Positions 1 to 64,000 of a stretch of 64,000 nucleotides of DNA are shown here, one piece after another. A program made the translations under genes and the position numbers. Location: the NCBI GenBank assembly GCA_035283685.1, contig DATETJ010000002.1:310001-374000 (forward strand), read 5' to 3'. The notes under the pieces are model-generated. The model was given only the letters and a program-made list of their open reading frames with translations, searched no databases and was not told the DNA's origin. The DNA comes from Candidatus Bathyarchaeia archaeon (GTDB lineage: Archaea; Thermoproteota; Bathyarchaeia; Bathyarchaeales; Bathyarchaeaceae). Numbering within the stretch: the stretch's first letter is position 1; every line of letters starts with the position of its first letter.

Positions 1-1
1 A

Positions 2-436
2 AGCTACGGCGTCCTCGACACTTATGGAATGGATGACGCTGAAGCAGCAGTCCTCTGCCTCGGAAGCACCGCTGGAACCGCACGCGAAGTAGCATACAAA
101 CTCAGAGGGCAAGGAAAGAAAGTTGGCGTCGTAAAGATTTGGCTGTATCGCCCCTTCCCCATCGACGAAGTCAGAGCCGCCTTAAAGAACGTGAAAGCGC
201 TGGCAGTGTTTGACAAAGCCATCAGCTTCGGAGCTCAATACGGAGCAGTTTGCGCCGATGTGGTTTCAGCGCTGCACACAGCTGAAAAACGTCCTGAGAT
301 CTTCAATGTGGTTTTCGGATTAGGCGGCAGAGACATCAAGCCGTCTGACATTGAGTCTGTTTTCAACGAAGCCTTAGAGACAGCCAAGACTGGCGTGGTT
401 AAGCAGGAAACGATGTTCTTGGGGGTGCGAGAGTAA
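2..436 (+). CDS. porA: Pyruvate:ferredoxin oxidoreductase alpha subunit, C-terminal part (truncated by window edge)
   Basis: The reading frame is open to the left edge, so only the last 144 residues are present. They match the C-terminal domain of PorA, with a domain II-like LCLGSTAGTAREVAYKLR, the segment VKIWLYRPFPIDEVRAAL, and the terminal FGLGGRDI stretch. PorA forms part of the enzyme that decarboxylates pyruvate to acetyl-CoA and reduces ferredoxin in the cytoplasm. The stop codon overlaps the porB start by one base (TAATG), so the two are translationally coupled. The gamma and delta subunits and the PorA start are presumably upstream, outside the window. A 2-oxoacid oxidoreductase for another keto acid cannot be fully excluded. 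Confidence 0.93.
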   Translation, partial: SYGVLDTYGMDDAEAAVLCLGSTAGTAREVAYKLRGQGKKVGVVKIWLYRPFPIDEVRAALKNVKALAVFDKAISFGAQYGAVCADVVSALHTAEKRPEIFNVVFGLGGRDIKPSDIESVFNEALETAKTGVVKQETMFLGVRE

Positions 437-1356
437 TGGTCGTCTTAAAGGAATTACCGAAGGAAGAACTGTTCGCTTCAGGCCACAGATTATGCGCTGG
501 CTGCGGCGAAGGCACAATCAACCGAATGACCATGAAAGCCCTCAGAGGCCCAACCGTGATCATCGCAGCCACAGGATGCAACGAAGTCGCAACCACGATT
601 TATCCTTACACTTCATGGAAGCTGCCATGGGCACATGTAGCCTTTGAAAACGCAGCGGCAGTTGCCTCAGGCGTGGTGGAAGCATACAAGGCTATGGCGC
701 GGAGAGGCGCTGGACAACAGCAGATCGACGTTATAGCTATGGCTGGAGACGGCGGCACATACGACATAGGCCTCCAAGCCTTAAGCGGAGCTCTTGAGAG
801 AAGACACGACTTCCTGTACATATGCTTGGACAACGAAGCATACATGAACACGGGAATTCAAAGGTCTGGATCTACACCGCACGGAGCCGACACTACAACA
901 AGTCCAGCGGGCAGCGTCATTCCAGGCAAGCCTGAGTGGAAGAAAGACTTGATCGGCATCTGCGCCGCTCACGGAATCGAGTACGCAGCAACAGCTTCAC
1001 CTGCTTATTGGAACGATTACATGACAAAGGTACGCAAAGGCATCGAAGTCAATGGACCCGCAGTCATCAACGTGCTGTCCCCCTGTCCCCTAGGCTGGCG
1101 CCACGACTCCTCACTAAGCATTGAACTGGTCAAGTTGGCGGTTGAAACCCGCTACTTCCCAGTTTACGAGTTTGAACGCGGCAAATACAAGCTGAACCTA
1201 AACGTGCCGAAGCCTAAGCCGGTAGAGGAATTTCTGAGAGTGCAGGGAAGATTCGGACACTTATTCAAACCCACCTATAGAAAAGACATAATCGACGAAA
1301 TCCAACGAGACGTAGACACCAACTGGAACCGAATCCAGAAACTCTGTACAAACTAG
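436..1356 (+). CDS. porB: Pyruvate:ferredoxin oxidoreductase beta subunit
   Basis: This 306-residue protein has the PorB layout. A CAGC motif (C20, C23) with C48 and a later CPLGW cysteine forms the likely 4Fe-4S ligand set. The thiamine pyrophosphate motif GDGGTYDIGLQ starts at residue 104 and continues to the metal-binding DNEAYMNTG segment. The subunit binds TPP and passes electrons from pyruvate decarboxylation to ferredoxin. Its length is normal for archaeal PorB. It follows porA with a one-base overlap and has a 9-bp gap to the convergent glycerate kinase gene. Assignment to pyruvate rather than another 2-oxoacid rests on overall similarity. Confidence 0.95.
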   Translation: MVVLKELPKEELFASGHRLCAGCGEGTINRMTMKALRGPTVIIAATGCNEVATTIYPYTSWKLPWAHVAFENAAAVASGVVEAYKAMARRGAGQQQIDVIAMAGDGGTYDIGLQALSGALERRHDFLYICLDNEAYMNTGIQRSGSTPHGADTTTSPAGSVIPGKPEWKKDLIGICAAHGIEYAATASPAYWNDYMTKVRKGIEVNGPAVINVLSPCPLGWRHDSSLSIELVKLAVETRYFPVYEFERGKYKLNLNVPKPKPVEEFLRVQGRFGHLFKPTYRKDIIDEIQRDVDTNWNRIQKLCTN

Positions 1357-1365
1357 CCTTATCGG

Positions 1366-2745
1366 CTATACTGCCACGACAACGGCTACATCACAAACAT
1401 TTGTCTCTGTTGGTCCTGTAAACACAAGATCGCCCAGCTTCGAGAAGAACGTGTAAGAATCATTGTTTGCCAAGAATTCTCGCGGGTTCAACTTCAAATC
1501 GTGAGCACACTGCAGAGTTTTACCATCCGCTATCGCTCCAGCAGCATCAGTCGGTCCATCAACACCATCGGTGCTTGCTGAGGCAATAGCCACTCCATCC
1601 ATGTTGCCAATTTTGAGCGCGGCGCCAAGCGCTATCTCCTGGTTTCTACCTCCCTTTCCCTTCCCAACAACTGTGACCGTGGTTTCTCCCCCAGCAACTA
1701 TGCCAGCAGGTTTCGACACGGGGTTTCCAGACTCTACAATCTCCTTTGCCATCGAAGCCAGCACAGTGCCCACATCTCGGGCTTGACCCTCAAGAGCTGA
1801 CGTTAGAAGCAACGAGTTAAGCCGCGCCTTCCTCAAACTGTTGCAAGCTGCGTGACTGGCTGTGAAGTTGTTTCCAACAACGATGTTATGAACTTTCCTG
1901 AAAACTTTGTCGCCCGGCTTAGGAGTCTCGGGAATCAATCCCTTCTCGCCATCAGTCAGAACCTTTCGAACCGAATCTGGCGTTTGACTCCATAGTTCGT
2001 GATGCTCCAAAATTTCAGCTGCATCGTGAAACGTGGTTGTGTCGGGCACAGTTGGACCTGACGCTATGAAATCAAGCGGGTCGCCCACAACGTCAGAGAG
2101 AATCAGATTGACAACCGTGGCAGGATACGCCTCCTTCGCCAGCCATCCACCCTTCAACTCAGAAATATGCTTACGAACAGTGTTAATCTCAGTGATCGTA
2201 GCACCTGACTTCAACAGGGCGTCAGTTACCTTTCTCTTATCTTCTAACGAGACATCGCCACGAGGCTGAGGCATCAGACTTGAGCCGCCACCCGAGATCA
2301 GGCAGACCACGAGGTCATTTTCTTTGGCTTTGCCCACCAACTCCAACATGTGACTTGCACCTTTTGCGCCCGCCTCGTCAGGAATGGGATGGCTGGCTCG
2401 TTGCAGCTTCACTTTACCCGTCTCATAGGGTGGGCACGAGTAGGGCACGTTCACGGCGCCTCCCTTAATGCGGTCTCCAAGAAGCTCAAAAAGTGCTCCA
2501 GCCATGCATCCGGAGGCTTTGCCGCCGCCAACAACATACACGTTCTTGAATCTGCCCAAGTTAAATGTGAGATTATCCACTTTGAGCGTGTTGCCTGTGA
2601 CTCTAACCTTCGACTTAATAATGAATTCTGGGTCGACTGCTTCTAAGGCGGCGTTGAGAGCGTCTATGGCTAATCGTCTGGCTTTTCGGTCAAGGCTTGA
2701 CCCAGCGTTGTTCAACAATTCATCAGCGTTCTTGATCTTCACCAT
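1366..2745 (-). CDS. gck: Glycerate 2-kinase (MOFRL family)
   Basis: The protein phosphorylates glycerate to 2-phosphoglycerate with ATP. It shows the N-terminal DUF4147 domain with VGGGKASGCMAGAL, the conserved CLISGGGSSLMPQP loop, and a C-terminal MOFRL domain with GGETTVTVVGKGKGGRNQE and STDGVDGPTDAAGA. I chose the ATG at 2745 (459 residues, usual length). The frame is open further to 2868, but that would consume the whole divergent promoter region, and a TATA-like CATAAAATG on this strand lies near 2785-2793. It is divergent from the hydroxypyruvate/glyoxylate reductase gene, so the two probably supply glycerate and then 2-phosphoglycerate from serine-derived hydroxypyruvate or from glyoxylate. 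Confidence 0.93.
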   Translation of the reverse strand: MVKIKNADELLNNAGSSLDRKARRLAIDALNAALEAVDPEFIIKSKVRVTGNTLKVDNLTFNLGRFKNVYVVGGGKASGCMAGALFELLGDRIKGGAVNVPYSCPPYETGKVKLQRASHPIPDEAGAKGASHMLELVGKAKENDLVVCLISGGGSSLMPQPRGDVSLEDKRKVTDALLKSGATITEINTVRKHISELKGGWLAKEAYPATVVNLILSDVVGDPLDFIASGPTVPDTTTFHDAAEILEHHELWSQTPDSVRKVLTDGEKGLIPETPKPGDKVFRKVHNIVVGNNFTASHAACNSLRKARLNSLLLTSALEGQARDVGTVLASMAKEIVESGNPVSKPAGIVAGGETTVTVVGKGKGGRNQEIALGAALKIGNMDGVAIASASTDGVDGPTDAAGAIADGKTLQCAHDLKLNPREFLANNDSYTFFSKLGDLVFTGPTETNVCDVAVVVAV

Positions 2746-2799
2746 GCTTGACTCACACAGGCATGTCAGTGCGTATGCGGAGTTCATTTTATGATTGGT

Positions 2800-2832
2800 C
2801 GCAAACGTAATAAGTTTGCGTGTATCATACAC
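2800..2832. promoter_or_regulatory. Two adjoining palindromes in the glycerate kinase / reductase divergent promoter
   Basis: CGCAAAC-N7-GTTTGCG (2800-2820) is followed at once by the 13-bp palindrome GTGTATCATACAC (2820-2832). Both lie in the 123 bp between the two divergent start codons, next to the likely TATA boxes (about 2785-2793 for the minus strand, about 2846-2852 for the plus strand). The placement suggests operators for a dimeric regulator that co-controls both genes. No regulator gene is adjacent. Confidence 0.5.
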
Positions 2833-2868
2833 AGCGACCCCATTCCATAAACAAAGATGTGAAGTCAC

Positions 2869-3864
2869 ATGCCGAAACCCAAGGTTTACGTCACACGAGA
2901 CATGCCCGAACGTGGACTGCGCATCATCAAGGAGAAATTTGACGCCGAAGTGTGGCCAGACTACGCTCCTCCGCCCAAGAAAGTCATAATTGAAAAAGCT
3001 GCGAGAGCCGACGCGCTGGCAACGCTTCTTTCCGACAAGATAGACTCTGAAGTTTTCGACGCAGCGCCAAAGCTCAAAATTGTCGCTCAGATGGCTGTGG
3101 GATTCGATAACATTGACATCCCAGAGGCGACAAAACGAGGAATCTGTGTCACCAACACTCCAGGCGTCTTGACCGAGACAACTGCTGACTTTGCCTGGAC
3201 TCTGTTAATGGCAGTGGCAAGGAGAGTTGTCGAAGGCGACAAGTATGTCCGCACGGGACAGTGGAAAGTAGGCTGGCATCCGATGATGCTGCAGGGAAGA
3301 GACATCTACGGCGCCACTTTGGGCATTGTGGGGCTCGGGCGAATAGGCTGCGCCATTGCGATGAGAGCCAAAGGCTTCAACATGAAAGTGCTCTATCACG
3401 ACGTGGTTAGAAGACCTGATTTTGAGAAGGAATACGGCATAGAATACGTGAACATAGACCATCTCTTCAAGAACGCCGACTTCATCACCGTCAACGTGCC
3501 CTTGATGAAAGAAACCCATCATCTAGTCAACGAGCAGAAGTTGAAAATGATGAAGAAAACCGCCTACATCATCAACAACGCTCGCGGTCCAGTGGTCGAT
3601 GAGAAAGCATTGTACAAAGCATTGAAGGAAGGATGGATTGCAGGAGCAGGCTTAGACGTTTTTGAGCAGGAGCCCATACCTTTGGACAGCCCGTTGCTGA
3701 AGTTGGGAAATGTGGTTGTGGCACCGCACATTTCAAGTGCCAGCTATGAAACGCGATCAAAAATGGCTGAAATGGTCGCAGAGAACCTAATCGCATTCTT
3801 CGAGGGAAGAACGCCGCCTAACTTGGTCAACCCTGACGCTGTGAAGATGAAGAAGAGGGGTTAG
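2869..3864 (+). CDS. gyaR: Glyoxylate/hydroxypyruvate reductase (D-2-hydroxyacid dehydrogenase)
   Basis: This 331-residue NAD(P)H-dependent reductase has the canonical D-isomer 2-hydroxyacid dehydrogenase features. These are the nucleotide-binding GIVGLGRIG near residue 150, the catalytic arginine in NNARGPVVDE, the glutamate in FEQEPIP, and the histidine in VAPHISSASYETR. The close match to archaeal GyaR proteins in the central region suggests glyoxylate or hydroxypyruvate as substrate. It is divergent from glycerate kinase, which would use its product. The ATG at 2869 is the first in frame after the promoter region, and a CATAAAC TATA-like box about 20 bp upstream fits a leaderless or near-leaderless mRNA. 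Confidence 0.93.
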   Translation: MPKPKVYVTRDMPERGLRIIKEKFDAEVWPDYAPPPKKVIIEKAARADALATLLSDKIDSEVFDAAPKLKIVAQMAVGFDNIDIPEATKRGICVTNTPGVLTETTADFAWTLLMAVARRVVEGDKYVRTGQWKVGWHPMMLQGRDIYGATLGIVGLGRIGCAIAMRAKGFNMKVLYHDVVRRPDFEKEYGIEYVNIDHLFKNADFITVNVPLMKETHHLVNEQKLKMMKKTAYIINNARGPVVDEKALYKALKEGWIAGAGLDVFEQEPIPLDSPLLKLGNVVVAPHISSASYETRSKMAEMVAENLIAFFEGRTPPNLVNPDAVKMKKRG

Positions 3865-3871
3865 AGACCCT

Positions 3872-3879
3872 AATATACA
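3872..3879 (+). promoter_or_regulatory. TATA box of leaderless Cys-rich gene
   Basis: TAATATAC sits about 30 bp before the GTG at 3906, the spacing expected for an archaeal promoter whose transcript begins at or just before the start codon. Confidence 0.6.
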
Positions 3880-3905
3880 TCGAAACACAACCATTCGTAC
3901 AGGTA

Positions 3906-4259
3906 GTGCGGGTGACAAGAGCAAGCAGGAAACTCGTATTCTACGTTGACACCGAATGCTCCTTTTCCACAGAAGGCAAGTGCTCCTACTACTCGTCAGG
4001 ACAGGCTCAGAAGCAAGCAGCGAAAGGACGCAAACAGCTCTGGAACCGCGACTGCTGCCCAACGGTCTACGTCAAAACTGGCCGCAACAAGTACACAGGC
4101 TTCTGTCCCACACGAGGCGGCGCGTTTGGCGAACAACTCCCAACCGTAGGAGGCCCAAGTCCGAGTGCGTTGAGGGTTGAATTGTTGCCACTTAAAGACG
4201 AGTCGTGGGCAGAAACCGTTGAAAGAGCCGCTAAGACCGCATGCGCAACCAAATGCTAG
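3906..4259 (+). CDS. Small cysteine-rich protein of unknown function
   Basis: I do not recognise this 117-residue protein. It is basic and has eight cysteines: one each in DTECSF, GKCSYY and GFCPT, a pair in RDCC, and two near the C-terminus in TACATKC. There is no signal peptide or membrane segment. The cysteines could bind zinc or an Fe-S cluster, but they do not follow a pattern I can name. The GTG start is supported by a TATA box 27-34 bp upstream and no SD, that is, a leaderless transcript. It lies between the reductase and aminotransferase genes but has its own promoter, and the aminotransferase does too, so it is probably a single-gene unit. Confidence 0.7.
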   Translation: MRVTRASRKLVFYVDTECSFSTEGKCSYYSSGQAQKQAAKGRKQLWNRDCCPTVYVKTGRNKYTGFCPTRGGAFGEQLPTVGGPSPSALRVELLPLKDESWAETVERAAKTACATKC

Positions 4260-4272
4260 GAAACTGCAAACG

Positions 4273-4280
4273 TTAAATAA
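4273..4280 (+). promoter_or_regulatory. TATA box of aminotransferase
   Basis: TTAAATAA lies about 29 bp upstream of the GTG start at 4309, which fits a leaderless or near-leaderless transcript. Confidence 0.65.
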
Positions 4281-4308
4281 CCTATCCTAGTTTTACTCTG
4301 GCTTCTAG

Positions 4309-5490
4309 GTGGTCAAGTTGACACAAGTGTTTGCTAAAAGAATGGATGGACTAGGGACTGAAACAGCTTTTGAAGTGCTCGCGAAAGCCAAAGCACTCGA
4401 GAAACAGGGACGCAGCATAATCCACTTGGAAATAGGCGAGCCAGATTTCGACACGCCCAGTAACATTAAGGAAGCAGCCGTCAAAGCCATGAAGGCTGGT
4501 TACACTCATTATGTTCCCGCCGCAGGCATCCCAGAATTGAGAGCAGCAATTGCTGAGTATCTTTCGAAAAGCCGCGGCATCAACGTCGATCCAGACGAAG
4601 TTGTCGTAACCCCGGGCGCCAAGCCGATCATATTCTTCAGCATCCTAGCCCTCGTGGAATCCGGAGACGAAGTCCTGTATCCAAACCCAGGCTTTCCAAT
4701 TTACGAGTCAATGGTCAACTTTGTGGGAGCCAAGCCTGTTCCAATGCCGTTGAAAGAAGAGAACGACTTCGCCATCAACAACGACGACACAGCCGATAAG
4801 ATAACAAAGAAAACGAAGATGATTATCCTCAACTCGCCAGAGAACCCGACGGGCGGTGTGCTTACAAAAGAAAATTTGGAGGTCATAGCTGACCGCATAA
4901 AGGGCAGAGACGACGTCTTAGTCCTCACCGATGAAGTTTACAATGAGAGCGTTTATGAAGGCAAACACTTGAGCATCGCTTCGCTGCCAGAAATGAAAGA
5001 CAAGACCATACTGCTAGACGGTTTTTCTAAAACATACGCCATGACTGGTTGGCGACTGGGCTACGCCGCCATGAGAAAGGATTTGGCTCAAAAAGTGGCG
5101 CAGCTGATGATTAACTCCAACTCGTGCACATGCGCGTTCACCCAGATGGCGGGAGTCGAAGCTTTACGGGGACCACAGGACGAGGCCAAGAGATTTGTTG
5201 AGGAGTTCAGGCGAAGACGCGAAGTCATAGTCGACGGCTTGAACAAGATCAAGGGCATCACGTGCAAAAAGCCCCGTGGCGCATTCTACGTGTTCCCAAA
5301 CGTCAATAGCTTCGGGATAGAAGCAAAGAAAATCGCAGACCACATTCTGCAAGACGCTGGAGTAGCCGTTTTATCGGGAACAGCCTTTGGCTCCTACGGC
5401 GAAGGCTACCTGCGACTGTCATTCGCCAACTCCGTCGAGAACATAAAGAAGGCAATGGAAAGGATTTCCGAATCAGTGAAGAAACTCTAA
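4309..5490 (+). CDS. Class I PLP-dependent aminotransferase (aspartate/alanine type)
   Basis: The 393-residue fold-type I aminotransferase transfers amino groups between an amino acid and a 2-oxo acid. Visible signatures are IHLEIGEPDFDTP, NSPENPTGG, the PLP aspartate/tyrosine segment LTDEVYNE, the Schiff-base lysine in DGFSKTYAMTGWRLGY, and the carboxylate-binding arginine in GYLRLSFANS. Substrate cannot be read from sequence; homologues include aspartate, alanine and serine-pyruvate/glyoxylate enzymes. Because hydroxypyruvate reductase, glycerate kinase and SHMT are nearby, a serine or alanine:glyoxylate role is attractive but is inference. The start is GTG with a TATA box 29 bp upstream and no SD. 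Confidence 0.93.
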   Translation: MVKLTQVFAKRMDGLGTETAFEVLAKAKALEKQGRSIIHLEIGEPDFDTPSNIKEAAVKAMKAGYTHYVPAAGIPELRAAIAEYLSKSRGINVDPDEVVVTPGAKPIIFFSILALVESGDEVLYPNPGFPIYESMVNFVGAKPVPMPLKEENDFAINNDDTADKITKKTKMIILNSPENPTGGVLTKENLEVIADRIKGRDDVLVLTDEVYNESVYEGKHLSIASLPEMKDKTILLDGFSKTYAMTGWRLGYAAMRKDLAQKVAQLMINSNSCTCAFTQMAGVEALRGPQDEAKRFVEEFRRRREVIVDGLNKIKGITCKKPRGAFYVFPNVNSFGIEAKKIADHILQDAGVAVLSGTAFGSYGEGYLRLSFANSVENIKKAMERISESVKKL

Positions 5491-5494
5491 CAAA

Positions 5495-7327
5495 CTAGAG
5501 CAACACGAGCAAAGCCACCAGAACAGCGGCTGCAAGCGGAAAGAGAAAAACAGCTAAGTTCTTAGCTCTTCCCATAGCTCTGTCCAAAAGCGTCGACAGC
5601 GCGGCTATCTGCTCTTCTCCAATCACCTTAACATTTGAGACCGTGCCAGTTGCCCAAGCCGCTTCCACTTGCTCCAGATTCTCCAAAGCTTTTCTCGTTG
5701 CTTCCTTAATGTGCCCGATGAGGATGTCGTGATCCATGACTTCGCCAACTGGATGGTAGCCTCGGGCGTTCATAACAACAGCATTAACCATGTGTGTGTC
5801 TGTCGTGAAAACTTCGCCGCCGCTTATACCGATTTCAACGAGCGCCTCCAAGATTTTTTCGCGCACCCCCGTAATCATGTTGTTGCCGTCGATGGTGACG
5901 TAGGCCGTTGTCTGGTCGCCAACTTTTACTACGAGTACGGCTATGCCTCCGGGTCCCATGCCTTCCTTCAAACCAAACTGCGTTGGCTTTACCCTCGAAA
6001 CTCCAACTTGCAGGTCGGCGGTTTTCAGTTTGGACGTTTTTTGAAGACATGCTAGCGCTGCTTCCTTCAAGGGTTTAACGGCTTCATCGACTCTAAAGGG
6101 TCCGTTGATGCTGTTGTGAGCGTCCACAGCGATCGCGGTTGAGAAGCCATTGCTTTTTGCAGACTTGATAATCACGTCATTTAATTCGGGCGGCAGATCT
6201 TCCATGGTTTCAGGCGCAAGCGTCAAGGCAACAAGCGCACAGTTATTGAAGACTTGACATCCTACGCTGGCTCCATTCTTCTTAATGTGCAGAAACTGCG
6301 TGGCCCCTTTTCCGAAGTCTGAAACGTCGCCTAGGTTAAGCGTCTTCTCAAGTACGCGCTCATTCTCAGCCTGAGTTGCAAGGTCAAGATTATGCCCAGA
6401 TAATCCGTGTGGAACCATTGCCACGCAATTCTTGAGTTTATCTTCAACAGCGTTTTGGATCAGGTACGGGAGTCCGCTGCTGCCGATGTTCTTGAAAGGC
6501 CCAGGATGAAACGCGGGAACAATCACCGTTGCCTTAACATTGTCCTTATTGTTTCGGAACGACAATTGCGATATCTGTATTTCACTTTGTTGGCTGAATC
6601 GCTCGAATAACCGCTCAAACGGTGCGTTCAAGTCTTCGGTCCAGTTAGCCAAGAACGCTCTAAGAACCAAGAAGGAACGCACGCCTAGAATGGACACGCC
6701 GACACGATCAATGGAGTAAATGTAAACCGCAATACTAGCCACTGTTGCGACTACCGAGAGCAAAGAAAAAGCCAGCAAAGACGTGTCCAAGCTAAGTACG
6801 CTTACCGCTGATGCTGTATAAACAACAGAAACCGTGAACAACAGCCACTGGAATCCCGCAAAAAAGGCGATTTTGGGCAGCCCGGCAAACGAGATTGCCA
6901 AAAGTACTAGGAGGCGTAGAGCCACAGCAGCACACAAGCCTAACACAAAGAACTTGAACCACACTCCGGGAGCAATAGAATTTGTGAGGACTCCCACAAG
7001 CATGACAACAAGCCAAAGGAGAATCGAATAGACGGATAAAGCGGAGCACCGCCTGCTGCTCAAGACAGGATCAATCTTCGCACTGGTGACATGTATGACA
7101 GAATCGGTTGTCAGAGTCAAAACGAAGAATGTTGCCCCAAGGATCAGACCAAGTAGCAAGCCGTAAGGCTGTGACAACTGAAGTGCGGTAGATATAAGAA
7201 TCCCCCCAAACACGCATGCTGCAAACAGCTCGACAATCAAAGTTCTGTGCGATGGCAATGCGAATAGGGCAGAGTAGCGTTTCACCGTTTTGTCGATGTA
7301 TTCGTTCATAGACTGCTTTGCAGCCAA
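5495..7327 (-). CDS. Archaeal multi-pass membrane protein, DUF2070-like
   Basis: This is a 610-residue protein. Residues about 25-220 form roughly seven hydrophobic segments. A long soluble domain (about 230-580) follows, with the conserved-looking stretches VPAFHPGPFKNIGSSGLPY, AVDAHNSINGPF and DTHMVNAV, and then a final C-terminal membrane helix ending in LLVLL. This layout matches the archaeal DUF2070 family of about 600 residues. The soluble domain is rich in His and Asp and could bind a metal, but its function is not known. It is convergent with the aminotransferase gene, with four bases between the stops. The family name is recalled from pattern, not searched. Confidence 0.75.
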   Translation of the reverse strand: MAAKQSMNEYIDKTVKRYSALFALPSHRTLIVELFAACVFGGILISTALQLSQPYGLLLGLILGATFFVLTLTTDSVIHVTSAKIDPVLSSRRCSALSVYSILLWLVVMLVGVLTNSIAPGVWFKFFVLGLCAAVALRLLVLLAISFAGLPKIAFFAGFQWLLFTVSVVYTASAVSVLSLDTSLLAFSLLSVVATVASIAVYIYSIDRVGVSILGVRSFLVLRAFLANWTEDLNAPFERLFERFSQQSEIQISQLSFRNNKDNVKATVIVPAFHPGPFKNIGSSGLPYLIQNAVEDKLKNCVAMVPHGLSGHNLDLATQAENERVLEKTLNLGDVSDFGKGATQFLHIKKNGASVGCQVFNNCALVALTLAPETMEDLPPELNDVIIKSAKSNGFSTAIAVDAHNSINGPFRVDEAVKPLKEAALACLQKTSKLKTADLQVGVSRVKPTQFGLKEGMGPGGIAVLVVKVGDQTTAYVTIDGNNMITGVREKILEALVEIGISGGEVFTTDTHMVNAVVMNARGYHPVGEVMDHDILIGHIKEATRKALENLEQVEAAWATGTVSNVKVIGEEQIAALSTLLDRAMGRAKNLAVFLFPLAAAVLVALLVLL

Positions 7328-7574
7328 GGTGCATTCTCCATTTTGAAGGGTTAGTCATAGCATCAAAGGATGTTCAAAAAGGTTACTCGACGTTCGGCGA
7401 TGGGCTATGGACACGGTTTGCGCTGTTTCATCAAAAGCTCCAAAGTGGAATCGACATTTTTTGCATGGAAAAACGCTAAGAAACAAACAAGTCTGGGCTG
7501 CGCTACGATTGAGTTCGAAGGTTACTGACTTCTTGTCGGCTGGTTTGTGTAGGGCTACATTGGTTGAGATAGAG

Positions 7575-7580
7575 TTTTAT
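7575..7580 (+). promoter_or_regulatory. TATA box of Lsm-like gene
   Basis: TTTTAT is about 40 bp before the ATG at 7618, predicting a leader of about 15 nt. The rest of the 290-bp stretch 7328-7617 shows no supported gene. Confidence 0.4.
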
Positions 7581-7617
7581 GCAGGTTGAGTAGCAGTAGA
7601 GTAATTGCTGGGTGGTT

Positions 7618-7902
7618 ATGTCCGAAGGCGGCAGCGTCCCACCAAGCGTATTCCACATGTTCGAGAAAAATGTGGGACGCCGAGTACTCGTTATTGTTGA
7701 GTCCCAATACGGCTACGAAGGAGTATTGGCCGCGGTTACGCACGAGCCGCCAGGCATTTGGCTGTCCAACGCTTTTGCTGTCACACTGCGCACAACCATT
7801 GCTCAACCTTTTCCACAGGTTGTAACCAGAGAAGACAAGAGCGAAATCTTCGTCAATGTTCGCAGCATTCAGCGACTCGAAGTGTTGCACAAGGGCAAGT
7901 AA
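7618..7902 (+). CDS. Sm/Lsm-fold-like small protein
   Basis: The 94-residue protein resembles an Sm fold. A first strand pair VGRRVLVIVESQYGYEGVL has the typical glycine before the turn, then comes AAVTHEPPGIWLSNA, and a second motif IFVNVRSIQRLEVL ends in the expected beta-strand. Lsm proteins form rings that bind U-rich RNA. The Sm2 signature (I-R-G) is replaced by N-V-R, so this is a divergent member at best. The start is the ATG at 7618; the frame is open from a GTG at 7612. It is a single gene with its own TATA-like box, convergent with the Sec61-beta gene 150 bp downstream. Confidence 0.6.
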   Translation: MSEGGSVPPSVFHMFEKNVGRRVLVIVESQYGYEGVLAAVTHEPPGIWLSNAFAVTLRTTIAQPFPQVVTREDKSEIFVNVRSIQRLEVLHKGK

Positions 7903-8052
7903 AGCTGCTTGAGGAGAAAAAGTGCGGGCGCAAATTCAACGCTTTAAGTGAGAGGAAAGTCTTTAGCTATTTCGGGGATCCCGCACAAAGGCAGAATTTG
8001 GCACACAGTCGGCATAAAATAGTTACGGTTTCTTTCCCCAATTGAGCCTGTT

Positions 8053-8232
8053 TCAAGGCGCAAAGAACATTCTGCCGATGATAGCGCCAAGTATGAGCGA
8101 CACAGCCAAGGCGACAACAATCTCAGGTCTAATCTTAATTCCCTGAGTTTCTTCCTCAAAGAAACGCAGCAGACCAGCGCTCGCCGCAGGCATGGGTGCA
8201 CTTCTTTCCCGCCGCTTTTCCCTTCGACTCAA
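8053..8232 (-). CDS. secG: Preprotein translocase subunit Sec61-beta (SecG-type)
   Basis: This 59-residue gene is easy to miss. A basic N-terminus (SRREKRRERSAP) is followed by the Sec61-beta signature PAASAGLLRFFEEE, a KIRPE turn, and one C-terminal membrane helix VVALAVSLILGAIIGRMFF. It is the small tail-anchored subunit of the SecYE-beta protein-conducting channel. The start is TTG at 8232, decided by the SD GGTGAG seven bases upstream. The next ATG would remove the conserved basic tail. It is transcribed alone, divergent from serine hydroxymethyltransferase. A TATA-like CATTAATTAG lies near 8275-8287. Confidence 0.9.
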   Translation of the reverse strand: MSRREKRRERSAPMPAASAGLLRFFEEETQGIKIRPEIVVALAVSLILGAIIGRMFFAP

Positions 8233-8304
8233 TGTACACTCACCTTAAGACTCACTCGTACTGGTTTGAAAGCATCTAATTAATGTTCCGTCACTGCGAA
8301 GGAA

Positions 8305-8340
8305 GTTGCAGGAGACGCAGCGTGCTCCTGAAACCGCAAC
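8305..8340 (+). other. Possible stem-loop upstream of serine hydroxymethyltransferase
   Basis: Two nested inverted repeats, GTTGC...GCAAC (outer) and AGGAG...CTCCT (inner), could fold into a bulged hairpin with a 10-nt loop. It lies about 90 bp before the glyA start and probably upstream of its promoter, so it is more likely DNA-level symmetry or chance than a leader element. Confidence 0.2.
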
Positions 8341-8430
8341 TGTCAAAAACGTTGTCGCTGAATCGGAAATTGGTAAAGTTTTATCTCTCTGATGGATGGT
8401 GATTATAGGGTTTCTAGGAGCATCTAAGTA

Positions 8431-9744
8431 ATGTCAGCTCGCGAAGCTTATGAAAAGACGTTTGCACTGTTACAACAACATCATAAATGGTTTCAAGAAT
8501 CCATCCCGCTTATAGCCAGCGAAAACGTGCCTAGCCCAGCGGTTCGAGAAGCCTTAACCACGGATTTTGGCAATCGATACGCGGAAGGCTGGCCCGGCGA
8601 ACGCGTCTATGCAGGCTGCGTTTACATTGACCAAGTAGAGCTCATATGCAGCGACTTGATGAAACGTTTGTACAAGGCTGAGTTTGTGGACGTCCGCCCA
8701 ATCTCAGGCGTGGTCGCTAATCTGGTTGTGTACACGGCGTTTACCGAGCCCGGTGATGTCATGATGGCGCTGTCCATTCCAAGCGGCGGTCACATAACTA
8801 TGGGCAAGAAGGAGTTTGGCGGAACTGCAGGCGCGGTGCACGGTTTAAATGTGGAGTATTTGCCGCTTGACTACAAGGAAATGAACATTGACGTTGACAA
8901 GGCAAAGGAGAGAATCGGCAAACTCGCAAAAGAGGGCAAGCCGCCCAAACTTGTGATGTTTGGCGGAAGCGTTTTCCCATTCCCCCATCCAGTCAAAGAC
9001 CTAGTTTCAACCATTCACGATGTAGGCGCCACGGTAGGCTACGACGCAGCTCACGTGGCAGGTTTGATTGCAGGCGGAGTGTTTCAAGATCCGTTACGCG
9101 AAGGCGCAGATGTGATGTCGTTGAGCACACACAAGACTTTCTTTGGTCCACAGCATGGCGGAGTGCTGTCATGGGACAAACACGCAGACAAGATTAAGCG
9201 AGCCACGTTTCCAGGCATGGTTAGCAACCATCATCTGCATGCATTGGCAGGAGTGACCATAGCGTGCGCTGAGATGCTGGAGTTTGGACGCGACTACGTT
9301 CGCCAAATCGTCAAGAACTCGAAGGCGTTGGGGCAGGCTTTGCATGAACGCGGTTTAAACGTTCTGGCAGAGCACAAAGGCTTCACAGAATCACACGTAG
9401 TCATAATAGACATAACCAAGCAGGGCGACGGCGGAACCATAGAAGAACAGTTAGAGAAAGCGAACATTATAATCAACCGGAACCTGCTGCCATGGGACAT
9501 CAAAGAGGGACGACATTTCATGCATCCAGGCGGAATACGCCTTGGCGCTTCAGAGATTACAAGGCTAGGCATGAAAGAAAGCGAGATGAAGGAAATAGCC
9601 GACTTCATAAAACGAGTAGTCATTGACAAAGAATCGGTGGACAAAGTCAAGGAAGACGTAATAGCCTTCAGAAAGGATTATCAAAAGGTGCACTACTGTT
9701 TTGAAAACGCCACCGAAGCGTACAAATACGTCAAAATCCGCTGA
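8431..9744 (+). CDS. glyA: Serine hydroxymethyltransferase
   Basis: The 437-residue PLP enzyme interconverts serine and glycine and carries one-carbon units on a pterin. Features seen are PLIASENVPSPAVREAL near the N-terminus, the active-site segment YAEGWPGERVYAG, a mid-domain SIPSGGHITMG, and the Schiff-base lysine in STHKTFFGPQHGG. The length and C-terminal domain fit the archaeal form, which often uses tetrahydromethanopterin-type carriers. An AGGAG about ten bases before the ATG may act as an SD. The following gene overlaps its 3' end. With the glycerate kinase and hydroxypyruvate reductase at 1.4-3.9 kb it could feed serine catabolism or biosynthesis. Confidence 0.97.
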   Translation: MSAREAYEKTFALLQQHHKWFQESIPLIASENVPSPAVREALTTDFGNRYAEGWPGERVYAGCVYIDQVELICSDLMKRLYKAEFVDVRPISGVVANLVVYTAFTEPGDVMMALSIPSGGHITMGKKEFGGTAGAVHGLNVEYLPLDYKEMNIDVDKAKERIGKLAKEGKPPKLVMFGGSVFPFPHPVKDLVSTIHDVGATVGYDAAHVAGLIAGGVFQDPLREGADVMSLSTHKTFFGPQHGGVLSWDKHADKIKRATFPGMVSNHHLHALAGVTIACAEMLEFGRDYVRQIVKNSKALGQALHERGLNVLAEHKGFTESHVVIIDITKQGDGGTIEEQLEKANIIINRNLLPWDIKEGRHFMHPGGIRLGASEITRLGMKESEMKEIADFIKRVVIDKESVDKVKEDVIAFRKDYQKVHYCFENATEAYKYVKIR

Positions 9745-10171
9745 ACCACTAACTATATGGACGATTGGACACAGCAACAGATCAAAAGAAGCATTTCTTG
9801 AATTACTACGAGGACACCAAGTCCAAGTCTTAGTTGACGTTCGCAGCTTCCCAACATCCAAGGCTAAGCATTTCAAACGTGAAGAAATGGAACGATGGCT
9901 ACCAGAAAACGGTGTGGAATACGTGTGGCTAGGAAAGGAGCTTGGAGGCTACCGTGCAGGCGGCTATCAAAAGCACATGAGAACCAAGCTGTTCAAGGAC
10001 GGAATGCAGAGACTGATCGAGATGGCTGCACAAAAGCGAGCTAACATCATGTGCATGGAGCCTAACCCAAGATATTGCCATCGCCACTTCATATCAGCCT
10101 ACTTGGAGAAAAAACATGTTCAAGTCATCCACATCATCGCCAAGACGCAGACCAGTCTCCTTAAGTTCTAA
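9701..10171 (+). CDS. DUF488 family protein
   Basis: The protein of up to 156 residues has the DUF488 hallmarks: TIWTIGHSNRSKEAFLELL at the start, LVDVRSFPTSKAKHF, GYQKHM, and the terminal CMEPNPRYCHRHFIS with the conserved C-H-R. Family function is unsettled; the cysteine and arginine cluster suggests an enzyme. The only conventional in-frame start before the domain is TTG at 9701, which overlaps glyA by 44 bases. The domain itself begins around 9750, so a shorter product from a rare start such as ATA is possible. It overlaps the longest frame of the following MazG-like gene. Confidence 0.75.
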   Translation: MKTPPKRTNTSKSAEPLTIWTIGHSNRSKEAFLELLRGHQVQVLVDVRSFPTSKAKHFKREEMERWLPENGVEYVWLGKELGGYRAGGYQKHMRTKLFKDGMQRLIEMAAQKRANIMCMEPNPRYCHRHFISAYLEKKHVQVIHIIAKTQTSLLKF

Positions 10172-10229
10172 GCCTGTCCCTTTTACAGAAGCTAATGTGC
10201 GACTACGTTTAGACATAGAGGCTGATAGA

Positions 10230-10523
10230 TTGCATATCCAAGAGTTTCAGGCCATGATGAAACGCATCTATTTCCTTCGCGATTCGCAGCGCGGCGCAAT
10301 GGGCACATTAAACTGGCTGAAGGACGAGGTTGAGGAACTGGAAGAGGCATTAGAAGGAAACAACAAGAAGGCATTAGAGGACGAGTTCGCCGACGTTTTG
10401 GCTTGGCTGACGTCCCTCGCAAACGTTGTCAACCTGAATCTCGAAAAAGCAGCCACATCCAAGTATGATAATGTATGTCCAAAATGCCGAAAAGCACCTT
10501 GCGAATGCCCTCAGCTGAAATGA
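10230..10523 (+). CDS. MazG-like nucleotide pyrophosphohydrolase with C-terminal Cys motif
   Basis: The 97-residue protein matches the small archaeal MazG-like family. It begins HIQEFQAMMKRIYFLRDSQRG and has the metal-binding acidic helices WLKDEVEELEEAL and ALEDEFADVLAWL (EExxE and ExxD). It ends with a zinc-finger-like CPKCRKAPCECP tail. Such enzymes hydrolyse non-canonical or surplus NTPs to NMPs. I place the start at TTG 10230 because homologues begin with this REFQ-type segment and GAGG precedes it by eight bases. A longer frame from 10116 would overlap the DUF488 gene. It is convergent with the EamA transporter gene two bases away. Confidence 0.82.
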   Translation: MHIQEFQAMMKRIYFLRDSQRGAMGTLNWLKDEVEELEEALEGNNKKALEDEFADVLAWLTSLANVVNLNLEKAATSKYDNVCPKCRKAPCECPQLK

Positions 10524-10525
10524 GT

Positions 10526-11428
10526 TCAGCCCGCGCTCCTTGCTGTCATTTTGAGGTTGATTGCTGCTGAAGTTAAGATAAGAGCAGCGCCCACGTACTG
10601 AATCACGGAAATGAACTCGCCAAAGAATATCATCGCCCAAAATGTGTGGAGCAGCGGGTCGCCCAGAAGAAGCATTCCTTCGGTGGTAGGTGAAACCTCC
10701 TCAGCACTCACATAGTTCAGCAACCCATATGGAAGAACGGTGCTGAACAAACCAAAACAGAACAACAGAACCAGCTGTTCAAGGTCTGGCGTCGAGAAGC
10801 CAACGAACAATGGCTCAACGCTGAAGTTTCTAAAGACCACCCATGCGATCGAGAGCACAGGGATGGCAAACAAGAAAGTTTGGAACAGAACCTGAAAAGG
10901 CGTGTACTCACGCGTCGGCGCCTGCCTTTTCAACCAAAGGTAAACCGCATACAACAAACCTGCAAGAACGGGAAGCACAATGCCCAAATTGATTTCCGGG
11001 TTAGCTACGTTCAAACCTGAGACAAAAAAGGCGCCTGCAACACCCAAGACAACGACGGCAGCATTGACAACGGTTACTTTCTCCTTCCGAGTCGAGAAAG
11101 CAATCACCGCTGTGAAGATTGGCTGAGTGTAGACAAGTGCCACAGAGACTGCAATCGGTGTGCCGAAGGCTATAGCCGACAGCCCAGATAAAGCGAAGAA
11201 GGCATACGTGAAACCAATTGTGGCGAAGAAAGGAACGTCTTTCTTCTTAGTCAGAAGCAACCTCCGCCTAAACAACATTGCGAGAGTCAGTATGAGGAAA
11301 CTGAAGACTAGACGAAAGAACAACTGCTCGAAACTCGACATCCCCGTGTCTTTCAACACTGTTGCGAATATCAGGATGAAGCTGAAGCCCAAAGTTGCCA
11401 AGATCACATAGATCTGACTTCGATTCAA
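10526..11428 (-). CDS. EamA/DMT family transporter
   Basis: The 300-residue protein has about ten hydrophobic helices arranged as two EamA repeats. The second ends with the family motif EEVSPTTEGMLLLGDPLLHTFWAMIFFGE. Members export or exchange amino acids, nucleotides and other metabolites, and substrate cannot be read from sequence. The TATATA-like element near 11497-11507 lies between this gene and the divergent small membrane protein and could serve either. The 160-bp region 11429-11589 holds these promoters and nothing else I can support. Confidence 0.9.
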   Translation of the reverse strand: MNRSQIYVILATLGFSFILIFATVLKDTGMSSFEQLFFRLVFSFLILTLAMLFRRRLLLTKKKDVPFFATIGFTYAFFALSGLSAIAFGTPIAVSVALVYTQPIFTAVIAFSTRKEKVTVVNAAVVVLGVAGAFFVSGLNVANPEINLGIVLPVLAGLLYAVYLWLKRQAPTREYTPFQVLFQTFLFAIPVLSIAWVVFRNFSVEPLFVGFSTPDLEQLVLLFCFGLFSTVLPYGLLNYVSAEEVSPTTEGMLLLGDPLLHTFWAMIFFGEFISVIQYVGAALILTSAAINLKMTARSAG

Positions 11429-11589
11429 TCAGGAAACCTTCCAGAATACGAGTCCAACACTCTCTCAACCCCAGAGCCTTTACTCGCTTTCAATGTACTA
11501 TATAAGAAAAGCGCGAGCACTCTCACCGAATCCCAAAAGGCTTTTCTTTCATTTCAACCCATAACAGTGGCTCAACTGAGGAAGACTGT

Positions 11590-11778
11590 ATGGCAAGAAG
11601 ACCTTCCGAAATATGGGGCGCGATTTGGGTCGGCGTCCTGCTTGTTGGTCTAGGCATGCTTTTCTATCTAGACAACATCAATGTCATAGACTTCTTTCCC
11701 GGAATACTCATTCTGGTCGGCATTCTGATTCTGATTGGCGGCCTCATCAGATGGGGCTCGGGCGGACGCCAGGCATAA
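11590..11778 (+). CDS. Small two-helix membrane protein
   Basis: The 62-residue protein has two hydrophobic segments, AIWVGVLLVGLGMLFYL and FFPGILILVGILILIGGLI, joined by a short DNINVID loop. This resembles the LiaI/LiaF-like or DUF5668-type membrane module often found N-terminal to DUF4097 beta-repeat proteins. It sits just upstream of such a protein here, so the two probably work together in the membrane. A TATA-like sequence (ACTATATAAG) lies about 85 bp upstream. Start is the first ATG in frame. Confidence 0.7.
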   Translation: MARRPSEIWGAIWVGVLLVGLGMLFYLDNINVIDFFPGILILVGILILIGGLIRWGSGGRQA

Positions 11779-11794
11779 TCGAGGGCTCCAGAAC

Positions 11795-12778
11795 ATGTTT
11801 CTAGATCCTAGGCAAGCGTTCTGGTACATTATCGGAGGGCTGCTTCTCCTTTCTGCCGGTCTCATAACCGTTTCTGGTGTCACCATTCCCTATGCGCTGC
11901 CAATAATGCTAGCTTTGGCTGGCGGAATCATAATTACTGCAGGGCTACTGGGCTTCAGACCGACCTTTCCAGCGTTTGCAGTCTTCATGATTGGAATAGT
12001 CGCCTTCGGACTAGTTGCTTCTGGACCTGCTGGACTAACGGCTTACACAACAGTCGAAACTTATGAGCTTTCTCGGGCGCAGGCTCCTGCAGTTGAAGAA
12101 GTGGATTTGTCAATCGCGGTGGGCACTGGCTCCATAAAACTCTCCTTCACAAGCAATCAAAGTCAGATTTACAGGGTAGTTTTCACAAAACAATACGGCA
12201 TATTTCTTAACCCCTCAGTCGGCTTCACGTACTCAGTCAACGCTGAAGAGTTGACCGTGAACGCCACATCAACAGCCGTGACAGTCGACATAACGCTTAA
12301 TCAAAACTTGAAAAGCCGGCTTCACCTCATAGCCTCCACAGGCAACATACAAGCCGATGTCCCAGCAGCCGCAACAAGAGTGGAAAGGCTGATTCTCACA
12401 GCAACTACAGGCAACGTCCAAGCAGATCTGGCCAATACAGAGCAGTTGCGAGAACTGGAGGCAACCACAGCCACTGGAAGCATCGAGGCGACGATTAAAT
12501 CGTCATTTCAAACCAGAGACGCCACGGTGCAGCTGAAGACTTCAACAGGGTTAGTCAAATTGAACCTGACCGTAACCAACATCGAATCCGACATCGTAGC
12601 GTCGACGACTACAGGAAGGGTGAACGCAGACGACACTATTGGATTTACGATTGTAGCCAAATCATCGACAAGCTTTCATGCTCAAACGCCAGAGTACGCC
12701 ACGTCACCATTCAGGCAACTTGATATAACGGCAACCACTACGACAGGAAACGTAGACATAACAGCACGCCACAGCTAG
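11795..12778 (+). CDS. Membrane-anchored beta-repeat protein, DUF4097-like
   Basis: The 327-residue protein has three N-terminal membrane helices (residues about 8-75). An extracytoplasmic domain follows, built of repeated short strands of the form ATTGNVQADL, TATGSIEATI, TSTGLVKLNL, TTTGRVNAD and TTTGNVDITA. These match the beta-helix-like putative adhesin DUF4097. The ATG at 11795 is chosen because GAGGG precedes it by about ten bases and the frame before it overlaps the upstream gene. It probably forms one unit with the small membrane protein 17 bases upstream. Envelope-stress or adhesion roles are known for relatives, but none can be assigned here. Confidence 0.78.
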   Translation: MFLDPRQAFWYIIGGLLLLSAGLITVSGVTIPYALPIMLALAGGIIITAGLLGFRPTFPAFAVFMIGIVAFGLVASGPAGLTAYTTVETYELSRAQAPAVEEVDLSIAVGTGSIKLSFTSNQSQIYRVVFTKQYGIFLNPSVGFTYSVNAEELTVNATSTAVTVDITLNQNLKSRLHLIASTGNIQADVPAAATRVERLILTATTGNVQADLANTEQLRELEATTATGSIEATIKSSFQTRDATVQLKTSTGLVKLNLTVTNIESDIVASTTTGRVNADDTIGFTIVAKSSTSFHAQTPEYATSPFRQLDITATTTTGNVDITARHS

Positions 12779-12786
12779 CATCTTCA

Positions 12787-13071
12787 TCACCCCATATTTG
12801 GAAGACGTTGTTGACCGACGCCGGTCAGCTGCCAAACATAAGGTTTCTTTTGGTTCTTTCGGACAATGACCCTTTCAGCCTCAAGCAACCGCAGGTGATG
12901 AACGACCACGTTATAGCTGAGCCCGCCGGAGCCCATCACGCCTTTAACATCAGACTCCTTTTTCTCCAAGACCTGCAATATTCGGGTTCGTGCAATCAAC
13001 CCCAGCCTCACGTTTCGCTTGCGAGACAGAAACGCTCGAGGATGAAAAACACGTTTCACTTTTCGCCACAT
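12787..13071 (-). CDS. Winged-helix DNA-binding protein
   Basis: The 94-residue basic protein is a single winged helix-turn-helix domain. ARTRILQVLEKKESDVKGV is followed by a recognition-helix region LSYNVVVHHLRLLEAE and a wing RVIVRKNQKKPYVWQLTG. This resembles ArsR-type archaeal regulators without a sensor domain. Its ATG lies eight bases after the stop of the PolD large subunit gene on the same strand, so it is probably co-transcribed and made in step with the polymerase. Target genes are unknown. Confidence 0.8.
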   Translation of the reverse strand: MWRKVKRVFHPRAFLSRKRNVRLGLIARTRILQVLEKKESDVKGVMGSGGLSYNVVVHHLRLLEAERVIVRKNQKKPYVWQLTGVGQQRLPNMG

Positions 13072-13079
13072 CCACTGAG

Positions 13080-16000
13080 CTAGGCTACGAAGTCTTTCAG
13101 GCTCACCTGCTTTGGCTTTTTGCCTTCAAACAGAGAATCGATCTCTTCGCGTACCATGACAAGGCGCTGCGAGTAGTATTGTGGCAAGTTGTACTTGCGA
13201 ATCAGATGTTCGGCAGCGTCCAGATATTTCTCGATGCCGCCACGATAAACCGTCAGAGTTAAAGCGCCGCCGCATTCAGTGCACTTGCCTTTTAGCGGCG
13301 TACGCCTGAATTTCTTATTGCATCCCTTGCAGCGAAAACCCTGCGTCGAAAAAGCCCGAAGGTTGCCTGCGATGTCTCGCATGAAATGCGTAGTTAGAAC
13401 CTTCCACGCTACACGTCGGGCATCAACCGCGTCAATTCTTTCAGCCAAGCTAAGCTGCGCGTTCAACTTGTCTATCATTCTGCCCAGTTTCTTGTACATG
13501 CTTTCCTTGTTACCCATGTTAATATCAGAGACAGGTGTAGTATAGCCATAACCTTCAAACTGGCTTTCCAGACCCAATCGATGATCAACCATGTCAATCA
13601 AGCCTCGCACACTGTGAGGCGATGCCCCTTCCAACGTTTTTTCATAGAACGCCAAAGGGTACGCTGAAGCCACATCAACCTCGTGAGCTTGACGCTGCAC
13701 CTCAAGAGGGTTCACTGTTGGAATGATGAACAAAGGCGCATCCATTATTCCTCCGATTTGAGCAGGCAGAAACACCTTAGAAAAGTTCAGAATCGTATCC
13801 AAAGCCAGCATCAAAGCGTCCTCGTCGCCGTCGCAATCACGCCGTTTAGCCGAATGCCACAGCGGATGGGTGTAGCATAGGCTTAGCTCTGTGAAGCCTA
13901 CGACTCTTCCAAGAATGCCCACCGATGTATGTGGTGCCAAGCCGATGACAAGATGACCGATTAGATCTTCAGTACCCTTGGCGTCATAATAAGCTTGAAG
14001 ACCATACACTTTCTCCAGTAGCTCATCCACGAAAGCAGCTACGTTAACGAAGTACTCAGCGCATCTCCGCGATATGATGACGTCTTGCGCCTTCAACTCG
14101 CAGATTTGATCAGATTTAACCAAGGGCTCGCCATGCTGATCAATGGCGTAACCCAGTTGACGAAGCTTCTCAACGGCGACACCGACCTCCGCGGGTTTGA
14201 AATGTGTCAAGGGCGCATTCGTGGCGTCAAACCGTATGGTGCCATCCTTATACACTGAAAGATCGCGTCTTGCTCTCAGAAGCCCCTTCTCCAAGGTTTC
14301 AGGCGTCTTGGTTTCATTCATTAATCCCTTGACAGCTTTAATCAACTCAGGCTGCGAAACAGCCAACCTCTCACAAGTCTCATTAACTAACTGTCTCAGG
14401 TCAACCAGCTGTTTCTCAAAGCTTCTCGCTGACCTGCCACATGCTGGGCATGTCTCGTCTTTGACAACACGTTTGCATTGAGGACAATACTTCTCACACA
14501 CGGTTTCAACGCGACAACTAGGACATGTCAGCCTGAAGGTAAACTCACGGCACACAGGGCAACGCCGCCGCACCAAATCCACTGAAACGCTGCCTTTTCC
14601 CATAGCAACAATTAAGTTGCGGTGAGAACCACCAGACAAGCCAATGGGAAACAAGGCATGGACCAGAGGACGCATTTCTCGCCTTTTGGCTTTCTCAGGA
14701 CGCCCCATCCTAGCTCCTAAGAACGTTGGCGCCTTCTCCCTGACAATAATTCCTGAAATCTCATGGATGATTTGGCAAGCATCTTTGGATTCAGGCAATG
14801 GCAAATCCTCAGTGTTCCACGCCAGACAAGCCGCAAATACTTCCGCATCGTCGCCGGCAACTACTATCTTATCGCCATTAACACGATGTGGAATGCACAG
14901 TTTTTCCAGCAACTTCTTCACAGCATCTTCCTTTGCCCCAGCAACCTCTTGAACAACGTCACCTTCAACGCGAACCTCCGAGTTTCGAAGCCAAACTCTC
15001 AACCGTCCAAAATCTTCCTGATTGAGGCTTTTCCAAAAGTATGTGTAGCGCGGATAAAGTGGAACCCTCAGGATTGAAGTGAGCATCAAAGCCTCATGTC
15101 CACTTATGTGGTCGGAGAATCCGTCGTTCATCAAACCGCTGAGTCGACTCGAAGAAAGCTGGAGTTTGGAGGATGCCAATTCCAAGTTGCCGTTGAAGTG
15201 CCGCTGGATGGCAGCTCTGAGTTCCTGAGCCCACCATTCCTCAGTTATACCCGAAGGATACAAGGGTTTGTTATTGTATAGGAAGTCGCCAAAACTAACC
15301 AGAATGTCGCCGACAAACAGCACGCGGTCAATCTGATCTTTAAGAGACTCAAAATTCTCCAAGGAGACACGAACAACCGAGTCATCTTTAAGGCGCACTA
15401 TGGGCGTTTCGATACCGTCAACGGGCAGAACCACTCCTGCCTTCCCCGGCGCTTCAATGCGAAGCTGAGTGCCAGCCGCCAAGAAACGTTGAAGAACAAG
15501 CATTGTAGCTGGGTGAATGCCCATGGCGGCTAGACCTGTGTTTCTAGCTCTTCCATAACGCAGCCTGAAGCCACCGTGGCTGGATGGAAACGAGAACACA
15601 GGCCGCCCAGCGATCACGTCTTCCATGAAGCCCACGCTTCTCTTCTCCTGAATCTGCCTCACCCTCTTGAGCCAGTCCCATCCTTCAATCCCAAGCTTCT
15701 CGATCACAGTCCAAGCCTTGGTTGAACGTCCAACGATTCCATCGTTCACGACCCGTAGAGCACCACCTCTAACACAGTTTGTCTCTATGCGAGGCAGGTT
15801 GCGAAAGGAAGAAACCTCGAAACGGTCCGATTCGATGCCCGTTACTTCCACGGGAAGCAATTCTAAGGCGTTCTTTAGCTCGTCATCCGAAACCTTGTAT
15901 TGAAACCTACCGATCGAACGCTCGTAGAGCCGCAGCTCCTCAGTGAAACGCGCAATCTCCTCGGGCAGAGGCTTGTACCTTTCCAGCCCAAGCAGCCGGC

Positions 16001-16493
16001 GAACGAAATCAGCGACAACCAAGGTCAATGCCTGGTCAGTTCCGCCAGCTGAACGTATAGGTCCAGCAAAATACACAGCCAGATACTTCGATTTGTCAGG
16101 GTTCTCTTTGATGGCGACACGAGCCACACCTTGAAGAGGCGCAGCAGTTATCCCCTCAGTCAATATAGCTAGAGCTGTTCTCACAGCCTGTTCAGCCGCA
16201 GCTTGGGCTTGCAGATGTCCGAACTTGCCGTACACGATTTCCTCTGCAATTTTGAAAGCTAACTCCTCTCGTGGCAGACTCTCGCTTAGTTCCCGTATGC
16301 TTTCCGCCACACCAGGCGGACCCACGAGTCCTTCAACGAGCCCTGCAAGATCCTTTGCGATGTCAATTTCAGGTCGAGCGACGGGGTCAAGATGCTTCTC
16401 TCGTGCTTTCTCGGCAATTTCAAAGAGTTGATTAAGCTTGGCTTCCAGAGACGTCGCGTACTCTCGGTACTCTCTGCTCATCTTTATGCTCAA
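13080..16493 (-). CDS. polC: DNA polymerase D large subunit DP2 (catalytic)
   Basis: The 1137-residue catalytic subunit of the archaeal replicative D-family polymerase shows the conserved N-terminal region AVYFAGPIRSAGGTDQALT, a zinc-finger block CPSCRVETVCEKYCPQCKR, the catalytic acidic motif RRDCDGDEDALML, and a C-terminal zinc motif CKGCNKKFRRTPLKGKC. The catalytic motif, where many DP2 genes carry an intein, is uninterrupted here. The frame begins with TTG at 16493, preceded by a GGGGG six bases upstream; an ATG at 16481 is an alternative. The DP1 partner is 10 kb away at 26.5 kb. The gene follows GGGP synthase and precedes a winged-helix gene. Confidence 0.97.
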   Translation of the reverse strand: MSIKMSREYREYATSLEAKLNQLFEIAEKAREKHLDPVARPEIDIAKDLAGLVEGLVGPPGVAESIRELSESLPREELAFKIAEEIVYGKFGHLQAQAAAEQAVRTALAILTEGITAAPLQGVARVAIKENPDKSKYLAVYFAGPIRSAGGTDQALTLVVADFVRRLLGLERYKPLPEEIARFTEELRLYERSIGRFQYKVSDDELKNALELLPVEVTGIESDRFEVSSFRNLPRIETNCVRGGALRVVNDGIVGRSTKAWTVIEKLGIEGWDWLKRVRQIQEKRSVGFMEDVIAGRPVFSFPSSHGGFRLRYGRARNTGLAAMGIHPATMLVLQRFLAAGTQLRIEAPGKAGVVLPVDGIETPIVRLKDDSVVRVSLENFESLKDQIDRVLFVGDILVSFGDFLYNNKPLYPSGITEEWWAQELRAAIQRHFNGNLELASSKLQLSSSRLSGLMNDGFSDHISGHEALMLTSILRVPLYPRYTYFWKSLNQEDFGRLRVWLRNSEVRVEGDVVQEVAGAKEDAVKKLLEKLCIPHRVNGDKIVVAGDDAEVFAACLAWNTEDLPLPESKDACQIIHEISGIIVREKAPTFLGARMGRPEKAKRREMRPLVHALFPIGLSGGSHRNLIVAMGKGSVSVDLVRRRCPVCREFTFRLTCPSCRVETVCEKYCPQCKRVVKDETCPACGRSARSFEKQLVDLRQLVNETCERLAVSQPELIKAVKGLMNETKTPETLEKGLLRARRDLSVYKDGTIRFDATNAPLTHFKPAEVGVAVEKLRQLGYAIDQHGEPLVKSDQICELKAQDVIISRRCAEYFVNVAAFVDELLEKVYGLQAYYDAKGTEDLIGHLVIGLAPHTSVGILGRVVGFTELSLCYTHPLWHSAKRRDCDGDEDALMLALDTILNFSKVFLPAQIGGIMDAPLFIIPTVNPLEVQRQAHEVDVASAYPLAFYEKTLEGASPHSVRGLIDMVDHRLGLESQFEGYGYTTPVSDINMGNKESMYKKLGRMIDKLNAQLSLAERIDAVDARRVAWKVLTTHFMRDIAGNLRAFSTQGFRCKGCNKKFRRTPLKGKCTECGGALTLTVYRGGIEKYLDAAEHLIRKYNLPQYYSQRLVMVREEIDSLFEGKKPKQVSLKDFVA

Positions 16494-16521
16494 AGCGTGC
16501 CCCCAACTCGTAGCCGTGACG

Positions 16522-17268
16522 CTATTCGCTTCTTGCGCTACTGATTAACTCCTTCAGCCTGATCAGTGTGCTGCCTTCCTCTGTGATGTTTCCAGTGACA
16601 ATCATATCAGCTCCAGCCCTCACAGCTTCTTTAGCGTGTTGGCCGCTTCTTATACCTCCTCCAACAATCAAAGGAACCTTGACCGCGTCCTTAACCATCC
16701 TAATCATATTTGGTGGCACAGGTTTCTTCACTCCCGAACCCGCCTCCAGATAGACAAAGCGCATTCCGAGATACTCAGCTGCCAAAGCGTGTGCAACTGC
16801 AAGCTCAGGCTTGTCAAAAGGTATGGGAAACGCGCGCCCAATGAGGCTGGCTGCCCCGCCTTCGCCAACGATAATGTAGCCTAAGGGTAATGGCTCCAAG
16901 CCGAACTTCTTGACTAACGGCGCTCCTAAGACATGTGCGCCCACAATGAAATAGGGATCTGACGAGTTGATCAGCGACATAAACCATATAGCGTCGGCAT
17001 GTGGACAGATGCCAGTAATATTGTTTGGAAATAGGATCACAGGTATTTTGACAGCTTTTTTGATGGCTTTCACTGTCGCTTCAAGAAGCTGCGTTGATGT
17101 AACAGTTGAACCGCCAACCATGATCGCCGCTGTCTTGTCCTTCTCCGCCTCGCGGGCAGTTTTTGCTGCAATGTCTGGCGGCGCCTTCTCAGGGTCTAAG
17201 AGGGTTAGGTGAACTGCCTCATCCTGTCGTATCTTGTTAAGCAGGTATCTTTCGACACGCCCAGTCAT
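16522..17268 (-). CDS. Geranylgeranylglyceryl phosphate synthase
   Basis: This 248-residue TIM-barrel enzyme joins geranylgeranyl diphosphate to glycerol-1-phosphate, the first committed step of archaeal ether lipid synthesis. Signatures are [12 protein letters not shown] near the N-terminus, [35 protein letters not shown] and [11 protein letters not shown] with [11 protein letters not shown]. The last residues of the upstream Elf1-like gene overlap its start by four bases, and the PolD large subunit follows after 28 bp. Elf1, GGGPS and DP2 therefore look like one minus-strand operon. Confidence 0.96.
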
Positions 17269-17546
17269 GTTTTTCCCGGCTTGGATTCAGTGGCGGAAGG
17301 TGTCACTATCGTTGCTTTTCCGGAGTACCACTGATCCATAAACGCGCTGTATACGTCTACGTCGCCGTATGCTGGTTTCATAGGCATTTCGCTTCTGAGT
17401 TGGCAACTTCCACAGCGAAGAATAGCGCGCTGCTCACTCTTCAAGAGCTCAACTCGAATTGCTTCTTTGCCACATCGAGGGCAAGTAAAAACCTTGGGCA
17501 ACCTCTTCTTTGGAATTCGAACAACCTTTCTCCGTCGTCTACCCAC
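17265..17546 (-). CDS. Elf1-like transcription elongation factor (zinc ribbon)
   Basis: The 93-residue protein begins [19 protein letters not shown], has one zinc ribbon CPRCG...CGSC, and ends in the conserved [13 protein letters not shown] helix, the pattern of eukaryotic and archaeal Elf1. It should bind RNA polymerase and help passage through nucleosome-like barriers. I place the start at GTG 17546. The sequence AAGGAGAG ends seven bases upstream, homologues begin with this basic run, and a TATA-like AAATATTTAAG at about 17610-17622 would put the transcript start well inside the longer frame from 17606. Its stop overlaps the GGGP synthase start. Confidence 0.88.
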
Positions 17547-17679
17547 TCTGGCACTCTCCTTGGTGTTGAAATAAACTGTTCTGAACCCAATCTTCATGCG
17601 CATCACAACTTAAATATTTGCGCACTAACCCAGCATACTCATTGTTCACGGACAGCGTGTCTTCAGGAAACGGTTCAAC

Positions 17680-18555
17680 ATGATGCTGACAAAACAAGTT
17701 CTCAAACTCGACTTGCAAACAACCACAGTCCGCCTTGAACGTTTCATAAAAGATTACGTTCAAAAGGTCGGCGCTAAGGGAATAGTTCTGGCACTCTCGG
17801 GTGGAATAGACAGCTCAACGATAGCTGCACTCTCAGCCATGTCCATAGGAGGCCCCAGCGTGCTAGCGCTCTACATGCCTGAAAGGGAAACGGGAGAAGA
17901 GCTTGACTTTAAGCACTCCAAGATGCTGGCCAAGAAGTTCGGCTTCGTTCTCGAACGTCTTGACATCACGGGCATACTCGAAGCGTATTACAAGGCGATC
18001 CAAGCATTTGACCCAAAGGATCTGGTAAGCAAAGGAAACATCAAGGCAAGAGCCCGCGCCATATGCGTCTACTACCATGCTAACCATCAAAACCGAATTG
18101 TGGTAGGACCATCTGACAAATCCGAAACCATGATGGGCTACTTCACGAAATGGGGCGATGTGGCAGCCGACATTTCACCCTTAATGGACCTGTACAAAAC
18201 CCAAGTTAGGCAACTCGCCGCGTACATAGGAGTCCCAGCTGAAATCGTGGCAAAACCTTCGACCCCCAAACTCTGGCCAGAGCAACTTGCAGAGGAAGAA
18301 CTTGGCATTAAATACGAGACATTGGATCTAATCCTGTTCGGACTTGAGAATTTCATGAGTGCTGAAGAAATCGCTAAGCAACTAAACCTGTCGCCGAAAC
18401 GCGTTGAAGACATTAAGACGCGTTGGCTGTCCATGGAACACAAGAGGCGAGCACCTTTAACCATGAAGATGCAATACAGAACAGTGGGAGCAGACTTCAG
18501 GCTACCATATACTCAACCTGACCAAAGGAAAAGAACGGAGAGAAAGAGAGGATGA
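17680..18555 (+). CDS. nadE: NAD+ synthetase
   Basis: The 291-residue protein carries the P-loop LALSGGIDSSTIAAL near residue 35, GNIKARARAICVYYHAN, and GPSDKSETMMGYFTKWGDVAADISP. It amidates nicotinic acid adenine dinucleotide to NAD+. It lacks a fused glutaminase domain, as in ammonia-dependent NadE. A nitrilase-family gene overlaps its stop by four bases (ATGA), so glutamine-derived ammonia could be supplied in trans. That is inference. Start is the ATG pair at 17680/17683. NAD kinase lies separately at 52 kb. Confidence 0.95.
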   Translation: MMLTKQVLKLDLQTTTVRLERFIKDYVQKVGAKGIVLALSGGIDSSTIAALSAMSIGGPSVLALYMPERETGEELDFKHSKMLAKKFGFVLERLDITGILEAYYKAIQAFDPKDLVSKGNIKARARAICVYYHANHQNRIVVGPSDKSETMMGYFTKWGDVAADISPLMDLYKTQVRQLAAYIGVPAEIVAKPSTPKLWPEQLAEEELGIKYETLDLILFGLENFMSAEEIAKQLNLSPKRVEDIKTRWLSMEHKRRAPLTMKMQYRTVGADFRLPYTQPDQRKRTERKRG

Positions 18556-19388
18556 GTGACAAGATCACAATTGCGCTAGGGCAAATGTCTTGCCATGTCG
18601 GAGACAAGCAGCGCAACATGGAAACCATGAAGAAGCTGATCCGCAAAGCCAAAAAGAATAAGGCAGATTTGATTGCCTTTCCAGAACTCGCTCTCACTGG
18701 ATACGTTGTTAGAGACAGAGCATACGAGCTGGCTGAACCAGTGCCCAACGGTCCATCGGTGCACGAAATTGAGAAGATCGCAGCGAAAGAGGACATATAC
18801 TTAGTTTTTGGGATGATTGAGAGAAGCGCCAAGGCCCGCGCCGTCCTGCACAATTCCGCTGTTCTAGTTGGACCAAGAGGCTACATTGGCAAATACCAGA
18901 AAATGCACTTGCCCACGCACAGCGTATTCGAGGAGAAACGCTACTTCCGCCCAGGATATCAGGCGTCTGTATTTCCAACGGATGCCGGAAACATTGGCAT
19001 GATCATCTGCTACGACATATATTTCCCCGAAGTCACCCGATTGCTCAGTTTGAAAGGAGCAAACATCATTGTATGCATATCAGCATCGCCATCTGTTCGT
19101 CGAGGATTCTTCGAGACGTTAACTGCTGCGAGAGCCATGGAAAACAGCGTGTTTCTAGCCTTCGCGAACCTCGCAGGCATCGAAGACGGACTGCAGTTTT
19201 GGGGTGGAAGCCGAATCATAGCTCCAAGTGGAAGCCTCATCGCACGGGCCAAGTACGACGTGGACGACATGACTACTGCGACAATAGACTACTCTGACAT
19301 AAACCGCGTTCAAGCTTGGGTTCCGACTCTTCGCGACCTACGCCCAGAGGTTTTCGACCAACTGCGAGAAGAAGCCGAGAAACTCTAA
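18552..19388 (+). CDS. Nitrilase-superfamily carbon-nitrogen hydrolase
   Basis: The 278-residue alpha-beta-beta-alpha hydrolase has the complete catalytic triad: E45 in FPELALTG, K117 in KYQKMHLP, and C153 in IICYDIYFPE. A second conserved glutamate region RAMENSVF follows. Such enzymes hydrolyse amides, including the glutamine of glutamine-dependent NAD synthetases. The start ATG overlaps the nadE stop, so translation is coupled. A split glutaminase for NadE is the attractive reading, but omega-amidase or N-carbamoyl hydrolase activity is equally compatible with the motifs. Confidence 0.9.
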   Translation: MSDKITIALGQMSCHVGDKQRNMETMKKLIRKAKKNKADLIAFPELALTGYVVRDRAYELAEPVPNGPSVHEIEKIAAKEDIYLVFGMIERSAKARAVLHNSAVLVGPRGYIGKYQKMHLPTHSVFEEKRYFRPGYQASVFPTDAGNIGMIICYDIYFPEVTRLLSLKGANIIVCISASPSVRRGFFETLTAARAMENSVFLAFANLAGIEDGLQFWGGSRIIAPSGSLIARAKYDVDDMTTATIDYSDINRVQAWVPTLRDLRPEVFDQLREEAEKL

Positions 19389-19398
19389 AGCCCATGCC

Positions 19399-19506
19399 GT
19401 GATCCGTAACATCACACGCAATCACACGGTCATGTGACATCACCAGATCACATCATCCTTATTGTCCTCCGTAAGCAACATGAAACAAAGGTCACACGAA
19501 ATCACA
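19399..19506. promoter_or_regulatory. ATCACA/TGTGAT motif cluster A
   Basis: Exact ATCACA hexamers occur at 19411, 19421, 19447 and 19501, with close variants GTGAT (19399), TGTGAC (19433), ATCACC (19439) and GTCACA (19491). Spacing of 10-12 bp between several copies puts them on the same face of the helix, as in arrays bound by a cooperative protein. The cluster directly follows the nitrilase stop. Confidence 0.6.
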
Positions 19507-19691
19507 GACCCTAACCGCAAGATTGGCCCTTTCCCCCGCGATGCTACTGAGGTTAAACTGCCTAGAGGCAAGTCCCTTTGCGTAACCGAGTCTCCAATCT
19601 TGCAGTTCACCTGAAGCCTTCAGCAACGCAAGCGCATCATCAACGATGACAAACAGAGACCGCAAAAACCTGCTATACTTCAACCGCTCAA

Positions 19692-19773
19692 ATCACATAC
19701 GTATCACACGCTCTCACACGCTAACCACTTCGTGAAACCATCTATTGGCAACCGTGTGATGTGTGATATCACG
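19692..19773. promoter_or_regulatory. ATCACA/TGTGAT motif cluster B with 17-bp operator
   Basis: ATCACA at 19692 and 19703 and CTCACA at 19713 are followed by the composite site GTGATGTGTGATATCAC at 19756-19772. That site has two direct half-sites and one inverted half-site. Near-identical composites recur at 20545-20561 (inverted) and 20662-20678. It lies about 290 bp upstream of the helical protein gene. I see no supported gene in 19774-20065. A 63-codon minus frame at 19492-19683 between clusters A and B is unproven. Confidence 0.65.
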
Positions 19774-20065
19774 TCGTAAAGTTAATGGTCGCGTTGCCAC
19801 GGCTCTTAAGTGACAGAAGACTGGTAGCGGTGGGAATTTCCCGTCAAGCACAAGTTGTGCCTTCGAGCTACGCTGTTTCCCAATGGCGTGCGGTAGTAAA
19901 CAGCTTTTTCAAGCACGACCTCGTAATGTTTCAGCCACCTGCCTCTCTACGAAGTATGTTGTCTTTGCATAGAACCTTTACATTTGTAATGGCAGAACCG
20001 CAATTTTTTTCCGTCGCCCCGTATACAGAACTGTATCCTCGCAAGCTGTGTTGGCGGTTGCCCGA

Positions 20066-20548
20066 ATGTCGTTTAAAGAGATCGTTCAAAAGTGGCTTAT
20101 CGGCTCAACGAATGACCCGGTAATCAAAATACTCATAAAGAATAGTCATTTGACAAAAACTCAGCTAGAGACGCTTGCAATTGACTTTCTAGGTCCAAAT
20201 ATTGCAGGAAAATCCTTAACGAACGAGGAAAAAGCCCTTTTACGCCTATCGAAGGCAGGAATAAGCCGTGGAGCCTTTAATCATACGTTGAAGCAGGCCA
20301 GAAAGAACATAATCCAGTCAATCTACACCATCATTCTCCTTGGATACCTCGGAGTGTTTGAAGACACAAGGCTAGACCCCTACCTAGAGATTGCCAGCAA
20401 ACTCAAAGAATACGTCAGCGCCTATCAAGACATTTTAACAGGCAACAATCTTGCCACCGAACAGTTGAGAATTGTGAACATGCTGCGAGAAGAACTGGAA
20501 GTCACGCTTGAAAAACTGTCCAGTCCGAGGTCTCTGTCAAAAACGTGA
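20066..20548 (+). CDS. Helical protein of unknown function, possible DNA-binding helix-turn-helix
   Basis: I do not recognise a named family for this 160-residue protein. It is mostly alpha-helical and charged, with LTKTQLETLAIDFLG and a segment KAGISRGAFNHTLKQARKNI that reads like a helix-turn-helix. Then come a hydrophobic stretch SIYTIILLGYLGVFE and a helical C-terminus with LRIVNMLREELEVTLEKL. The ATG at 20066 is preferred over GTG 20048. Operator-like ATCACA composites flank it, and its stop codon lies inside one (20544-20562). It could be the protein that binds these sites or a target of the regulator encoded next. No SD is evident. Confidence 0.65.
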   Translation: MSFKEIVQKWLIGSTNDPVIKILIKNSHLTKTQLETLAIDFLGPNIAGKSLTNEEKALLRLSKAGISRGAFNHTLKQARKNIIQSIYTIILLGYLGVFEDTRLDPYLEIASKLKEYVSAYQDILTGNNLATEQLRIVNMLREELEVTLEKLSSPRSLSKT

Positions 20549-20562
20549 TATCACAAATCACA
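20544..20562 (-). promoter_or_regulatory. 17-bp composite operator C overlapping a stop codon
   Basis: Read on the minus strand, 20561-20545 is GTGATTTGTGATATCAC, one base different from the composite at 19756-19772. The TGA stop of the upstream gene (20546-20548) is part of the site. Confidence 0.65.
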
Positions 20563-20660
20563 TCATGGCTCAGGTTTCCATCGCAGCCGTGTTCTCGGAA
20601 TGTTGCTCAGATGATTCTTTTAGCGAAAACCTTAACTCGCAATGGAGATGTATTGTTGTG

Positions 20661-20747
20661 CGTGATGTGTGATGTCACAGACGCTTGGCCTGGTTTGTGA
20701 TGTTGCTGTGATGTTTCAGGGGTATCTGGAATCACAGTCATATCACG
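20661..20747. promoter_or_regulatory. Composite operator D and further ATCACA/TGTGAT sites before the membrane regulator gene
   Basis: GTGATGTGTGATGTCAC lies at 20662-20678. Further half-sites are TGTGAT at 20696 and 20707 (11 bp apart), ATCACA at 20731 and ATCACG at 20742 (11 bp apart). The array ends 12 bp before the ATG at 20759, a position that fits autoregulation. The frame of the downstream gene stays open through the array from GTG 20669, but this part is better read as control DNA. Confidence 0.65.
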
Positions 20748-20758
20748 GCGCGGTTGGA

Positions 20759-21484
20759 ATGTTCCCTTTTCCGAGACAGACGTTGTTAGTTGCTGAGCCT
20801 CTTTTCATCTTCACAGTCTTTTTCATCTTTCTCACAATGGCCTCGACTCTGTTATACTACAAGCGAGTCAGGCAGGCTTCCAAGGCATATGAGGAGGCTA
20901 AGAACACTGTGAGCGACATAGTGATCAGCTTCGACAAGCAGCTCAGCAGGCAAGAGGAGGAGGTAGGTGTAGCCATGCAGAAGATTGAGGTTCAAGCGGC
21001 TAGGGGCGAGAAGCTTTCTCGACGACTTGATGAGCAAGAAGACCGCATCACCACAGGCCTAGGAGAACTCAGTTCAAAAGTGCAGACGCTTCCAGAGGTC
21101 GAATCAGTGAAGACCGTCTTGAGTGGCTTGACAGAGAAAGTCGAAGGTTTGGCAAGAGCGCAAGAAGAGTGGAAGAAACGTGCAATATCCGTAACCGAGT
21201 CCCAAATCGAAGCGGCTATTCCTTTGAAACGGGAACAAGCTCTCGCGCCGTTGACTGACACGGAGCTTCGTGTGCTAGAGTTCATCGCGACCTCGCCTTC
21301 CGGCGAAAGAACAGCGCCCGAGGTACAAGAAATCATAAGATTGACCAGAGAGCACACCGCCAGGTTGATGAAGAAGCTTTATGAAGGCGGTTACTTGGAG
21401 CGCCGAGATGCTAAAACCCCCTACGCATATCGAGTAAAAGAGGAAATGCTGAGAATGTTGAAGAAAAGCGAAGCTAAAGCCTAG
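20759..21484 (+). CDS. Membrane-anchored winged-helix transcription regulator with coiled coil
   Basis: The 241-residue protein has one N-terminal membrane helix (about residues 11-33, PLFIFTVFFIFLTMASTLL). A long charged coiled coil follows (about 40-145, rich in E, K, Q). The C-terminal winged helix (about 160-235) contains LTDTELRVLEFIATSPSGERTAPEVQEIIRL split by a short turn, then HTARLMKKLYEGGYLERRD and a wing TPYAYRV. The architecture suggests a regulator that holds DNA at the membrane or responds to an envelope signal. I start it at ATG 20759, after the ATCACA array. The gene is convergent with herA and overlaps its end by 11 bases. Confidence 0.8.
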   Translation: MFPFPRQTLLVAEPLFIFTVFFIFLTMASTLLYYKRVRQASKAYEEAKNTVSDIVISFDKQLSRQEEEVGVAMQKIEVQAARGEKLSRRLDEQEDRITTGLGELSSKVQTLPEVESVKTVLSGLTEKVEGLARAQEEWKKRAISVTESQIEAAIPLKREQALAPLTDTELRVLEFIATSPSGERTAPEVQEIIRLTREHTARLMKKLYEGGYLERRDAKTPYAYRVKEEMLRMLKKSEAKA

Positions 21485-23033
21485 CTGAGCCTTCCTGCAC
21501 TGCGCTTCCGCCAGCCTCTCGAAGACGCCTAAGCTTTTCATCCATGTCTGCGTGAGCCTTTGACGCCTGCAGTCCGTAATCCGCTGCTCCTTTCTTCTCA
21601 AGATATTCGGGGAAATGCGTGACCTTCACGGGAACAGCAAATCTGATTTTTGGCTCTGATATCAGCAGAGCCTCTCCAACGTCGAGCATTTTGATCTCTG
21701 TGTCGCTGTATTCCAAATACGGCGTGTTCTCAGTCAAGTAGACGCGATCCTTGCGCAACTCGGTTTTCATAAGCACCTTTGTCCACAGTTCAGCGAAAAC
21801 ATCGAAGTTGATTCTCGAGGGTCTGGGTGTGACGGCGTTGAGTCCCACACGGTATTTTCGGTATGTTAAGGCTATGTCGGAGAAGATTGTCTTGGGCTTG
21901 TTTGGATCAAGGAATTCGTGCGCTTCCTCCAAAGTTATGAGAAGAGTGGGTAGCTCCTTCCAGTCCTCGTAGTTTTCTTCCCAGATGCGTTTATAGTGCT
22001 GCGCCACTGCCGATGCAGTAAGGCATGTGATCTTGTTCTGCTCATCTGAGCTAATCCCTGATATGTCGACTAGGCAGGTTATTCCTCTGCAAACGTTCTG
22101 AGTGATGCTATCAATGAAACTATAATCTGAAGACGGGAAAAGATCGTGAGACAATGACGACACCTTCAGCATCAAAGCTTCAACTACATGCTTCATTTTG
22201 TAGTCTGCCAGACGCCCGACTCCTTGATAGCCTTCGGCACCGTAAGCTTCACGCGAATCCTCGATCCACGTTTTGCCAAGTTTCCTGAAAAGCTTGCGGG
22301 CTAACCTAAACTGTGGCAAGCCTATGTCAGGGAAAAGCGTGATGAGTTTTTCAGGCGTGATTGTGTACAAACCGACAGACATCTTGCCGTCTCGAGCGGA
22401 ATAATACTGGACCTTGCTGTGGAACAAGGGGTGGTCTCTCAGGCCCTTTTGAGGCTTGATTCCCTTGCCTTCAAGCAGTTGCCCAGCGAAGTCGAAGATG
22501 AGCGCCACGGTCTTGGGGCTATTATCAATTATCTGGGCGTTTAACATCAGTTCCGTGTTTGTTTTTCCGGAGCCAGTCATCCCGAACATGCCCATCATTA
22601 AGGGTATAGCTTCAATGTTGATTCCAGCCGATCCGAGCAATTGCTCGCCAGAGCGCAGGCTACCAACCTCTAACTCCCCTGAAAGCCTTAGAATCTTGCA
22701 GTCCTCCCCATCAGCGGCGAAGACCCTGTCCCTGTAGTTAGGGTTGAACGTTGGAGAGCGCGCCCGGCTTCCTCGCCTCTCCAGAAACAAGATGGCTTCA
22801 ACGCACCGAAAAGACGAGTATGGACCGAAGGCTTCCTTTCCCTGCGCTTCACGTAGTTGCTCTATAGTGTCGAGAGTGGATTTGCTCTCAGCGTTAACAA
22901 CTCTTGCATAAAAGCTTCTTTCCCCAGAATCTATACGCACAATCTGCCCGAACGAAAGGTTGATGCCCTGATTAAGGAAGAAGGAAACAGAATCTCCTTT
23001 AGTTCCACACACGAACGCGATTGGCTCAGACAT
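21474..23033 (-). CDS. herA: HerA-family DNA translocase/helicase
   Basis: The 519-residue hexameric ATPase works with NurA in resecting DNA ends. An N-terminal HAS-like beta-barrel domain (SFGQIVRIDSGERSFYARVV) precedes the RecA-like core. The core has the Walker A motif GMTGSGKT at residues 151-158, Walker B LLITLEEAHEF, and the arginine-containing RKYRVGLNAVTPRPSRI. The start ATG 23033 lies inside the last codons of nurA, so the two are coupled. The window has no mre11-rad50, which accompany herA-nurA in many archaea. Confidence 0.93.
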   Translation of the reverse strand: MSEPIAFVCGTKGDSVSFFLNQGINLSFGQIVRIDSGERSFYARVVNAESKSTLDTIEQLREAQGKEAFGPYSSFRCVEAILFLERRGSRARSPTFNPNYRDRVFAADGEDCKILRLSGELEVGSLRSGEQLLGSAGINIEAIPLMMGMFGMTGSGKTNTELMLNAQIIDNSPKTVALIFDFAGQLLEGKGIKPQKGLRDHPLFHSKVQYYSARDGKMSVGLYTITPEKLITLFPDIGLPQFRLARKLFRKLGKTWIEDSREAYGAEGYQGVGRLADYKMKHVVEALMLKVSSLSHDLFPSSDYSFIDSITQNVCRGITCLVDISGISSDEQNKITCLTASAVAQHYKRIWEENYEDWKELPTLLITLEEAHEFLDPNKPKTIFSDIALTYRKYRVGLNAVTPRPSRINFDVFAELWTKVLMKTELRKDRVYLTENTPYLEYSDTEIKMLDVGEALLISEPKIRFAVPVKVTHFPEYLEKKGAADYGLQASKAHADMDEKLRRLREAGGSAVQEGSARL

Positions 23034-24060
23034 AGTCAGCAATCATCTCCCTCTTGAATGGGTATTTCACGCCATGAAGTTCATCTGCAAAACTGCATGT
23101 GTATTCCTCTCGCCGAAGCGTGTCCAGCAATCCTGCCTCGGTAAGTGAGGTTTCGACTTCATCAAGGTATGAGAGAAGCATCGGGTCTGAAGGCCCCGAG
23201 AACTCGTGAGCGAGAAAGAGTGGAATGGGATATCCAAGGGCTCTAGGATCCTCCGCCACCGTAGTGAGTGGAGCCAACACCTCACTGATTCCCCTTTCTG
23301 TCAGATATTCCATGATATCGCAGCGAAAAACGCGCGGACTATCTCTACTCAACTTAACAAGAGAAATGTCGCCGTACAAGCTCTTGTCTTTGTCCGCTTC
23401 TCTTATGGGATGGCACACCCAAGTGTCGTAGGGAGAGAGTGTACTCGTAGTAGCTATAAGATCCCGCCCCTTTTCGTCTCGAAGCGACGGAGAGTTCTTG
23501 CAGACGGCCAAGAGGTTGATTTCGGCTTTCTCGCACTCGTCATAAAGTGTTACTCGAAATTTTCTGTCGCCGCCGAAATATCCTCCCCCGTCAAGCAAGA
23601 GGTAGCTACTACGAGGATACGTATCCTCGTAGTAAAATGACCTGTCTTTCTGGTGCAAAAGGTCAAGCGCCATTTGGCTCTCCAGCTCGATTCTCACATC
23701 TGTGAGAAGGTTACTACGAGTATATGCGTCTCCTATTGCAGTGCACATTCTTTCTTTGAAGTCCCAGTCGACAACACGATCCTTTACTACGGCATATGCT
23801 GCCCTCATAAGGTATACTCCCCAATTATTCGCTCTCTTGAGGGTCCGGGTGGAGCAGTCTACCGCTAGGAAATGGCCATCAAACTTTCCCATTTTTGGCA
23901 GTGGTTGAATATTAGATCTGTCCGCTTTTATGGCAATAACTGGCTCCGCCTTTGCGTCCGTGCACCCTGCAACGCTTCCCTTCTCCACATAGAGACTGAG
24001 ACGTCGTTGCATTTCTGCGAAGTCTTCACTCATTCTGCTCAGCACGAAGGATCCATCCAT
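23026..24060 (-). CDS. nurA: NurA 5'-3' nuclease
   Basis: The 344-residue nuclease of the HerA-NurA end-resection machine shows the catalytic motif I aspartate in FLAVDCSTRTL, LLLDGGGYFGG, the acidic ISLVKLSRDSPR region, and the late FLAHEFSG. It shares its stop region with the herA start. ATG 24060 is used here, with ATG 24033 an equally good start and no clear SD for either. The coding sequence contains four copies of TACTACGAG, two forming a perfect 28-bp palindrome at 23607-23634. Confidence 0.9.
   Translation of the reverse strand: MDGSFVLSRMSEDFAEMQRRLSLYVEKGSVAGCTDAKAEPVIAIKADRSNIQPLPKMGKFDGHFLAVDCSTRTLKRANNWGVYLMRAAYAVVKDRVVDWDFKERMCTAIGDAYTRSNLLTDVRIELESQMALDLLHQKDRSFYYEDTYPRSSYLLLDGGGYFGGDRKFRVTLYDECEKAEINLLAVCKNSPSLRDEKGRDLIATTSTLSPYDTWVCHPIREADKDKSLYGDISLVKLSRDSPRVFRCDIMEYLTERGISEVLAPLTTVAEDPRALGYPIPLFLAHEFSGPSDPMLLSYLDEVETSLTEAGLLDTLRREEYTCSFADELHGVKYPFKREMIADYV
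23607..23634. repeat. Perfect 28-bp palindrome inside nurA
   Basis: The half-arm TACTACGAGGATAC is followed immediately by its reverse complement with no spacer. It encodes ordinary residues of NurA (YYEDTYPRSS region). Two more TACTACGAG copies lie within 200 bp, at 23441-23452 (minus) and 23712-23723 (plus). Confidence 0.9.
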
Positions 24061-24116
24061 ACATGGCAAGGTAGATTCGTAGAGTTAAGCTCGCCTGCCT
24101 TAAGAAAACTGTGCGT

Positions 24117-24542
24117 TCATTTATTATCTTTTGCGAGATTAAGCTGGCTCTCTGTCCTAGGAGCGCCGAGCCGGTAACGTTTGCCGTTGGAAACGCCGGC
24201 CTTCATTAGAAAGCCTCTGCCCGCCAACCTAGTCAAATACGTGGAAACCATGCTCAAGGCTACGGGTTCTTTCATCTCTTGCTCGTAAACGTTCTGGACA
24301 TCCTTTGCGGCAAACCACACAATCGGAAAATGCTTCTCTACGACAAGGCGCATCTTCTCCAGTTTAGGCAACTCGGAGGTCGGCACACTCTCTTGGGGAT
24401 TCACTCCGGGCATGCCACCGAGCAGTTCAACGATGTCTAGAAGGCGCAGTGCCTTCTCCCGAGTGACCTGGCCGTCAAAGGTTACGGTGTAACGATTTCC
24501 GCCTCCGTCGAAGACTTCCACTCGCATTTTCTTTGCAGGCAT
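24117..24542 (-). CDS. Winged-helix-like protein next to the replication origin
   Basis: The 141-residue protein has an N-terminal beta-rich part (MRVEVFDGGGNRYTVTFDG), a helix VTREKALRLLDIVELLGG, and a C-terminal part resembling a winged helix. The C-terminal landmarks are FAAKDVQNVYEQEM, SMVSTYLTRLAGRGFLMK and a wing SNGKRYRLG. I do not recognise a named family. It borders the origin region on the side opposite orc1/cdc6. A role in origin binding is possible by position only. It could also start at the internal ATG (MRVEV). The gene is followed by nurA on the same strand. Confidence 0.75.
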   Translation of the reverse strand: MPAKKMRVEVFDGGGNRYTVTFDGQVTREKALRLLDIVELLGGMPGVNPQESVPTSELPKLEKMRLVVEKHFPIVWFAAKDVQNVYEQEMKEPVALSMVSTYLTRLAGRGFLMKAGVSNGKRYRLGAPRTESQLNLAKDNK

Positions 24543-25167
24543 CTAAATCACAATTTGCTTAACGGATTAACACCTCACGAGTTATAGGGTTTATGGTGAA
24601 TGCGCCGAGGCGAAAAGAGCTGTTTGATGCCCGAAAGAACAAAAGAACACATTATTAGAGTTGTGTGCTTTCACAGTGTTCACTGGCGACGTAGTGGCTT
24701 GAGTACAAATTGGTTCGTTCTCAGCCTGTTCCTCCAGTGGAAACTTAGGGGTTATTCCTATTTTGCAACGAGGCGTGAAACTCGCCGCATTCGGGAACTT
24801 CGACAAACGCTGACTTTCGTCGTACCGAGACCGTGTTTCGTTCACTGGACGCAACTGGCAGGAAACTTGTGTCGCAGTTAACGGTCAAGCTACCAGAGAG
24901 TTGTTCTCGCTCCCACCCCTCAATTTCCTATGCAACCCTTCATTGTGTCGGCGACGACTCAGCACGCGAGGCTTTGTGCTTTGATGTTAGTGAATTTTTC
25001 TTCACTATGGATGCGCCGATCCTCGTAGTAATCACGTTCCCGCTTCTTTTGTCCAAGGGAAAACAAGGGGTGTCTGGGTATCTTCCCACTCTTCGACGCG
25101 AGCGGCGCTGATCAACTGGGCATCTGGAGTTTCAGCTTTGTATCTATTTTTTTGTACTGCAGTACTT
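24543..25167. other. oriC: Chromosomal replication origin (oriC) with three origin recognition boxes
   Basis: This noncoding region lies between the winged-helix gene and orc1/cdc6. It has three 19-bp boxes identical at 13 positions (consensus nCAnnGGAAAnnnAGGGGT): CCAGTGGAAACTTAGGGGT at 24734-24752, GCATAGGAAATTGAGGGGT on the minus strand at 24933-24915, and CCAAGGGAAAACAAGGGGT at 25053-25071. These match the archaeal ORB layout of a dyad half plus a G-run. Weaker CCAGTGAAC sites occur on the minus strand near 24676-24690 and 24838-24850. A hairpin TAGTGAA-N6-TTCACTA (24988-25007) and a TACTACGAG copy (25019-25030) lie between boxes 2 and 3. Confidence 0.85.
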
Positions 25168-26481
25168 ATGCGTGCTTCAGCATTCTCTGACTGGGCTTCG
25201 ATAAAACTGGAGAGAGGAAGGGCCTACTTGAATAACACAGACGTTCTCAGTTGCGTGTTCGACGGTTTTCTGAATGGAAAGCAGATTCTGGAAAACAGAG
25301 AGGTGCTCCGACACGATTACGTGCCGGAAACACTGCCTCACCGCGAAGCGCAGGTTCGTTTTTTGGGCGAGACCGTGACCCCTGTCCTCAAAGGTGAACG
25401 ATGCTCGAACATCTTTGTCTACGGCAAAACGGGCACGGGCAAGACGGCTGTCATGAAATTCGTGCTGAACAAATTGTCTCAAAAAGCGGCTCAGCTCAAT
25501 CTTCCTGTAAACGTTTGCTACGTGAACTGCAGAATCGCAGGCACCGAGTATCGCGTGTTGTCTGGTCTCTGTGACGCAATTGGTGTACGCGTTCCTTTCA
25601 CAGGCTTGGCGTTGGGCGAGGTTTTTGATCGTTTACACAGAGGCTTGGATGCTCACCGAGGGGTCTTTATCGCCGTGTTGGATGAGGTTGACGCTTTGAT
25701 AAAACAGAGAGGCGATGTCATCCTGTACGAGTTGACCCGCATAAATGAAACCCTACGACATGCTAAAACAACACTGGTTGGCATTTCCAACGACCTCACG
25801 TTTAAGGAATTCTTGGACCCGCGGGTCTTGAGCTCGCTCAGCGAAGAAGAGATCGTTTTTAAACCATACAACGCCGCTGAGCTTCTGGACATCTTACTCG
25901 ACCGGGCAAAGCTTGCCTTTCATGAACATGTGCTATCAGAAGGAGCCGTAGGTCTGTGTGCCGCCTTGGCAGCAGCTGAACACGGGGACGCCAGACGCGC
26001 GCTTGATCTTCTCCGAGTCGCTGGGGAGCTGGCTGAACGTGAAGGAGCGCCACAACTCCTCGAGGGCCACATAAGGCAGGCTGAGAAGCGTATAGAACAC
26101 GATCGTATGACAGAGGCCCTCCGGAACCTGCCTCTCCACTCAAAGCTGGTCTTGTGCAGTGTTTATCTTCTGTTTAAGGTACAGGCCTCGGAAGGCTGCG
26201 TCACCGGCAATATATACGAAGTCTACAGTGAACTCTGCGAACAAGCAGGAATATCTCCGTTGACGCAGAGAAGGGTCAGCGGCTTGATCAATGAACTGGA
26301 TGTGATTGGCTTGCTTAACACGCAGGTAGTCAACATGGGTCGCTATGGGCGAACCAAGAAAATACGACTAAGCATCACTCCCGCTCTCTTCAGAAATGTG
26401 TACTCCGATGACGAGAGACTAGGCCAGCTTATGACGTACTCTCCAAAGCTTGCGACTCTGGTTTCGAGAAGCAGACGTTGA
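25168..26481 (+). CDS. cdc6: Orc1/Cdc6 replication initiator
   Basis: The 437-residue AAA+ initiator has the typical N-terminus VFDGFLNGKQILENREVLRHDYVPE, Walker A GKTGTGKT at about residues 86-93, Walker B VLDEVDAL, sensor 1 GISNDLTF and a sensor 2 region GDARRALDLLR. A C-terminal winged helix follows with LTQRRVSGLINELDVIGLL. It should bind the origin recognition boxes in the upstream intergenic region and load MCM. I start it at ATG 25168; a TTG at 25138 is also in frame, and the TATA-like TTTGTATCTATTTTTTT just before favours a leaderless ATG. Confidence 0.96.
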   Translation: MRASAFSDWASIKLERGRAYLNNTDVLSCVFDGFLNGKQILENREVLRHDYVPETLPHREAQVRFLGETVTPVLKGERCSNIFVYGKTGTGKTAVMKFVLNKLSQKAAQLNLPVNVCYVNCRIAGTEYRVLSGLCDAIGVRVPFTGLALGEVFDRLHRGLDAHRGVFIAVLDEVDALIKQRGDVILYELTRINETLRHAKTTLVGISNDLTFKEFLDPRVLSSLSEEEIVFKPYNAAELLDILLDRAKLAFHEHVLSEGAVGLCAALAAAEHGDARRALDLLRVAGELAEREGAPQLLEGHIRQAEKRIEHDRMTEALRNLPLHSKLVLCSVYLLFKVQASEGCVTGNIYEVYSELCEQAGISPLTQRRVSGLINELDVIGLLNTQVVNMGRYGRTKKIRLSITPALFRNVYSDDERLGQLMTYSPKLATLVSRSRR

Positions 26482-26507
26482 AGGGCAAAGGGTCACGAAG
26501 TCTGGGT

Positions 26508-28052
26508 TTATGCTGCATTGAAATTTAGTGTTGCCACTTGTAGAGTTTGAAGGTTGACTACGGGGATGATTCCGGGGGTTGGGTTCAAACCAAGCTTGCT
26601 CATGTATTCGGTTTGCTTTTGCCAAGCTCCTGAGTTTACTACGAGTACACCCCGGTATCTGCTGTAGCCTTGCACGTGAACGTGTCCCGCATGAAAAATG
26701 TCGGGAATTCGCTCAATGACTAAAAAGTCGCGTTTCCCTGGTGCAATGGGCGTGCGCTGACCATATATTGGTGCCAAGTGTCTTCCTCGAAGGAGCAGTT
26801 TCATAGCTTCTTCTGGTGCATTGAAGCTTGCGTTGGGCGTGTTGGCAATAACGTCGTCCAAACTTCGCCCATGGTAGGTCAACATTTCAACGCCATGAAG
26901 GCTTAAAGTGCAGGGATTTCCGAGTGAGGTTACGTGTCTTGCCTCATACACTGGTTCAGCATATTCTTTAGGAAGAGCTGGTTGGGGTAGCGCCTTCCGG
27001 GAGGCATCGTGGTTTCCTGGAGTAATCACGAGTTCGATGTAGTCTGGGATATGCTCAACGTATTTGGCCACTGCAGCATATTGACGGTGTATGTTCTTAA
27101 TCGCAAGTTCCTTGGTCTGTTTGGGGTATATGCCTATACCGTCGACTAGGTCTCCTGCAATTACCACGTATTTGACTTGCCCGGCTATCTCTCGCCAACG
27201 CTCATCTCCGAGTTTCCCGTTTAACCACATTAGAAACCGGTTGAACTCAGCGCGCATGAACAATTTGCTTCCAACGTGTAAATCTGATATCAGCGCGGCG
27301 TAGACTGGCTCTTTTGCCTTGTTGGGAGCCTTTTGAGGCACGTCTGGGAAAAGCACGTCTTCAAGGATGAGTAGATCGTTTTTCGCTTTGATTGCGTTAA
27401 TGCACACAACTTGATCTAGGAGTAACGCTTGAACTCGCTCGCGAACTGAACCCTCAAGGTCTGGATAAACCATTACCGTGACAGTAGAGTCCATGTCTTC
27501 GAGGCGCAAGAAGGCTCGTTGTTTGGACTCGCGTCTCTCTGTAAGCATTCCTATGACTTTGATTTTGGCGTTGACTGGAGCCTTTAGGGCTTCGGAAATT
27601 GTGGAGGCATCTCTGGCGTCCATCCTTTGCCTCAAGAATCTTTGCAGGCGCCTAAAGCGATCCACGAAGTACTCTTGATATTCCTCCATTGATCCAACCG
27701 TGTCCATCGTGAGCGTAGGATCTTCGAGCACTTTGATGTCGGAGGCAATGTCCATTGCAGGTGGTCTGAAAGCTTCGCTTCTCGATTCGAAGAAAGGCGG
27801 AGGTTCAGGAGCCAATTGCTCAGCTGTTTCCAGCTGGGTGTCTGGCGTCTTTGTGACGGTTTCTTCGATGAGATTTCGAGTTATGAACAGAGGCTTTTGT
27901 TCGGCTTCGTCGATCCTCTTTGTCACTTTTTCCATTAGCGCAACGGGATCTTCAGTTTTCGATAAGGTCTCAAGGAAAGTGAAGGCTTCGCCGTCGAGCT
28001 GATAACCTGACTGTATTGTGAATGAGACAGCCCGGTGCAGTCGCTCGCTCAC
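26508..28052 (-). CDS. polB: DNA polymerase D small subunit DP1 (proofreading exonuclease)
   Basis: The 514-residue subunit has an N-terminal helical domain, a central OB fold, and a C-terminal calcineurin-like phosphoesterase domain. The metal-binding motifs are all intact: ISDLHVGSKLF, VIAGDLVDG, ITPGNHDASRK and IFHAGHVHVQGY, so 3'-5' proofreading should be active. I place the start at GTG 28052 because GGAGG (28064-28060) ends seven bases upstream; the frame is open to 28088. It converges with orc1/cdc6 26 bp away. One TACTACGAG copy (26637-26650) lies near its 3' end. Confidence 0.95.
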   Translation of the reverse strand: MSERLHRAVSFTIQSGYQLDGEAFTFLETLSKTEDPVALMEKVTKRIDEAEQKPLFITRNLIEETVTKTPDTQLETAEQLAPEPPPFFESRSEAFRPPAMDIASDIKVLEDPTLTMDTVGSMEEYQEYFVDRFRRLQRFLRQRMDARDASTISEALKAPVNAKIKVIGMLTERRESKQRAFLRLEDMDSTVTVMVYPDLEGSVRERVQALLLDQVVCINAIKAKNDLLILEDVLFPDVPQKAPNKAKEPVYAALISDLHVGSKLFMRAEFNRFLMWLNGKLGDERWREIAGQVKYVVIAGDLVDGIGIYPKQTKELAIKNIHRQYAAVAKYVEHIPDYIELVITPGNHDASRKALPQPALPKEYAEPVYEARHVTSLGNPCTLSLHGVEMLTYHGRSLDDVIANTPNASFNAPEEAMKLLLRGRHLAPIYGQRTPIAPGKRDFLVIERIPDIFHAGHVHVQGYSRYRGVLVVNSGAWQKQTEYMSKLGLNPTPGIIPVVNLQTLQVATLNFNAA

Positions 28053-28449
28053 TAAGTGTCCTCCAACCTCTCCGCTTAGGCATCGCAATTAAACCTTCCC
28101 TTGTGTCTCCTAACAATTCTATCTTTCGCCTTAGGTGCAGAAGGCTCGTTAACGCTGCCGTTGCGGCGTCAAACTCGTGCGCAGTGAGGATTTGATGATG
28201 ACTTGGGCGAAAAGAATTCTTGAGTCGCCAGTTTTGATACTTGAACAGTGGTCACCCGGTGGTCGGGGTTCGAGAGAGTTGCTGCGAGACCGATGCCCAC
28301 AATGGTCCTCTCGGGTTGTCTCATGATAGGTTTCCCAATTTGCCATATAGCTTTTCCACAAAGTATAGGAATTTCCGAGCGCGAGTTATAACACTTCCAA
28401 CTGCAAACACTTTATTTATATCAATACATATGTCGATTTGGGGATCGCC
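28053..28449. promoter_or_regulatory. DP1 / PhoU-type divergent intergenic region with TATA box
   Basis: TTTATTTATA at 28411-28420 is a good TATA box for the plus-strand regulator at 28450, predicting a leader of about 10 nt or less. The DP1 SD is at 28060-28064. A 51-codon minus frame at 28169-28324 is open but has no SD or recognisable similarity, so I do not call it. Confidence 0.55.
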
Positions 28450-29430
28450 ATGGAACTTAGGAAGGTTCAACGCACCGGAGGGGGCACGTTCTTCGTGTGC
28501 CTGCCCAAGAATTGGGCCACGCGCGTCGGGTTGAAAAAAAGCTCGTCGGTAGAGCTTACTGAGGCTGTTGACGGGCGCCTCATTCTCAACGCTAAATATA
28601 ATGTTGAGCACGTGCCCGAAGTCGCAGTTATCAAACCTTCGCCTCTACTTGATCGTGAGGTCATGGGCAAGTATCTGCTTGGCTATGACATTATCCGCGT
28701 TGAGGCGAAAGATAGAATTAGCTCAGATGATCGCGGGCGTATTAAGCAGTCTTCGAGTCGTTTGATTGGCCTAGAGATCATTGAAGAAGACTACTCTAAG
28801 ATTGTTATGCAGTGCTTGCTGGAACCTTCGGCTTTTCCACCGGATAAAATTCTGCAGAGAGAGCATTCAATCGCGTCGGGCATGCATCGTGATGCTGTCA
28901 CGGCTCTTGTTGAGAGTGACGCTCATCTGGCCAAAAATGTGGTGTCGCGTGACATCGAAGTCAATCGACTGTACTTTCTCTTGGTGCGCATTCTCAGGAC
29001 AGTTATTCAGAACCCTGGATTAAGTGAGAAGCTTGGCATCTTGCCAATAGACTGCTTAGACTATCGCTTGACTGCGAGCTTAGTTGAAGCTATCGGTGAT
29101 CAGTCGGTGAGATTGGCTGAGGCGACTATCGACATGAAAACCTCGAAAGTCGCTAAGGACTTGTCTCAGCTGCTCCTACGCTTGCACAAAGCGGCGTTTG
29201 ACACTCATGAGAATGCTTTGAAGGCAATGTTTACGCGCGACATTGGCTTGGCTGAGGCGTTAAGGAACGAGAGAAGTAATGTTGAGGATTTGGTGAATGA
29301 AATAGAGGCCACTCTCCACAAGAGTTATTCGAATATCGCGCCTCAACTGCTGGTAGCTGCAACCGCGATAAGGCAGATCTTCCGTCATGGAGTAGACATC
29401 GCCGACTTGGTGATGCCGAAAACACAATAA
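28450..29430 (+). CDS. AbrB-PhoU domain phosphate-uptake type regulator
   Basis: The 326-residue protein has an N-terminal SpoVT/AbrB-like DNA-binding domain (MELRKVQRTGGGTFFVCLPKNWA, in two parts). Two PhoU-like helical repeats follow (about residues 110-210 and 215-320), with the DRDIEVNR-type pattern seen as SRDIEVNRLYFLLVR. Archaeal proteins of this type are annotated as phosphate uptake regulators. No pst transporter gene is in the window, so its target is unknown. The ATG at 28450 is chosen from the TATA box and the domain start; the frame is open from 28438. A stem-loop follows the stop. Confidence 0.9.
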   Translation: MELRKVQRTGGGTFFVCLPKNWATRVGLKKSSSVELTEAVDGRLILNAKYNVEHVPEVAVIKPSPLLDREVMGKYLLGYDIIRVEAKDRISSDDRGRIKQSSSRLIGLEIIEEDYSKIVMQCLLEPSAFPPDKILQREHSIASGMHRDAVTALVESDAHLAKNVVSRDIEVNRLYFLLVRILRTVIQNPGLSEKLGILPIDCLDYRLTASLVEAIGDQSVRLAEATIDMKTSKVAKDLSQLLLRLHKAAFDTHENALKAMFTRDIGLAEALRNERSNVEDLVNEIEATLHKSYSNIAPQLLVAATAIRQIFRHGVDIADLVMPKTQ

Positions 29431-29465
29431 TACGACGGCCGTGTGCTGTTTTCGAAGTCACTGTA

Positions 29466-29518
29466 CACAACAACATGTTGCTTGGGTAGAAGTTGAGAGT
29501 CGGTTAAACATTGTTGTG
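29466..29518. terminator. Bulged stem-loop between convergent genes
   Basis: CACAACAACATGTT (29466-29479) pairs with AACATTGTTGTG (29507-29518), giving 12 base pairs with a 2-nt bulge and a 27-nt loop, followed by a short T run. It lies between the regulator stop at 29430 and the end of the minus-strand miniprotein at 29565, so it may be a shared terminator. Confidence 0.4.
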
Positions 29519-29564
29519 TGCTTTTAGATAATGGCTTCTATACGGTCTCCATAATTGACGGTGG

Positions 29565-29681
29565 CTAGTCGACAATTTCTTTTACCTTTTTCTTAAGTTT
29601 TTTTGCCTTTTCAGAGAGGTTTTCTTCATCGAGTTGCTCCAATAATTCATCTATTTTTCTTCCAGCGGCTTCATAACCCAT
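29565..29681 (-). CDS. 38-residue Lys/Glu-rich coiled-coil miniprotein
   Basis: The product reads GYEAAGRKIDELLEQLDEEN, then a lysine-rich helix ending KKKVKEIVD. It is a short amphipathic helical protein of no known family. The evidence for expression is a strong SD, GGGAGGTGA, seven bases before the ATG at 29681, and its place downstream of another micro-ORF behind a TTAAAAAG TATA box near 29800. It could be an antitoxin-like or partner peptide. That is speculation. Confidence 0.6.
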   Translation of the reverse strand: MGYEAAGRKIDELLEQLDEENLSEKAKKLKKKVKEIVD

Positions 29682-29703
29682 TCCAAATTCACCTCCCTTT
29701 CAG

Positions 29704-29769
29704 TCATTCAGTAGCTTCTTCTTCGTGTTCTTTATGCTTTTGAATCTTGCCCACAGCTTTACTTCTCAT
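29704..29769 (-). CDS. 21-codon micro-ORF upstream of the coiled-coil miniprotein
   Basis: This frame encodes MRSKAVGKIQKHKEHEEEAT and one more residue. It is highly charged, and it ends 22 bp before the next start, where the SD of the 38-residue gene lies. A TTAAAAAG element about 30 bp upstream on this strand could be the promoter for both. There is only a weak GGAA ahead of its ATG. It may be a leader peptide or chance. Confidence 0.3.
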   Translation of the reverse strand: MRSKAVGKIQKHKEHEEEATE

Positions 29770-29844
29770 GCGTTCCAGCTACGGGAATTTCACTTTGCAA
29801 ACTCTTTTTAACAGTTGGTTTTATCTTATATTATTCTGATAGCG

Positions 29845-32800
29845 ATGCCCAGAAACCTAAGTCTGAACGACATCGTATCAGAGGCCAAGCGACAGAGGGA
29901 TGCCTATGAGTGGGCAAGCGCAGCGGAATTGTACATAAAGGGCTCAGACGTCAGCCGGGAGTATGGTGACTTTCTAAGAACAAGCGAGCTCTACGAAACG
30001 ATTGGTCTATGTTATCGCTTGGCAGCGATGCAGGCAGGTACTCCTAGAAGCTTTGTGGAGCGTCTTAGGCTGGCTGCTGAAGCTTACGATAATGCAGCAA
30101 ACACTTACGAAAAAATTGGGGGAAATGAAGCGAGAGTATGTAAATGTCTTGGTATGGCCTCTTATGCCAGGTTTTGGCTTGCTTCATCACCGGACAAAAA
30201 GAGGGAAGCATTAGAGGCGTTCAATGCGCTCAAAATGAGGGTTTCCAAGTTTTTTGGGAAAGCTGGAGACCCGATTGGATTGGGAAAAGCCTATAACGAA
30301 CTTGTCATGTGCCTGTGCGAAAGTGACAGTGACAGATGCACACTTGAGTGGGATTACTCCAAGCGAGAGAGAATGATACGTGAAACTCTGAGACTTGGGG
30401 AAAAAGCAATTGCTACATTCTCTGAAATGAAAGATGACAACGAGGTCGCCAAAGCCTATTCTCTGACCGGCAAACTCTACGAGACCGCACGACACATTTG
30501 TGAATCAGAAGAAAACAAAAAGGAATTTGGCCAAAAAGGTTGGAACTACCTGAAGAAAGCAGTTGAGCTATGCAGGAAGACCGGTGACCTCCGTCTTAGT
30601 TGTTTGGCAAACATTTGGTGTGGGATATCAACTGCTGATTGGACCGGAAACCTTGAAGACTCTCTAAAGTGCTTCGAAGATTCAATGCATCTAGCTCAGA
30701 AACTCAGAGATAACTATCTGAAAGGTCATGCAGCGCATTGTTTAGCTTACGGTCTTTATTGGAAGTGCTTGTTAGAACAAGACCCAGATAAGAGGAAGGA
30801 ATTGTTCAGAAAGGCCATTGCATATGAAGAAGATGCATTGCGGTACTTTCGAATTTTCTCATTTGTTCCTGTAAGTTTCGGAATACTGCCAGATAGTTAT
30901 TCCTCTCTTGCTCAGGAGGAGACCGATCCTCAGAGAAGACACGCACTTTTGGAGAATGCGGTTCATGTCGGCCAACAGATCTTGACCTACGCTGAGCGAT
31001 CCGGTCAATTTCCCAGACCAGATTGGGGCGTTTACCATGGCCTTAGCAAAGCTCTCTATTACTTGGCCACGATCGAGACCAATATGGACAAGAAGAAACA
31101 ACTCCTTGAGAAGTCCTTGAAACATAGAGAAGAAAGCGTGAAGATAACCGAAAAGGCCCTCCCTTTTGACTATTGGAACCGTGGAGTTTTCAGAAACTAC
31201 CTGGCACTTCTAAACTCAGAGCTAGCTAATATTGAGGGTGACGCTTCCAAGAAGCGTGAACTCTTGGGGAAAGCCGTTGAGAATATGGAGAATAGTTTGG
31301 AGGCTTGTTCTAAACGCCTACGACTTTCACCTAAAGCAAGTCTCTATGTTACAGTTGGAAAGTACCAAGACAACTACGCAAGAATCCTGAGACAACTTTA
31401 CTCGTTAACTGCAGATGTTGGCTGTCTCAGAAAGGCAATTCGAGTGCATGAAGGCGCTGTCGAGGCCTACAGCAAAGCCGGCTGGCCAGGCAGAGTCGCT
31501 GAAGCCCAGTGGCAAATAGCCATGAACTACGACAAATTAGGCGACTATCTGACAGCAGCAAAGAGCTTTGAGTCCGCCTCCGAAAGATATCGGGCCGCCG
31601 CAGACGGGGTAATTCCGTTAAAGGAGTTCTATCTGGACCATGCCTTTTACATGCAGGCTTGGAAAGAAATCGAAGAAGGAAGACACTATCATGGTGTTGA
31701 GGACTATGCGCTTTCGAAAGCGCGATACCGAAAGGCGTCTGACCTGTGCAAGTCGTCAAAATCTTGGCGCTATCTTGCCCCAAACTATTCTGCCTGGGCG
31801 CATTTAGAGAACGGCGAAGATCTGAGCAGAAAAGAACGGAACACCGAAGCTATAAGTGCCTTCAAAGAAGCCGCCAGACTCTTCATTAAGGCCAAGCAGT
31901 CCCTTGAGGCAGCTATCCCTAGAATCCAAGGTTTGGCTGAAAGAGACAAAGCCACTGAGTTAAGCAAAGTCTCTGATCTTAGGCGGGAATATTGTTTTGG
32001 GAGAATTCTGCTTGAAGAGGGCAGAATCCTCAACGGGGAAGGCGACTCTTGGCAAAGTGCAGAGAAGTACGGACTGGCGGCAGAAGCTTTTCAGAGAGTC
32101 ATGGAGGCGCAGGCAACTGATTGGGAACGCGAAGAGCTACTTCCAATAGTTTACTCTTGTCAAGCGTGGGAGAAAATGAAACTAGGCGAGCGAAAAGTTT
32201 CGCCTGAATTCTTCTCTCAGAGTTCTGAGCTCTTTCTAAAGGCGAAAGAGCATAGCTCCAAAGAGAAAGCAAGTCTGCTGGCGCTGGGAAACAGCGCATT
32301 CTGCAAAGCGGCTGAGGCGGGAACACAATTCGAGGTGACTGGAGACTTGGCGTTCTACTCGACTGCCAAACAAAACATGGAAAGTTCAGCTAATTATTAC
32401 CTGAAAGCAGGGTTTGAAAAAGCATCAGCATGGGTCAATGCGAACGAAGCCTTGCTCGACGCGTTTATGCACATGAGTTCTGCTGAAACTGAGATAGCCC
32501 ATGAGAAGAAGGTTCAATTCTATCAGTTCGCGGAGAAATACTTGGAACGCTCAGTGCACCTTTATGAAAAAGCGGGGTATAGAGGCAAAAGAGACGAAGT
32601 TCTCAAGGTCTTGGCAATGGTTCGAGAAAAACGCGAGTTTGCACTCTCGCTAAACCAAGCGTTGAGGGCTCCGTCCATTGCATCCAGCACGTCCATCATC
32701 TCGGTTCCCAGCCCAACCCATGAAGAACCCGTCGGCTTGGAAAAGTTTGAGCACGCCAACATCCAAGCACACTTAGCTGTGCCCGATGAAGTAACGGTTG

Positions 32801-33459
32801 GAGAGGTGTTTGAAATTCGGCTTGATTTAGCAAACGTTGCCAGTGAACCAGGGTTGCTGGTAAGGATAGAGAGCATGGCGCCCTCAAATCTCAAGATAAC
32901 TGAAGCTGTTCCCGATTACAAGTGGGACGACGGCACTGTTGACTTAAAGGGCAAACGTCTTGAGCCCCACAAGCTTGAATCAATTAAAATCTTGGCAACA
33001 ACAGCGGAAGGTGGAATTGTCCACCTGAGTCCCAGAATAGTTTATGTTGACGAACTTGGGCGATTCAAGGTATGTCAACCCGAACCAGCGGCAATTACGA
33101 TCTATCCAACGGGCAAATTCGAGTTTAACGCAAATAATGCGCAAAGAGTGTTCGAGTATCTGACTAAAAGCTTTGTAGAAGATTACATGAGAAAGAGGCT
33201 GACTCTGGACAAGTCAGGCTGGAGAACCCTCATGCAAATCGTGAAAAATGCAGGGGTTTCAAAATCTAGCGTTTATGGTACGCAAGCACACCGTGGAACG
33301 GGCCTTTCGGAGCTAGAAGGTCGTGGTGTCGTTGAGCTACGAATTTTCACAGAGGAACGGGGTCGGGGAGGGAAGATAACCAGAGTACGTATAGCTTATG
33401 AAAAAGACATAATCAAAAGATACATTGATCAGCAAGTTATGAAAATTAGGGAAAAATAG
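29845..33459 (+). CDS. Giant TPR protein with beta-sandwich and C-terminal winged helix
   Basis: The 1204-residue protein has no ATPase motif. Residues about 1-930 are tandem tetratricopeptide-like helical pairs (for example AAELYIKGSDVSREYGDF and AKSFESASERYRAAADG). A low-complexity SIASSTSIISVPSPTHEE linker leads to a beta-sandwich domain (about 965-1085; VPDEVTVGEVFEIRLDLANV). The last 110 residues form a winged helix (GWRTLMQIVKNAGVSKSSVYG, LSELEGRGVVELRIF). It looks like a scaffold that couples protein contacts to DNA binding. The ATG at 29845 follows an AT-rich promoter. It stands alone; codon use looks like that of its neighbours by eye. Function is unknown. Confidence 0.85.
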   Translation: MPRNLSLNDIVSEAKRQRDAYEWASAAELYIKGSDVSREYGDFLRTSELYETIGLCYRLAAMQAGTPRSFVERLRLAAEAYDNAANTYEKIGGNEARVCKCLGMASYARFWLASSPDKKREALEAFNALKMRVSKFFGKAGDPIGLGKAYNELVMCLCESDSDRCTLEWDYSKRERMIRETLRLGEKAIATFSEMKDDNEVAKAYSLTGKLYETARHICESEENKKEFGQKGWNYLKKAVELCRKTGDLRLSCLANIWCGISTADWTGNLEDSLKCFEDSMHLAQKLRDNYLKGHAAHCLAYGLYWKCLLEQDPDKRKELFRKAIAYEEDALRYFRIFSFVPVSFGILPDSYSSLAQEETDPQRRHALLENAVHVGQQILTYAERSGQFPRPDWGVYHGLSKALYYLATIETNMDKKKQLLEKSLKHREESVKITEKALPFDYWNRGVFRNYLALLNSELANIEGDASKKRELLGKAVENMENSLEACSKRLRLSPKASLYVTVGKYQDNYARILRQLYSLTADVGCLRKAIRVHEGAVEAYSKAGWPGRVAEAQWQIAMNYDKLGDYLTAAKSFESASERYRAAADGVIPLKEFYLDHAFYMQAWKEIEEGRHYHGVEDYALSKARYRKASDLCKSSKSWRYLAPNYSAWAHLENGEDLSRKERNTEAISAFKEAARLFIKAKQSLEAAIPRIQGLAERDKATELSKVSDLRREYCFGRILLEEGRILNGEGDSWQSAEKYGLAAEAFQRVMEAQATDWEREELLPIVYSCQAWEKMKLGERKVSPEFFSQSSELFLKAKEHSSKEKASLLALGNSAFCKAAEAGTQFEVTGDLAFYSTAKQNMESSANYYLKAGFEKASAWVNANEALLDAFMHMSSAETEIAHEKKVQFYQFAEKYLERSVHLYEKAGYRGKRDEVLKVLAMVREKREFALSLNQALRAPSIASSTSIISVPSPTHEEPVGLEKFEHANIQAHLAVPDEVTVGEVFEIRLDLANVASEPGLLVRIESMAPSNLKITEAVPDYKWDDGTVDLKGKRLEPHKLESIKILATTAEGGIVHLSPRIVYVDELGRFKVCQPEPAAITIYPTGKFEFNANNAQRVFEYLTKSFVEDYMRKRLTLDKSGWRTLMQIVKNAGVSKSSVYGTQAHRGTGLSELEGRGVVELRIFTEERGRGGKITRVRIAYEKDIIKRYIDQQVMKIREK

Positions 33460-33675
33460 AGTCGCCTGTTTCGGAACGGACTTTCCAGTTCAAGCAATTT
33501 TCATGGCTTATTCTCCTGTATGTGCTAGATGTTGTCTCTTTTTGGAAGTAAGACCGCTGGGTAATGCCGTTTCATGGTTTGGCTCAGTTTCTTGGCTCTT
33601 TCATGTTGGAAAAAAACCCAGGTATTTTTCCTAACTTAAGGGTAGACCAAGAAAACAAACGGGGGTGACACAAGG

Positions 33676-33915
33676 ATGGAAGTCTCAAAAGTGAAGCAGA
33701 AGTTGTTCAGGTTGCCTGGCGCAAGCGTGTTCTTCAATAAGGTCAGCGCTGTACTGCAGACAACCAAGGCTTCTGTATTGGGCGTTCAGGCACAAACTGA
33801 TGATTCCGACTCTTATGCAGCCATGATGTCATGCAGAGCTCGGCAGCTTGAGGTCGATTTGTTGCGAGCAGAAGCGGAAGAATACGCGCGAAGAACCCGC
33901 CAGAGATTAGTGTAG
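33676..33915 (+). CDS. Small hypothetical protein
   Basis: The 79-residue protein has a basic N-terminal half (EVSKVKQKLFRLPGASVFF) and a charged helical C-terminus (RQLEVDLLRAEAEEYARRTR). No family is recognised. The call rests on a strong SD, GGGGGTGA, seven bases before the ATG. The 216-bp stretch upstream (33460-33675) shows nothing else. The gene is followed by a short T-rich stretch and the convergent TFS gene. Confidence 0.6.
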   Translation: MEVSKVKQKLFRLPGASVFFNKVSAVLQTTKASVLGVQAQTDDSDSYAAMMSCRARQLEVDLLRAEAEEYARRTRQRLV

Positions 33916-33969
33916 AACAGAACAGCCCCTTGCATGCAGAAGCAAGTGCATTTTCTTTTTTCAATCGCT

Positions 33970-34320
33970 CTAGCTGTATTCTCTGAATGTGTGGCTGCAT
34001 TTAGTGCATCTGAAGAATTGGGTTGAGGATTCGTCGCTTCCTCTGGTTTGCACTTGCCATACGTAGGCTAGGTTGTTTCCGCATTTTGGGCACTCGATTC
34101 GCACTGTGGGCAGAACTCGCAGTTTCTGTTCTTCCTTGCTGATGACGGCTATGGTCTCCTGCGGGCTGTGTTCAATCACTTTTGCAACGGGTTTCAGTCC
34201 TTTTGTGGGTTGTCGCTTCTTGTAACCGCATTTTGTACAGGTCATTACAATGTTGGCTTTCTTTCCTTCTTTGCCTTTCTTAGGGACAAGCCTTGTTCCA
34301 CACTTAGGACAAAACTCCAT
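33970..34320 (-). CDS. tfs: Transcription factor S (TFIIS/Rpb9-like)
   Basis: The 116-residue protein has an N-terminal zinc ribbon (CPKCGTRL...CTKCGYK) and a C-terminal TFIIS-type ribbon. The C-terminal ribbon contains CPKCGNNLAYVWQVQTRGSD and ends FFRCTKCSHTF. The acidic DE pair in RGSDESS is the catalytic hairpin that stimulates transcript cleavage in backtracked RNA polymerase. The length is typical of archaeal TFS. It lies downstream of the DUF99 gene, in the same direction as the RpoL cluster. Confidence 0.93.
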   Translation of the reverse strand: MEFCPKCGTRLVPKKGKEGKKANIVMTCTKCGYKKRQPTKGLKPVAKVIEHSPQETIAVISKEEQKLRVLPTVRIECPKCGNNLAYVWQVQTRGSDESSTQFFRCTKCSHTFREYS

Positions 34321-34425
34321 GTGATTGCTGCCCTCACTTTCTAAGAGTATTGCGTTCTTCCTTTATGCCGGGTCTTTTAACCTTTTCCATTTTCCACAAG
34401 CTAAACGGACACAAAGATCGTGTGC

Positions 34426-35037
34426 TTACCGTTGCCCAAGTCCGGAAGCAATAATGTGCGCTACACGCAACGGCTCTGGAATGTTGCTTCGAGTTGACGT
34501 ATTCTTCAATATGCGTTTGACGGTCTCATTGGAAAGTCCTACTGCATGCACATAGATGGGCTCCTCACCTTCACGAGTGCGCGCCTTGACGACCTTGCCT
34601 GCCTTCTGTATGACTTTCCACCTGTTGTCTGCCTCGGGCAGATGCTGCAATGCCTCCCTTATGTCATTCAAGTCTGGTTTGTCACGTGTGACCGCAATGA
34701 CGGGTAGCTTCGTTTTCTCATGAAGCTCCACGATGTCAACGACGTTAAAGCCTGCAAGTGTCACTCCGTTAATCATGATTACGCGCAGTTGCCGGTAGTG
34801 CGGCGACTCTGTTATCATGTGTGACAGCTTCTCGGTGGCGTCCATGCCGTCTACTCTTGCGGTGGTGTGCATGAAGCCGTCAAGCCATTGGCCGCCTCTA
34901 AAAACCACGCCTACGACGTCAACCACTTCATCTGAGTGTGGTGTGAACACTCCGTCGTCTATGCCTAAGACTCGAATCTCGGGTTTGACCTCACGAATGT
35001 CGCGTTTCTCAGCTTTCTTACGCTTACTTATGTTCAT
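34426..35037 (-). CDS. DUF99 family protein
   Basis: The 203-residue archaeal family protein is recognised by RVLGIDDGVF near residue 23, VVGVVFRGGQWLDG, VIMINGVTLAGFNVVDI, the LPVIAVTRDKPD segment, and the C-terminal PEPLRVAHIIASG. A fold relation to endonuclease V has been proposed for the family, and the early aspartates fit a metal site, but the activity is unproven. Its start overlaps the end of the RNase III-like gene by 14 bases, so it belongs to the minus-strand RNA-processing operon. Confidence 0.88.
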   Translation of the reverse strand: MNISKRKKAEKRDIREVKPEIRVLGIDDGVFTPHSDEVVDVVGVVFRGGQWLDGFMHTTARVDGMDATEKLSHMITESPHYRQLRVIMINGVTLAGFNVVDIVELHEKTKLPVIAVTRDKPDLNDIREALQHLPEADNRWKVIQKAGKVVKARTREGEEPIYVHAVGLSNETVKRILKNTSTRSNIPEPLRVAHIIASGLGQR

Positions 35038-35434
35038 GGCATGCGCCGAGTCTGTGCATAATCTTCAGCAGAAGGGCAGCAAACGCTTCAGCTAGGTCTT
35101 CGCCTTCTGACAACGCTTTGATGCAGTCTTCCATTTCAAGCAGGTCCTGAAGCCAAGCGAAAACAAGCAGCGCCTCAGCCGCGTTTCCACGGGTATGCCT
35201 GTCTACTCGGTGGGGAAGTAGCTTGCGCAGCCCTGACGTTTCGACAGCGTTTGCAAGGACTTGGTTGTTGACTTTAGCGCCCATAGGATGTCCGTGTCTT
35301 TGGGACATAGCCAAAGAGTAGACAAAATTGACGTAGGAGTCGCCTAAGCCAGCAAGATCCTTGTCGAGTAAAATCTCCTCAAAGCTATTGTAACTCTTCA
35401 ATGTAGGCGTTGAGCGAGTCATTTCTTCTGCCAT
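35024..35434 (-). CDS. Small RNase III-like helical protein
   Basis: The 136-residue protein contains LAGLGDSYVNFVYSLA, AKVNNQVLANAVETSGL and HTRGNAAEALLVFAWL. These resemble the helical RNase III endonuclease domain as found in short archaeal proteins annotated as ribonuclease III family. A glycine-aspartate near the N-terminus and the E of NAAEALL could be metal ligands, but the classic ERLEFLGD signature is not present. It overlaps RpoL upstream and DUF99 downstream. Position among Csl4, RpoL and DUF99 suggests an RNA role. The assignment is moderate. Confidence 0.6.
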   Translation of the reverse strand: MAEEMTRSTPTLKSYNSFEEILLDKDLAGLGDSYVNFVYSLAMSQRHGHPMGAKVNNQVLANAVETSGLRKLLPHRVDRHTRGNAAEALLVFAWLQDLLEMEDCIKALSEGEDLAEAFAALLLKIMHRLGACHEHK

Positions 35435-35724
35435 TGTTCAAGCGCTTTTTCAAAACTGACCCGGAATTCCTTGTTGCGATGTCGTATCTTCTCAGCAGCT
35501 TCTTTCAACGCGGTTTCAGGTCTCTTCTCTGGTTTACGTTTCTCCTTCATTCGAACGTGCATTATGGGGTTTGACACCAGTGGATGTTGTACGCTGTAGC
35601 CGCCGACCTCCACAGTCGGGTCTTCAAGCAAGGCTTTCTCAAAGAGATTGCAAAATGTGTGTCCTTCACCAACGATTTCGACGCGCATTTCATCAGTTGT
35701 CTTGCGGAGAATCTTGATTTCCAT
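35419..35724 (-). CDS. rpoL: DNA-directed RNA polymerase subunit L
   Basis: The 101-residue protein (homologue of Rpb11) shows the conserved EIVGEGHTFCNLFEKALLED and the following VGGYSVQHPLVSNP. It pairs with subunit D in the polymerase assembly platform. Its ATG immediately follows the Csl4 stop, and its 3' end overlaps the RNase III-like gene by 16 bases. Confidence 0.95.
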   Translation of the reverse strand: MEIKILRKTTDEMRVEIVGEGHTFCNLFEKALLEDPTVEVGGYSVQHPLVSNPIMHVRMKEKRKPEKRPETALKEAAEKIRHRNKEFRVSFEKALEQWQKK

Positions 35725-36306
35725 CTAGATTTCACCTTTGTCGTAGTCGGCGGCAGTTTTTCTTCTTTCAGAATTGCCACACTCTGGACATCGCATGATA
35801 AACCTCTTCTGTGACAGTGGGTGTCCACAGCGTGAGCAGAAAGAGTAAACCACGCCCAAGTCCTTATCGTTAGTTGTTAAGTGGAAGACTCTGTTCTTGT
35901 CGCTGACCACTCTTGCCCTGACGATGTCGCCCGCCTTGCAAACGTCATACATGCTCTCTACGTAGCGGGGGCTAACGTCTCCTATGTGCAGCAAACCGCT
36001 GAAAAACCCGCTTAACGAGCGGTCACCCACCTGAAAGATCCGTATCGTTGCCTGCTTGTTCTGCACCTCTGAAACCTGGCCAGTCACCGTCGTGCCCACG
36101 TGTGGCACGCTGCTAATGTGGGCTTTGGGATAAACAGTAACCTGTTTGTTCAGTAGATCCATGAGTGCTCTGCCTGTGGCAGCTGAATAAATCGTGCCTT
36201 CGGATTCGTAAGTTCCGGGTCCGGGCGTAAACTCTTCAATCACGCCTAACCGGTCGCCTGGCACTACGATTTGTCCGCTTTTGCGTTTAGCTTGTGGTGA
36301 AGCCAT
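35725..36306 (-). CDS. csl4: Exosome RNA-binding subunit Csl4
   Basis: The 193-residue protein has an N-terminal strand domain (IVVPGDRLGVIEEFTPGPGT), an S1 RNA-binding domain (VGTTVTGQVSEVQNKQATI) and a C-terminal zinc ribbon (CSRCGHPL...CPECG). It caps the archaeal exosome and helps recruit RNA. It lies directly before rpoL and two bases after the methyltransferase gene, an arrangement common in archaea. Confidence 0.94.
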   Translation of the reverse strand: MASPQAKRKSGQIVVPGDRLGVIEEFTPGPGTYESEGTIYSAATGRALMDLLNKQVTVYPKAHISSVPHVGTTVTGQVSEVQNKQATIRIFQVGDRSLSGFFSGLLHIGDVSPRYVESMYDVCKAGDIVRARVVSDKNRVFHLTTNDKDLGVVYSFCSRCGHPLSQKRFIMRCPECGNSERRKTAADYDKGEI

Positions 36307-36308
36307 GA

Positions 36309-36956
36309 TTATTCCTCTTTAACCTCAATTCGATAAAGATCCACATCGACCTCATGTTTACGTTTGGTGTGAAACTCAAACATTCGCGGAATGTCTAGCT
36401 TCATTTGAAATATGCTCGTAACCTTTCCCCCTTTCGACTCAATAAACCTTTTGATGAAAGCCCGAGTGCTCTCTCCGCCTTTGTGAAGCGAGTAGATTCT
36501 GGGCGCTAGCTCCAACGCCTTAAGAAGAAATTCCCTGTCTGCTGTTCTTCTCTGAACACCGAAAGGGGGGTTCTGAAGAACAGTGTCAGATTTGCCACGC
36601 AATACACCGATGTCGCCGACTATCCAGTTCAGTCTCTCTTTTACGTTTAATTTCTCGGCGACTTCCTTGGCTTTTCGTACAGCTAGGACGTCCACGTCAA
36701 CGCCTACTACTTCTCTTGCTCCTATGAACGCGGCGCCTATGGCGAGTCTGCCTGTGCCACAGCCAAGGTCAACAACTGTTTTGCCTAGAATATCGTCATT
36801 AACGTACGCAGCTATGAATAGTATCTCCGAGGCAACATCGACGGGAATGGTGTACTGCTCGAGACGAGCCTTGGGTGACGGATAAGGCTCTACTTGTTGA
36901 AGGACACGTTCCAAGTCTAGTCTTCGAACCAGCCTTTTCTGAGCAGTTGTTCCCAT
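36309..36956 (-). CDS. METTL5-like N6-adenine rRNA methyltransferase
   Basis: The 215-residue SAM-dependent enzyme has motif I VVDLGCGTGRLAIGA, the acidic loop VVGVDVDVLAV, and the catalytic NPPFG within DTVLQNPPFGVQRR, the METTL5 family pattern. The eukaryotic homologue makes m6A in small-subunit rRNA, and the same target is likely here. It begins with ELEQY-like ARLEQYTIP, a substrate-loop hallmark of the family. Its start overlaps the dph2 end by 40 bases; the true start may be a little downstream. Confidence 0.9.
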   Translation of the reverse strand: MGTTAQKRLVRRLDLERVLQQVEPYPSPKARLEQYTIPVDVASEILFIAAYVNDDILGKTVVDLGCGTGRLAIGAAFIGAREVVGVDVDVLAVRKAKEVAEKLNVKERLNWIVGDIGVLRGKSDTVLQNPPFGVQRRTADREFLLKALELAPRIYSLHKGGESTRAFIKRFIESKGGKVTSIFQMKLDIPRMFEFHTKRKHEVDVDLYRIEVKEE

Positions 36957-37930
36957 GTGATTTCTCCAGCTACAACCAAAGCTTCGTTTACGGTCAGAAC
37001 CGGCTTATGAAACCTTGATGCGTCGTCCAAGCTGATACGCGGACACGCTGTGTTGACATAAGCGTCTAGAGTTGGAAACTCCCTCAAACTCTCCGGTGTG
37101 ACTTCTCGTATAGCTAAGAGATAAGATTTCTTTCCAGCCTTCTTCAGTCTATTGCTGATTTGAAGTGCTTTTTCAAGTCGTCTCTGTCCGCTTTTTAAGC
37201 CAACCAGAATGCCCACACGTTCGCCGTGAACCGCCGCTCTAATGCTTGCCCAGCGTTGTTTCCTAATTCGTTCAGCCTCAGAATCAACTGAATAGGCTCT
37301 TTCCTCATAGGGATCAGCGACAACGACGGGTTTCGACGTGGCTAAAGCCACACCAATCGCGTGAAACCTGCCCCCACCAGCAAAGAGAAAGCAGTCCACA
37401 TCCTCTGCAACGGCGTCCGCGTTGCTGTAATCGCACCCAATAACTTGGCCTGCATACTTAAGTCTGCCAGCATCGCCGACGGCAACGCTTTTTCCAGCTT
37501 TCAAGAGCATCCTCTCGGCTTCATCCAATTGGTCAACATGTTGAACTGTTGTCACAAGCCCGATGCGTTTCCATGCTTTGAGAAGAGGCAGAGCCTTTTT
37601 CACTGCAGTCTCTAAACGAAGAGTCGCCTTGGTTTCGATGTAGACCACTGATACACGTTCATGTTTGCCTCTATGCATTGAGCTGTGTCCAAAATGAATA
37701 ACCAAGTCAACGTTCAGGTCGTCTGCCTCTTCAAGTGCCAAGTCGCATGCGCCGTAGCAAGGGTCCGCTGAAACGATGACCTGTGCGCCTGTTTCCTCAA
37801 CTGCCTCTGCCAATCGTGGACCTTGAGGCTTCAAGCCCTCAGGCAGCTGGATAAGAACCCGCTTGGCATTGTGCTTTCTCACTTCTTCCTTTACTCTTGC
37901 TTCCTCGAAATCAAAGATAGAGGGCTTCAA
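36917..37930 (-). CDS. dph2: Diphthamide biosynthesis enzyme Dph2
   Basis: The 337-residue enzyme is a non-classical radical-SAM protein that transfers the 3-amino-3-carboxypropyl group to a histidine of elongation factor 2. The three cysteines that hold the 4Fe-4S cluster lie in DPCYGACDLAL, in VIGCDYSNA and in NTACPRISLDD. The N-terminal RVLIQLPEGLKPQG is typical. It is the first gene of the minus-strand Dph2-METTL5-Csl4-RpoL cluster. Confidence 0.95.
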   Translation of the reverse strand: MKPSIFDFEEARVKEEVRKHNAKRVLIQLPEGLKPQGPRLAEAVEETGAQVIVSADPCYGACDLALEEADDLNVDLVIHFGHSSMHRGKHERVSVVYIETKATLRLETAVKKALPLLKAWKRIGLVTTVQHVDQLDEAERMLLKAGKSVAVGDAGRLKYAGQVIGCDYSNADAVAEDVDCFLFAGGGRFHAIGVALATSKPVVVADPYEERAYSVDSEAERIRKQRWASIRAAVHGERVGILVGLKSGQRRLEKALQISNRLKKAGKKSYLLAIREVTPESLREFPTLDAYVNTACPRISLDDASRFHKPVLTVNEALVVAGEITWEQLLRKGWFED

Positions 37931-37972
37931 GAAACACTACCAGGCTCTGACGGAAAGAAACAGCTTAGCAGT

Positions 37973-40438
37973 TTACTCTTCCCATTCAGGGTTCCATTCA
38001 GACTCAGGCTTGACCTTCTTTGATGGTCGTCCTAGGCTTTCTTTAATTTCGCTTAGACGTTCCAGCAGTATCTTTTGTTCAAGGCTGGCTACCCACTGGC
38101 GGGTTCGGACAACAACATCGTTGTTCACAGAGATGCTGTCAATGCCATTGCGCACGAGAAATTCAGCAAAGTCAGGCAGGTTTGATGGCCCTTCACCACA
38201 TATGGACACTGTTACTCCTTTTTGATGCGCAACCTTGATCAAATGTGCAATCATTCGTTTGATCGCGGGGTCACGTTCATCAAAATAACCCATCAAACCG
38301 AGCCTTTCCGAGTCTCTGTCAATCATCAAGACGCCTTGGGTTAAGTCGTTGGAGCCTATGCTGAAGCCGTCGCACAGCTTCGAGAACTCGTCGGCCATGA
38401 TGCAGATGGCTGGCGTTTCCGCCATGAACCATACTTGAAAGTCTTTGCCGCGTTCCAAGCCTTCCTTCTTCATGATGTCGAGGCATTTTTTGGCTTCCCA
38501 AAGCGTTCGAATCATTGGAAGCATGATCCAGACGTTTGTTAGCCCCCATTCCTCTCGGCACTTGCGTATGGCTTTGCATTCGAGCAAGAATGCTTTCTCG
38601 TACCACTGGCTAATGTAACGGCTCGCTCCTCGCCAGCCCAGCATTGGGTTGGCCTCAACGATCTCGTACTTGTCGCCGCCCTTCAATTCACGATACTCAT
38701 TGGTTTTGAAGTCGCTGAGCCGCACAACTAGGGGGCGAGGGTGAATAGCCTTTGCCACAGTGGCCACACCATCAGCCAACTTGTTGACAAACTCGTCGCC
38801 TCTGCCTGTTTCAAGCAGGTAAACCGGGTGATCGCCTATGTGACTGGCAAGGATGAATTCAATGCGCATAAGGCCGATTCCATCAAACGGAAGATGCTTG
38901 TACTCTTCTATCTTCTCTGGGACACCGAGGTTCATGTAAATCTTTGTGGCAGTTATCGGTGCAGATTCAAGCGTGACTCCGCCTGCGGAGACTGTGGACA
39001 TGATCGAGGCTGGTCCGGGCGCCTCAGGCATGGCAAGCTTACCTTCGTAGACCACGCCGCTTCTGGCGTCAACCGTGTATTCGCGGCCAGTAACCATAGT
39101 TTTTGTGGCGTTTTCCGCGGCAACAATGCATGGTATGCCGAGTTCACGGCTAACTATCGCAGCGTGACATGTGACGCCTCCTCTTTCTGTGACAATGGCT
39201 CCAGCCATTTTCATGTATGGCACATAGTCAGGGTTAGTCATTTCAGTTACAAGTATGTCGCCTTTCTGCATAAGATTTGATGCGTCTTCGGGCGTGAAAA
39301 CAATCTTGGCTACGCCAGCACCTACGTCTCGCCTTCCAGTTGCTATTCCTTTGGCAACAACTCTCATGCCGGTCTGAGTGGGTAGTAGGGTTGGTTTTGA
39401 GATTTCGGCAGTGGGTATCCGCGATTTTGAGGTCCAAACAGTCTCAGGTCTCGACTGCACAATGAAAACGTTTTTTGGAAAAGTCAAGTCTCGGTCAATT
39501 GCCCACTCGATGTCTTGCGGCTTTCCGTAGTGTTCTTCAATGCGCTTTGCTGTCTCGGCCAGTTTTATAGTTTCTTCATCAGTGAGGCTAGCTTGTTCTT
39601 GCCTTTCAACGGGTACCGTTGCATGAATCGTTTCTCCAGCCTTTGGGTCACGAATATATTCCACTGTCTTCTTGGCAATTCTCCTATCAGTGATCTTAAG
39701 GGTATTCTTATCTACGCTAAAGTTGTCGGGAGTTACTGCTCCAGACACGATTGATTCGCCCAATCCCCAGTTGGCCTCGATTACAATTTGATTTGCGTCG
39801 CCAGTGTCGGGGTTTATTGTAAACGTAACGCCTGCAACCTTCGAATTAACCATTTTTTGGACGCCTACGCTTATGAGAACTTCTTCATGTTTGAACCCTT
39901 TTTGATCCCGATAGAATATGGCGCGGGGTGTAAACAGGCTAGACCAGCAATTCCTAGTCTTCTCGATTAGTCCATCTGCGCCTTTAACATTCAAATACGT
40001 TTCCTGTTGACCTGCAAATGATGCGTCTGGTAAGTCTTCGGCTGTGGCGCTTGATCGAACTGCCACGAACACCTCCGCTATACCAGTTTTCTCTTCGAGT
40101 CCCTCATACGCGGCTCTTATCGCCTTCTCGATGTCAGCAGGCATCGGCGTGGACTCGATTATTTTTCGAACCTCTTTCGAAGCCTTCTCGTACTGCTTTG
40201 GGTCATCAGGGTCAGTGACAGTTTCCTCAATCGTCCTGTAGATTTTTTCAGCTATGCCTGTTTTTGTGATAAACTCGTGATAAGCTTGGGCTGTTATGGC
40301 GAAACCAGGCGGTACAGGAATTTTGGCTCGTAGCATTTCGCCGAGGTTGGCGTTTTTTCCGCCTACTAGCGGTATGTCTTCTTTGCCCAGCTCCTCAAAC
40401 CAGAGAATGTGTTTTTCTTTACGCGGTGGAGGCAACAA
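37973..40438 (-). CDS. ppsA: Phosphoenolpyruvate synthase
   Basis: The 821-residue enzyme converts pyruvate, ATP and water to PEP, AMP and phosphate. It has the N-terminal ATP-binding domain (VGGKNANLGEML, VRSSATAEDLPDASFAGQQ), the phosphohistidine domain (ERGGVTCHAAIVSRELGIP), and the C-terminal PEP/pyruvate TIM barrel ending ICGEGPSN. The start is TTG 40438, decided by GAGGTGA four bases upstream, with a second TTG immediately after. With PorAB it links acetyl-CoA and pyruvate to gluconeogenesis. Confidence 0.97.
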   Translation of the reverse strand: MLPPPRKEKHILWFEELGKEDIPLVGGKNANLGEMLRAKIPVPPGFAITAQAYHEFITKTGIAEKIYRTIEETVTDPDDPKQYEKASKEVRKIIESTPMPADIEKAIRAAYEGLEEKTGIAEVFVAVRSSATAEDLPDASFAGQQETYLNVKGADGLIEKTRNCWSSLFTPRAIFYRDQKGFKHEEVLISVGVQKMVNSKVAGVTFTINPDTGDANQIVIEANWGLGESIVSGAVTPDNFSVDKNTLKITDRRIAKKTVEYIRDPKAGETIHATVPVERQEQASLTDEETIKLAETAKRIEEHYGKPQDIEWAIDRDLTFPKNVFIVQSRPETVWTSKSRIPTAEISKPTLLPTQTGMRVVAKGIATGRRDVGAGVAKIVFTPEDASNLMQKGDILVTEMTNPDYVPYMKMAGAIVTERGGVTCHAAIVSRELGIPCIVAAENATKTMVTGREYTVDARSGVVYEGKLAMPEAPGPASIMSTVSAGGVTLESAPITATKIYMNLGVPEKIEEYKHLPFDGIGLMRIEFILASHIGDHPVYLLETGRGDEFVNKLADGVATVAKAIHPRPLVVRLSDFKTNEYRELKGGDKYEIVEANPMLGWRGASRYISQWYEKAFLLECKAIRKCREEWGLTNVWIMLPMIRTLWEAKKCLDIMKKEGLERGKDFQVWFMAETPAICIMADEFSKLCDGFSIGSNDLTQGVLMIDRDSERLGLMGYFDERDPAIKRMIAHLIKVAHQKGVTVSICGEGPSNLPDFAEFLVRNGIDSISVNNDVVVRTRQWVASLEQKILLERLSEIKESLGRPSKKVKPESEWNPEWEE

Positions 40439-40465
40439 TGTTCACCTCTCTTAGACCTGTGTAGG

Positions 40466-40963
40466 TCAATTCGGTGTTTTTTCGATAACTATGCGGCATG
40501 GGACTGGTAGCTTGGCCTGTCCTCTTTGTAGAGCTTCCTTTGCCACTTCAACTGCGTTTTCGTTGACGCCGATTTCGATTATGGGCTGCCCGACTTTGAC
40601 TCTGGCAGCTATGCCAATGGGTTTGCCGAAGGCTTTTCGCATGCCGTCTTGAAGTCGGTCGGCGTGTGCACCAAAGATCATCTTGTTCTCACGCAGTATC
40701 GTGTGAGGGTAGGGCACGACTCGCAAAACGTAGGCGTTTGCCAACTTGGTCATAAGAACACGGTTAGATGCCACTCGTGCAGCTTCAAGCGCGTTGTGGC
40801 GAATCTGCACCGCACCTGTGGCTATCAACCGAGCCTGCATTGAGAAGCTTGCCTTTGTGTCGCCCATTGTGAACTTGGTAATCTTCGATGGAGGGGATGC
40901 TCTAATGTACTCTTTCCGCGTGTAGGGAGCGCCTTTGACCGCTCGGTAGTTTTTCGCTTTCAT
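40466..40963 (-). CDS. rpl10e: Ribosomal protein L10e (uL16)
   Basis: The 165-residue large-subunit protein shows GAPYTRKEYIRASPPSKI, IRHNALEAARVASNRVL, VVPYPHTILRENKMIFGAHADR split by a short turn, and GKPIGIAARV. It binds near the peptidyl transferase centre and the A-site finger. A TATA box, TTTAAATATA on the minus strand around 41008-40999, predicts a leader of about 12 nt. ppsA follows in the same direction after 27 bp. Confidence 0.95.
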   Translation of the reverse strand: MKAKNYRAVKGAPYTRKEYIRASPPSKITKFTMGDTKASFSMQARLIATGAVQIRHNALEAARVASNRVLMTKLANAYVLRVVPYPHTILRENKMIFGAHADRLQDGMRKAFGKPIGIAARVKVGQPIIEIGVNENAVEVAKEALQRGQAKLPVPCRIVIEKTPN

Positions 40964-40998
40964 AAAGCCATCCCATCTTCACGCATACGAGTGCATTA

Positions 40999-41008
40999 TA
41001 TTTAAACC
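40999..41008 (-). promoter_or_regulatory. TATA box of L10e gene
   Basis: TTTAAATATA on the minus strand lies about 40 bp before the ATG at 40963. Confidence 0.55.
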
Positions 41009-41084
41009 ATTTGTTGAGAACTTCAACTTAAAAGAAATATGAATTAGAGCTATGTTTAGAGAAAGATTAGCCCATAAATGGTTC

Positions 41085-41600
41085 TTAGGGAAAGTCGCCT
41101 TTCAACCAAGTCTTGGCAAGCTGGCTGAAGTTTGGAAAGACCTTTCTTAGAATCGGTATGTACATCATTATTTCGTCATGGGTCATGTCCTGAAACTGGT
41201 ATTCACCCATGTAAGGCGAAGGCTCACCTTCCCGCGTGATAAATTCAATGTGCATGAATGGGTCGCCGCGTTTGATTGTTATGGACTTCCGATCATTGCT
41301 CAAATTGACTAGTTCAAGGGCAAGGCGGCCGACGAAGCCGCTGTGGACTTTGGCGGCGTTTAGGAATGATAAGCCCATGCGCCCGTACCGGCTCTTAGCG
41401 GTAAGGTGCGCTACATATTCCGGTGGCGTGAAAACAACCTCATTGGAATTGATGTTGCGGTGTTCCAAATACTGCAATGTAGCTTCTTCTTTGACAGTTA
41501 AGACGTAGCTGTCGCCGTCGAGAAGACGGTAATCATACGGGTAAATGATCTTGTGATTTTCGATTAGTTCAATGAGCTTGTTCTTGCCGACTATGCACAT
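41085..41600 (-). CDS. dcd: dCTP deaminase / dUTPase-fold nucleotide hydrolase
   Basis: The 171-residue trimeric-type enzyme has LLDGDSYVLTV early, then VAHLTAKSRYGRMGLSFL, AAKVHSGFVGRLALELVNLS and MHIEFI, the dUTPase/dCTP deaminase fold signature. Members deaminate dCTP to dUTP or hydrolyse dUTP, keeping uracil out of DNA and supplying dTMP precursors. Which of the two it does is not certain. ATG 41600 is preferred because GGTG precedes it by seven bases and the likely TATA box (41642-41650) is too close to the upstream ATG at 41636. Confidence 0.85.
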   Translation of the reverse strand: MCIVGKNKLIELIENHKIIYPYDYRLLDGDSYVLTVKEEATLQYLEHRNINSNEVVFTPPEYVAHLTAKSRYGRMGLSFLNAAKVHSGFVGRLALELVNLSNDRKSITIKRGDPFMHIEFITREGEPSPYMGEYQFQDMTHDEIMMYIPILRKVFPNFSQLAKTWLKGDFP

Positions 41601-41641
41601 GCGCTTGCACCTTAAGCCTTCTGCATTAAGACACATCTGAA

Positions 41642-41690
41642 CTATATTTGATTTGTTAGCATGATAGGTTAAACTCCAACGGTTTATATG
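41642..41690. promoter_or_regulatory. Divergent promoters for dcd and the sulfur/Fe-S operon
   Basis: CAAATATAG on the minus strand (41650-41642) serves dcd. TTTATATG on the plus strand (41683-41690) serves the tusA operon and predicts a transcript start near 41710, with a leader of about 29 nt. Confidence 0.55.
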
Positions 41691-41738
41691 TATGAGAAAT
41701 ATTATGTTAAATTTTCACAAGCCAAGGAAGTGTGTGCT

Positions 41739-41981
41739 ATGCCCGAGAAGGTTCAGCCAAATCGAACATTAGACTGCTTGGGGCTCTTTTGTCCTGAACC
41801 CGTTTTCAGAGTACGCATGGAGCTAGACAACATGAAAGTCGGCGAGACACTCGAGGTTCTTGCGGACGACCCAGCTGCTGAGGAAGATATAAAGAGCCTC
41901 TGCAAACGCTTGGAGCAGCAGATTCTGAGCATGAATAAAGAGGGCAACACACTTCGATTTGTGATAAGAAAGGTGAAATAA
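41739..41981 (+). CDS. tusA: TusA-like sulfur carrier protein
   Basis: The 80-residue protein carries the TusA signature LDCLGLFCPEPVFRVRMEL, in which the cysteine of the CPxP motif accepts persulfide sulfur. The rest (KVGETLEVLADDPAAEEDI, TLRFVIRKVK) completes the small two-layer fold. The frame is open from ATG 41688, but that codon lies inside the TATA box, so ATG 41739 is used. It is the first gene of a plus-strand operon with DsrE-like, IscS-like and IscU proteins, and should relay sulfur within that set. Confidence 0.9.
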   Translation: MPEKVQPNRTLDCLGLFCPEPVFRVRMELDNMKVGETLEVLADDPAAEEDIKSLCKRLEQQILSMNKEGNTLRFVIRKVK

Positions 41982-41998
41982 GGAGGAAAAATCCAAGA

Positions 41999-42367
41999 AT
42001 GAATGCCAAAAAGAAGATTCTCTACGTGCAGACAAGTGGTGTCGACACGCCTGAGCGAACTTACGCACCGTTTATATTGGCTGCCACAGCGGCTGCTATG
42101 GGCTTAGATACCACAGTCTATTTTGTCATAAAGGGCATAACGGTAGTCAAGAAAGGCGCGGCTGAACAAGTAAAAATTGGTCAGTTCCCAACGTTAAGGC
42201 AAGTGATGGATCAAGCCATCAAAGCTGGCGTCAAGCTTGCGGTGTGCGAGCAAAGTTGCATGCTACTTGACATTGCTCGCGGAGACTTCATACCTGAAGC
42301 TAAAGTGGTTGGCGCTGCCACCCTAAACGATTTGGCTCTAGATGCTGACGTCGTGTTGTGTTTCTAG
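41999..42367 (+). CDS. DsrE-like sulfur relay protein
   Basis: The 122-residue protein resembles the DsrE/DsrF-like family. An N-terminal strand KKILYVQTSGVDTPERTY is followed by helices, then VKLAVCEQSCMLLDI with two cysteines at the position of the sulfur-binding residue, and a final strand DADVVLCF. GGAGG precedes the ATG by about 12 bases. Between tusA and iscS it is a probable persulfide carrier or reductase partner. Confidence 0.85.
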   Translation: MNAKKKILYVQTSGVDTPERTYAPFILAATAAAMGLDTTVYFVIKGITVVKKGAAEQVKIGQFPTLRQVMDQAIKAGVKLAVCEQSCMLLDIARGDFIPEAKVVGAATLNDLALDADVVLCF

Positions 42368-42382
42368 AGGTCTGAGCCCAAG

Positions 42383-43561
42383 ATGACGAGACGTGTATAC
42401 ATGGATCACACGGCAGGTAAGCCAGTTGATCCCAGAGTACTTGAGAGCATGATGCCCTATTTCACAGAGAAATGCGGCAACCCATCCTCGCCTCACTCGT
42501 GGGGTAACGAAGCCCGAAAAGCCATGGAAGACGCCAGAGCACAAATACTTGCCTTGATCGATGCAAAGAAGCCTGAAGAATTGTTCTTCACCTCAGGCGG
42601 TACAGAAAGCAACAACCTCGCCATAAAGGGCGTCGCGTTGAGGAACAAAGACAGGGGCAATCACATTGTCAGCACGGCTATTGAGCACATGTCCGTGATG
42701 AACCCATGCAAGAGCCTGATCAAACAGGGATTTGAAGTCACATTTGTCCCCGTAGACACGCATGGTACGGTTGACCTTCAAGCGTTGGAAAAAGCGATTA
42801 CGGACAAGACCACACTAGTCTCTGTTGCTAACGCCAACGGAGAAATAGGCACCATTCAACCGATTAAAGAGATAGGTGAGATAGCGCATCGTAAAGGCGC
42901 ATCTCTCCATGCGGACGCTGTGGCTGCTTGTGGGCAGGTGCCAATGAACGTTCAAGCCGAAAACATCGATTTGATGTCAATCTCGTCAAACGACATGTAC
43001 GGACCGAGAGGAATAGGCGCCCTCTACGTCAAAACGGGAACTAGAATCGAGCCCATTATTCACGGGGGCGGACAGGAACGAGGTTTAAGGTCTGGGACAG
43101 AGAACATTTCCGCTATAGTAGGCATGGGCAAAGGGGCCGAAATCGCCAAGGCAGAAATGAAAGCTGAATCCGAGAGGCTGACCGATCTGCGAGACCGATT
43201 GATCAAAGGCGCTCTAGACAGCGTGCCTTCCTCATTTCTGAACGGCCATCCAAGGCAACGCTTGCCGAACAATGCCAACGTGCGATTCAGCTACATTGAA
43301 GGCGAGTCTTTGATTCTGAGTCTCGACATGGCTGGGGTCGCTTGCTCTTCAGGCTCGGCTTGCACATCTAAGACTCTAGAGCCTTCGCACGTATTGTTGG
43401 GCATTGGGTTGAAACATGAGGAAGCTCATGGTTCACTGCTTTTCACTTTGGGCAAGCAAAATACAAAAGACGACGTCGACTACGTTGTAAACGCGCTGCC
43501 CGATATAGTTAAAAGACTCCGATCTATCTCTCCATTAACTCCGAAGGAGATGCAGCAATAG
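42383..43561 (+). CDS. iscS: IscS/NifS-like cysteine desulfurase homologue lacking the PLP lysine
   Basis: The 392-residue fold-type I protein keeps most desulfurase features: FTSGGTESNNLAIKG, EH at 101-102, the NGEIGTIQPI loop, and the mobile cysteine loop ACSSGSACTS with C327 as the persulfide cysteine. The Schiff-base lysine is missing. The segment usually reading S-x-HK-x-x-GPKG is SISSNDMYGPRG, with N203 and D204 in place of His-Lys. The N-terminus is also altered (MDHTAGKPVD instead of LDNAATTP). A similar lysine-less IscS is known from Archaeoglobus fulgidus, where it still forms a complex with IscU. It is followed two bases later by iscU. Confidence 0.92.
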   Translation: MTRRVYMDHTAGKPVDPRVLESMMPYFTEKCGNPSSPHSWGNEARKAMEDARAQILALIDAKKPEELFFTSGGTESNNLAIKGVALRNKDRGNHIVSTAIEHMSVMNPCKSLIKQGFEVTFVPVDTHGTVDLQALEKAITDKTTLVSVANANGEIGTIQPIKEIGEIAHRKGASLHADAVAACGQVPMNVQAENIDLMSISSNDMYGPRGIGALYVKTGTRIEPIIHGGGQERGLRSGTENISAIVGMGKGAEIAKAEMKAESERLTDLRDRLIKGALDSVPSSFLNGHPRQRLPNNANVRFSYIEGESLILSLDMAGVACSSGSACTSKTLEPSHVLLGIGLKHEEAHGSLLFTLGKQNTKDDVDYVVNALPDIVKRLRSISPLTPKEMQQ

Positions 43562-43563
43562 TC

Positions 43564-43941
43564 ATGTACACCGAAAAAGTCCTTGACCATTTCCGCAACC
43601 CACGCAACATGGGTGAAATGCCTGACGCTGACGGGGTCGGAACAGTGGGCAATCCGGTGTGCGGTGACTTGATGGCCATCTATATCAGGGTCAAGGACAA
43701 CCACATTGAAGACATCAAATTCAAGACCTTTGGATGCGGCGCAGCCATCGCGACCAGCAGCATGATAACTGAGTTGGCTAGGGGCAAAACCTTGGAAGAA
43801 GCGATGAAGATATCCCGTGGCGATGTGGCTGACAACCTAGGTGGTCTGCCGCCCATAAAGATGCACTGCTCAAACTTAGCTGCTGATGGCCTGCATGCGG
43901 CGATTCAGGATTATTTGAAGAAGAAGGGGGCGCAGAAATGA
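43564..43941 (+). CDS. iscU: Fe-S cluster assembly scaffold IscU
   Basis: The 125-residue scaffold has the three cluster-binding cysteines C33 (NPVCGD), C58 (FGCGAA) and C102 (MHCSNLAADG), and the conserved aspartate D35. It holds the nascent 2Fe-2S cluster made with sulfur from its partner. It sits directly after the lysine-less IscS homologue and its stop overlaps the next start (ATGA), so all are coupled. Confidence 0.95.
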   Translation: MYTEKVLDHFRNPRNMGEMPDADGVGTVGNPVCGDLMAIYIRVKDNHIEDIKFKTFGCGAAIATSSMITELARGKTLEEAMKISRGDVADNLGGLPPIKMHCSNLAADGLHAAIQDYLKKKGAQK

Positions 43942-44093
43942 CCGAGTTTGTCAAATGTGACCTGTGTAGCGTGGACATCTGCGAGCCACAAAAATGCGCT
44001 TTCGCATTAGTCAAGCGTACAATTGGCGACAAGGAATACTACTTCTGCTGCGAAGCCCACGCAAAAGAGTTCGAAAAGAAAAAGAAGAAATAG
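43938..44093 (+). CDS. 51-residue TRASH-like metal-binding miniprotein
   Basis: The product begins TEFVKCDLCSVDICEPQKC, then RTIGDKEYYFCCEAHAKEF and a lysine tail. The CxxC, later cysteines, the I-G-D-K-E-Y-Y-F-C-C pattern and the histidine resemble TRASH/YHS treble-clef metal-binding domains. Its ATG overlaps the iscU stop, so it is made with the Fe-S assembly proteins and might bring iron or another metal to the scaffold. That role is inference. It is convergent with the next gene six bases away. Confidence 0.8.
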   Translation: MTEFVKCDLCSVDICEPQKCAFALVKRTIGDKEYYFCCEAHAKEFEKKKKK

Positions 44094-44099
44094 GGCAGT

Positions 44100-44399
44100 T
44101 CACTTTCGCCCAAGCATTTCCATCAGGCGCTTTTCATGTGCCTCTCTAGTCGTCAACGGGTAGACTTGGCGTTCACTATCGAAGAACAAGGGGTCTTCGC
44201 TTATTATCCTCGATAGTTCGTTGTCTGAGTTTGCGTTGCAGACTATCATGTGCCCTTGCCGCCCGATTAAGTGGTAATAAGAGTCAATCTTGCCGTCTGA
44301 CTCGAGCTTTTCAAGATACTTGAACTGAGCTGGTGTTAACCGGGCTAATCGTTCGATGGGCACTTGAGGCTTTATCCACTGCAAAACCAGAAACTTCAC
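44100..44399 (-). CDS. Muconolactone-isomerase-like / DUF3303-like small protein
   Basis: The 99-residue protein has a ferredoxin-like pattern: a first strand MKFLVLQWIKPQ, helix LTPAQFKYLEKLESDGKI, strands SYYHLIGRQGHMIVCNANSD, and helix NELSRIISEDPLF with a final strand VYPLTT. This matches the dimeric alpha-beta barrel families around muconolactone isomerase, YciI and DUF3303. An enzyme role cannot be assigned. It is the last gene of the minus-strand KsgA-HemK2 run, 29 bp after HemK2. Confidence 0.65.
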   Translation of the reverse strand: MKFLVLQWIKPQVPIERLARLTPAQFKYLEKLESDGKIDSYYHLIGRQGHMIVCNANSDNELSRIISEDPLFFDSERQVYPLTTREAHEKRLMEMLGRK

Positions 44400-44428
44400 G
44401 TCCAGTCACCTCTTCAACTCTATGCGCT

Positions 44429-45055
44429 TTATCTGGATAAATTACTTGCCTGAATTACAACAAGGTTTTCAAACGACACTTTCTCTTCAGCGATGACCTT
44501 CGCCTCTAACTTAGCTGCATGAAACCGTTTCAAGGTTTTGTCGATGTCCGCTAGACTGGACTGCACCAGCAGGATCTGTCCGCCTCTTTTGAGGTGTCTT
44601 GGCGCTTCTGCGATAAATTGATCAATGAGCCGTCTTCCAGTTGGTCCACCAGCCCAAGCTCGTCCAACCCAAGTCTTGTGTTCTTTTGGCGCTGAAGGCA
44701 AGTACGGAGCATTGAAGATGATGAGGTCAAACGTTTCTTTTGCCTGCACTGGTTGAAACAAGTCTCCTCGGCGTACATCTATCTTGCTGCTGGCGTTATT
44801 GGCGTCAGCGTTTAGTCTGGCGCATTCAACCGCATGTGGGTTCGCGTCTGTAGCTGTGACTTTGCGTGCCTTCTTTGCTGCAAGGATGGCGAGGATTCCG
44901 CAGCCTGTTCCGATCTCCAACACCGTGTCTCCGTCTTTGACAGCTTCATCCAGAATATCGGCGATTAGAAATGTGTCTTCGGCTGGTTCGTAAACGTCGT
45001 TAAACACATCGAGGTTGAGATCATCATAGATTACGCGTTTTCTCGGTGATTTCAT
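44429..45055 (-). CDS. HemK2/Mtq2-type protein glutamine methyltransferase
   Basis: The 208-residue SAM-dependent methyltransferase has motif I TVLEIGTGCGILAILAAKKA and the YEPAEDTFLIAD start typical of HemK2. Its catalytic loop reads FNAPYLPS, where the family norm is NPPY. The expected substrate is the GGQ glutamine of release factor aRF1. Its start overlaps ksgA by 32 bases. The proline-to-alanine change should be tolerated but is noted. Confidence 0.88.
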   Translation of the reverse strand: MKSPRKRVIYDDLNLDVFNDVYEPAEDTFLIADILDEAVKDGDTVLEIGTGCGILAILAAKKARKVTATDANPHAVECARLNADANNASSKIDVRRGDLFQPVQAKETFDLIIFNAPYLPSAPKEHKTWVGRAWAGGPTGRRLIDQFIAEAPRHLKRGGQILLVQSSLADIDKTLKRFHAAKLEAKVIAEEKVSFENLVVIQASNLSR

Positions 45056-45899
45056 TGGTTAATGCTCCGAAGTCTTCAGGTGCGAGTTCGCGCACTCTTT
45101 TGTCATGAAAAGTTAATGAGTCAGCTATCGCTTGGGCTTTTTCCCTTGTCCCAGTGCGCTTCTGAATCAAGGGCACAACGGCATTGCGCAGTTTCTTATT
45201 GCGCTGCGTGAAAACAGTCCGAACTACTTCAAAAAATGCCTTCTCATCCTGAACTCTGAAAGGCGTTGGCTTGGGCTTAAGGCGTACGATTGTTGAGTCT
45301 ACATCTGGGGGCGGATAGAAGCAGTCTTTCGGCACGTGGTCAAGCAGTTCCACATCTGCTCGGTAATAGACTGCGACAGTCAATCTGCTGTAGTCCTTGC
45401 TGCCCACTGATGCTGTTAACCGTCTAGCAAACTCCTCTTGAAAGACTAAAACCGCGAGTTTGAATGGTCTCTTGAGCAGCCAGAAAAGCAGAGGAGAAGA
45501 AATTGAATACGGCGGAGTCGAGACAACTTTATCGAATCTCGGAATATTAGCCTTCAGAACATCGTTTTCAACGACCTCTACATTCTGGAGATGCGATATT
45601 TGCCGCCTTAAGACGAGGATAAGCTTCGGGTCTATCTCCACCGTGATGACTTTCTTGGCTTTTGATGCGAGTAGACGGGTGAGAGTCCCAAGTCCAGGGC
45701 CGACTTCTAAAACTGTGTCATTCGCATTCACATCTGCATGGGTGATCAAGGACTGCAGTACTGAATCGTCAACAGTGAAGTTTTGACCTAATCGTTTCCT
45801 TGCGAAAATGCGATGTCGGCGCAGCGTGTTGAGCGTCTCTCTGTACAAGCTTAGCGATTTGTTATGGCGCCCGAGTGAACAACCTGTATTTGCTTTCAC
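45024..45899 (-). CDS. ksgA: rRNA adenine dimethyltransferase KsgA/Dim1
   Basis: The enzyme dimethylates two adenines in helix 45 of 16S rRNA. Signatures are KRLGQNFTVDD, motif I VLEVGPGLGTLTRLLA, VEIDPKL, the catalytic TPPYSISSPLLFWLL, and the C-terminal FYPPPDVDSTIVRL. The first ATG (45899) would overlap the DUF655 gene by 38 bases and adds a non-conserved leader. A TTG at 45848, just after the DUF655 stop, is an alternative start. HemK2 follows with overlap. Confidence 0.94.
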   Translation of the reverse strand: MKANTGCSLGRHNKSLSLYRETLNTLRRHRIFARKRLGQNFTVDDSVLQSLITHADVNANDTVLEVGPGLGTLTRLLASKAKKVITVEIDPKLILVLRRQISHLQNVEVVENDVLKANIPRFDKVVSTPPYSISSPLLFWLLKRPFKLAVLVFQEEFARRLTASVGSKDYSRLTVAVYYRADVELLDHVPKDCFYPPPDVDSTIVRLKPKPTPFRVQDEKAFFEVVRTVFTQRNKKLRNAVVPLIQKRTGTREKAQAIADSLTFHDKRVRELAPEDFGALTNEITEKTRNL

Positions 45900-46416
45900 C
45901 CGACAACTCTTCCAAAATTCTCTTGGTTACGAGTTTGGGGGGGCTTGGAATGCTGGCACGTTGTTGCAGGTCAACGAAGTCTTTGAAAGATGATCTATCG
46001 CGTTCATTTATGATTTGCCACATGTACTTCTTGCCTATCCCAGGAATCAACTCCAACGAATGCATTCGCGGCGTTATCGCCTGAGTTGTATTAAAGAAAT
46101 TTATGAACCAAGCTTCTCGATTAAGCACAATTTTTTCGACAACAGTGGGCAACTCTGTCTTGGCCGCAGAAGTGAGTTCCTCGTAGCTTACCCGACCAAT
46201 TATGTAGGTTATCTCTTGTCTCGAGTCTTTGCCTACGTAGACTCTGTCAGCGGCCCTCTTGAGCAAGCCTTCTCTCAGAGTGGCTTCGAGCAAAGTGAAG
46301 AATTCTTCTCCGACAAGTTGGACGAGGGCTCCTGCTCGGTACGAGGGCCTAGCCTGCGGTCTACCGTGAGGTAAGTAGTCTAGCACGTAGGCGTGTTCTT
46401 CGTACCTCTTCTCCAT
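45862..46416 (-). CDS. DUF655 family protein
   Basis: The 184-residue archaeal protein has YVLDYLPHGRP near the start, a beta-rich N-terminal RNA-binding-like domain (RVYVGKDSRQEITYIIGRV) and a C-terminal helix-hairpin-helix (LELIPGIGKKYMWQIINER) followed by SFKDFVDL. The family is nearly always between rpoF and ksgA, as here, which points to a ribosome or RNA role. Biochemical function is not established. Confidence 0.92.
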   Translation of the reverse strand: MEKRYEEHAYVLDYLPHGRPQARPSYRAGALVQLVGEEFFTLLEATLREGLLKRAADRVYVGKDSRQEITYIIGRVSYEELTSAAKTELPTVVEKIVLNREAWFINFFNTTQAITPRMHSLELIPGIGKKYMWQIINERDRSSFKDFVDLQQRASIPSPPKLVTKRILEELSGESKYRLFTRAP

Positions 46417-46481
46417 ACTCTCCTTGTCCTACCATTCATCCCTAAACAAACGAATTCTTTTGATGTGGCGTGCCTATTCTC

Positions 46482-46814
46482 TTATTTTCTGTGCTCATCT
46501 AAAAAGCTTAGTATCTCTTGGAGCTTCGAGGTCTCGATGATTTTGCGTCCTCCACCTAGAAACACGCGGATTTCCTCAATGCTTTCGGGCATAGAGTTGA
46601 CTATCTGTATAGCTTCTTCTTGATCCAGCCCAAACTTGTCCTTAAGAGTGTCAACTATCATTTCCGCCTTGTCCTCATTCACTTTGGCAAATTTGGAGGC
46701 ATAATCCAATGACCTGCGCTGAAACTGATCCAGCTTGTCTTCGCCAATCAGCTCTAGCACCTTCTTAACATCTGGAATGGTCAACATACGTTCGCGCACT
46801 GCCTTTCGAGGCAT
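46482..46814 (-). CDS. rpoF: RNA polymerase subunit F (Rpb4)
   Basis: The 110-residue helical protein has LTIPDVKKVLELIGEDKLDQ, RSLDYASKFAKV and the HRDC-like end EEAIQIVNSMPESIEEIRVF. It forms the Rpb4/7 stalk with RpoE. It starts three bases after the L21e stop, in the conserved L21e-RpoF-DUF655 order. Confidence 0.93.
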   Translation of the reverse strand: MPRKAVRERMLTIPDVKKVLELIGEDKLDQFQRRSLDYASKFAKVNEDKAEMIVDTLKDKFGLDQEEAIQIVNSMPESIEEIRVFLGGGRKIIETSKLQEILSFLDEHRK

Positions 46815-46817
46815 AAC

Positions 46818-47120
46818 CTAATCCACCACACCACTTGAATACAGCGTCAAATGCTCTGGGCGTACAATTATTTCTTTTGTGGCGTCGCCCTGTGTTACGT
46901 TGACCACGTAGGAGCGTCCGCGTTTAGCTCTGATGACGCCCACCTTCCCATGGAAGCGTCTATGAGGCATACCCTTCTGCACGCTTGAGTCTATCGTAAC
47001 AACGATTTTGTCTCCTTCGTTGTAACCGTGTAGGAGTTTGCTCAATGTTGTTTTGCCTCGTTCTCTAGGGTCCTTCCTAAACAGAGCTCTTGTGTTCATC
47101 TGATGGCCTTTTTTCCTCAA
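46818..47120 (-). CDS. rpl21e: Ribosomal protein L21e
   Basis: The 100-residue protein shows RKDPRERGKTTLSKLLHGY, GDKIVVTIDSSVQKGMPHRR and GKVGVIRAKRGRSYVV, the L21e pattern. The TTG at 47120, directly next to the Pus10 stop, is preferred because homologues begin with a basic R/K-S/K-G-x segment seen here as RKKGHQMNTRALFRKD. An ATG at 47099 would cut that off. Confidence 0.93.
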   Translation of the reverse strand: MRKKGHQMNTRALFRKDPRERGKTTLSKLLHGYNEGDKIVVTIDSSVQKGMPHRRFHGKVGVIRAKRGRSYVVNVTQGDATKEIIVRPEHLTLYSSGVVD

Positions 47121-48458
47121 TTACTTATCGTCCTCCATGTAAACGCCCAACACGTCAAGCTCCGCAGGAACAGCCTTGACGCCTAAGATCTGAGCCACGC
47201 TGGGCACGGTTCTGCCATCGTCTCCCGTTATCAATTCCTTGATGTAGAGACCTCCTTGGCATCGGATTTCTAGTTCAAAGCGATTGGGCGTCAACCTCTT
47301 TACATTCGCCTCGTATATGTACTTTTCCCGAATCATATCAGCGCGGCGATGCATGACGCGTTTAGGCGTCTGCTGCTTAACAAGCGTGCCTTTCAAAGCA
47401 TCTCGCAACGCTGTCAGCTGCTTCTCAGAAACGCGCTTATCCACCTTCACAGTTGCCCTGTATCGTTTTTGAGCTTCTTCGCTCCGTTTGAGCTTCCTAA
47501 CCACGTCTTTGTCTGCAAAATACAGATCGGAGACCTCGACTTTGCCTTTGGCGCCGGCGTTAATCGTCTCCTTCAGGTTCCTCAAGTTGATGAAACGTTT
47601 TCGTGGCTTCTTGACTTCGATGACGAAGGGGCGCCCTGAGCCTAGCATGCGGGCGTCGATGTCTTCGCGTCCGGCTCCATGAAAGGCTATGTCCTCTCCT
47701 TGGGTCATCTTCAGCGCTGGATAACCTACGATCTCCTCAACCGATTCAGGATACATCTTGCCCGTCCAATTGCAGTTCTTGCAGCCTTTGCCCCTGCAGT
47801 TGCTACAGAGCCATCGTGATTGGGGAATGTCGCGTACGAGTTTGCGGTATCGGCCGCCAATGTGGAGCGGATTAACCTGCAAATAAACATGCCCTGTGAA
47901 CGGATTGATCAGAACAACTATTTCGGGGCGTTCATACTCGACCTGTTTTCCAGTTGCTTCAGCGATTCTTTTGCCGATGATTCGACTGAATTCGTTGCGC
48001 AAGCTTTCTCCATGCTTAACCGTGAATTCGCCTTTGACCTCGTCTTCTCGTTCTTCCACTTCAACAGGAAGTTCAACGCCTACAAGCGTAGTTTTGTATT
48101 CATATTCCTTCAACTTGTCCAAGGCGAGAGTTGTCAGTTCTTCAATGGACTCTAAACGTCCTTGACAAAGGTGGCAAGGCTGTGACTCGTTTGCTTTCTT
48201 CTTCATTCTTTTGAGGATTTCAGTAGCCATTGCATAGTTGCCGTTGGAAGCCAGAGTTTTCAGTAGCGTGACTCCCTTGTTGTTCTTCATCGTTGCCAGT
48301 CGGTGTGCCTTCATTGTTAGAATGAGTTTCAGGGCTTCGCCTCGTTTTTCGTTATCGACGCCGTAACCCAAGAGTGCGAATTGTCGGCCTAGGCAATGGT
48401 TGCATAATGGATGTTTCTCTAACACTTTTTTTGCTGTGTCGAGGATGTCAAGCGTCAA
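47121..48458 (-). CDS. pus10: tRNA pseudouridine synthase Pus10
   Basis: The 445-residue enzyme makes pseudouridine at positions 54 and 55 of archaeal tRNA. It has an N-terminal zinc motif (PLCNHCLGRQFALLGYG...CHLCQG), a THUMP-like middle with a second zinc cluster (CSNCRGKGCKNC), and the catalytic domain. The catalytic domain contains the aspartate in GREDIDARMLGSGRPFVIE and ends with the RCQGGLYIKELITGDDGR segment. It lies between SRP54 and L21e on the same strand. Confidence 0.94.
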   Translation of the reverse strand: MTLDILDTAKKVLEKHPLCNHCLGRQFALLGYGVDNEKRGEALKLILTMKAHRLATMKNNKGVTLLKTLASNGNYAMATEILKRMKKKANESQPCHLCQGRLESIEELTTLALDKLKEYEYKTTLVGVELPVEVEEREDEVKGEFTVKHGESLRNEFSRIIGKRIAEATGKQVEYERPEIVVLINPFTGHVYLQVNPLHIGGRYRKLVRDIPQSRWLCSNCRGKGCKNCNWTGKMYPESVEEIVGYPALKMTQGEDIAFHGAGREDIDARMLGSGRPFVIEVKKPRKRFINLRNLKETINAGAKGKVEVSDLYFADKDVVRKLKRSEEAQKRYRATVKVDKRVSEKQLTALRDALKGTLVKQQTPKRVMHRRADMIREKYIYEANVKRLTPNRFELEIRCQGGLYIKELITGDDGRTVPSVAQILGVKAVPAELDVLGVYMEDDK

Positions 48459-48486
48459 GAACTGCCACTTCTTCTGTGAAGCCTTT

Positions 48487-49836
48487 CTATTCCTTTAGGT
48501 CTTTCAACTGTCCCATCGGTATTTGTTTTCCGAAGAATGGGAGGGCGCGTTTTCTGCGCAGTGTCTTCATCATGCGTTTCATCATGTTGTATTGGTTGAG
48601 CAGTTCTTTGACTTCTTTTTCGCTTGTGCCTGATCCTCTTGCCACCCTGTGCACGCGTGATGAATTGAACGTCTTCGGGTTTTCTCGCTCCCCAGGCGTC
48701 ATTGACTGTATGATGACGCGCCATTTTTTGAGGCGGTCTTCCGCCATGTCCATCATGTTGTCGGGTATGTTATAGGAGAATCCTGGGATCAGTTTTAGCA
48801 GTCGTCGGAAGGAGCCCATGCCCTTCATTGCTTCGAACTGCTCAAACATGTCGGTTAGCGTGAACTTGCCTGACAGAATCTGTTTCATTTTTTTCTTTGG
48901 CACTTGAACCTCGGCTTCGCGCACTTTTTCGATGAGGCTCTGCAAGTCACCCATGCCCAGCAAGCGGCCAACAAAACGAGATGGCACGAAGGGCTCTATA
49001 TCCTCTACTTTCTCGCCCGTGCTGATGAATTTGATCGGCGCGCCTGTGGCGGTTACGGCTGAGAGGGCGCCGCCGCCTCTGGCTGAACCATCAAGTTTGG
49101 TTACGTAGATTGAGCCTAATGGAGTGGCTTCGTGAAATGCTTTGGCTTGAATTGAGGCTTGCTGACCAATTGTGCCGTCCAGAACAAGGATGATCTCGTT
49201 GGGGTTGAGGGCTTTTTCAAGCATCTTCATTTCTTCAATTAGGCTTTTCTCTTCTTTGTGGCGTCCAGCCGTGTCAATAATGATAACATCCTTGTCTGCG
49301 AAGGTTTTCAATCCTTTCTGCGCTATGTCCACCGGGTTTTTGTTGCTTGTTTCGCCATAGATGGGCACGTTGATTCTTGTAGCCAGTTGTTGTAGCTGAG
49401 CGAAAGCGCCTGGACGATAAGTGTCAACGCACACAAGTCCGGTCTTCAGTCCTCTTTTCTGGAAATAGCGGGCAAGTTTGGCTGCGTTTGTGGTTTTGCC
49501 TGAACCTTGAATGCCGACAAGCATGAGGACAGTGCGTTTGCCAGGCTCAACCATCAGGGAAACAGGCTTCTCGCCTAAGAAGCGGGTTAGCTCCTCATAT
49601 ACGACTTTAATGACGTGTTCATGCCGTGAAACGCCTGGCGGAACCTTCTCTTTCAACGCCCTGTCCTCGATGTTCTTGGACATTGTGAGGACAAGCTGCA
49701 CGTTGACGTCAGCCTGAAGTAGGGCGCGTTGTAGGTCTTTGATTAGTTCTTTCACTGTTGCCTCGTCGACAACTGGTGCTCGGAAAACCTTCTGTATAGC
49801 CTCGTATATAGAGGAGCCAAAGCGTTCAAGAGCCAT
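48487..49836 (-). CDS. srp54: Signal recognition particle protein SRP54
   Basis: The 449-residue GTPase recognises signal sequences on ribosomes. It has the N domain, the G domain with [32 protein letters not shown] and [12 protein letters not shown], and the methionine-rich M domain with the RNA-binding [16 protein letters not shown] motif. It opens the minus-strand translation cluster. The SRP RNA is not in this window as far as I can see. Confidence 0.97.
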
Positions 49837-49975
49837 GGTTTATCTTTCAAACCTAACGGGGTGGCAGTCTTAAATATGTATCCCAGACCTGCACTGTTCT
49901 AAACTGTGATATTAAATTCCTGTGCTTCACATTTAGTCTGTGAGATATAAGACTGAGGAATTAGGTGTATCAGCT

Positions 49976-50257
49976 ATGAAAAGGGTTGAACGTGTCGGAT
50001 TACTGTGCTTGTTGGTCACTCTTCAAGGGTTGACTTTCGCTTATGCATGGAACATACTCGATCAAATTGAGAGGGCTCTATGGGATACGAGGATGGATTA
50101 CAAGGCTCTAGTCTATAGAACAGAAGGGCTCATTATAGATTATGGACTTGACCCTCCATCTGCTCCAATTTGGATACTATTCGCCTTGGCGATTTCGTTG
50201 ACAGCAATATTGCTTGTTGACGCAATCAACAACCAAACAGGTCGAGCAAAGACCTAG
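49976..50257 (+). CDS. Small membrane protein of unknown function
   Basis: The 93-residue protein has two hydrophobic segments, GLLCLLVTLQGLTFAYAWNI and WILFALAISLTAILLV, joined by a charged 50-residue loop that is probably outside the cell. No family is recognised. The ATG at 49976 is preferred; the frame is open from GTG 49940. It has no obvious SD and stands alone between srp54 (divergent) and DUF6958 (convergent). Confidence 0.55.
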   Translation: MKRVERVGLLCLLVTLQGLTFAYAWNILDQIERALWDTRMDYKALVYRTEGLIIDYGLDPPSAPIWILFALAISLTAILLVDAINNQTGRAKT

Positions 50258-50292
50258 CTCTACTTCCATCTGTACGCGGATGTAGTTGGATT

Positions 50293-50586
50293 TCAACTTC
50301 GTCTTATCCTGTACCGTTCAGGCTTGGTTTCTGGATTTCTCTCGATGATGCGCCTTGCTTCAAGGTCGAGTTTTACAACTTCAGTGTACCATGGAACGGA
50401 GCCATCAAGTTTACCCCTTAAAGCAGCTCCCACACATTTAGTCAAATCAGTGTGCGGCAGTTCTCTCTTGCCCAGGCAATCCAAAATCGATGCTTTAACC
50501 ATGTCGTACTTCGCTTTACTAATGCTCCAACCCTTCTTTCCAGAAGGATGCCGAGTCGATATTTTCTCTTCGCCCATAGCACTCAC
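50293..50586 (-). CDS. DUF6958-like small protein
   Basis: The 97-residue protein contains KISTRHPSGKKGWSISKAKY, a helical region with ELPHTDLTKCVGAAL, and GSVPWYTEVVKLDLEARRII. It reads like a small winged-helix fold and resembles proteins annotated DUF6958. Function is unknown. Family naming is from memory of the pattern only. A strong hairpin lies upstream at 50657-50696, between it and the dys stop. Confidence 0.6.
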   Translation of the reverse strand: MSAMGEEKISTRHPSGKKGWSISKAKYDMVKASILDCLGKRELPHTDLTKCVGAALRGKLDGSVPWYTEVVKLDLEARRIIERNPETKPERYRIRRS

Positions 50587-50656
50587 TAAGGAACATACGT
50601 CTTATCTTTTTAAGACCTATCCGACAATCAGACACTTCTCATGTGACAAACATTCA

Positions 50657-50696
50657 GGAAGAAGAAGGCCTTAAGGGTCAGTTGCCTTCTTCTTCC
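50657..50696. terminator. 13-bp perfect hairpin downstream of deoxyhypusine synthase
   Basis: GGAAGAAGAAGGC (50657-50669) and GCCTTCTTCTTCC (50684-50696) form a perfect 13-bp stem with a 14-nt loop. It is purine-rich on one arm. It lies 54 bp after the dys stop on the minus strand and about 70 bp before DUF6958. A terminator or mRNA 3'-end structure is the simplest reading. Confidence 0.5.
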
Positions 50697-50749
50697 ACAC
50701 AATTTTCCAGCTTGTTGTTGTTACCAAAGCCATTGAGTCAATAACAACT

Positions 50750-51688
50750 TCACTTCTTAAGCCTCTCGAGCGCAGCTGCAACTATTAGTGGAAACGCTAT
50801 TGTCGCGTCGCAAATGACTGTCACAGCTTTGCCTTTCGGTTTGACCTTGCCCCAGCTTATGGCTTCTTCCAAAGAGGCGCCGCTCAATCCGCCTGGCTCA
50901 GGTCTGTCCATAGTTATCTGCACGGCAGCGTCCACGCCTTCACGAAAAGTGTTGGCGAATAAAGCGAAGTGTTTGGGCACGCCGCCGCCTAAAATGATAA
51001 TCCCAACTTTCTTAGCGTCATACACTTTGTCCATCAGTGCCTTGGTGTCCAGAAATGGGTCAATGCACAACGTCTTGTCCTGTCCAAACATCCACATCTG
51101 GAACCCAGCGATTGAGTCAATAAATGCGGGGCATATGATCGGCACATTCTTCTGGGCAGCCGCAGCTAAAATCGAGTTCTTGTCCTTGATTCTCTTCCCA
51201 ATTTCACAGAGCAATTCAGCGCCCGAAATGCGCTTTCTCTTCTCTTCAGGTATGGCTTCCACGGTTTGGTTGAGCCATTTTTCCAATGCTTGAAATGCTT
51301 TCTGTTCGATGTATATGTCGCCGATGCGCCCAATGTTCTCCTTTCTAAGCCTTCTATCTTCAGCCTGAAACGAACCAACCAAATGCCTGTAGCCTAAAGC
51401 TTCAACCATGTCGTGAACCATGTTGGCTCCAGTGGTAACCAACACGTCCATGTGCTCGTTCTCGATAAGGTCATGGATGATGCGCCTAAATCCCGCGGGC
51501 ACTAAAGCGCCTGATAACGTCAAGAACACCGTGTAATCTGAATTCCTGAACATCTCGGTGACAAGTTCGCATGCTGCTCCGAGTTTTCCAGCTCCCAAAA
51601 CCCCGGTAGAATTCATTTGTTCTACTAGATCGTCGACGCTCATTCCCGACTGAAGCCTCATGTGTTTGACATTTCTCAATGGTTTCAC
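50750..51688 (-). CDS. dys: Deoxyhypusine synthase
   Basis: The 312-residue NAD-dependent enzyme transfers an aminobutyl group from spermidine to a lysine of aIF5A. Features are MRLQSGMSVDDLVEQM, LSGALVPAGFRRIIHDLI, VLVTTGANMVHD, and the C-terminal GGVPKHFALFANTFREG with GRVKPKGKAV-like WGKVKPKGKAVTVICDATIA, which holds the catalytic lysine. Its substrate gene lies just upstream on the same strand (82 bp), so enzyme and target are probably co-regulated. Confidence 0.95.
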   Translation of the reverse strand: MKPLRNVKHMRLQSGMSVDDLVEQMNSTGVLGAGKLGAACELVTEMFRNSDYTVFLTLSGALVPAGFRRIIHDLIENEHMDVLVTTGANMVHDMVEALGYRHLVGSFQAEDRRLRKENIGRIGDIYIEQKAFQALEKWLNQTVEAIPEEKRKRISGAELLCEIGKRIKDKNSILAAAAQKNVPIICPAFIDSIAGFQMWMFGQDKTLCIDPFLDTKALMDKVYDAKKVGIIILGGGVPKHFALFANTFREGVDAAVQITMDRPEPGGLSGASLEEAISWGKVKPKGKAVTVICDATIAFPLIVAAALERLKK

Positions 51689-51770
51689 CGCTTTGCAGTC
51701 ACAAACAATAACCAGACACGTGAAAATAACTTATCCGTTTGCTTGAGCCTTAGGCAAGAGAGCCTAAACT

Positions 51771-52166
51771 TTAGGTTTTAGCTCGTTGAATTTTGATTCT
51801 TCCCATGATCCGCCAATATTCAACTTCTATGCCGTTCGCCAAGCGACCTTTCAGGTCCTGTTCCTCAGGCAACGGTGCCTCAAACACTTCATAACCTTCC
51901 AAATCCATAAGCTGAACCGCATTGGGCAACAACGCCAGCACCTGCCCACTGCGCTTCTCTATCAGTGGCACCTCAACCTGTGAATCTGTAGGCTTGACAA
52001 AACTCCGCTTGACTCCGTCAAAAACGCCTAAAGCCACGACTCTTGCCTTGGTTGCGCCATGCTTTCCAGGCTTGGACTTGGTGTAATCAACGATGCGGCA
52101 CGGCTCATTGTCAACCATCACATAACTACCGACTTTAATGGCGCCCAGCTCAACAGGTTTGCTCAA
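51771..52166 (-). CDS. Translation initiation factor 5A
   Basis: The 131-residue factor has the hypusine loop SKPGKHGATKARVVALG, in which the lysine after SKPG is modified, and a C-terminal OB fold (VQLMDLEGYEVFEAPL). It promotes translation of polyproline-type stretches on the ribosome. It is followed by deoxyhypusine synthase and is divergent from NAD kinase. Confidence 0.95.
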   Translation of the reverse strand: MSKPVELGAIKVGSYVMVDNEPCRIVDYTKSKPGKHGATKARVVALGVFDGVKRSFVKPTDSQVEVPLIEKRSGQVLALLPNAVQLMDLEGYEVFEAPLPEEQDLKGRLANGIEVEYWRIMGRIKIQRAKT

Positions 52167-52214
52167 CTCAATTCGCCTTCAAGCGGCTTCGTAGACAAGC
52201 TTTTACAACAATGA

Positions 52215-52222
52215 TTTTATAG
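52215..52222 (+). promoter_or_regulatory. TATA box of NAD kinase
   Basis: TTTTATAG predicts transcription from about 52244, which excludes the upstream in-frame GTG at 52222 and supports the GTG at 52270. Confidence 0.55.
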
Positions 52223-52269
52223 TGTTAATTAACTTATCGCTAAGTATCCCGCTGTTGCGAGGCACACTC

Positions 52270-53115
52270 GTGTTCCAAACTGTAGGCATCGTCAGTAAGC
52301 TCGACCGTAAACAAGCTCTACAGTTAGCTAACGCCATTACAGACGTTTTACACGCTAAGAGACTCCATGTTCAACTTGAAACAAACCTCGCAAAACACCT
52401 GAAAAAACCCGCCCTAGCCACACCGCTGGAAAAAATGAAAACCGACTTGATAATCACAATCGGCGGCGACGGCACCATTCTCAGAACCTGCCTCAAACTC
52501 CCCAAACCTGAACCCCCTATACTAGCCATCAACATGGGAGCAAGAGGCTTCCTAGCCGAAGTAGCGCCCAAAGACGCTCTCGCAGCCATAAACCAAACTT
52601 TGAAAGGCAAGTACAGGCTAGAACGAACCACGAAACTAGCCTCTTACCTGGGCAAAAAGCGCTTACCCGACGCTTTAAACGAGGTTTCAATCACTTCGCT
52701 GGCGCCCGCGAAACTCCTTAGAATGCGCATATGGAAAAACAGCGAGTTGATCGGAGAATGCCAATCCGACGGCGCCGTGGTCGCGTCGCAAACAGGCTCC
52801 ACAGGCTACTCTCTATCAGCAGGTGGACCTGTCATTGATCCGGATGTCTCAGCCTTCGTGTTTACGCCAATTGCGCCGCTCACGGTATTTCACCCCATTG
52901 TTTTCTCAGCAAAATCCACAGTTCATGTTGAACTTCAAAAATCCCGAAAAGCCGTAGTCGTCATCGACGGCCATTTTCCAATTGAAACAACACCTGAGCT
53001 ATCACGCGTAACGATTACAAAGTCGGAAAACGAAACATCTTTTATACGGTTTACAGGCGACTTTTATCATAGGTTGAAGGGGCGTCTTCTTTTTTCTGAG
53101 GGGCGGAGACGGTGA
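52270..53115 (+). CDS. nadK: NAD kinase
   Basis: The 281-residue enzyme makes NADP from NAD. It has LIITIGGDGTILRTCL, INMGARGFLAEV, the DALNEVSI segment and ASQTGSTGYSLSAGGPVIDP. GTG 52270 is used because GAGG precedes it by seven bases and the TATA box lies at 52215-52222. Its stop overlaps the nob1 start (GTGA), so they form an operon. Confidence 0.94.
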   Translation: MFQTVGIVSKLDRKQALQLANAITDVLHAKRLHVQLETNLAKHLKKPALATPLEKMKTDLIITIGGDGTILRTCLKLPKPEPPILAINMGARGFLAEVAPKDALAAINQTLKGKYRLERTTKLASYLGKKRLPDALNEVSITSLAPAKLLRMRIWKNSELIGECQSDGAVVASQTGSTGYSLSAGGPVIDPDVSAFVFTPIAPLTVFHPIVFSAKSTVHVELQKSRKAVVVIDGHFPIETTPELSRVTITKSENETSFIRFTGDFYHRLKGRLLFSEGRRR

Positions 53116-53657
53116 CATTTCGACGTAGCACGGGCAAAAGGGTCCTTGTCTTAGACACATCTGCCTTCATCGCTGGATTCGACCCGTTTGCCGTGCGCGA
53201 CTCCGTGTTCACTGTGCCCGCTGTGAGACAGGAACTCGCATCAAACTCAATGATTTTCACAAGATTCACGACAGCCGTTGAGAGCGGCAAACTGGAAGTG
53301 AAATCGCCTGCCGAAGATTCTCTTAGTGAAGTTGACAAGTCATCTAAAGCTGTTGGCGATGTACGCTTTCTGTCAGAGGTCGACAAGCAGGTTTTGGCTT
53401 TGGCGTCTGAGCTCAAGCATCAAGGCGAGAACCCGTTGGTTGTCACTGACGATTACTCGATTCAGAATGTGGCCAATCAAATGGGCTTGGAATTTGCCGC
53501 TCTCTTGACTTTTGGAATCCGGCACCGCTTCCACTGGATGATTTACTGCCCTGCCTGCCACCGCGAGTACCCAACGGATTCCAAACTGAAAACTTGTGAG
53601 ACGTGTGGCACAGAGCTGAAGAGAAAACCGTTAAGAAAAACTCCACTGCGAAAATAG
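53112..53657 (+). CDS. nob1: Endoribonuclease Nob1 (PIN domain plus zinc ribbon)
   Basis: The 181-residue protein has a PIN domain (VLVLDTSAFIAGFDP, VPAVRQELASN, LSEVDKQVLALA, VVTDDYSIQNVANQMGL) with the four acidic residues, and a C-terminal zinc ribbon (IYCPACHREYP...CETCG). Nob1 makes the final cut at the 3' end of 16S rRNA. The GTG start overlaps the nadK stop. The next gene follows after 18 bp. Confidence 0.92.
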   Translation: MTFRRSTGKRVLVLDTSAFIAGFDPFAVRDSVFTVPAVRQELASNSMIFTRFTTAVESGKLEVKSPAEDSLSEVDKSSKAVGDVRFLSEVDKQVLALASELKHQGENPLVVTDDYSIQNVANQMGLEFAALLTFGIRHRFHWMIYCPACHREYPTDSKLKTCETCGTELKRKPLRKTPLRK

Positions 53658-53675
53658 CGAGAAGCAGGAAGCACC

Positions 53676-54245
53676 TTGACCGAACGCAAAACCGTATATT
53701 TCGAAAAACCGGGCAAAGAGAACACCGAAGCCCTATTGAAAGCTGTAAAAGATTACGCTGAAGCTGCGGGCGTGAAAGACATAGTGGTTGCTTCCACACG
53801 GGGTGAAACCGGCGCAGCCGCAGCCAAGTTGCTCAAAGGCTACAACGTAGTTGTGGTCACGCATAACACTGGTTTTTCGGAACCAGGCGTGCAACAACTG
53901 AAAGAGGAATACCGCAGACAAATCATCGAAAACGGAGCCAAGATCTTTACTGGCACACACGCTTTGAGCAGCGCTGAAAGAGCGGTGCGCAAAGTATTCG
54001 GTACTGTGCAGCCGCTTGAGTTGATGGCGAACACCCTGCGGCTGATGGGAGAGGGCACTAAAGTGTGCGTGGAAATCACGTTGATGGCAGCTGACGCCGG
54101 GCTTATCCCTGTTGACAGAGATATCATTGCCGTTGCTGGAACAGGTCAAGGCGCCGACACTGCCTTGCTTATAAAACCTGCAAATGCAGCCAGATTCTTT
54201 GACTTGAGAATAAGGGAGATAATCGCTAAGCCCAGAGACTTCTAA
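53676..54245 (+). CDS. Stand-alone pyruvate-kinase C-terminal-domain-like protein
   Basis: The 189-residue protein matches the alpha/beta C-terminal domain of pyruvate kinase as a separate protein. It has DIVVASTRGETGAAAAKLL, VVVVTHNTGFSEPG, and DRDIIAVAGTGQGADTALLI. It lacks the catalytic barrel, so it cannot be a kinase. Domain-only archaeal proteins of this kind are common, but their function is unsettled. The start is TTG 53676 with AGGA eight bases upstream. Confidence 0.8.
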   Translation: MTERKTVYFEKPGKENTEALLKAVKDYAEAAGVKDIVVASTRGETGAAAAKLLKGYNVVVVTHNTGFSEPGVQQLKEEYRRQIIENGAKIFTGTHALSSAERAVRKVFGTVQPLELMANTLRLMGEGTKVCVEITLMAADAGLIPVDRDIIAVAGTGQGADTALLIKPANAARFFDLRIREIIAKPRDF

Positions 54246-54670
54246 ACCTGCCCGCTGTCTCTCTTGCTAAAATACACGATATCCCTGAGCTCCTTGTAGC
54301 CACATTTCCTGAACAGTTGCATCGAGCCCGTGTTGCCCTCTTCAATTAACGCGCAGAATATTCTCATACCATGCGTTCGCAGAACTTTTTCAGCTTCGTT
54401 GATCAATGCGCTTGCTACTCCTTGTCGTCTGAAGTCGGGGTCTACTGCTAAGCGGTTGATCCAGCCTCTTCTGCCATCATTCGAAGCGATCACAGCTCCC
54501 ACCAGCCGATTGCCCTCAAAAGCCCCCATAAAAAAATCTGGATTCTCTTCCATCTGAGCCTGAATAGCATCCTTTCGGTCTCTTCCCTCAGGCCTGTAAG
54601 ATAAGCCGGCTTTTTGCCACAATGCTACAATTAGGTCGTGGTCAGAAATGGTCAGATTACGGGTCTTCAA
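54242..54670 (-). CDS. GNAT-family N-acetyltransferase
   Basis: The 142-residue protein has the acetyl-CoA motif A VDPDFRRQGVASALINEAEK and the C-terminal NTGSMQLFRKCGYKELRDI. It would acetylate an amine of an unknown small molecule or protein. Its end overlaps the PK-like gene by four bases, convergently. Confidence 0.88.
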   Translation of the reverse strand: MKTRNLTISDHDLIVALWQKAGLSYRPEGRDRKDAIQAQMEENPDFFMGAFEGNRLVGAVIASNDGRRGWINRLAVDPDFRRQGVASALINEAEKVLRTHGMRIFCALIEEGNTGSMQLFRKCGYKELRDIVYFSKRDSGQV

Positions 54671-54695
54671 CTGAACAGGCTCCTTTTCTCAGTTC

Positions 54696-55334
54696 TCACG
54701 TCTTGGTTCTTTGGGCTTTTAGTGTTTCAAGAGCCGCCGCGATAGCTCCGTATTCAGCTGATAGCTTGTCATCTCCGCTTCCAATAACTACCACATCGCT
54801 TTCCTCAGGCTTAAGCCCGCACAGCAGGCTTTCACGAATCTTGGGGGCGTTTCTCAAGATGTCCTCTTTTACCGATGGCATGGTCAAACTGCCGTGCTTG
54901 AAAACCAGTGTGGTTGCTCCATGAGCGCCAACCTTTATCGCTGCGTCACGTTGCTCAAGCCCAGCCCTAACCGCATCCGCCGCGCCTTTGACTCGAACCG
55001 CCATGTTGAACGCACTCACTGTGAGTGAGCTTCTGGGAACTTCAACAGCCGCGCTGATTCTGGATTGCAGGTTGGAAACAAGTCGTTGGCCAGTTGCCGT
55101 CAGCACGATGCCTTCGCGTGAGGTTTCTATCAACTTTGCTCTTTCAAGATGCTTGATCAATGTGCGCATAGTGCCTTCGCCTAATCCAAGCGTCTTGGCT
55201 AGGCTTATTCTGCCAATCGGGCTCTCAGTGCTAATGGTTGCCAGAGCTTTAACTATGTGAGGTTCGATTAAGTAAGGAGCCTTGCCAGGCGCAATCCTGC
55301 CTGCAGCACCCTCTAGGACTTCTAGTAGCTTCAA
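54696..55334 (-). CDS. Winged-helix protein with DUF4443-like domain
   Basis: The 212-residue protein has an N-terminal winged helix (RISLAKTLGLGEGTMRTLI, HLERAKLIETSREGI) and a C-terminal domain of the DUF4443 type (MAVRVKGAADAVRAGLEQRD, GATTLVFKHGSLTMPS). The C-terminal part probably senses a ligand. It is the last gene of an operon with an ECF-type transporter component and a DUF4430-like protein, and probably regulates that uptake system. Confidence 0.8.
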   Translation of the reverse strand: MKLLEVLEGAAGRIAPGKAPYLIEPHIVKALATISTESPIGRISLAKTLGLGEGTMRTLIKHLERAKLIETSREGIVLTATGQRLVSNLQSRISAAVEVPRSSLTVSAFNMAVRVKGAADAVRAGLEQRDAAIKVGAHGATTLVFKHGSLTMPSVKEDILRNAPKIRESLLCGLKPEESDVVVIGSGDDKLSAEYGAIAAALETLKAQRTKT

Positions 55335-55348
55335 CTCTGTTTCCTTCT

Positions 55349-55828
55349 CTACTTATTTGAGAAGGAGTAGGAATAGCTTTCGTAGCGCCAAGCTATGGAA
55401 TCGCTGGGCTTAAGGATGTATGCGTCTGCTGCCTTCAGCATGTCAGTCCACTTTGAGGATGTAGCATTCCACCAATACCAAAGCCAAGCTCGCCCCGAAG
55501 TTAGGGTCTCAACCACATTGCTTACTCCATCAATTGAAGACACGAAGACACCGTAGGCGCTTGTCTTGTATTCTACTCTTTTGGTGACTGCTAGTAGGGC
55601 TTCGAAAGTGGTTGATCCTGCTATTACCGTCTGGTTGTGCCAGCTCATGGTTCCGTTGCCGTAGTCCAGCAGGGCATTGACGTTGATTGCTAGAGACTTC
55701 AATTCTTCAAAGGTTGCGCGGGTTTCAACGTAAAGTCCATAGTAGTACGCGGTAGCCAACGTCGCAGTTAACGCCCACACCGCCAACCCCAAAGCCAAGA
55801 ACGTGAGGGTTCTTCCGCGAAAGTTCAG
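55349..55828 (-). CDS. Membrane-anchored DUF4430-like (transcobalamin C-terminal type) protein, probable CTG start
   Basis: The 159-residue protein has an N-terminal membrane helix (FLALGLAVWALTATLATAYYY). An extracytoplasmic domain follows, with NALLDYGNGTMSWHNQTVI, GSTTFEALLAVT, GVFVSSIDGVSN and WLWYWWN, the pattern of DUF4430/transcobalamin-like ligand-binding domains. The frame is open back to ATG 55867, inside the previous gene. The strong SD GGAGGTGA (55843-55836), whose TGA is the previous stop, lies seven bases before CTG 55828, so I favour that rare start. It likely delivers a ligand to the ECF component. Confidence 0.75.
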   Translation of the reverse strand: MNFRGRTLTFLALGLAVWALTATLATAYYYGLYVETRATFEELKSLAINVNALLDYGNGTMSWHNQTVIAGSTTFEALLAVTKRVEYKTSAYGVFVSSIDGVSNVVETLTSGRAWLWYWWNATSSKWTDMLKAADAYILKPSDSIAWRYESYSYSFSNK

Positions 55829-55835
55829 AAAAAGT

Positions 55836-56372
55836 TCACCTCCATCCCAACATTTTGTGCATTGCATTGACCAGCGGAACAGTCAAAGCTCCGAAGAGAG
55901 CTGTGTTCCACCCCACATGGATGATTAAGGGAACAACGCCTGATATGAGAGCAGCCGCAAGCGCATTGGAAAAGGACAAACCTGAAAGCGTCAGGAAGAC
56001 AGCTGTTCCAACATTTGTGACGACGTCATAAACAAACGTCAAGAAGGCTCCTAACACAGCCGCTTCGGCGAATCCTCCGGCACTGAGCCTCCCGTTTGCT
56101 GTTTTGGCATATAAGCCGCCGACGATTCCAATCAGCCCCATGCCTGCGATTTGAAATGGCATGACAACTCCAGCGAAGCCGTAGGGTGAGAGAAAACCGT
56201 TAGCGAACATGACGAGGCTGCCAAGCAAGCCCCCGTACAGGCTTCCAAAAATCATGCCTGTGACAAAGGCGATGAGCGAAGTGAACTCCAGATTCATAGG
56301 TCTAGCCATAAGTTGAACGCCTATGCATAGGGCTGCTAAAACGCTTAGCAATGCTAATCGTTGAGTGTCCAC
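55836..56372 (-). CDS. ECF transporter S component
   Basis: The 178-residue protein has five to six membrane helices, with GVQLMARPMNLEFTSLIAFV and a FGSLYGGLLGSLVMF segment, and the general layout of ECF-type substrate-binding S components for vitamins or similar ligands. The neighbouring DUF4430-like and DUF4443-type genes suggest a dedicated uptake and control cassette. Ligand unknown; cobalamin precursors are one guess because of the transcobalamin-like neighbour. No energising ECF-A/T gene is present in the window. Confidence 0.8.
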   Translation of the reverse strand: MDTQRLALLSVLAALCIGVQLMARPMNLEFTSLIAFVTGMIFGSLYGGLLGSLVMFANGFLSPYGFAGVVMPFQIAGMGLIGIVGGLYAKTANGRLSAGGFAEAAVLGAFLTFVYDVVTNVGTAVFLTLSGLSFSNALAAALISGVVPLIIHVGWNTALFGALTVPLVNAMHKMLGWR

Positions 56373-56468
56373 GGTGGCCTTCCCAAGTTAATTGGTTGGA
56401 TAATCCATCCATATAACTTTTGCGACAGAAAACAGCCGTTAATCAGTGCGCCGGTCTTAAATGCTAAC

Positions 56469-56618
56469 TTACCCGTGAATAAGTCGAGGTAGGCATTTGG
56501 CGCAGACCCACCGGTCCTTACTATTCTGTCTGATCCGTATGAGTGCGGCTTCTCGATCTGATTTGTTGCAGGAAAAGCACCGTGCCTCGCTTGCTTCAGT
56601 TGAGTCTGACTTGCTCAT
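56469..56618 (-). CDS. 49-residue zinc-finger miniprotein
   Basis: The product has two CxxC pairs (ARCFSCNKS and WVCAKCLPR) separated by a helical RE-AALIRIRQNSKDR stretch. It is a small zinc ribbon of unknown role. It is supported by the SD GGTGA five bases before the ATG at 56618 and an AT-rich TATA-like TTTAAGAATTTAG on this strand at about 56660-56675. It is divergent from the EamA transporter and precedes the ECF gene by about 100 bp. Confidence 0.75.
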   Translation of the reverse strand: MSKSDSTEASEARCFSCNKSDREAALIRIRQNSKDRWVCAKCLPRLIHG

Positions 56619-56729
56619 CTGCTTCACCTTGTTGTTTTCAGCAGTACATTAACACCTAAATTCTTAAACCTTCTCAAACAACTCTCCTCAATAGAATTCC
56701 AGCAAAGAATTCAGTGAAGGAGCACATGC

Positions 56730-57611
56730 ATGCCTAAGAGGAATCGAAGTCTAGCCCTTCTTGAAGGAGCAGTGGCTGGCGCGCTATTCGGAACCGCAGC
56801 CATATTCATACGGCTTCTGCCTGGCGTCAACGTATTTTCAATTGCCTTCTGGCGGCTAGTCATCGCGTCTTCAGTCTTTGTTGCCATTATCGCCATCTCA
56901 AAGAGGGGTTTCAGGTGGAGTCCGATTCGAGAAGAGGTGGGGCGTGTGGCGATTCTTGGAACTCTCTTGGGCTTGCACTTCATCCTGTTCGTTTCCGCAG
57001 TTATGGACACTTCTATCATAAACGCCACGGTGCTGGTCAATACAACATCGATTTGGTCCATGTTCGTTTCATCATTGATCTTCAAGTTGAAGCCGTCTCG
57101 CGCTGTCATGCTTGGCATCATGGTCTCGTTTCTTGGAGTAATCATAATTACCTACGGCGACGCAGCGCCTGGAGCATGGAGCCTTCAGTTGAAAGGAGAT
57201 TTAGAAGCTGTCCTCGCAGCGGTTGTAGAGGCATTCTACCTCAACTACGGACGAGAGACAAGAAAGAAATCACAGATCATTCCATTAATGCTGGCAATAT
57301 ACGTTTTTTCAGCCTTAACCGTTCTCGTAATCGGCTTGGGAACAAATCAGTCGTTTTCGTTTCCACTCCAATGGACGCAAATAGTGCCACTGATTGGTTT
57401 GGGAATCCTGCCCACCGCGATGGCTCATTCCTTCTATTTCTCCTCTCTTTCGCATCTCAAATCCTTTGAAACTGCAGCCATGGCTTTGCTGGAACCCATA
57501 GGCGCCACACTACTTGGCATTTTCATATTTGCGCTAGTTCCAAAACCCATATTCATACTAGGCGCCGCCCTCGTGTTAGCAGGCATAGTCGCAGTGGCAA
57601 TGAAAGAGTAA
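56730..57611 (+). CDS. EamA/DMT family transporter
   Basis: The 293-residue protein has ten hydrophobic helices in two EamA repeats, with AGALFGTAAIFIRLLPGVNVF in the first (positions split) and FETAAMALLEPIGATLLGIF in the second. Substrate is unknown. It is unlike the paralogue at 10.5 kb in length and detail but of the same family. The 192-bp stretch after it (57612-57803) has a TATA-like CTTTATAAG near 57668-57677 and no recognised gene. Confidence 0.9.
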   Translation: MPKRNRSLALLEGAVAGALFGTAAIFIRLLPGVNVFSIAFWRLVIASSVFVAIIAISKRGFRWSPIREEVGRVAILGTLLGLHFILFVSAVMDTSIINATVLVNTTSIWSMFVSSLIFKLKPSRAVMLGIMVSFLGVIIITYGDAAPGAWSLQLKGDLEAVLAAVVEAFYLNYGRETRKKSQIIPLMLAIYVFSALTVLVIGLGTNQSFSFPLQWTQIVPLIGLGILPTAMAHSFYFSSLSHLKSFETAAMALLEPIGATLLGIFIFALVPKPIFILGAALVLAGIVAVAMKE

Positions 57612-57803
57612 ATTGTCCGACGCAGTTTCCTGAAGACTCTGATTTTGTCCGAGTGCTTTTCGCTTATGGCTTTATAAGAGCGGGAGCACTATTCTGCTTG
57701 GAAAGTTTTCTCTTATCCTGTAGGCTTGTCCTATCGAATAATTGAATCTTTTCGAAGTGTATCAAAGAGGTAAACATAATTGTGCAGTCTAAGAGCGGGT
57801 ATT

Positions 57804-57920
57804 GTGACCAACTGTAGAAGATGCAAATCATCTGCACGAGTTCATTGCTCGATTAGGAAGAAAGCTGGAAGAAAAATATACGTAGACAACAAGAAGAGGG
57901 GAGGGACAAAGGATAGCTAA
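57804..57920 (+). CDS. 38-residue Cys/His-rich basic miniprotein
   Basis: Starting from GTG the product reads TNCRRCKSSARVHCSIRKKA, followed by GRKIYVDNKKRGGTKDS. The C-x2-C and H-C spacing suggests a small metal knuckle in a very basic protein. There is only a weak SD (GCGGG). It lies 13 bp upstream of another small zinc-finger gene. Moderate to low confidence. Confidence 0.4.
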   Translation: MTNCRRCKSSARVHCSIRKKAGRKIYVDNKKRGGTKDS

Positions 57921-57933
57921 CATAGGTGACCAA

Positions 57934-58116
57934 ATGAAATGTCCACAATGTGGCAGAATAAGTCGTGTCATTTGGATTTCACCAGATGGAAAACAAGCGG
58001 GAATCCGATGCTTGGGACGTCATAATCAACTAAGCCGTGGCATTTCAAAGTACGGCTCAGCCGCACGCCCCACAACTAAAACGCAGACAAACATGGTTTT
58101 TCTAATGGACATTTAA
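57934..58116 (+). CDS. 60-residue zinc-finger-like protein
   Basis: The protein begins KCPQCGRISRVIWISPDGKQ and has a third cysteine in IRCLGRH, resembling half of a zinc ribbon completed by the histidine. GGTGA lies four bases before the ATG. The C-terminus is not distinctive. It may be co-transcribed with the preceding and following small genes. Confidence 0.6.
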   Translation: MKCPQCGRISRVIWISPDGKQAGIRCLGRHNQLSRGISKYGSAARPTTKTQTNMVFLMDI

Positions 58117-58155
58117 ACCATAGCAACTATTGCCTCAACTTAGGAGTGAGAAGAA

Positions 58156-58341
58156 TTGGACAAAAGAAAAATCGTCAGCGAGGATGATTTGGGGACTATG
58201 AGACTGAGTGATGACTATCTCTTCGAGCTTGAAGAATGGCTACGACATATGATAAATGAAGCAGAAGAGAACGGTGACATCTGCAAGAGAAACCAGTTCC
58301 TCGCTTTGAGAGCAGAGCTCCTTTTGTTAGAAGAAGCTTAG
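58156..58341 (+). CDS. 61-residue acidic helical protein
   Basis: The product has the SEDDLGTMRLSDDYLFELEE and CKRNQFLALRAELLLLEEA helices and is strongly acidic. The TTG start at 58156 is supported by GGAGTGAG five bases upstream. No family is recognised. It is convergent with the thermosome gene, with the tRNA-like fragment between. Confidence 0.6.
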   Translation: MDKRKIVSEDDLGTMRLSDDYLFELEEWLRHMINEAEENGDICKRNQFLALRAELLLLEEA

Positions 58342-58407
58342 ACGAGTCTTTAAGCAACTCCTGCCCCCGGGGAAGGGATTTCAGCACCAATCTACTGGTA
58401 AAGAAAT

Positions 58408-58449
58408 GCCATAATATGCTTGGCGAGAGTTCGAATCTCTCTATGGCCA
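58408..58449 (+). tRNA. tRNA 3'-end fragment (T arm and acceptor strand), not a complete tRNA
   Basis: GAGAG-TTCGAAT-CTCTC (58425-58441) is a standard T arm with the invariant TTCGAAT loop. It is followed by a 7-nt acceptor strand TATGGCC and a discriminator A (58442-58449). No matching GGCCATA 5' strand, D arm or anticodon arm is found within 350 bp upstream, even allowing G-U pairs. Only GCCATA at 58408-58413 can pair, leaving no room for the other arms. It looks like an integration-site remnant or the 3' half of a split or permuted tRNA. Confidence 0.55.
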
Positions 58450-58503
58450 CTACTTACAGAGTGCAGATTGCCATGGGAGTTCCTTTGAGAATCCTTCTCA
58501 GCC

Positions 58504-60135
58504 TTATTCTTCCCCTCTGGAGGGCATGCCTTCTGCCTTTGGCCTTGTTGCGGCGATCACATCATCGATTCTTAGAATCATGGAGGCTACTTCGGCTGCC
58601 GACTTTAAGGCCTGCTGCTTGACCCGAACCGGGTCAATGACACCCTCCTCTAGCATGTTCGCGACACTGCCTGAAAAAACGCCGACGCCCATTGCAACTC
58701 CTTTCTTTTTCTGGTGGGCTGACCTTAATGCCACTAGCATATCGATGGTGTTGAGGCCCGCGTTCTCCGCCAAGGTTTTAGGGACTGCCTCCACGGCATC
58801 GGCGAAGGCTTCTATGGCGAGTTGTTCTCGTCCTCCCACACTTGCTGCGTAGTCGCGGAGCTCTTTGGCTATTTCAGCTTCAACGGCTCCTCCGCCCGCA
58901 ACGACCTTGTTGTGTTCGATTACGTCTGCAACGACGGATAGGGCGTCGTGGATGGCTCTCTCAGCTTCGTCTATCATTTTCTCAAGGCCTGCACGAATTA
59001 GCACTGAGACGGATCTTGGATTCTTGCATTTCTCTATGAAGACCATTTTGTCGTTGCCGATTTTCCGTTCTTCCACCAGTCCAGCTTCTCCCAAATCTTT
59101 AGCTTTCAAGTCGTCTAGATTGTTGATGATTCTCCCGCCTGTTGCCTTGGCTAGTTTCTCCATGTCAGATTCCTTGGCTCTTCTCACGGCCATGATTTCC
59201 TCCTTGGCTAGGAAGTGTTGGGCTAGGTCATCGATGCCCTTCTGGCAGATTAGCACGTTAGCGCCTGCCTTCTTAACTTTCTCCACCATGTCCTTGAGCA
59301 TGCGGCTCTCTTGGTCTAGAAAGGCTTTCATTTGAGTGGGTTCGTGTATTCTGATCTCAGCGCTGATCTCTGTCTTCTTCACTTCTAGAGCGGCGTTTAT
59401 GAGGGCTATTTTGGCTTTCTCGATTCTCTTAGGCATGCCAGGGTGAACTACTTCTTTGTCTAGTATTATTCCTTGGATGAGCTCTGTGTCAGCTAGGCTT
59501 TTTCCCTCTTTCTTGATTATTTGGATGTTGTCGATGTCAGCAATAATTTTCTCGCCCCTCTGCTCGACGATCTGTTTCACGGCGTCGACGGCGATCTTCG
59601 CCAAATGTTGTCTTGCTTCGCCCACCACTTTGCTCGCCATGGAGGTCACAGCGACCTTACGTAAAGTTTCCCGGTCCTCAATATCAACAGGGATTCCGAG
59701 CTTTTGAAGAACCTCTTCGGCCTTCTGAAAGGCTTTTCTGTAGCCGCTCACAATTGTAGTTGAATGAATTTTTTGATCCAAAAGCTCCTGCGCCTTTCCC
59801 AAGAGTTCTCCCGCCAAAATCACGGCGGTAGTGGTTCCGTCGCCAACCATGTCATCCTGTGTCTCGGCCACCTCCACCACCATCTTAGCTGCAGGATGTT
59901 GCACATCAATCTCCTTTAGAATGACAGCGCCATCGTTAGTTATCTTGATGTCACCCATACCGCTGATGAGCATTTTGTCCATGCCACGCGGACCCAGAGT
60001 GGTCTTTACGGCTTCGGCAATTATTCTGGCCGCCATTATGTTGTTTCTCTGAGCTTCTTTTCCCCTACTTCGGCCAGTTCCTTCCTTCAAAATGAGAACG
60101 GGCTGTCCCGTTTCCGTTGTTGTTAAATAAGCCAC
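58504..60135 (-). CDS. Thermosome subunit (group II chaperonin)
   Basis: The 543-residue chaperonin has [40 protein letters not shown], the ATP-binding [15 protein letters not shown], the apical helical protrusion region, and [15 protein letters not shown]. It folds proteins in an ATP-driven double ring. The start is GTG 60135: GGAGG lies eight bases upstream and itself includes part of the ATG at 60150. A TATA box at 60190-60181 (minus strand) gives a leader of about 25 nt. A second subunit gene is at 62.6 kb. Confidence 0.96.
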
Positions 60136-60180
60136 GTGAATTTCCTCCATTTTCGATTTGGATTTGTATTTGGTTTGGGG

Positions 60181-60190
60181 TTAAATAAAT
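60181..60190 (-). promoter_or_regulatory. TATA box of thermosome gene
   Basis: ATTTATTTAA on the minus strand, about 50 bp before the GTG start. The rest of 60191-60414 holds GTGCGCGCAC (60273-60282), further GC-alternating runs and, on the minus strand, an open stretch without a start codon. I call no gene there. Confidence 0.6.
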
Positions 60191-60414
60191 CTGCCTATTA
60201 TACCGAAAGCGCTTCCTGAATCTTAGCGCGGGCTTCGTGGAACTGCCTGATGTTTCAAAGTGGGCGAGAAGGGTGCGCGCACGCGGATTGATGCCCTCTG
60301 ATTCAATTAGTTTGGCGAGTTGAATGAGCTTTTATGCCTAGCGCACGCGGTAGTCGGTAGTCATTTGCAAAACAAAAAAGGGGGTTGGAAATTCCCAGGT
60401 CGACTTGGTGATTG

Positions 60415-61074
60415 CTATTTTTTCTGCGCATAGATGGAATCTGTCTTGTGACCTATTCTTCTCCATCCATCGTATAAATACGCGTATATGGTGTAGTACC
60501 CCGTTTCTTTGGGTGTGAACTCAGCAGAGTAACGGGCTTCCTCGCCAACCGAAAGTTCCTTTATATCTATTGTGGCCTGCTCTTCAAATTTTCCTGCGGG
60601 GGTTTCTACCCAGAATTCCAGTTTCAGTCCCGTAATTTCTCTCAAGCCCTTTATGGTTGCCTCAGCCGAGAGGGTCTCTCCAATTGTCGTATACGGGTGT
60701 GAAAGCACTACTAGGCGACTGATTTCTGCTTTTTCCTCGATTACGGTGATGTGCGTCCAACCGGATTCCCACCAGAAGTAGTCTCCATCCTTACGTGCAC
60801 TGATAGTGGCGTATACCTCAGCTGATCCTTGTGCGTTAACTTGGAAAACCACTTCTCGCTCTTCATTTGGCTCAAGCTCTCCGATGTAGTGTCCTATTCC
60901 AAAAGGAAAGAATAAAGGAAAAAGATAAAAGGTATCTAGAGAGTGCAACTCCACGTCAAGTCTTTTAAGAGTTTTATTTCCTGTGTTTTTCAGCTTCAAT
61001 GTTACCCATTGCTTTCCTTTATCCATCTCCGTAGGGTTCAATTCATACTCGATAGGATACTTCAATCTCAACAA
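60415..61074 (-). CDS. Beta-sandwich repeat protein
   Basis: The 219-residue protein is mostly beta strands. A first domain has KQWVTLKLKNTGNKTLKRLD and LEPNEEREVVFQVNA (CARDB/NEW3-like). A second domain has GETLSAEATIKGLREITG, ELSVGEEARYSAEF and TGYYTIYAYLYDGWRRIG. There is no signal peptide, so it is probably cytoplasmic or a partner of another protein. The start is TTG 61074 or the next TTG, with GGAGGTGA three to six bases upstream. Function is unknown. Confidence 0.65.
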   Translation of the reverse strand: MLRLKYPIEYELNPTEMDKGKQWVTLKLKNTGNKTLKRLDVELHSLDTFYLFPLFFPFGIGHYIGELEPNEEREVVFQVNAQGSAEVYATISARKDGDYFWWESGWTHITVIEEKAEISRLVVLSHPYTTIGETLSAEATIKGLREITGLKLEFWVETPAGKFEEQATIDIKELSVGEEARYSAEFTPKETGYYTIYAYLYDGWRRIGHKTDSIYAQKK

Positions 61075-61225
61075 CTTTCACCTCCTTTCATCTCACAAAA
61101 AATCTCTACTTGCGTTCGCGCAACCACATATTCAAATGCCTCAGGATTTAACTATTTACGCGCGCGGTGATCTGAATGGGAAAGCTAAAATCTGGATTTG
61201 CAAATTATATTACTGAAGGAAAAAC

Positions 61226-61306
61226 ATGGCTCAGTACAAAAATCGTTTTCATTCTCAAGATGAGTGGGAACAGTTAAAACGTAAATGCATGAAGATTAGG
61301 AGGTGA
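61226..61306 (+). CDS. 26-codon micro-ORF ahead of the small protein at 61311
   Basis: The peptide begins AQYKNRFHSQDEWEQLKRKC and ends basic. AAGGA precedes its ATG by five bases, and its TGA stop is part of the SD of the next gene, so the two would be coupled. However, a TATA-like AATTATATTA (about 61204-61213) would put the transcript start close to or after the ATG, which weakens the case. Confidence 0.4.
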   Translation: MAQYKNRFHSQDEWEQLKRKCMKIRR

Positions 61307-61310
61307 TAAA

Positions 61311-61496
61311 TTGCCTTTAGAACCTGCTAAGACTATGCAAATAGAGAAAGTGCCAGAAACTAGTGAAGCAGAAGCATGGGCGAATTTCAATAAAAGACTA
61401 AACGATTTAGTGAATCTAGGATACACAATAGCACATGCAACAAACACATACATTCTATTTAGAAGGACGCGCACCGCAAACAGAAGGGAAGAATAA
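61311..61496 (+). CDS. 61-residue protein of unknown function
   Basis: The protein contains EAEAWANFNKRLNDLVNLGY and TIAHATNTYILFRRTR. It looks like a small alpha-beta unit with one helix and one or two strands. The TTG start is strongly supported by GGAGGTGA four bases upstream. No family is recognised. The gene is convergent with the ZIP transporter, 100 bp away. Confidence 0.7.
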   Translation: MPLEPAKTMQIEKVPETSEAEAWANFNKRLNDLVNLGYTIAHATNTYILFRRTRTANRREE

Positions 61497-61598
61497 CTCA
61501 AGCAGCCTATCAGTCCCTCAAAAACCCAACCGCCTATTTTCCTATGAGAAATTTACGTATAAACTTTTTACCATCATAATTTGTCTCCTTAACATCTC

Positions 61599-62378
61599 CT
61601 AGCTGAGTATGACGTCGATCATCAGAGCCAATATTATCCCGAGTAAGAGACTGACGGAGACGGTGTGTTTATACCCATACTCATGCGCCACCGGGATCAG
61701 TTCATCTGCCGTGATGTAGGTCATAACTCCTGCCGCGAAGACGAGTGAAAGACCCACTATAGTCTTTGTTCCAACAAGAGAGAGAGCAACAGTCCCAACT
61801 AGGGCTGCGACAGGCTCAGCCAGCCCTGAGAGAAACGTAAGAACTGCTATCTTAAAGGGCTTCATCCCTGCCTTTGTAAAAAGAATGGCGGTGGCGACGC
61901 CTTCGGGTATATTGTGAAGCATTATGGCGGCGGTAATTATCAAACCCAGTCTGGGCATGTAAGTGTAGCCTGCAGCGACAACAAATCCTTCTGGAAAGTT
62001 ATGTAGTGTTATACCTATGGCAATGAGCTCCCCAGTTCTGAGCATTTTCGCGTGCCTGCTATCTTCCGTCCCAGTCGCCAGTTCAATGTGAGGGATAGTC
62101 AGGTCGAGCCCGATCATCGTTAGAGCGCCCAATGAAAACATGATTATCAACTCAATGTGTGCAAGCAGTTTTGCAGCTTCGAGGAAGAGGTTGTTAAATG
62201 CGACAAGGAGCATCACCCCAGAGGCGAGTCCCAAGGAGAAACTCACAACTCTGTCACTAACTCTTCTCAGCGGGAGGACAATTATCCCGCCAATCCCTGT
62301 AGCCGTCCCTGCTATGAGGCTTAGGAGAAATGGTTCAAATACTGAGTCCATACTATTGGCACTTCCTGCGCTGGACAC
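61599..62378 (-). CDS. ZIP-family metal transporter
   Basis: The 259-residue protein has eight hydrophobic helices with the metal-binding helix pair IGITLHNFPEGFVVAAGYTY and AIMLHNIPEGVATAILF (His/Asn/Pro/Glu motifs of helices IV and V). The other conserved part is ASGVMLLVAFNNLFLEAAK. It should import zinc or another divalent metal. The start could be M1 or M10. It is divergent from the second thermosome gene. Confidence 0.93.
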   Translation of the reverse strand: MSSAGSANSMDSVFEPFLLSLIAGTATGIGGIIVLPLRRVSDRVVSFSLGLASGVMLLVAFNNLFLEAAKLLAHIELIIMFSLGALTMIGLDLTIPHIELATGTEDSRHAKMLRTGELIAIGITLHNFPEGFVVAAGYTYMPRLGLIITAAIMLHNIPEGVATAILFTKAGMKPFKIAVLTFLSGLAEPVAALVGTVALSLVGTKTIVGLSLVFAAGVMTYITADELIPVAHEYGYKHTVSVSLLLGIILALMIDVILS

Positions 62379-62619
62379 GCTGTTCTAAGGGAGAGACCAT
62401 TACTTAGGAGCAATTAATGTTGATAACGCGCCCACAGAATTTAAGTATGAAGGAAATTGCTACAGCAAGTAAGGCTGCCGCGCGCGCTAACATATTGCAT
62501 ATTGTTCTAGATTTAATTGCCGATAAACAATGAGTTTAAATCTTTTTCTTTATAATAAGAGTTAAGTGGTTTGATGAGTAAAGATGTGCGCGCGCAAATC
62601 GAGGAGGATTGGTTAGAAA
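62379..62619 (+). promoter_or_regulatory. Thermosome 2 promoter region with GC-alternating palindrome
   Basis: TTTATAATA at 62549-62557 is a strong TATA box, predicting transcription from about 62580. TGCGCGCGCA (62587-62596), a palindrome of alternating C and G, lies in the early leader, and CCGCGCGCGC occurs near 62478-62487. GGAGG (62602-62608 area) is about 12 bases before the TTG start. No gene is seen in this stretch. Confidence 0.5.
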
Positions 62620-64000
62620 TTGTCAACTGAATTAGCTGGAACCCCTGTTCTAATATTGCGGGAGGGAGCGTCCCGTTCTAGAGGAAGAGAGGCCCTTCAC
62701 GCCAATATCATGGCATCAAAAATAGTCGCTGAATCTGTAAAGAGCGCCTTGGGACCCAAAGGCATGGACAAGATGCTCGTCGACAGCTTCGGCGACGTCA
62801 CAATAACCAGCGACGGGAGAACCATTCTGAGCGAAATGGACATTCAACACCCAGCCGCCAAGATGATGGTTGAAGTATCTAAGGCACAAGACGACGAAGT
62901 CGGCGACGGCACAACAAGCGCCGTAATCATAGCAGGTGAACTTCTCAGCAAGGCTGAAGAACTCATCGACAAAGGCGTTCATCCAACAGTCATCATAGAC
63001 GGCTACAGAAAAGCTGGAGAAAAAGCCCTAGAAATCTTGGAAAAGATCGGTATTCCAGTTCGCTCTCTTGACAGTCAATGGTTGAAAAAGGTCGCCGTGA
63101 CATCGATGGCTAGCAAACTTGTGGCTGATCACAAGGAGCAGTTAGCCGACATCGCTTCGCAAGCAATCTTACACGTTGCCGAAAAGGGTGAAAAAGAATT
63201 CAAGGTAGACATCGACGACGTTATGATTGAGAAGAAGGCCGGTGAATCGATGACGGAGACTAGGCTCATCAACGGCATAGTTGTTGACAAGGAAGTGGTT
63301 CACTCAGGAATGCCCAAACGGGTTGAGAAAGCCAAGATTGCGCTCCTCGACACTCCACTGGAGATTGAAAAGACCGAGTTCGATGCTAAAATCAACATTG
63401 AAAGCCCAGAGCAGATGGAAGCTTTCCTACAGCAAGAGGAAACAATGCTGAAAGACATGGTTGAAAAGCTTGCCAAGACGGGCGCAAATGTAATCATTGC
63501 TCAAAAGGGCATAGACGACCTTGTTCAGCATTTCCTAGCTCGAAAACAGATATTAACAGTCAGACGGGTCAAGAAATCCGACATGGAGAAGCTTGCGAGG
63601 GCTACTGGCGGAAAAATAATCACCAACCTAGACGATGTGTCAGAAAATGACTTGGGCTACGCCGAATTAGTGGAAGAACGCAAAATCGGCGACGACAAAA
63701 TGACCTTCATTGAAGGATGCAAGAATCCGAAATCGGTTGCCATCCTCATTAGAGGAGGAACCGAAAGAATAGTGGCTGAGGCTGAGAGGTCAATACACGA
63801 CGCCTTGTGTGTCGCTCGCGACGTTGTTCGAGAGCCAAAAATTGTGGCTGGAGGAGGTGCACTAGAGCTCGAAGTGGCCAGAGCGTTGAGAGAATACGCC
63901 CATACCCTCTTAGGAAAAGAACAACTTGCGGTGGTGGCTTACTCTGAAGCGTTAGAGTCGATACCATTGATCCTTGCCGAAAACGCGGGATTAGATCCAA
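62620..64000 (+). CDS. Thermosome subunit, second paralogue (3' end beyond window)
   Basis: From TTG 62620 the frame is open to the right edge (460 codons). It reads [55 protein letters not shown] and [15 protein letters not shown], a group II chaperonin. It is clearly paralogous to, but distinct from, the gene at 58.5 kb; for example the loop after the first domain reads [14 protein letters not shown] here and [14 protein letters not shown] there. Having two subunits suggests a hetero-oligomeric thermosome. The C-terminus is not in the window. Confidence 0.95.

Follow-up and report, generated by a model that had tools for sequence, protein, structure and literature searches.

The intergenic region at 24543-25228 of the analysed window, a stretch of 64,000 nucleotides (C2:310001-374000) within the 634 kb contig C2 of a Bathyarchaeia genome (2.28 Mb, 98% complete), is very probably an Orc1-1-dependent chromosomal replication origin of the oriC1 type. 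The reading is drawn from sequence comparison: the ORB sequence with its G-string, the inverted polarity of the boxes, their uniqueness in the genome and their class-wide conservation beside orc1-1 fit an oriC1-type origin and bear out the original prediction of an origin next to orc1/cdc6. Two further components, absent from that prediction, belong to the origin region, namely the gene for an uncharacterised winged-helix protein and a second repeat array with the motif TT[C/A]ACA (Table 1).

Table 1 Positions of the predicted origin elements and neighbouring genes in the window
Feature	Position	Strand	Description
PolD large subunit DP2	13080..16493	-	8 kb from the boxes
Uncharacterised 141-aa winged-helix protein gene	24117..24542	-	Divergent from orc1-1 across the origin
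TT[C/A]AC distal cluster	24559..24581	+	TTAACG at 24559, TTAACA at 24567, degenerate CTCACG from 24574
Conserved TTATAG...GGTG block	24582..24600	-	From the relatives' alignment
TT[C/A]ACA pair	24670..24685	+	TTCACAG at 24670 and TTCACTG at 24679, about one helical turn apart
ORB box A (box 1 of the original prediction)	24733..24752	+	TCCAGTGGAAACTTAGGGGT; PWM 29.3 bits, no background hits on the contig
TT[C/A]ACA repeat between A and B	24841..24847	+	TTCACTG; relatives' sites at +97/+98 and +108; one recognisable copy here
ORB box B (box 2)	24915..24933	-	GCATAGGAAATTGAGGGGT; opposite in orientation to A and C in 33/33 relatives
Candidate unwinding stretch	24973..25012		The 40 bp of highest AT content in the B-C interval; holds the TAGTGAA/TTCACTA pair
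ORB box C (box 3)	25053..25071	+	CCAAGGGAAAACAAGGGGT
orc1-1 (Orc1/Cdc6 initiator)	25228..26481	+	Probable start TTG 25228; longest ORF from TTG 25138
PolD small subunit DP1	26508..28088	-	Convergent with orc1-1

Three 19-bp boxes with 13 identical positions, two in one orientation and one in the other over a span of 338 bp, had been described at this site, and these particulars were reproduced exactly; the boxes read CCAGTGGAAACTTAGGGGT at 24734-24752 (+), GCATAGGAAATTGAGGGGT at 24933-24915 (-) and CCAAGGGAAAACAAGGGGT at 25053-25071 (+). They are canonical ORBs with a G-string, as had been proposed, and lie close to the published common motif TCCA[CG]T[TG]GAAA[TC][GA]AAGGGGT (PMC4164010). A motif search of the remaining genome confirmed their uniqueness: all three exact matches are located here, against about 0.07 expected on both strands of the 2.28 Mb, and a scatter of such boxes through the genome is clearly not found. 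Beyond the three, a single one-mismatch site occurs in the genome (C9:128604), which was read as chance. A position matrix built from the relatives scores above 17 bits only at these three boxes in the 634 kb contig, and in the closed relative G014 (1.56 Mb) it recovers the three boxes of that genome plus two isolated sites of weak score, the background rate of matrix hits being about one per megabase.

The same arrangement recurs throughout the class. The order A(+)/B(-)/C(+) was found in all 33 alignable Bathyarchaeia loci that are distinct and have complete upstream sequence, with the consensus TTTCCAnTGGAAAnnnAGGGGTG and with spacings of 140-270 bp between A and B and 119-267 bp between B and C. 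Across 41 genomes, 43 of the 54 exact pattern hits fall at most 1 kb upstream of orc1-1. A second Orc1/Cdc6 paralogue, Orc1-2 (about 29% identical; C2:561859-562968 of the same genome, G000, outside the window), is present in nearly all relatives, and no ORB cluster was detected at 30 Orc1-2 loci, where 0 exact and 1 one-mismatch hits compare with 39 exact and 32 one-mismatch hits at the orc1-1 loci. The Orc1-2 gene, with no ORBs nearby, is probably not an origin-linked initiator. One Bathyarchaeota contig (L015) has ORBs at 2445 (-), 2636 (+) and 10547 (+), orc1 at 4986 and the winged-helix gene at 9994-10425; its origin seems to be split, the -/+ pair of ORBs lying next to DP1 and the remaining single one next to the winged-helix gene.

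The Orc1/Cdc6 protein adjacent to the boxes has named relatives in Bathyarchaeota, exceeds the curated cut-offs and is of the ORB-binding type. Its closest solved chains are 2qby_A and 2v1u_A (E about 1e-111), both from DNA-bound Orc1 structures, and by sequence it is classed with the initiators of the Sulfolobus Orc1-1/Aeropyrum type. The relatives' alignment favours TTG 25228 as its start over TTG 25138 of the longest ORF. The identities that had been given to the nearby DP1 and, about 8 kb off, DP2 both hold, and those of the neighbouring pair fared less well: the supposed HerA (21474-23042) is HerA/DUF87-like, passing Pfam DUF87, but reaches 55 bits or less against NCBIfam HerA cut-offs of at least 600, and the name NurA (23026-24069) is not upheld by a sub-threshold Pfam match (E = 0.067) or by solved structures, which give no NurA match. 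The two overlapping genes at 21474-24069, HerA-like and possibly NurA-like and far below curated cut-offs, could represent a divergent nuclease-translocase pair. Two small genes before the winged-helix gene, at 20048-20548 (+) and 20669-21484 (+), encode a helical protein and a coiled-coil/MarR-like protein; their order with the winged-helix gene is kept in L015, L016 and L022, as judged on position, size and start sequence, which makes this a conserved cluster. A search for structured RNA gave no Rfam match.

Between boxes B and C, the G-strings of which face outward like those of the two ORBs on either side of the Sulfolobales unwinding region, the stretch at 24973-25012 reaches 70% AT and may be the unwinding position in this genome. 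The whole interval here averages 51% AT, with no clearly AT-rich element; across the class, the B-C interval is more AT-rich than the A-B interval in 32 of the 33 loci, and comparison with Sulfolobales oriC1 points to B and C as the pair flanking the unwinding region. A motif search of the B-C interval found nothing above shuffled sequences, so that a ucm-like element is not visible there. The TAGTGAA/TTCACTA pair predicted between boxes 2 and 3 does occur, at 24988-24994/25001-25007, but its reading as a hairpin was not significant (z = -1.9); 10 of 200 shuffles folded as well as 24988-25007, and the relatives' alignment shows no conserved columns at the pair. GC and TA skews, raw and codon-corrected, have no extreme at the boxes, and no skew range on contig C2 or in the closed genome G014 exceeds permutation (p 0.29-0.66); the skew test has therefore no power here and neither supports nor refutes the origin.

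A second set of conserved elements surrounds box A. In an ungapped alignment of the Bathyarchaeia loci anchored on box A, conserved columns extend from about -168 to +112, which is not the case when B or C is the anchor. The plus-strand motif TTCACA occurs 56 times upstream of A (3.7 in shuffled sequence) and 43 times downstream (3.2), and it shows no excess between B and C and no enrichment elsewhere. The sites recur at -66/-65, -57/-56, +24, +97/+98 and +108 from box A, many of them paired 9-11 bp apart; among the 29 non-redundant loci, 23 have the site at -66/-65 and 25 that at -57/-56, and the distal repeats are likewise position-specific in relatives, at -177/-175, -169 and -162/-161. Counts inside single genomes are not decisive for such a short motif, whereas conservation in register is. 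An array of like kind, in its own fixed register, is found in family f15 (83 versus 6.4 shuffled), and repeats also lie beside the ORBs in f19, f23 and f32 (14 versus 2.2), though the winged-helix gene is elsewhere in these genomes. Where the ORBs accompany the winged-helix gene and orc1 is distant, the repeats are only weakly enriched (9 versus 4.0); together with the enrichment in lineages that have the winged-helix gene away from the origin, this makes the tie between protein and repeats an indirect one. Six Sulfolobales loci show no enrichment (2 versus 2.0). As judged by these alignments and counts, TT[C/A]ACA repeats in fixed register around box A are a feature of the whole class and of other Thermoproteota.

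The 141-aa winged-helix protein has no match in Pfam or NCBIfam, and its relatives' proteins give weak generic winged-helix hits. A structure model of moderate confidence (pLDDT 73) contains a beta-hairpin and a helix followed by a winged helix, and a fold search with this model retrieved generic winged-helix proteins and regulators, none with an E-value below 0.001. The gene is single-copy in 36 of the 41 Bathyarchaeia genomes and, in each of the 34 with both genes on one contig, it diverges from orc1-1 at a distance of 614-886 bp. Among 151 Thermoproteota genomes, a profile search detected the gene in 97, with one copy in each. Families f1, f2, f6, f7, f9, f11, f17, f18 and f33 have it next to orc1-1 in divergent orientation, as do 18 of the 24 genomes of f15; in five more f15 genomes, one gene is found at each end of a single contig, a pattern compatible with neighbours on a circular record whose start falls between them. 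In families with the two genes apart, the ORBs of the sampled genomes accompany one gene or the other: in f16, f29, f30, f35, f36 and f13 they precede the winged-helix gene and not orc1-1, and in f19, f23 and f32 they precede orc1-1. In some relatives with a relocated initiator gene, the winged-helix gene still remains next to these boxes. Matches were also obtained in 38 of 59 Asgard genomes, many covering the winged-helix part only; three Asgard genomes have a homologue with an ORB roughly 300-400 bp upstream, and one of these has all three boxes in +/-/+ polarity. Weaker homologues (E about 1e-18) in L332 and L333 (Hydrothermarchaeota / Euryarchaeota) have no ORB within 1.5 kb. The conserved TTATAG...GGTG block is the probable TATA/BRE of the winged-helix gene; it adjoins the distal TT[C/A]AC repeats, suggesting self-regulation of the gene. 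A search of the open-access literature, with subscription papers mostly outside it, returned no description of a Bathyarchaeia origin or of the 141-aa winged-helix protein.

By analogy with known ORB origins, Orc1-1 monomers would bind the three ORBs with fixed polarity, B(-) and C(+) would flank the region of MCM loading and DNA opening, and replication would fire from the origin at 24543-25228; the published model places MCM loading at the unwinding region, which opposed ORBs enclose (PMC6742236, PMC12141716). Box A(+) would lie in a second module with the TT[C/A]ACA repeats in helical-turn pairs, and the best candidate binder of this module is the divergently encoded winged-helix protein, which could form with the initiator a two-protein nucleoprotein complex. 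Linkage and co-occurrence with the repeats make this protein a plausible second origin factor. Binding of the repeats by this protein, together with its participation in initiation, is the weakest step of the scheme and is put forward as a tentative possibility. We are more doubtful about the full form of the proposal, a two-protein origin in which the winged-helix protein would bind the array around box A, would be needed together with Orc1-1, and would be at least as good a marker of the ancestral origin as the initiator gene. The main argument against a second factor is that the repeats and the winged-helix gene track each other imperfectly.

Several other explanations were weighed against an Orc1-1-dependent origin. 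A chance cluster of boxes has a vanishingly small probability and is already refuted by three exact matches within 338 bp, where about 0.07 were expected in the genome, and by their retention in 33/33 loci. The boxes might be an operator, through which Orc1-1 and perhaps the winged-helix protein only control their own divergent promoters while replication starts elsewhere; boxes and repeats do sit between two divergent genes, and there is overlap between the distal repeats and the probable promoter of the winged-helix gene. However, three boxes of inverted polarity over 338 bp are more than an operator requires, and the closed relative G014 has no other ORB cluster. Moreover, the boxes lie away from the orc1 promoter in several families and from the winged-helix promoter in others, so that neither promoter accounts for all of them, and we regard an operator as very unlikely. 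That the locus is one of several chromosomal origins, or a dormant one, is less improbable but still unlikely: such cases occur in archaea (PMC5333045) and a second Orc1 is encoded at C2:561859, whereas the Orc1-2 loci have no ORB cluster and G014 has one ORB cluster per chromosome, an observation which concerns ORB-type origins.

For the repeat array, it is a serious possibility that another protein, Orc1-2 or a UBP-like chromatin protein, is the binder and that the winged-helix gene is linked to the locus otherwise, e.g. through control of orc1-1 transcription. In f19, f23 and f32 the repeats accompany the ORBs while the winged-helix gene is elsewhere, nearly all relatives encode Orc1-2, and an essential motif within Sulfolobus oriC1 is recognised by UBP (PMC12141716). 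On the other hand, the repeats are not enriched at the six Sulfolobales loci, and the listed sampled genomes of that family have no winged-helix match; in addition, the gene keeps its place beside the ORBs even where orc1 is elsewhere, which is not required of a regulator acting on orc1 only.

The comparison provides a precise and testable origin model for Bathyarchaeia, valid class-wide. Should a role for the winged-helix protein at the origin be borne out, Thermoproteota and Asgard archaea, the latter being the lineage nearest to eukaryotes, would share a hitherto missing initiation protein, and its gene would be a practical origin marker in uncultured archaea in which skew analysis fails and orc1 has moved.

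Compared with known systems, the locus is close to the Sulfolobus/Saccharolobus oriC1 with Orc1-1 in box sequence and G-string, initiator type and place upstream of orc1-1. It also shares with Sulfolobales oriC1 the ORB(-)/ORB(+) pair, the interval between the two being AT-richer there and in 32 of the 33 Bathyarchaeia loci. The order in Sulfolobales is -/+/+ with the third box gene-side, whereas this locus has +/-/+ and its third box is on the far side, and the TT[C/A]ACA array and winged-helix gene of this origin were seen in none of the sampled Sulfolobales genomes. WhiP, a winged-helix origin protein of Sulfolobus, is encoded next to its origin and defines oriC3. WhiP and UBP are both DNA-binding proteins at archaeal origins beside Orc1, the UBP motif lying inside the unwinding region; the 141-aa protein, set beside them by description, has its own predicted N-terminal beta-hairpin/helix part and is located at a putative Orc1-1 origin.

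The oriC of Pyrococcus abyssi was reportedly revealed by GGGT cumulative skew; here, plain GC and TA skews show nothing. Pyrococcus oriC has ORBs upstream of cdc6 and PolD genes nearby (PMC4010727, PMC2643942), both of which are shared with this locus, and these papers mention neither the winged-helix gene nor the repeat array. In the thaumarchaeon Nitrosopumilus maritimus, a single origin has been mapped (PMC4010727), and family f15 is probably the group of this organism. Its boxes are more degenerate than those here, and two of them are direct boxes with a separation of 61-62 bp; f15 combines ORB-like boxes, TT[C/A]ACA repeats and a winged-helix gene divergent from orc1, as in the Bathyarchaeia locus.
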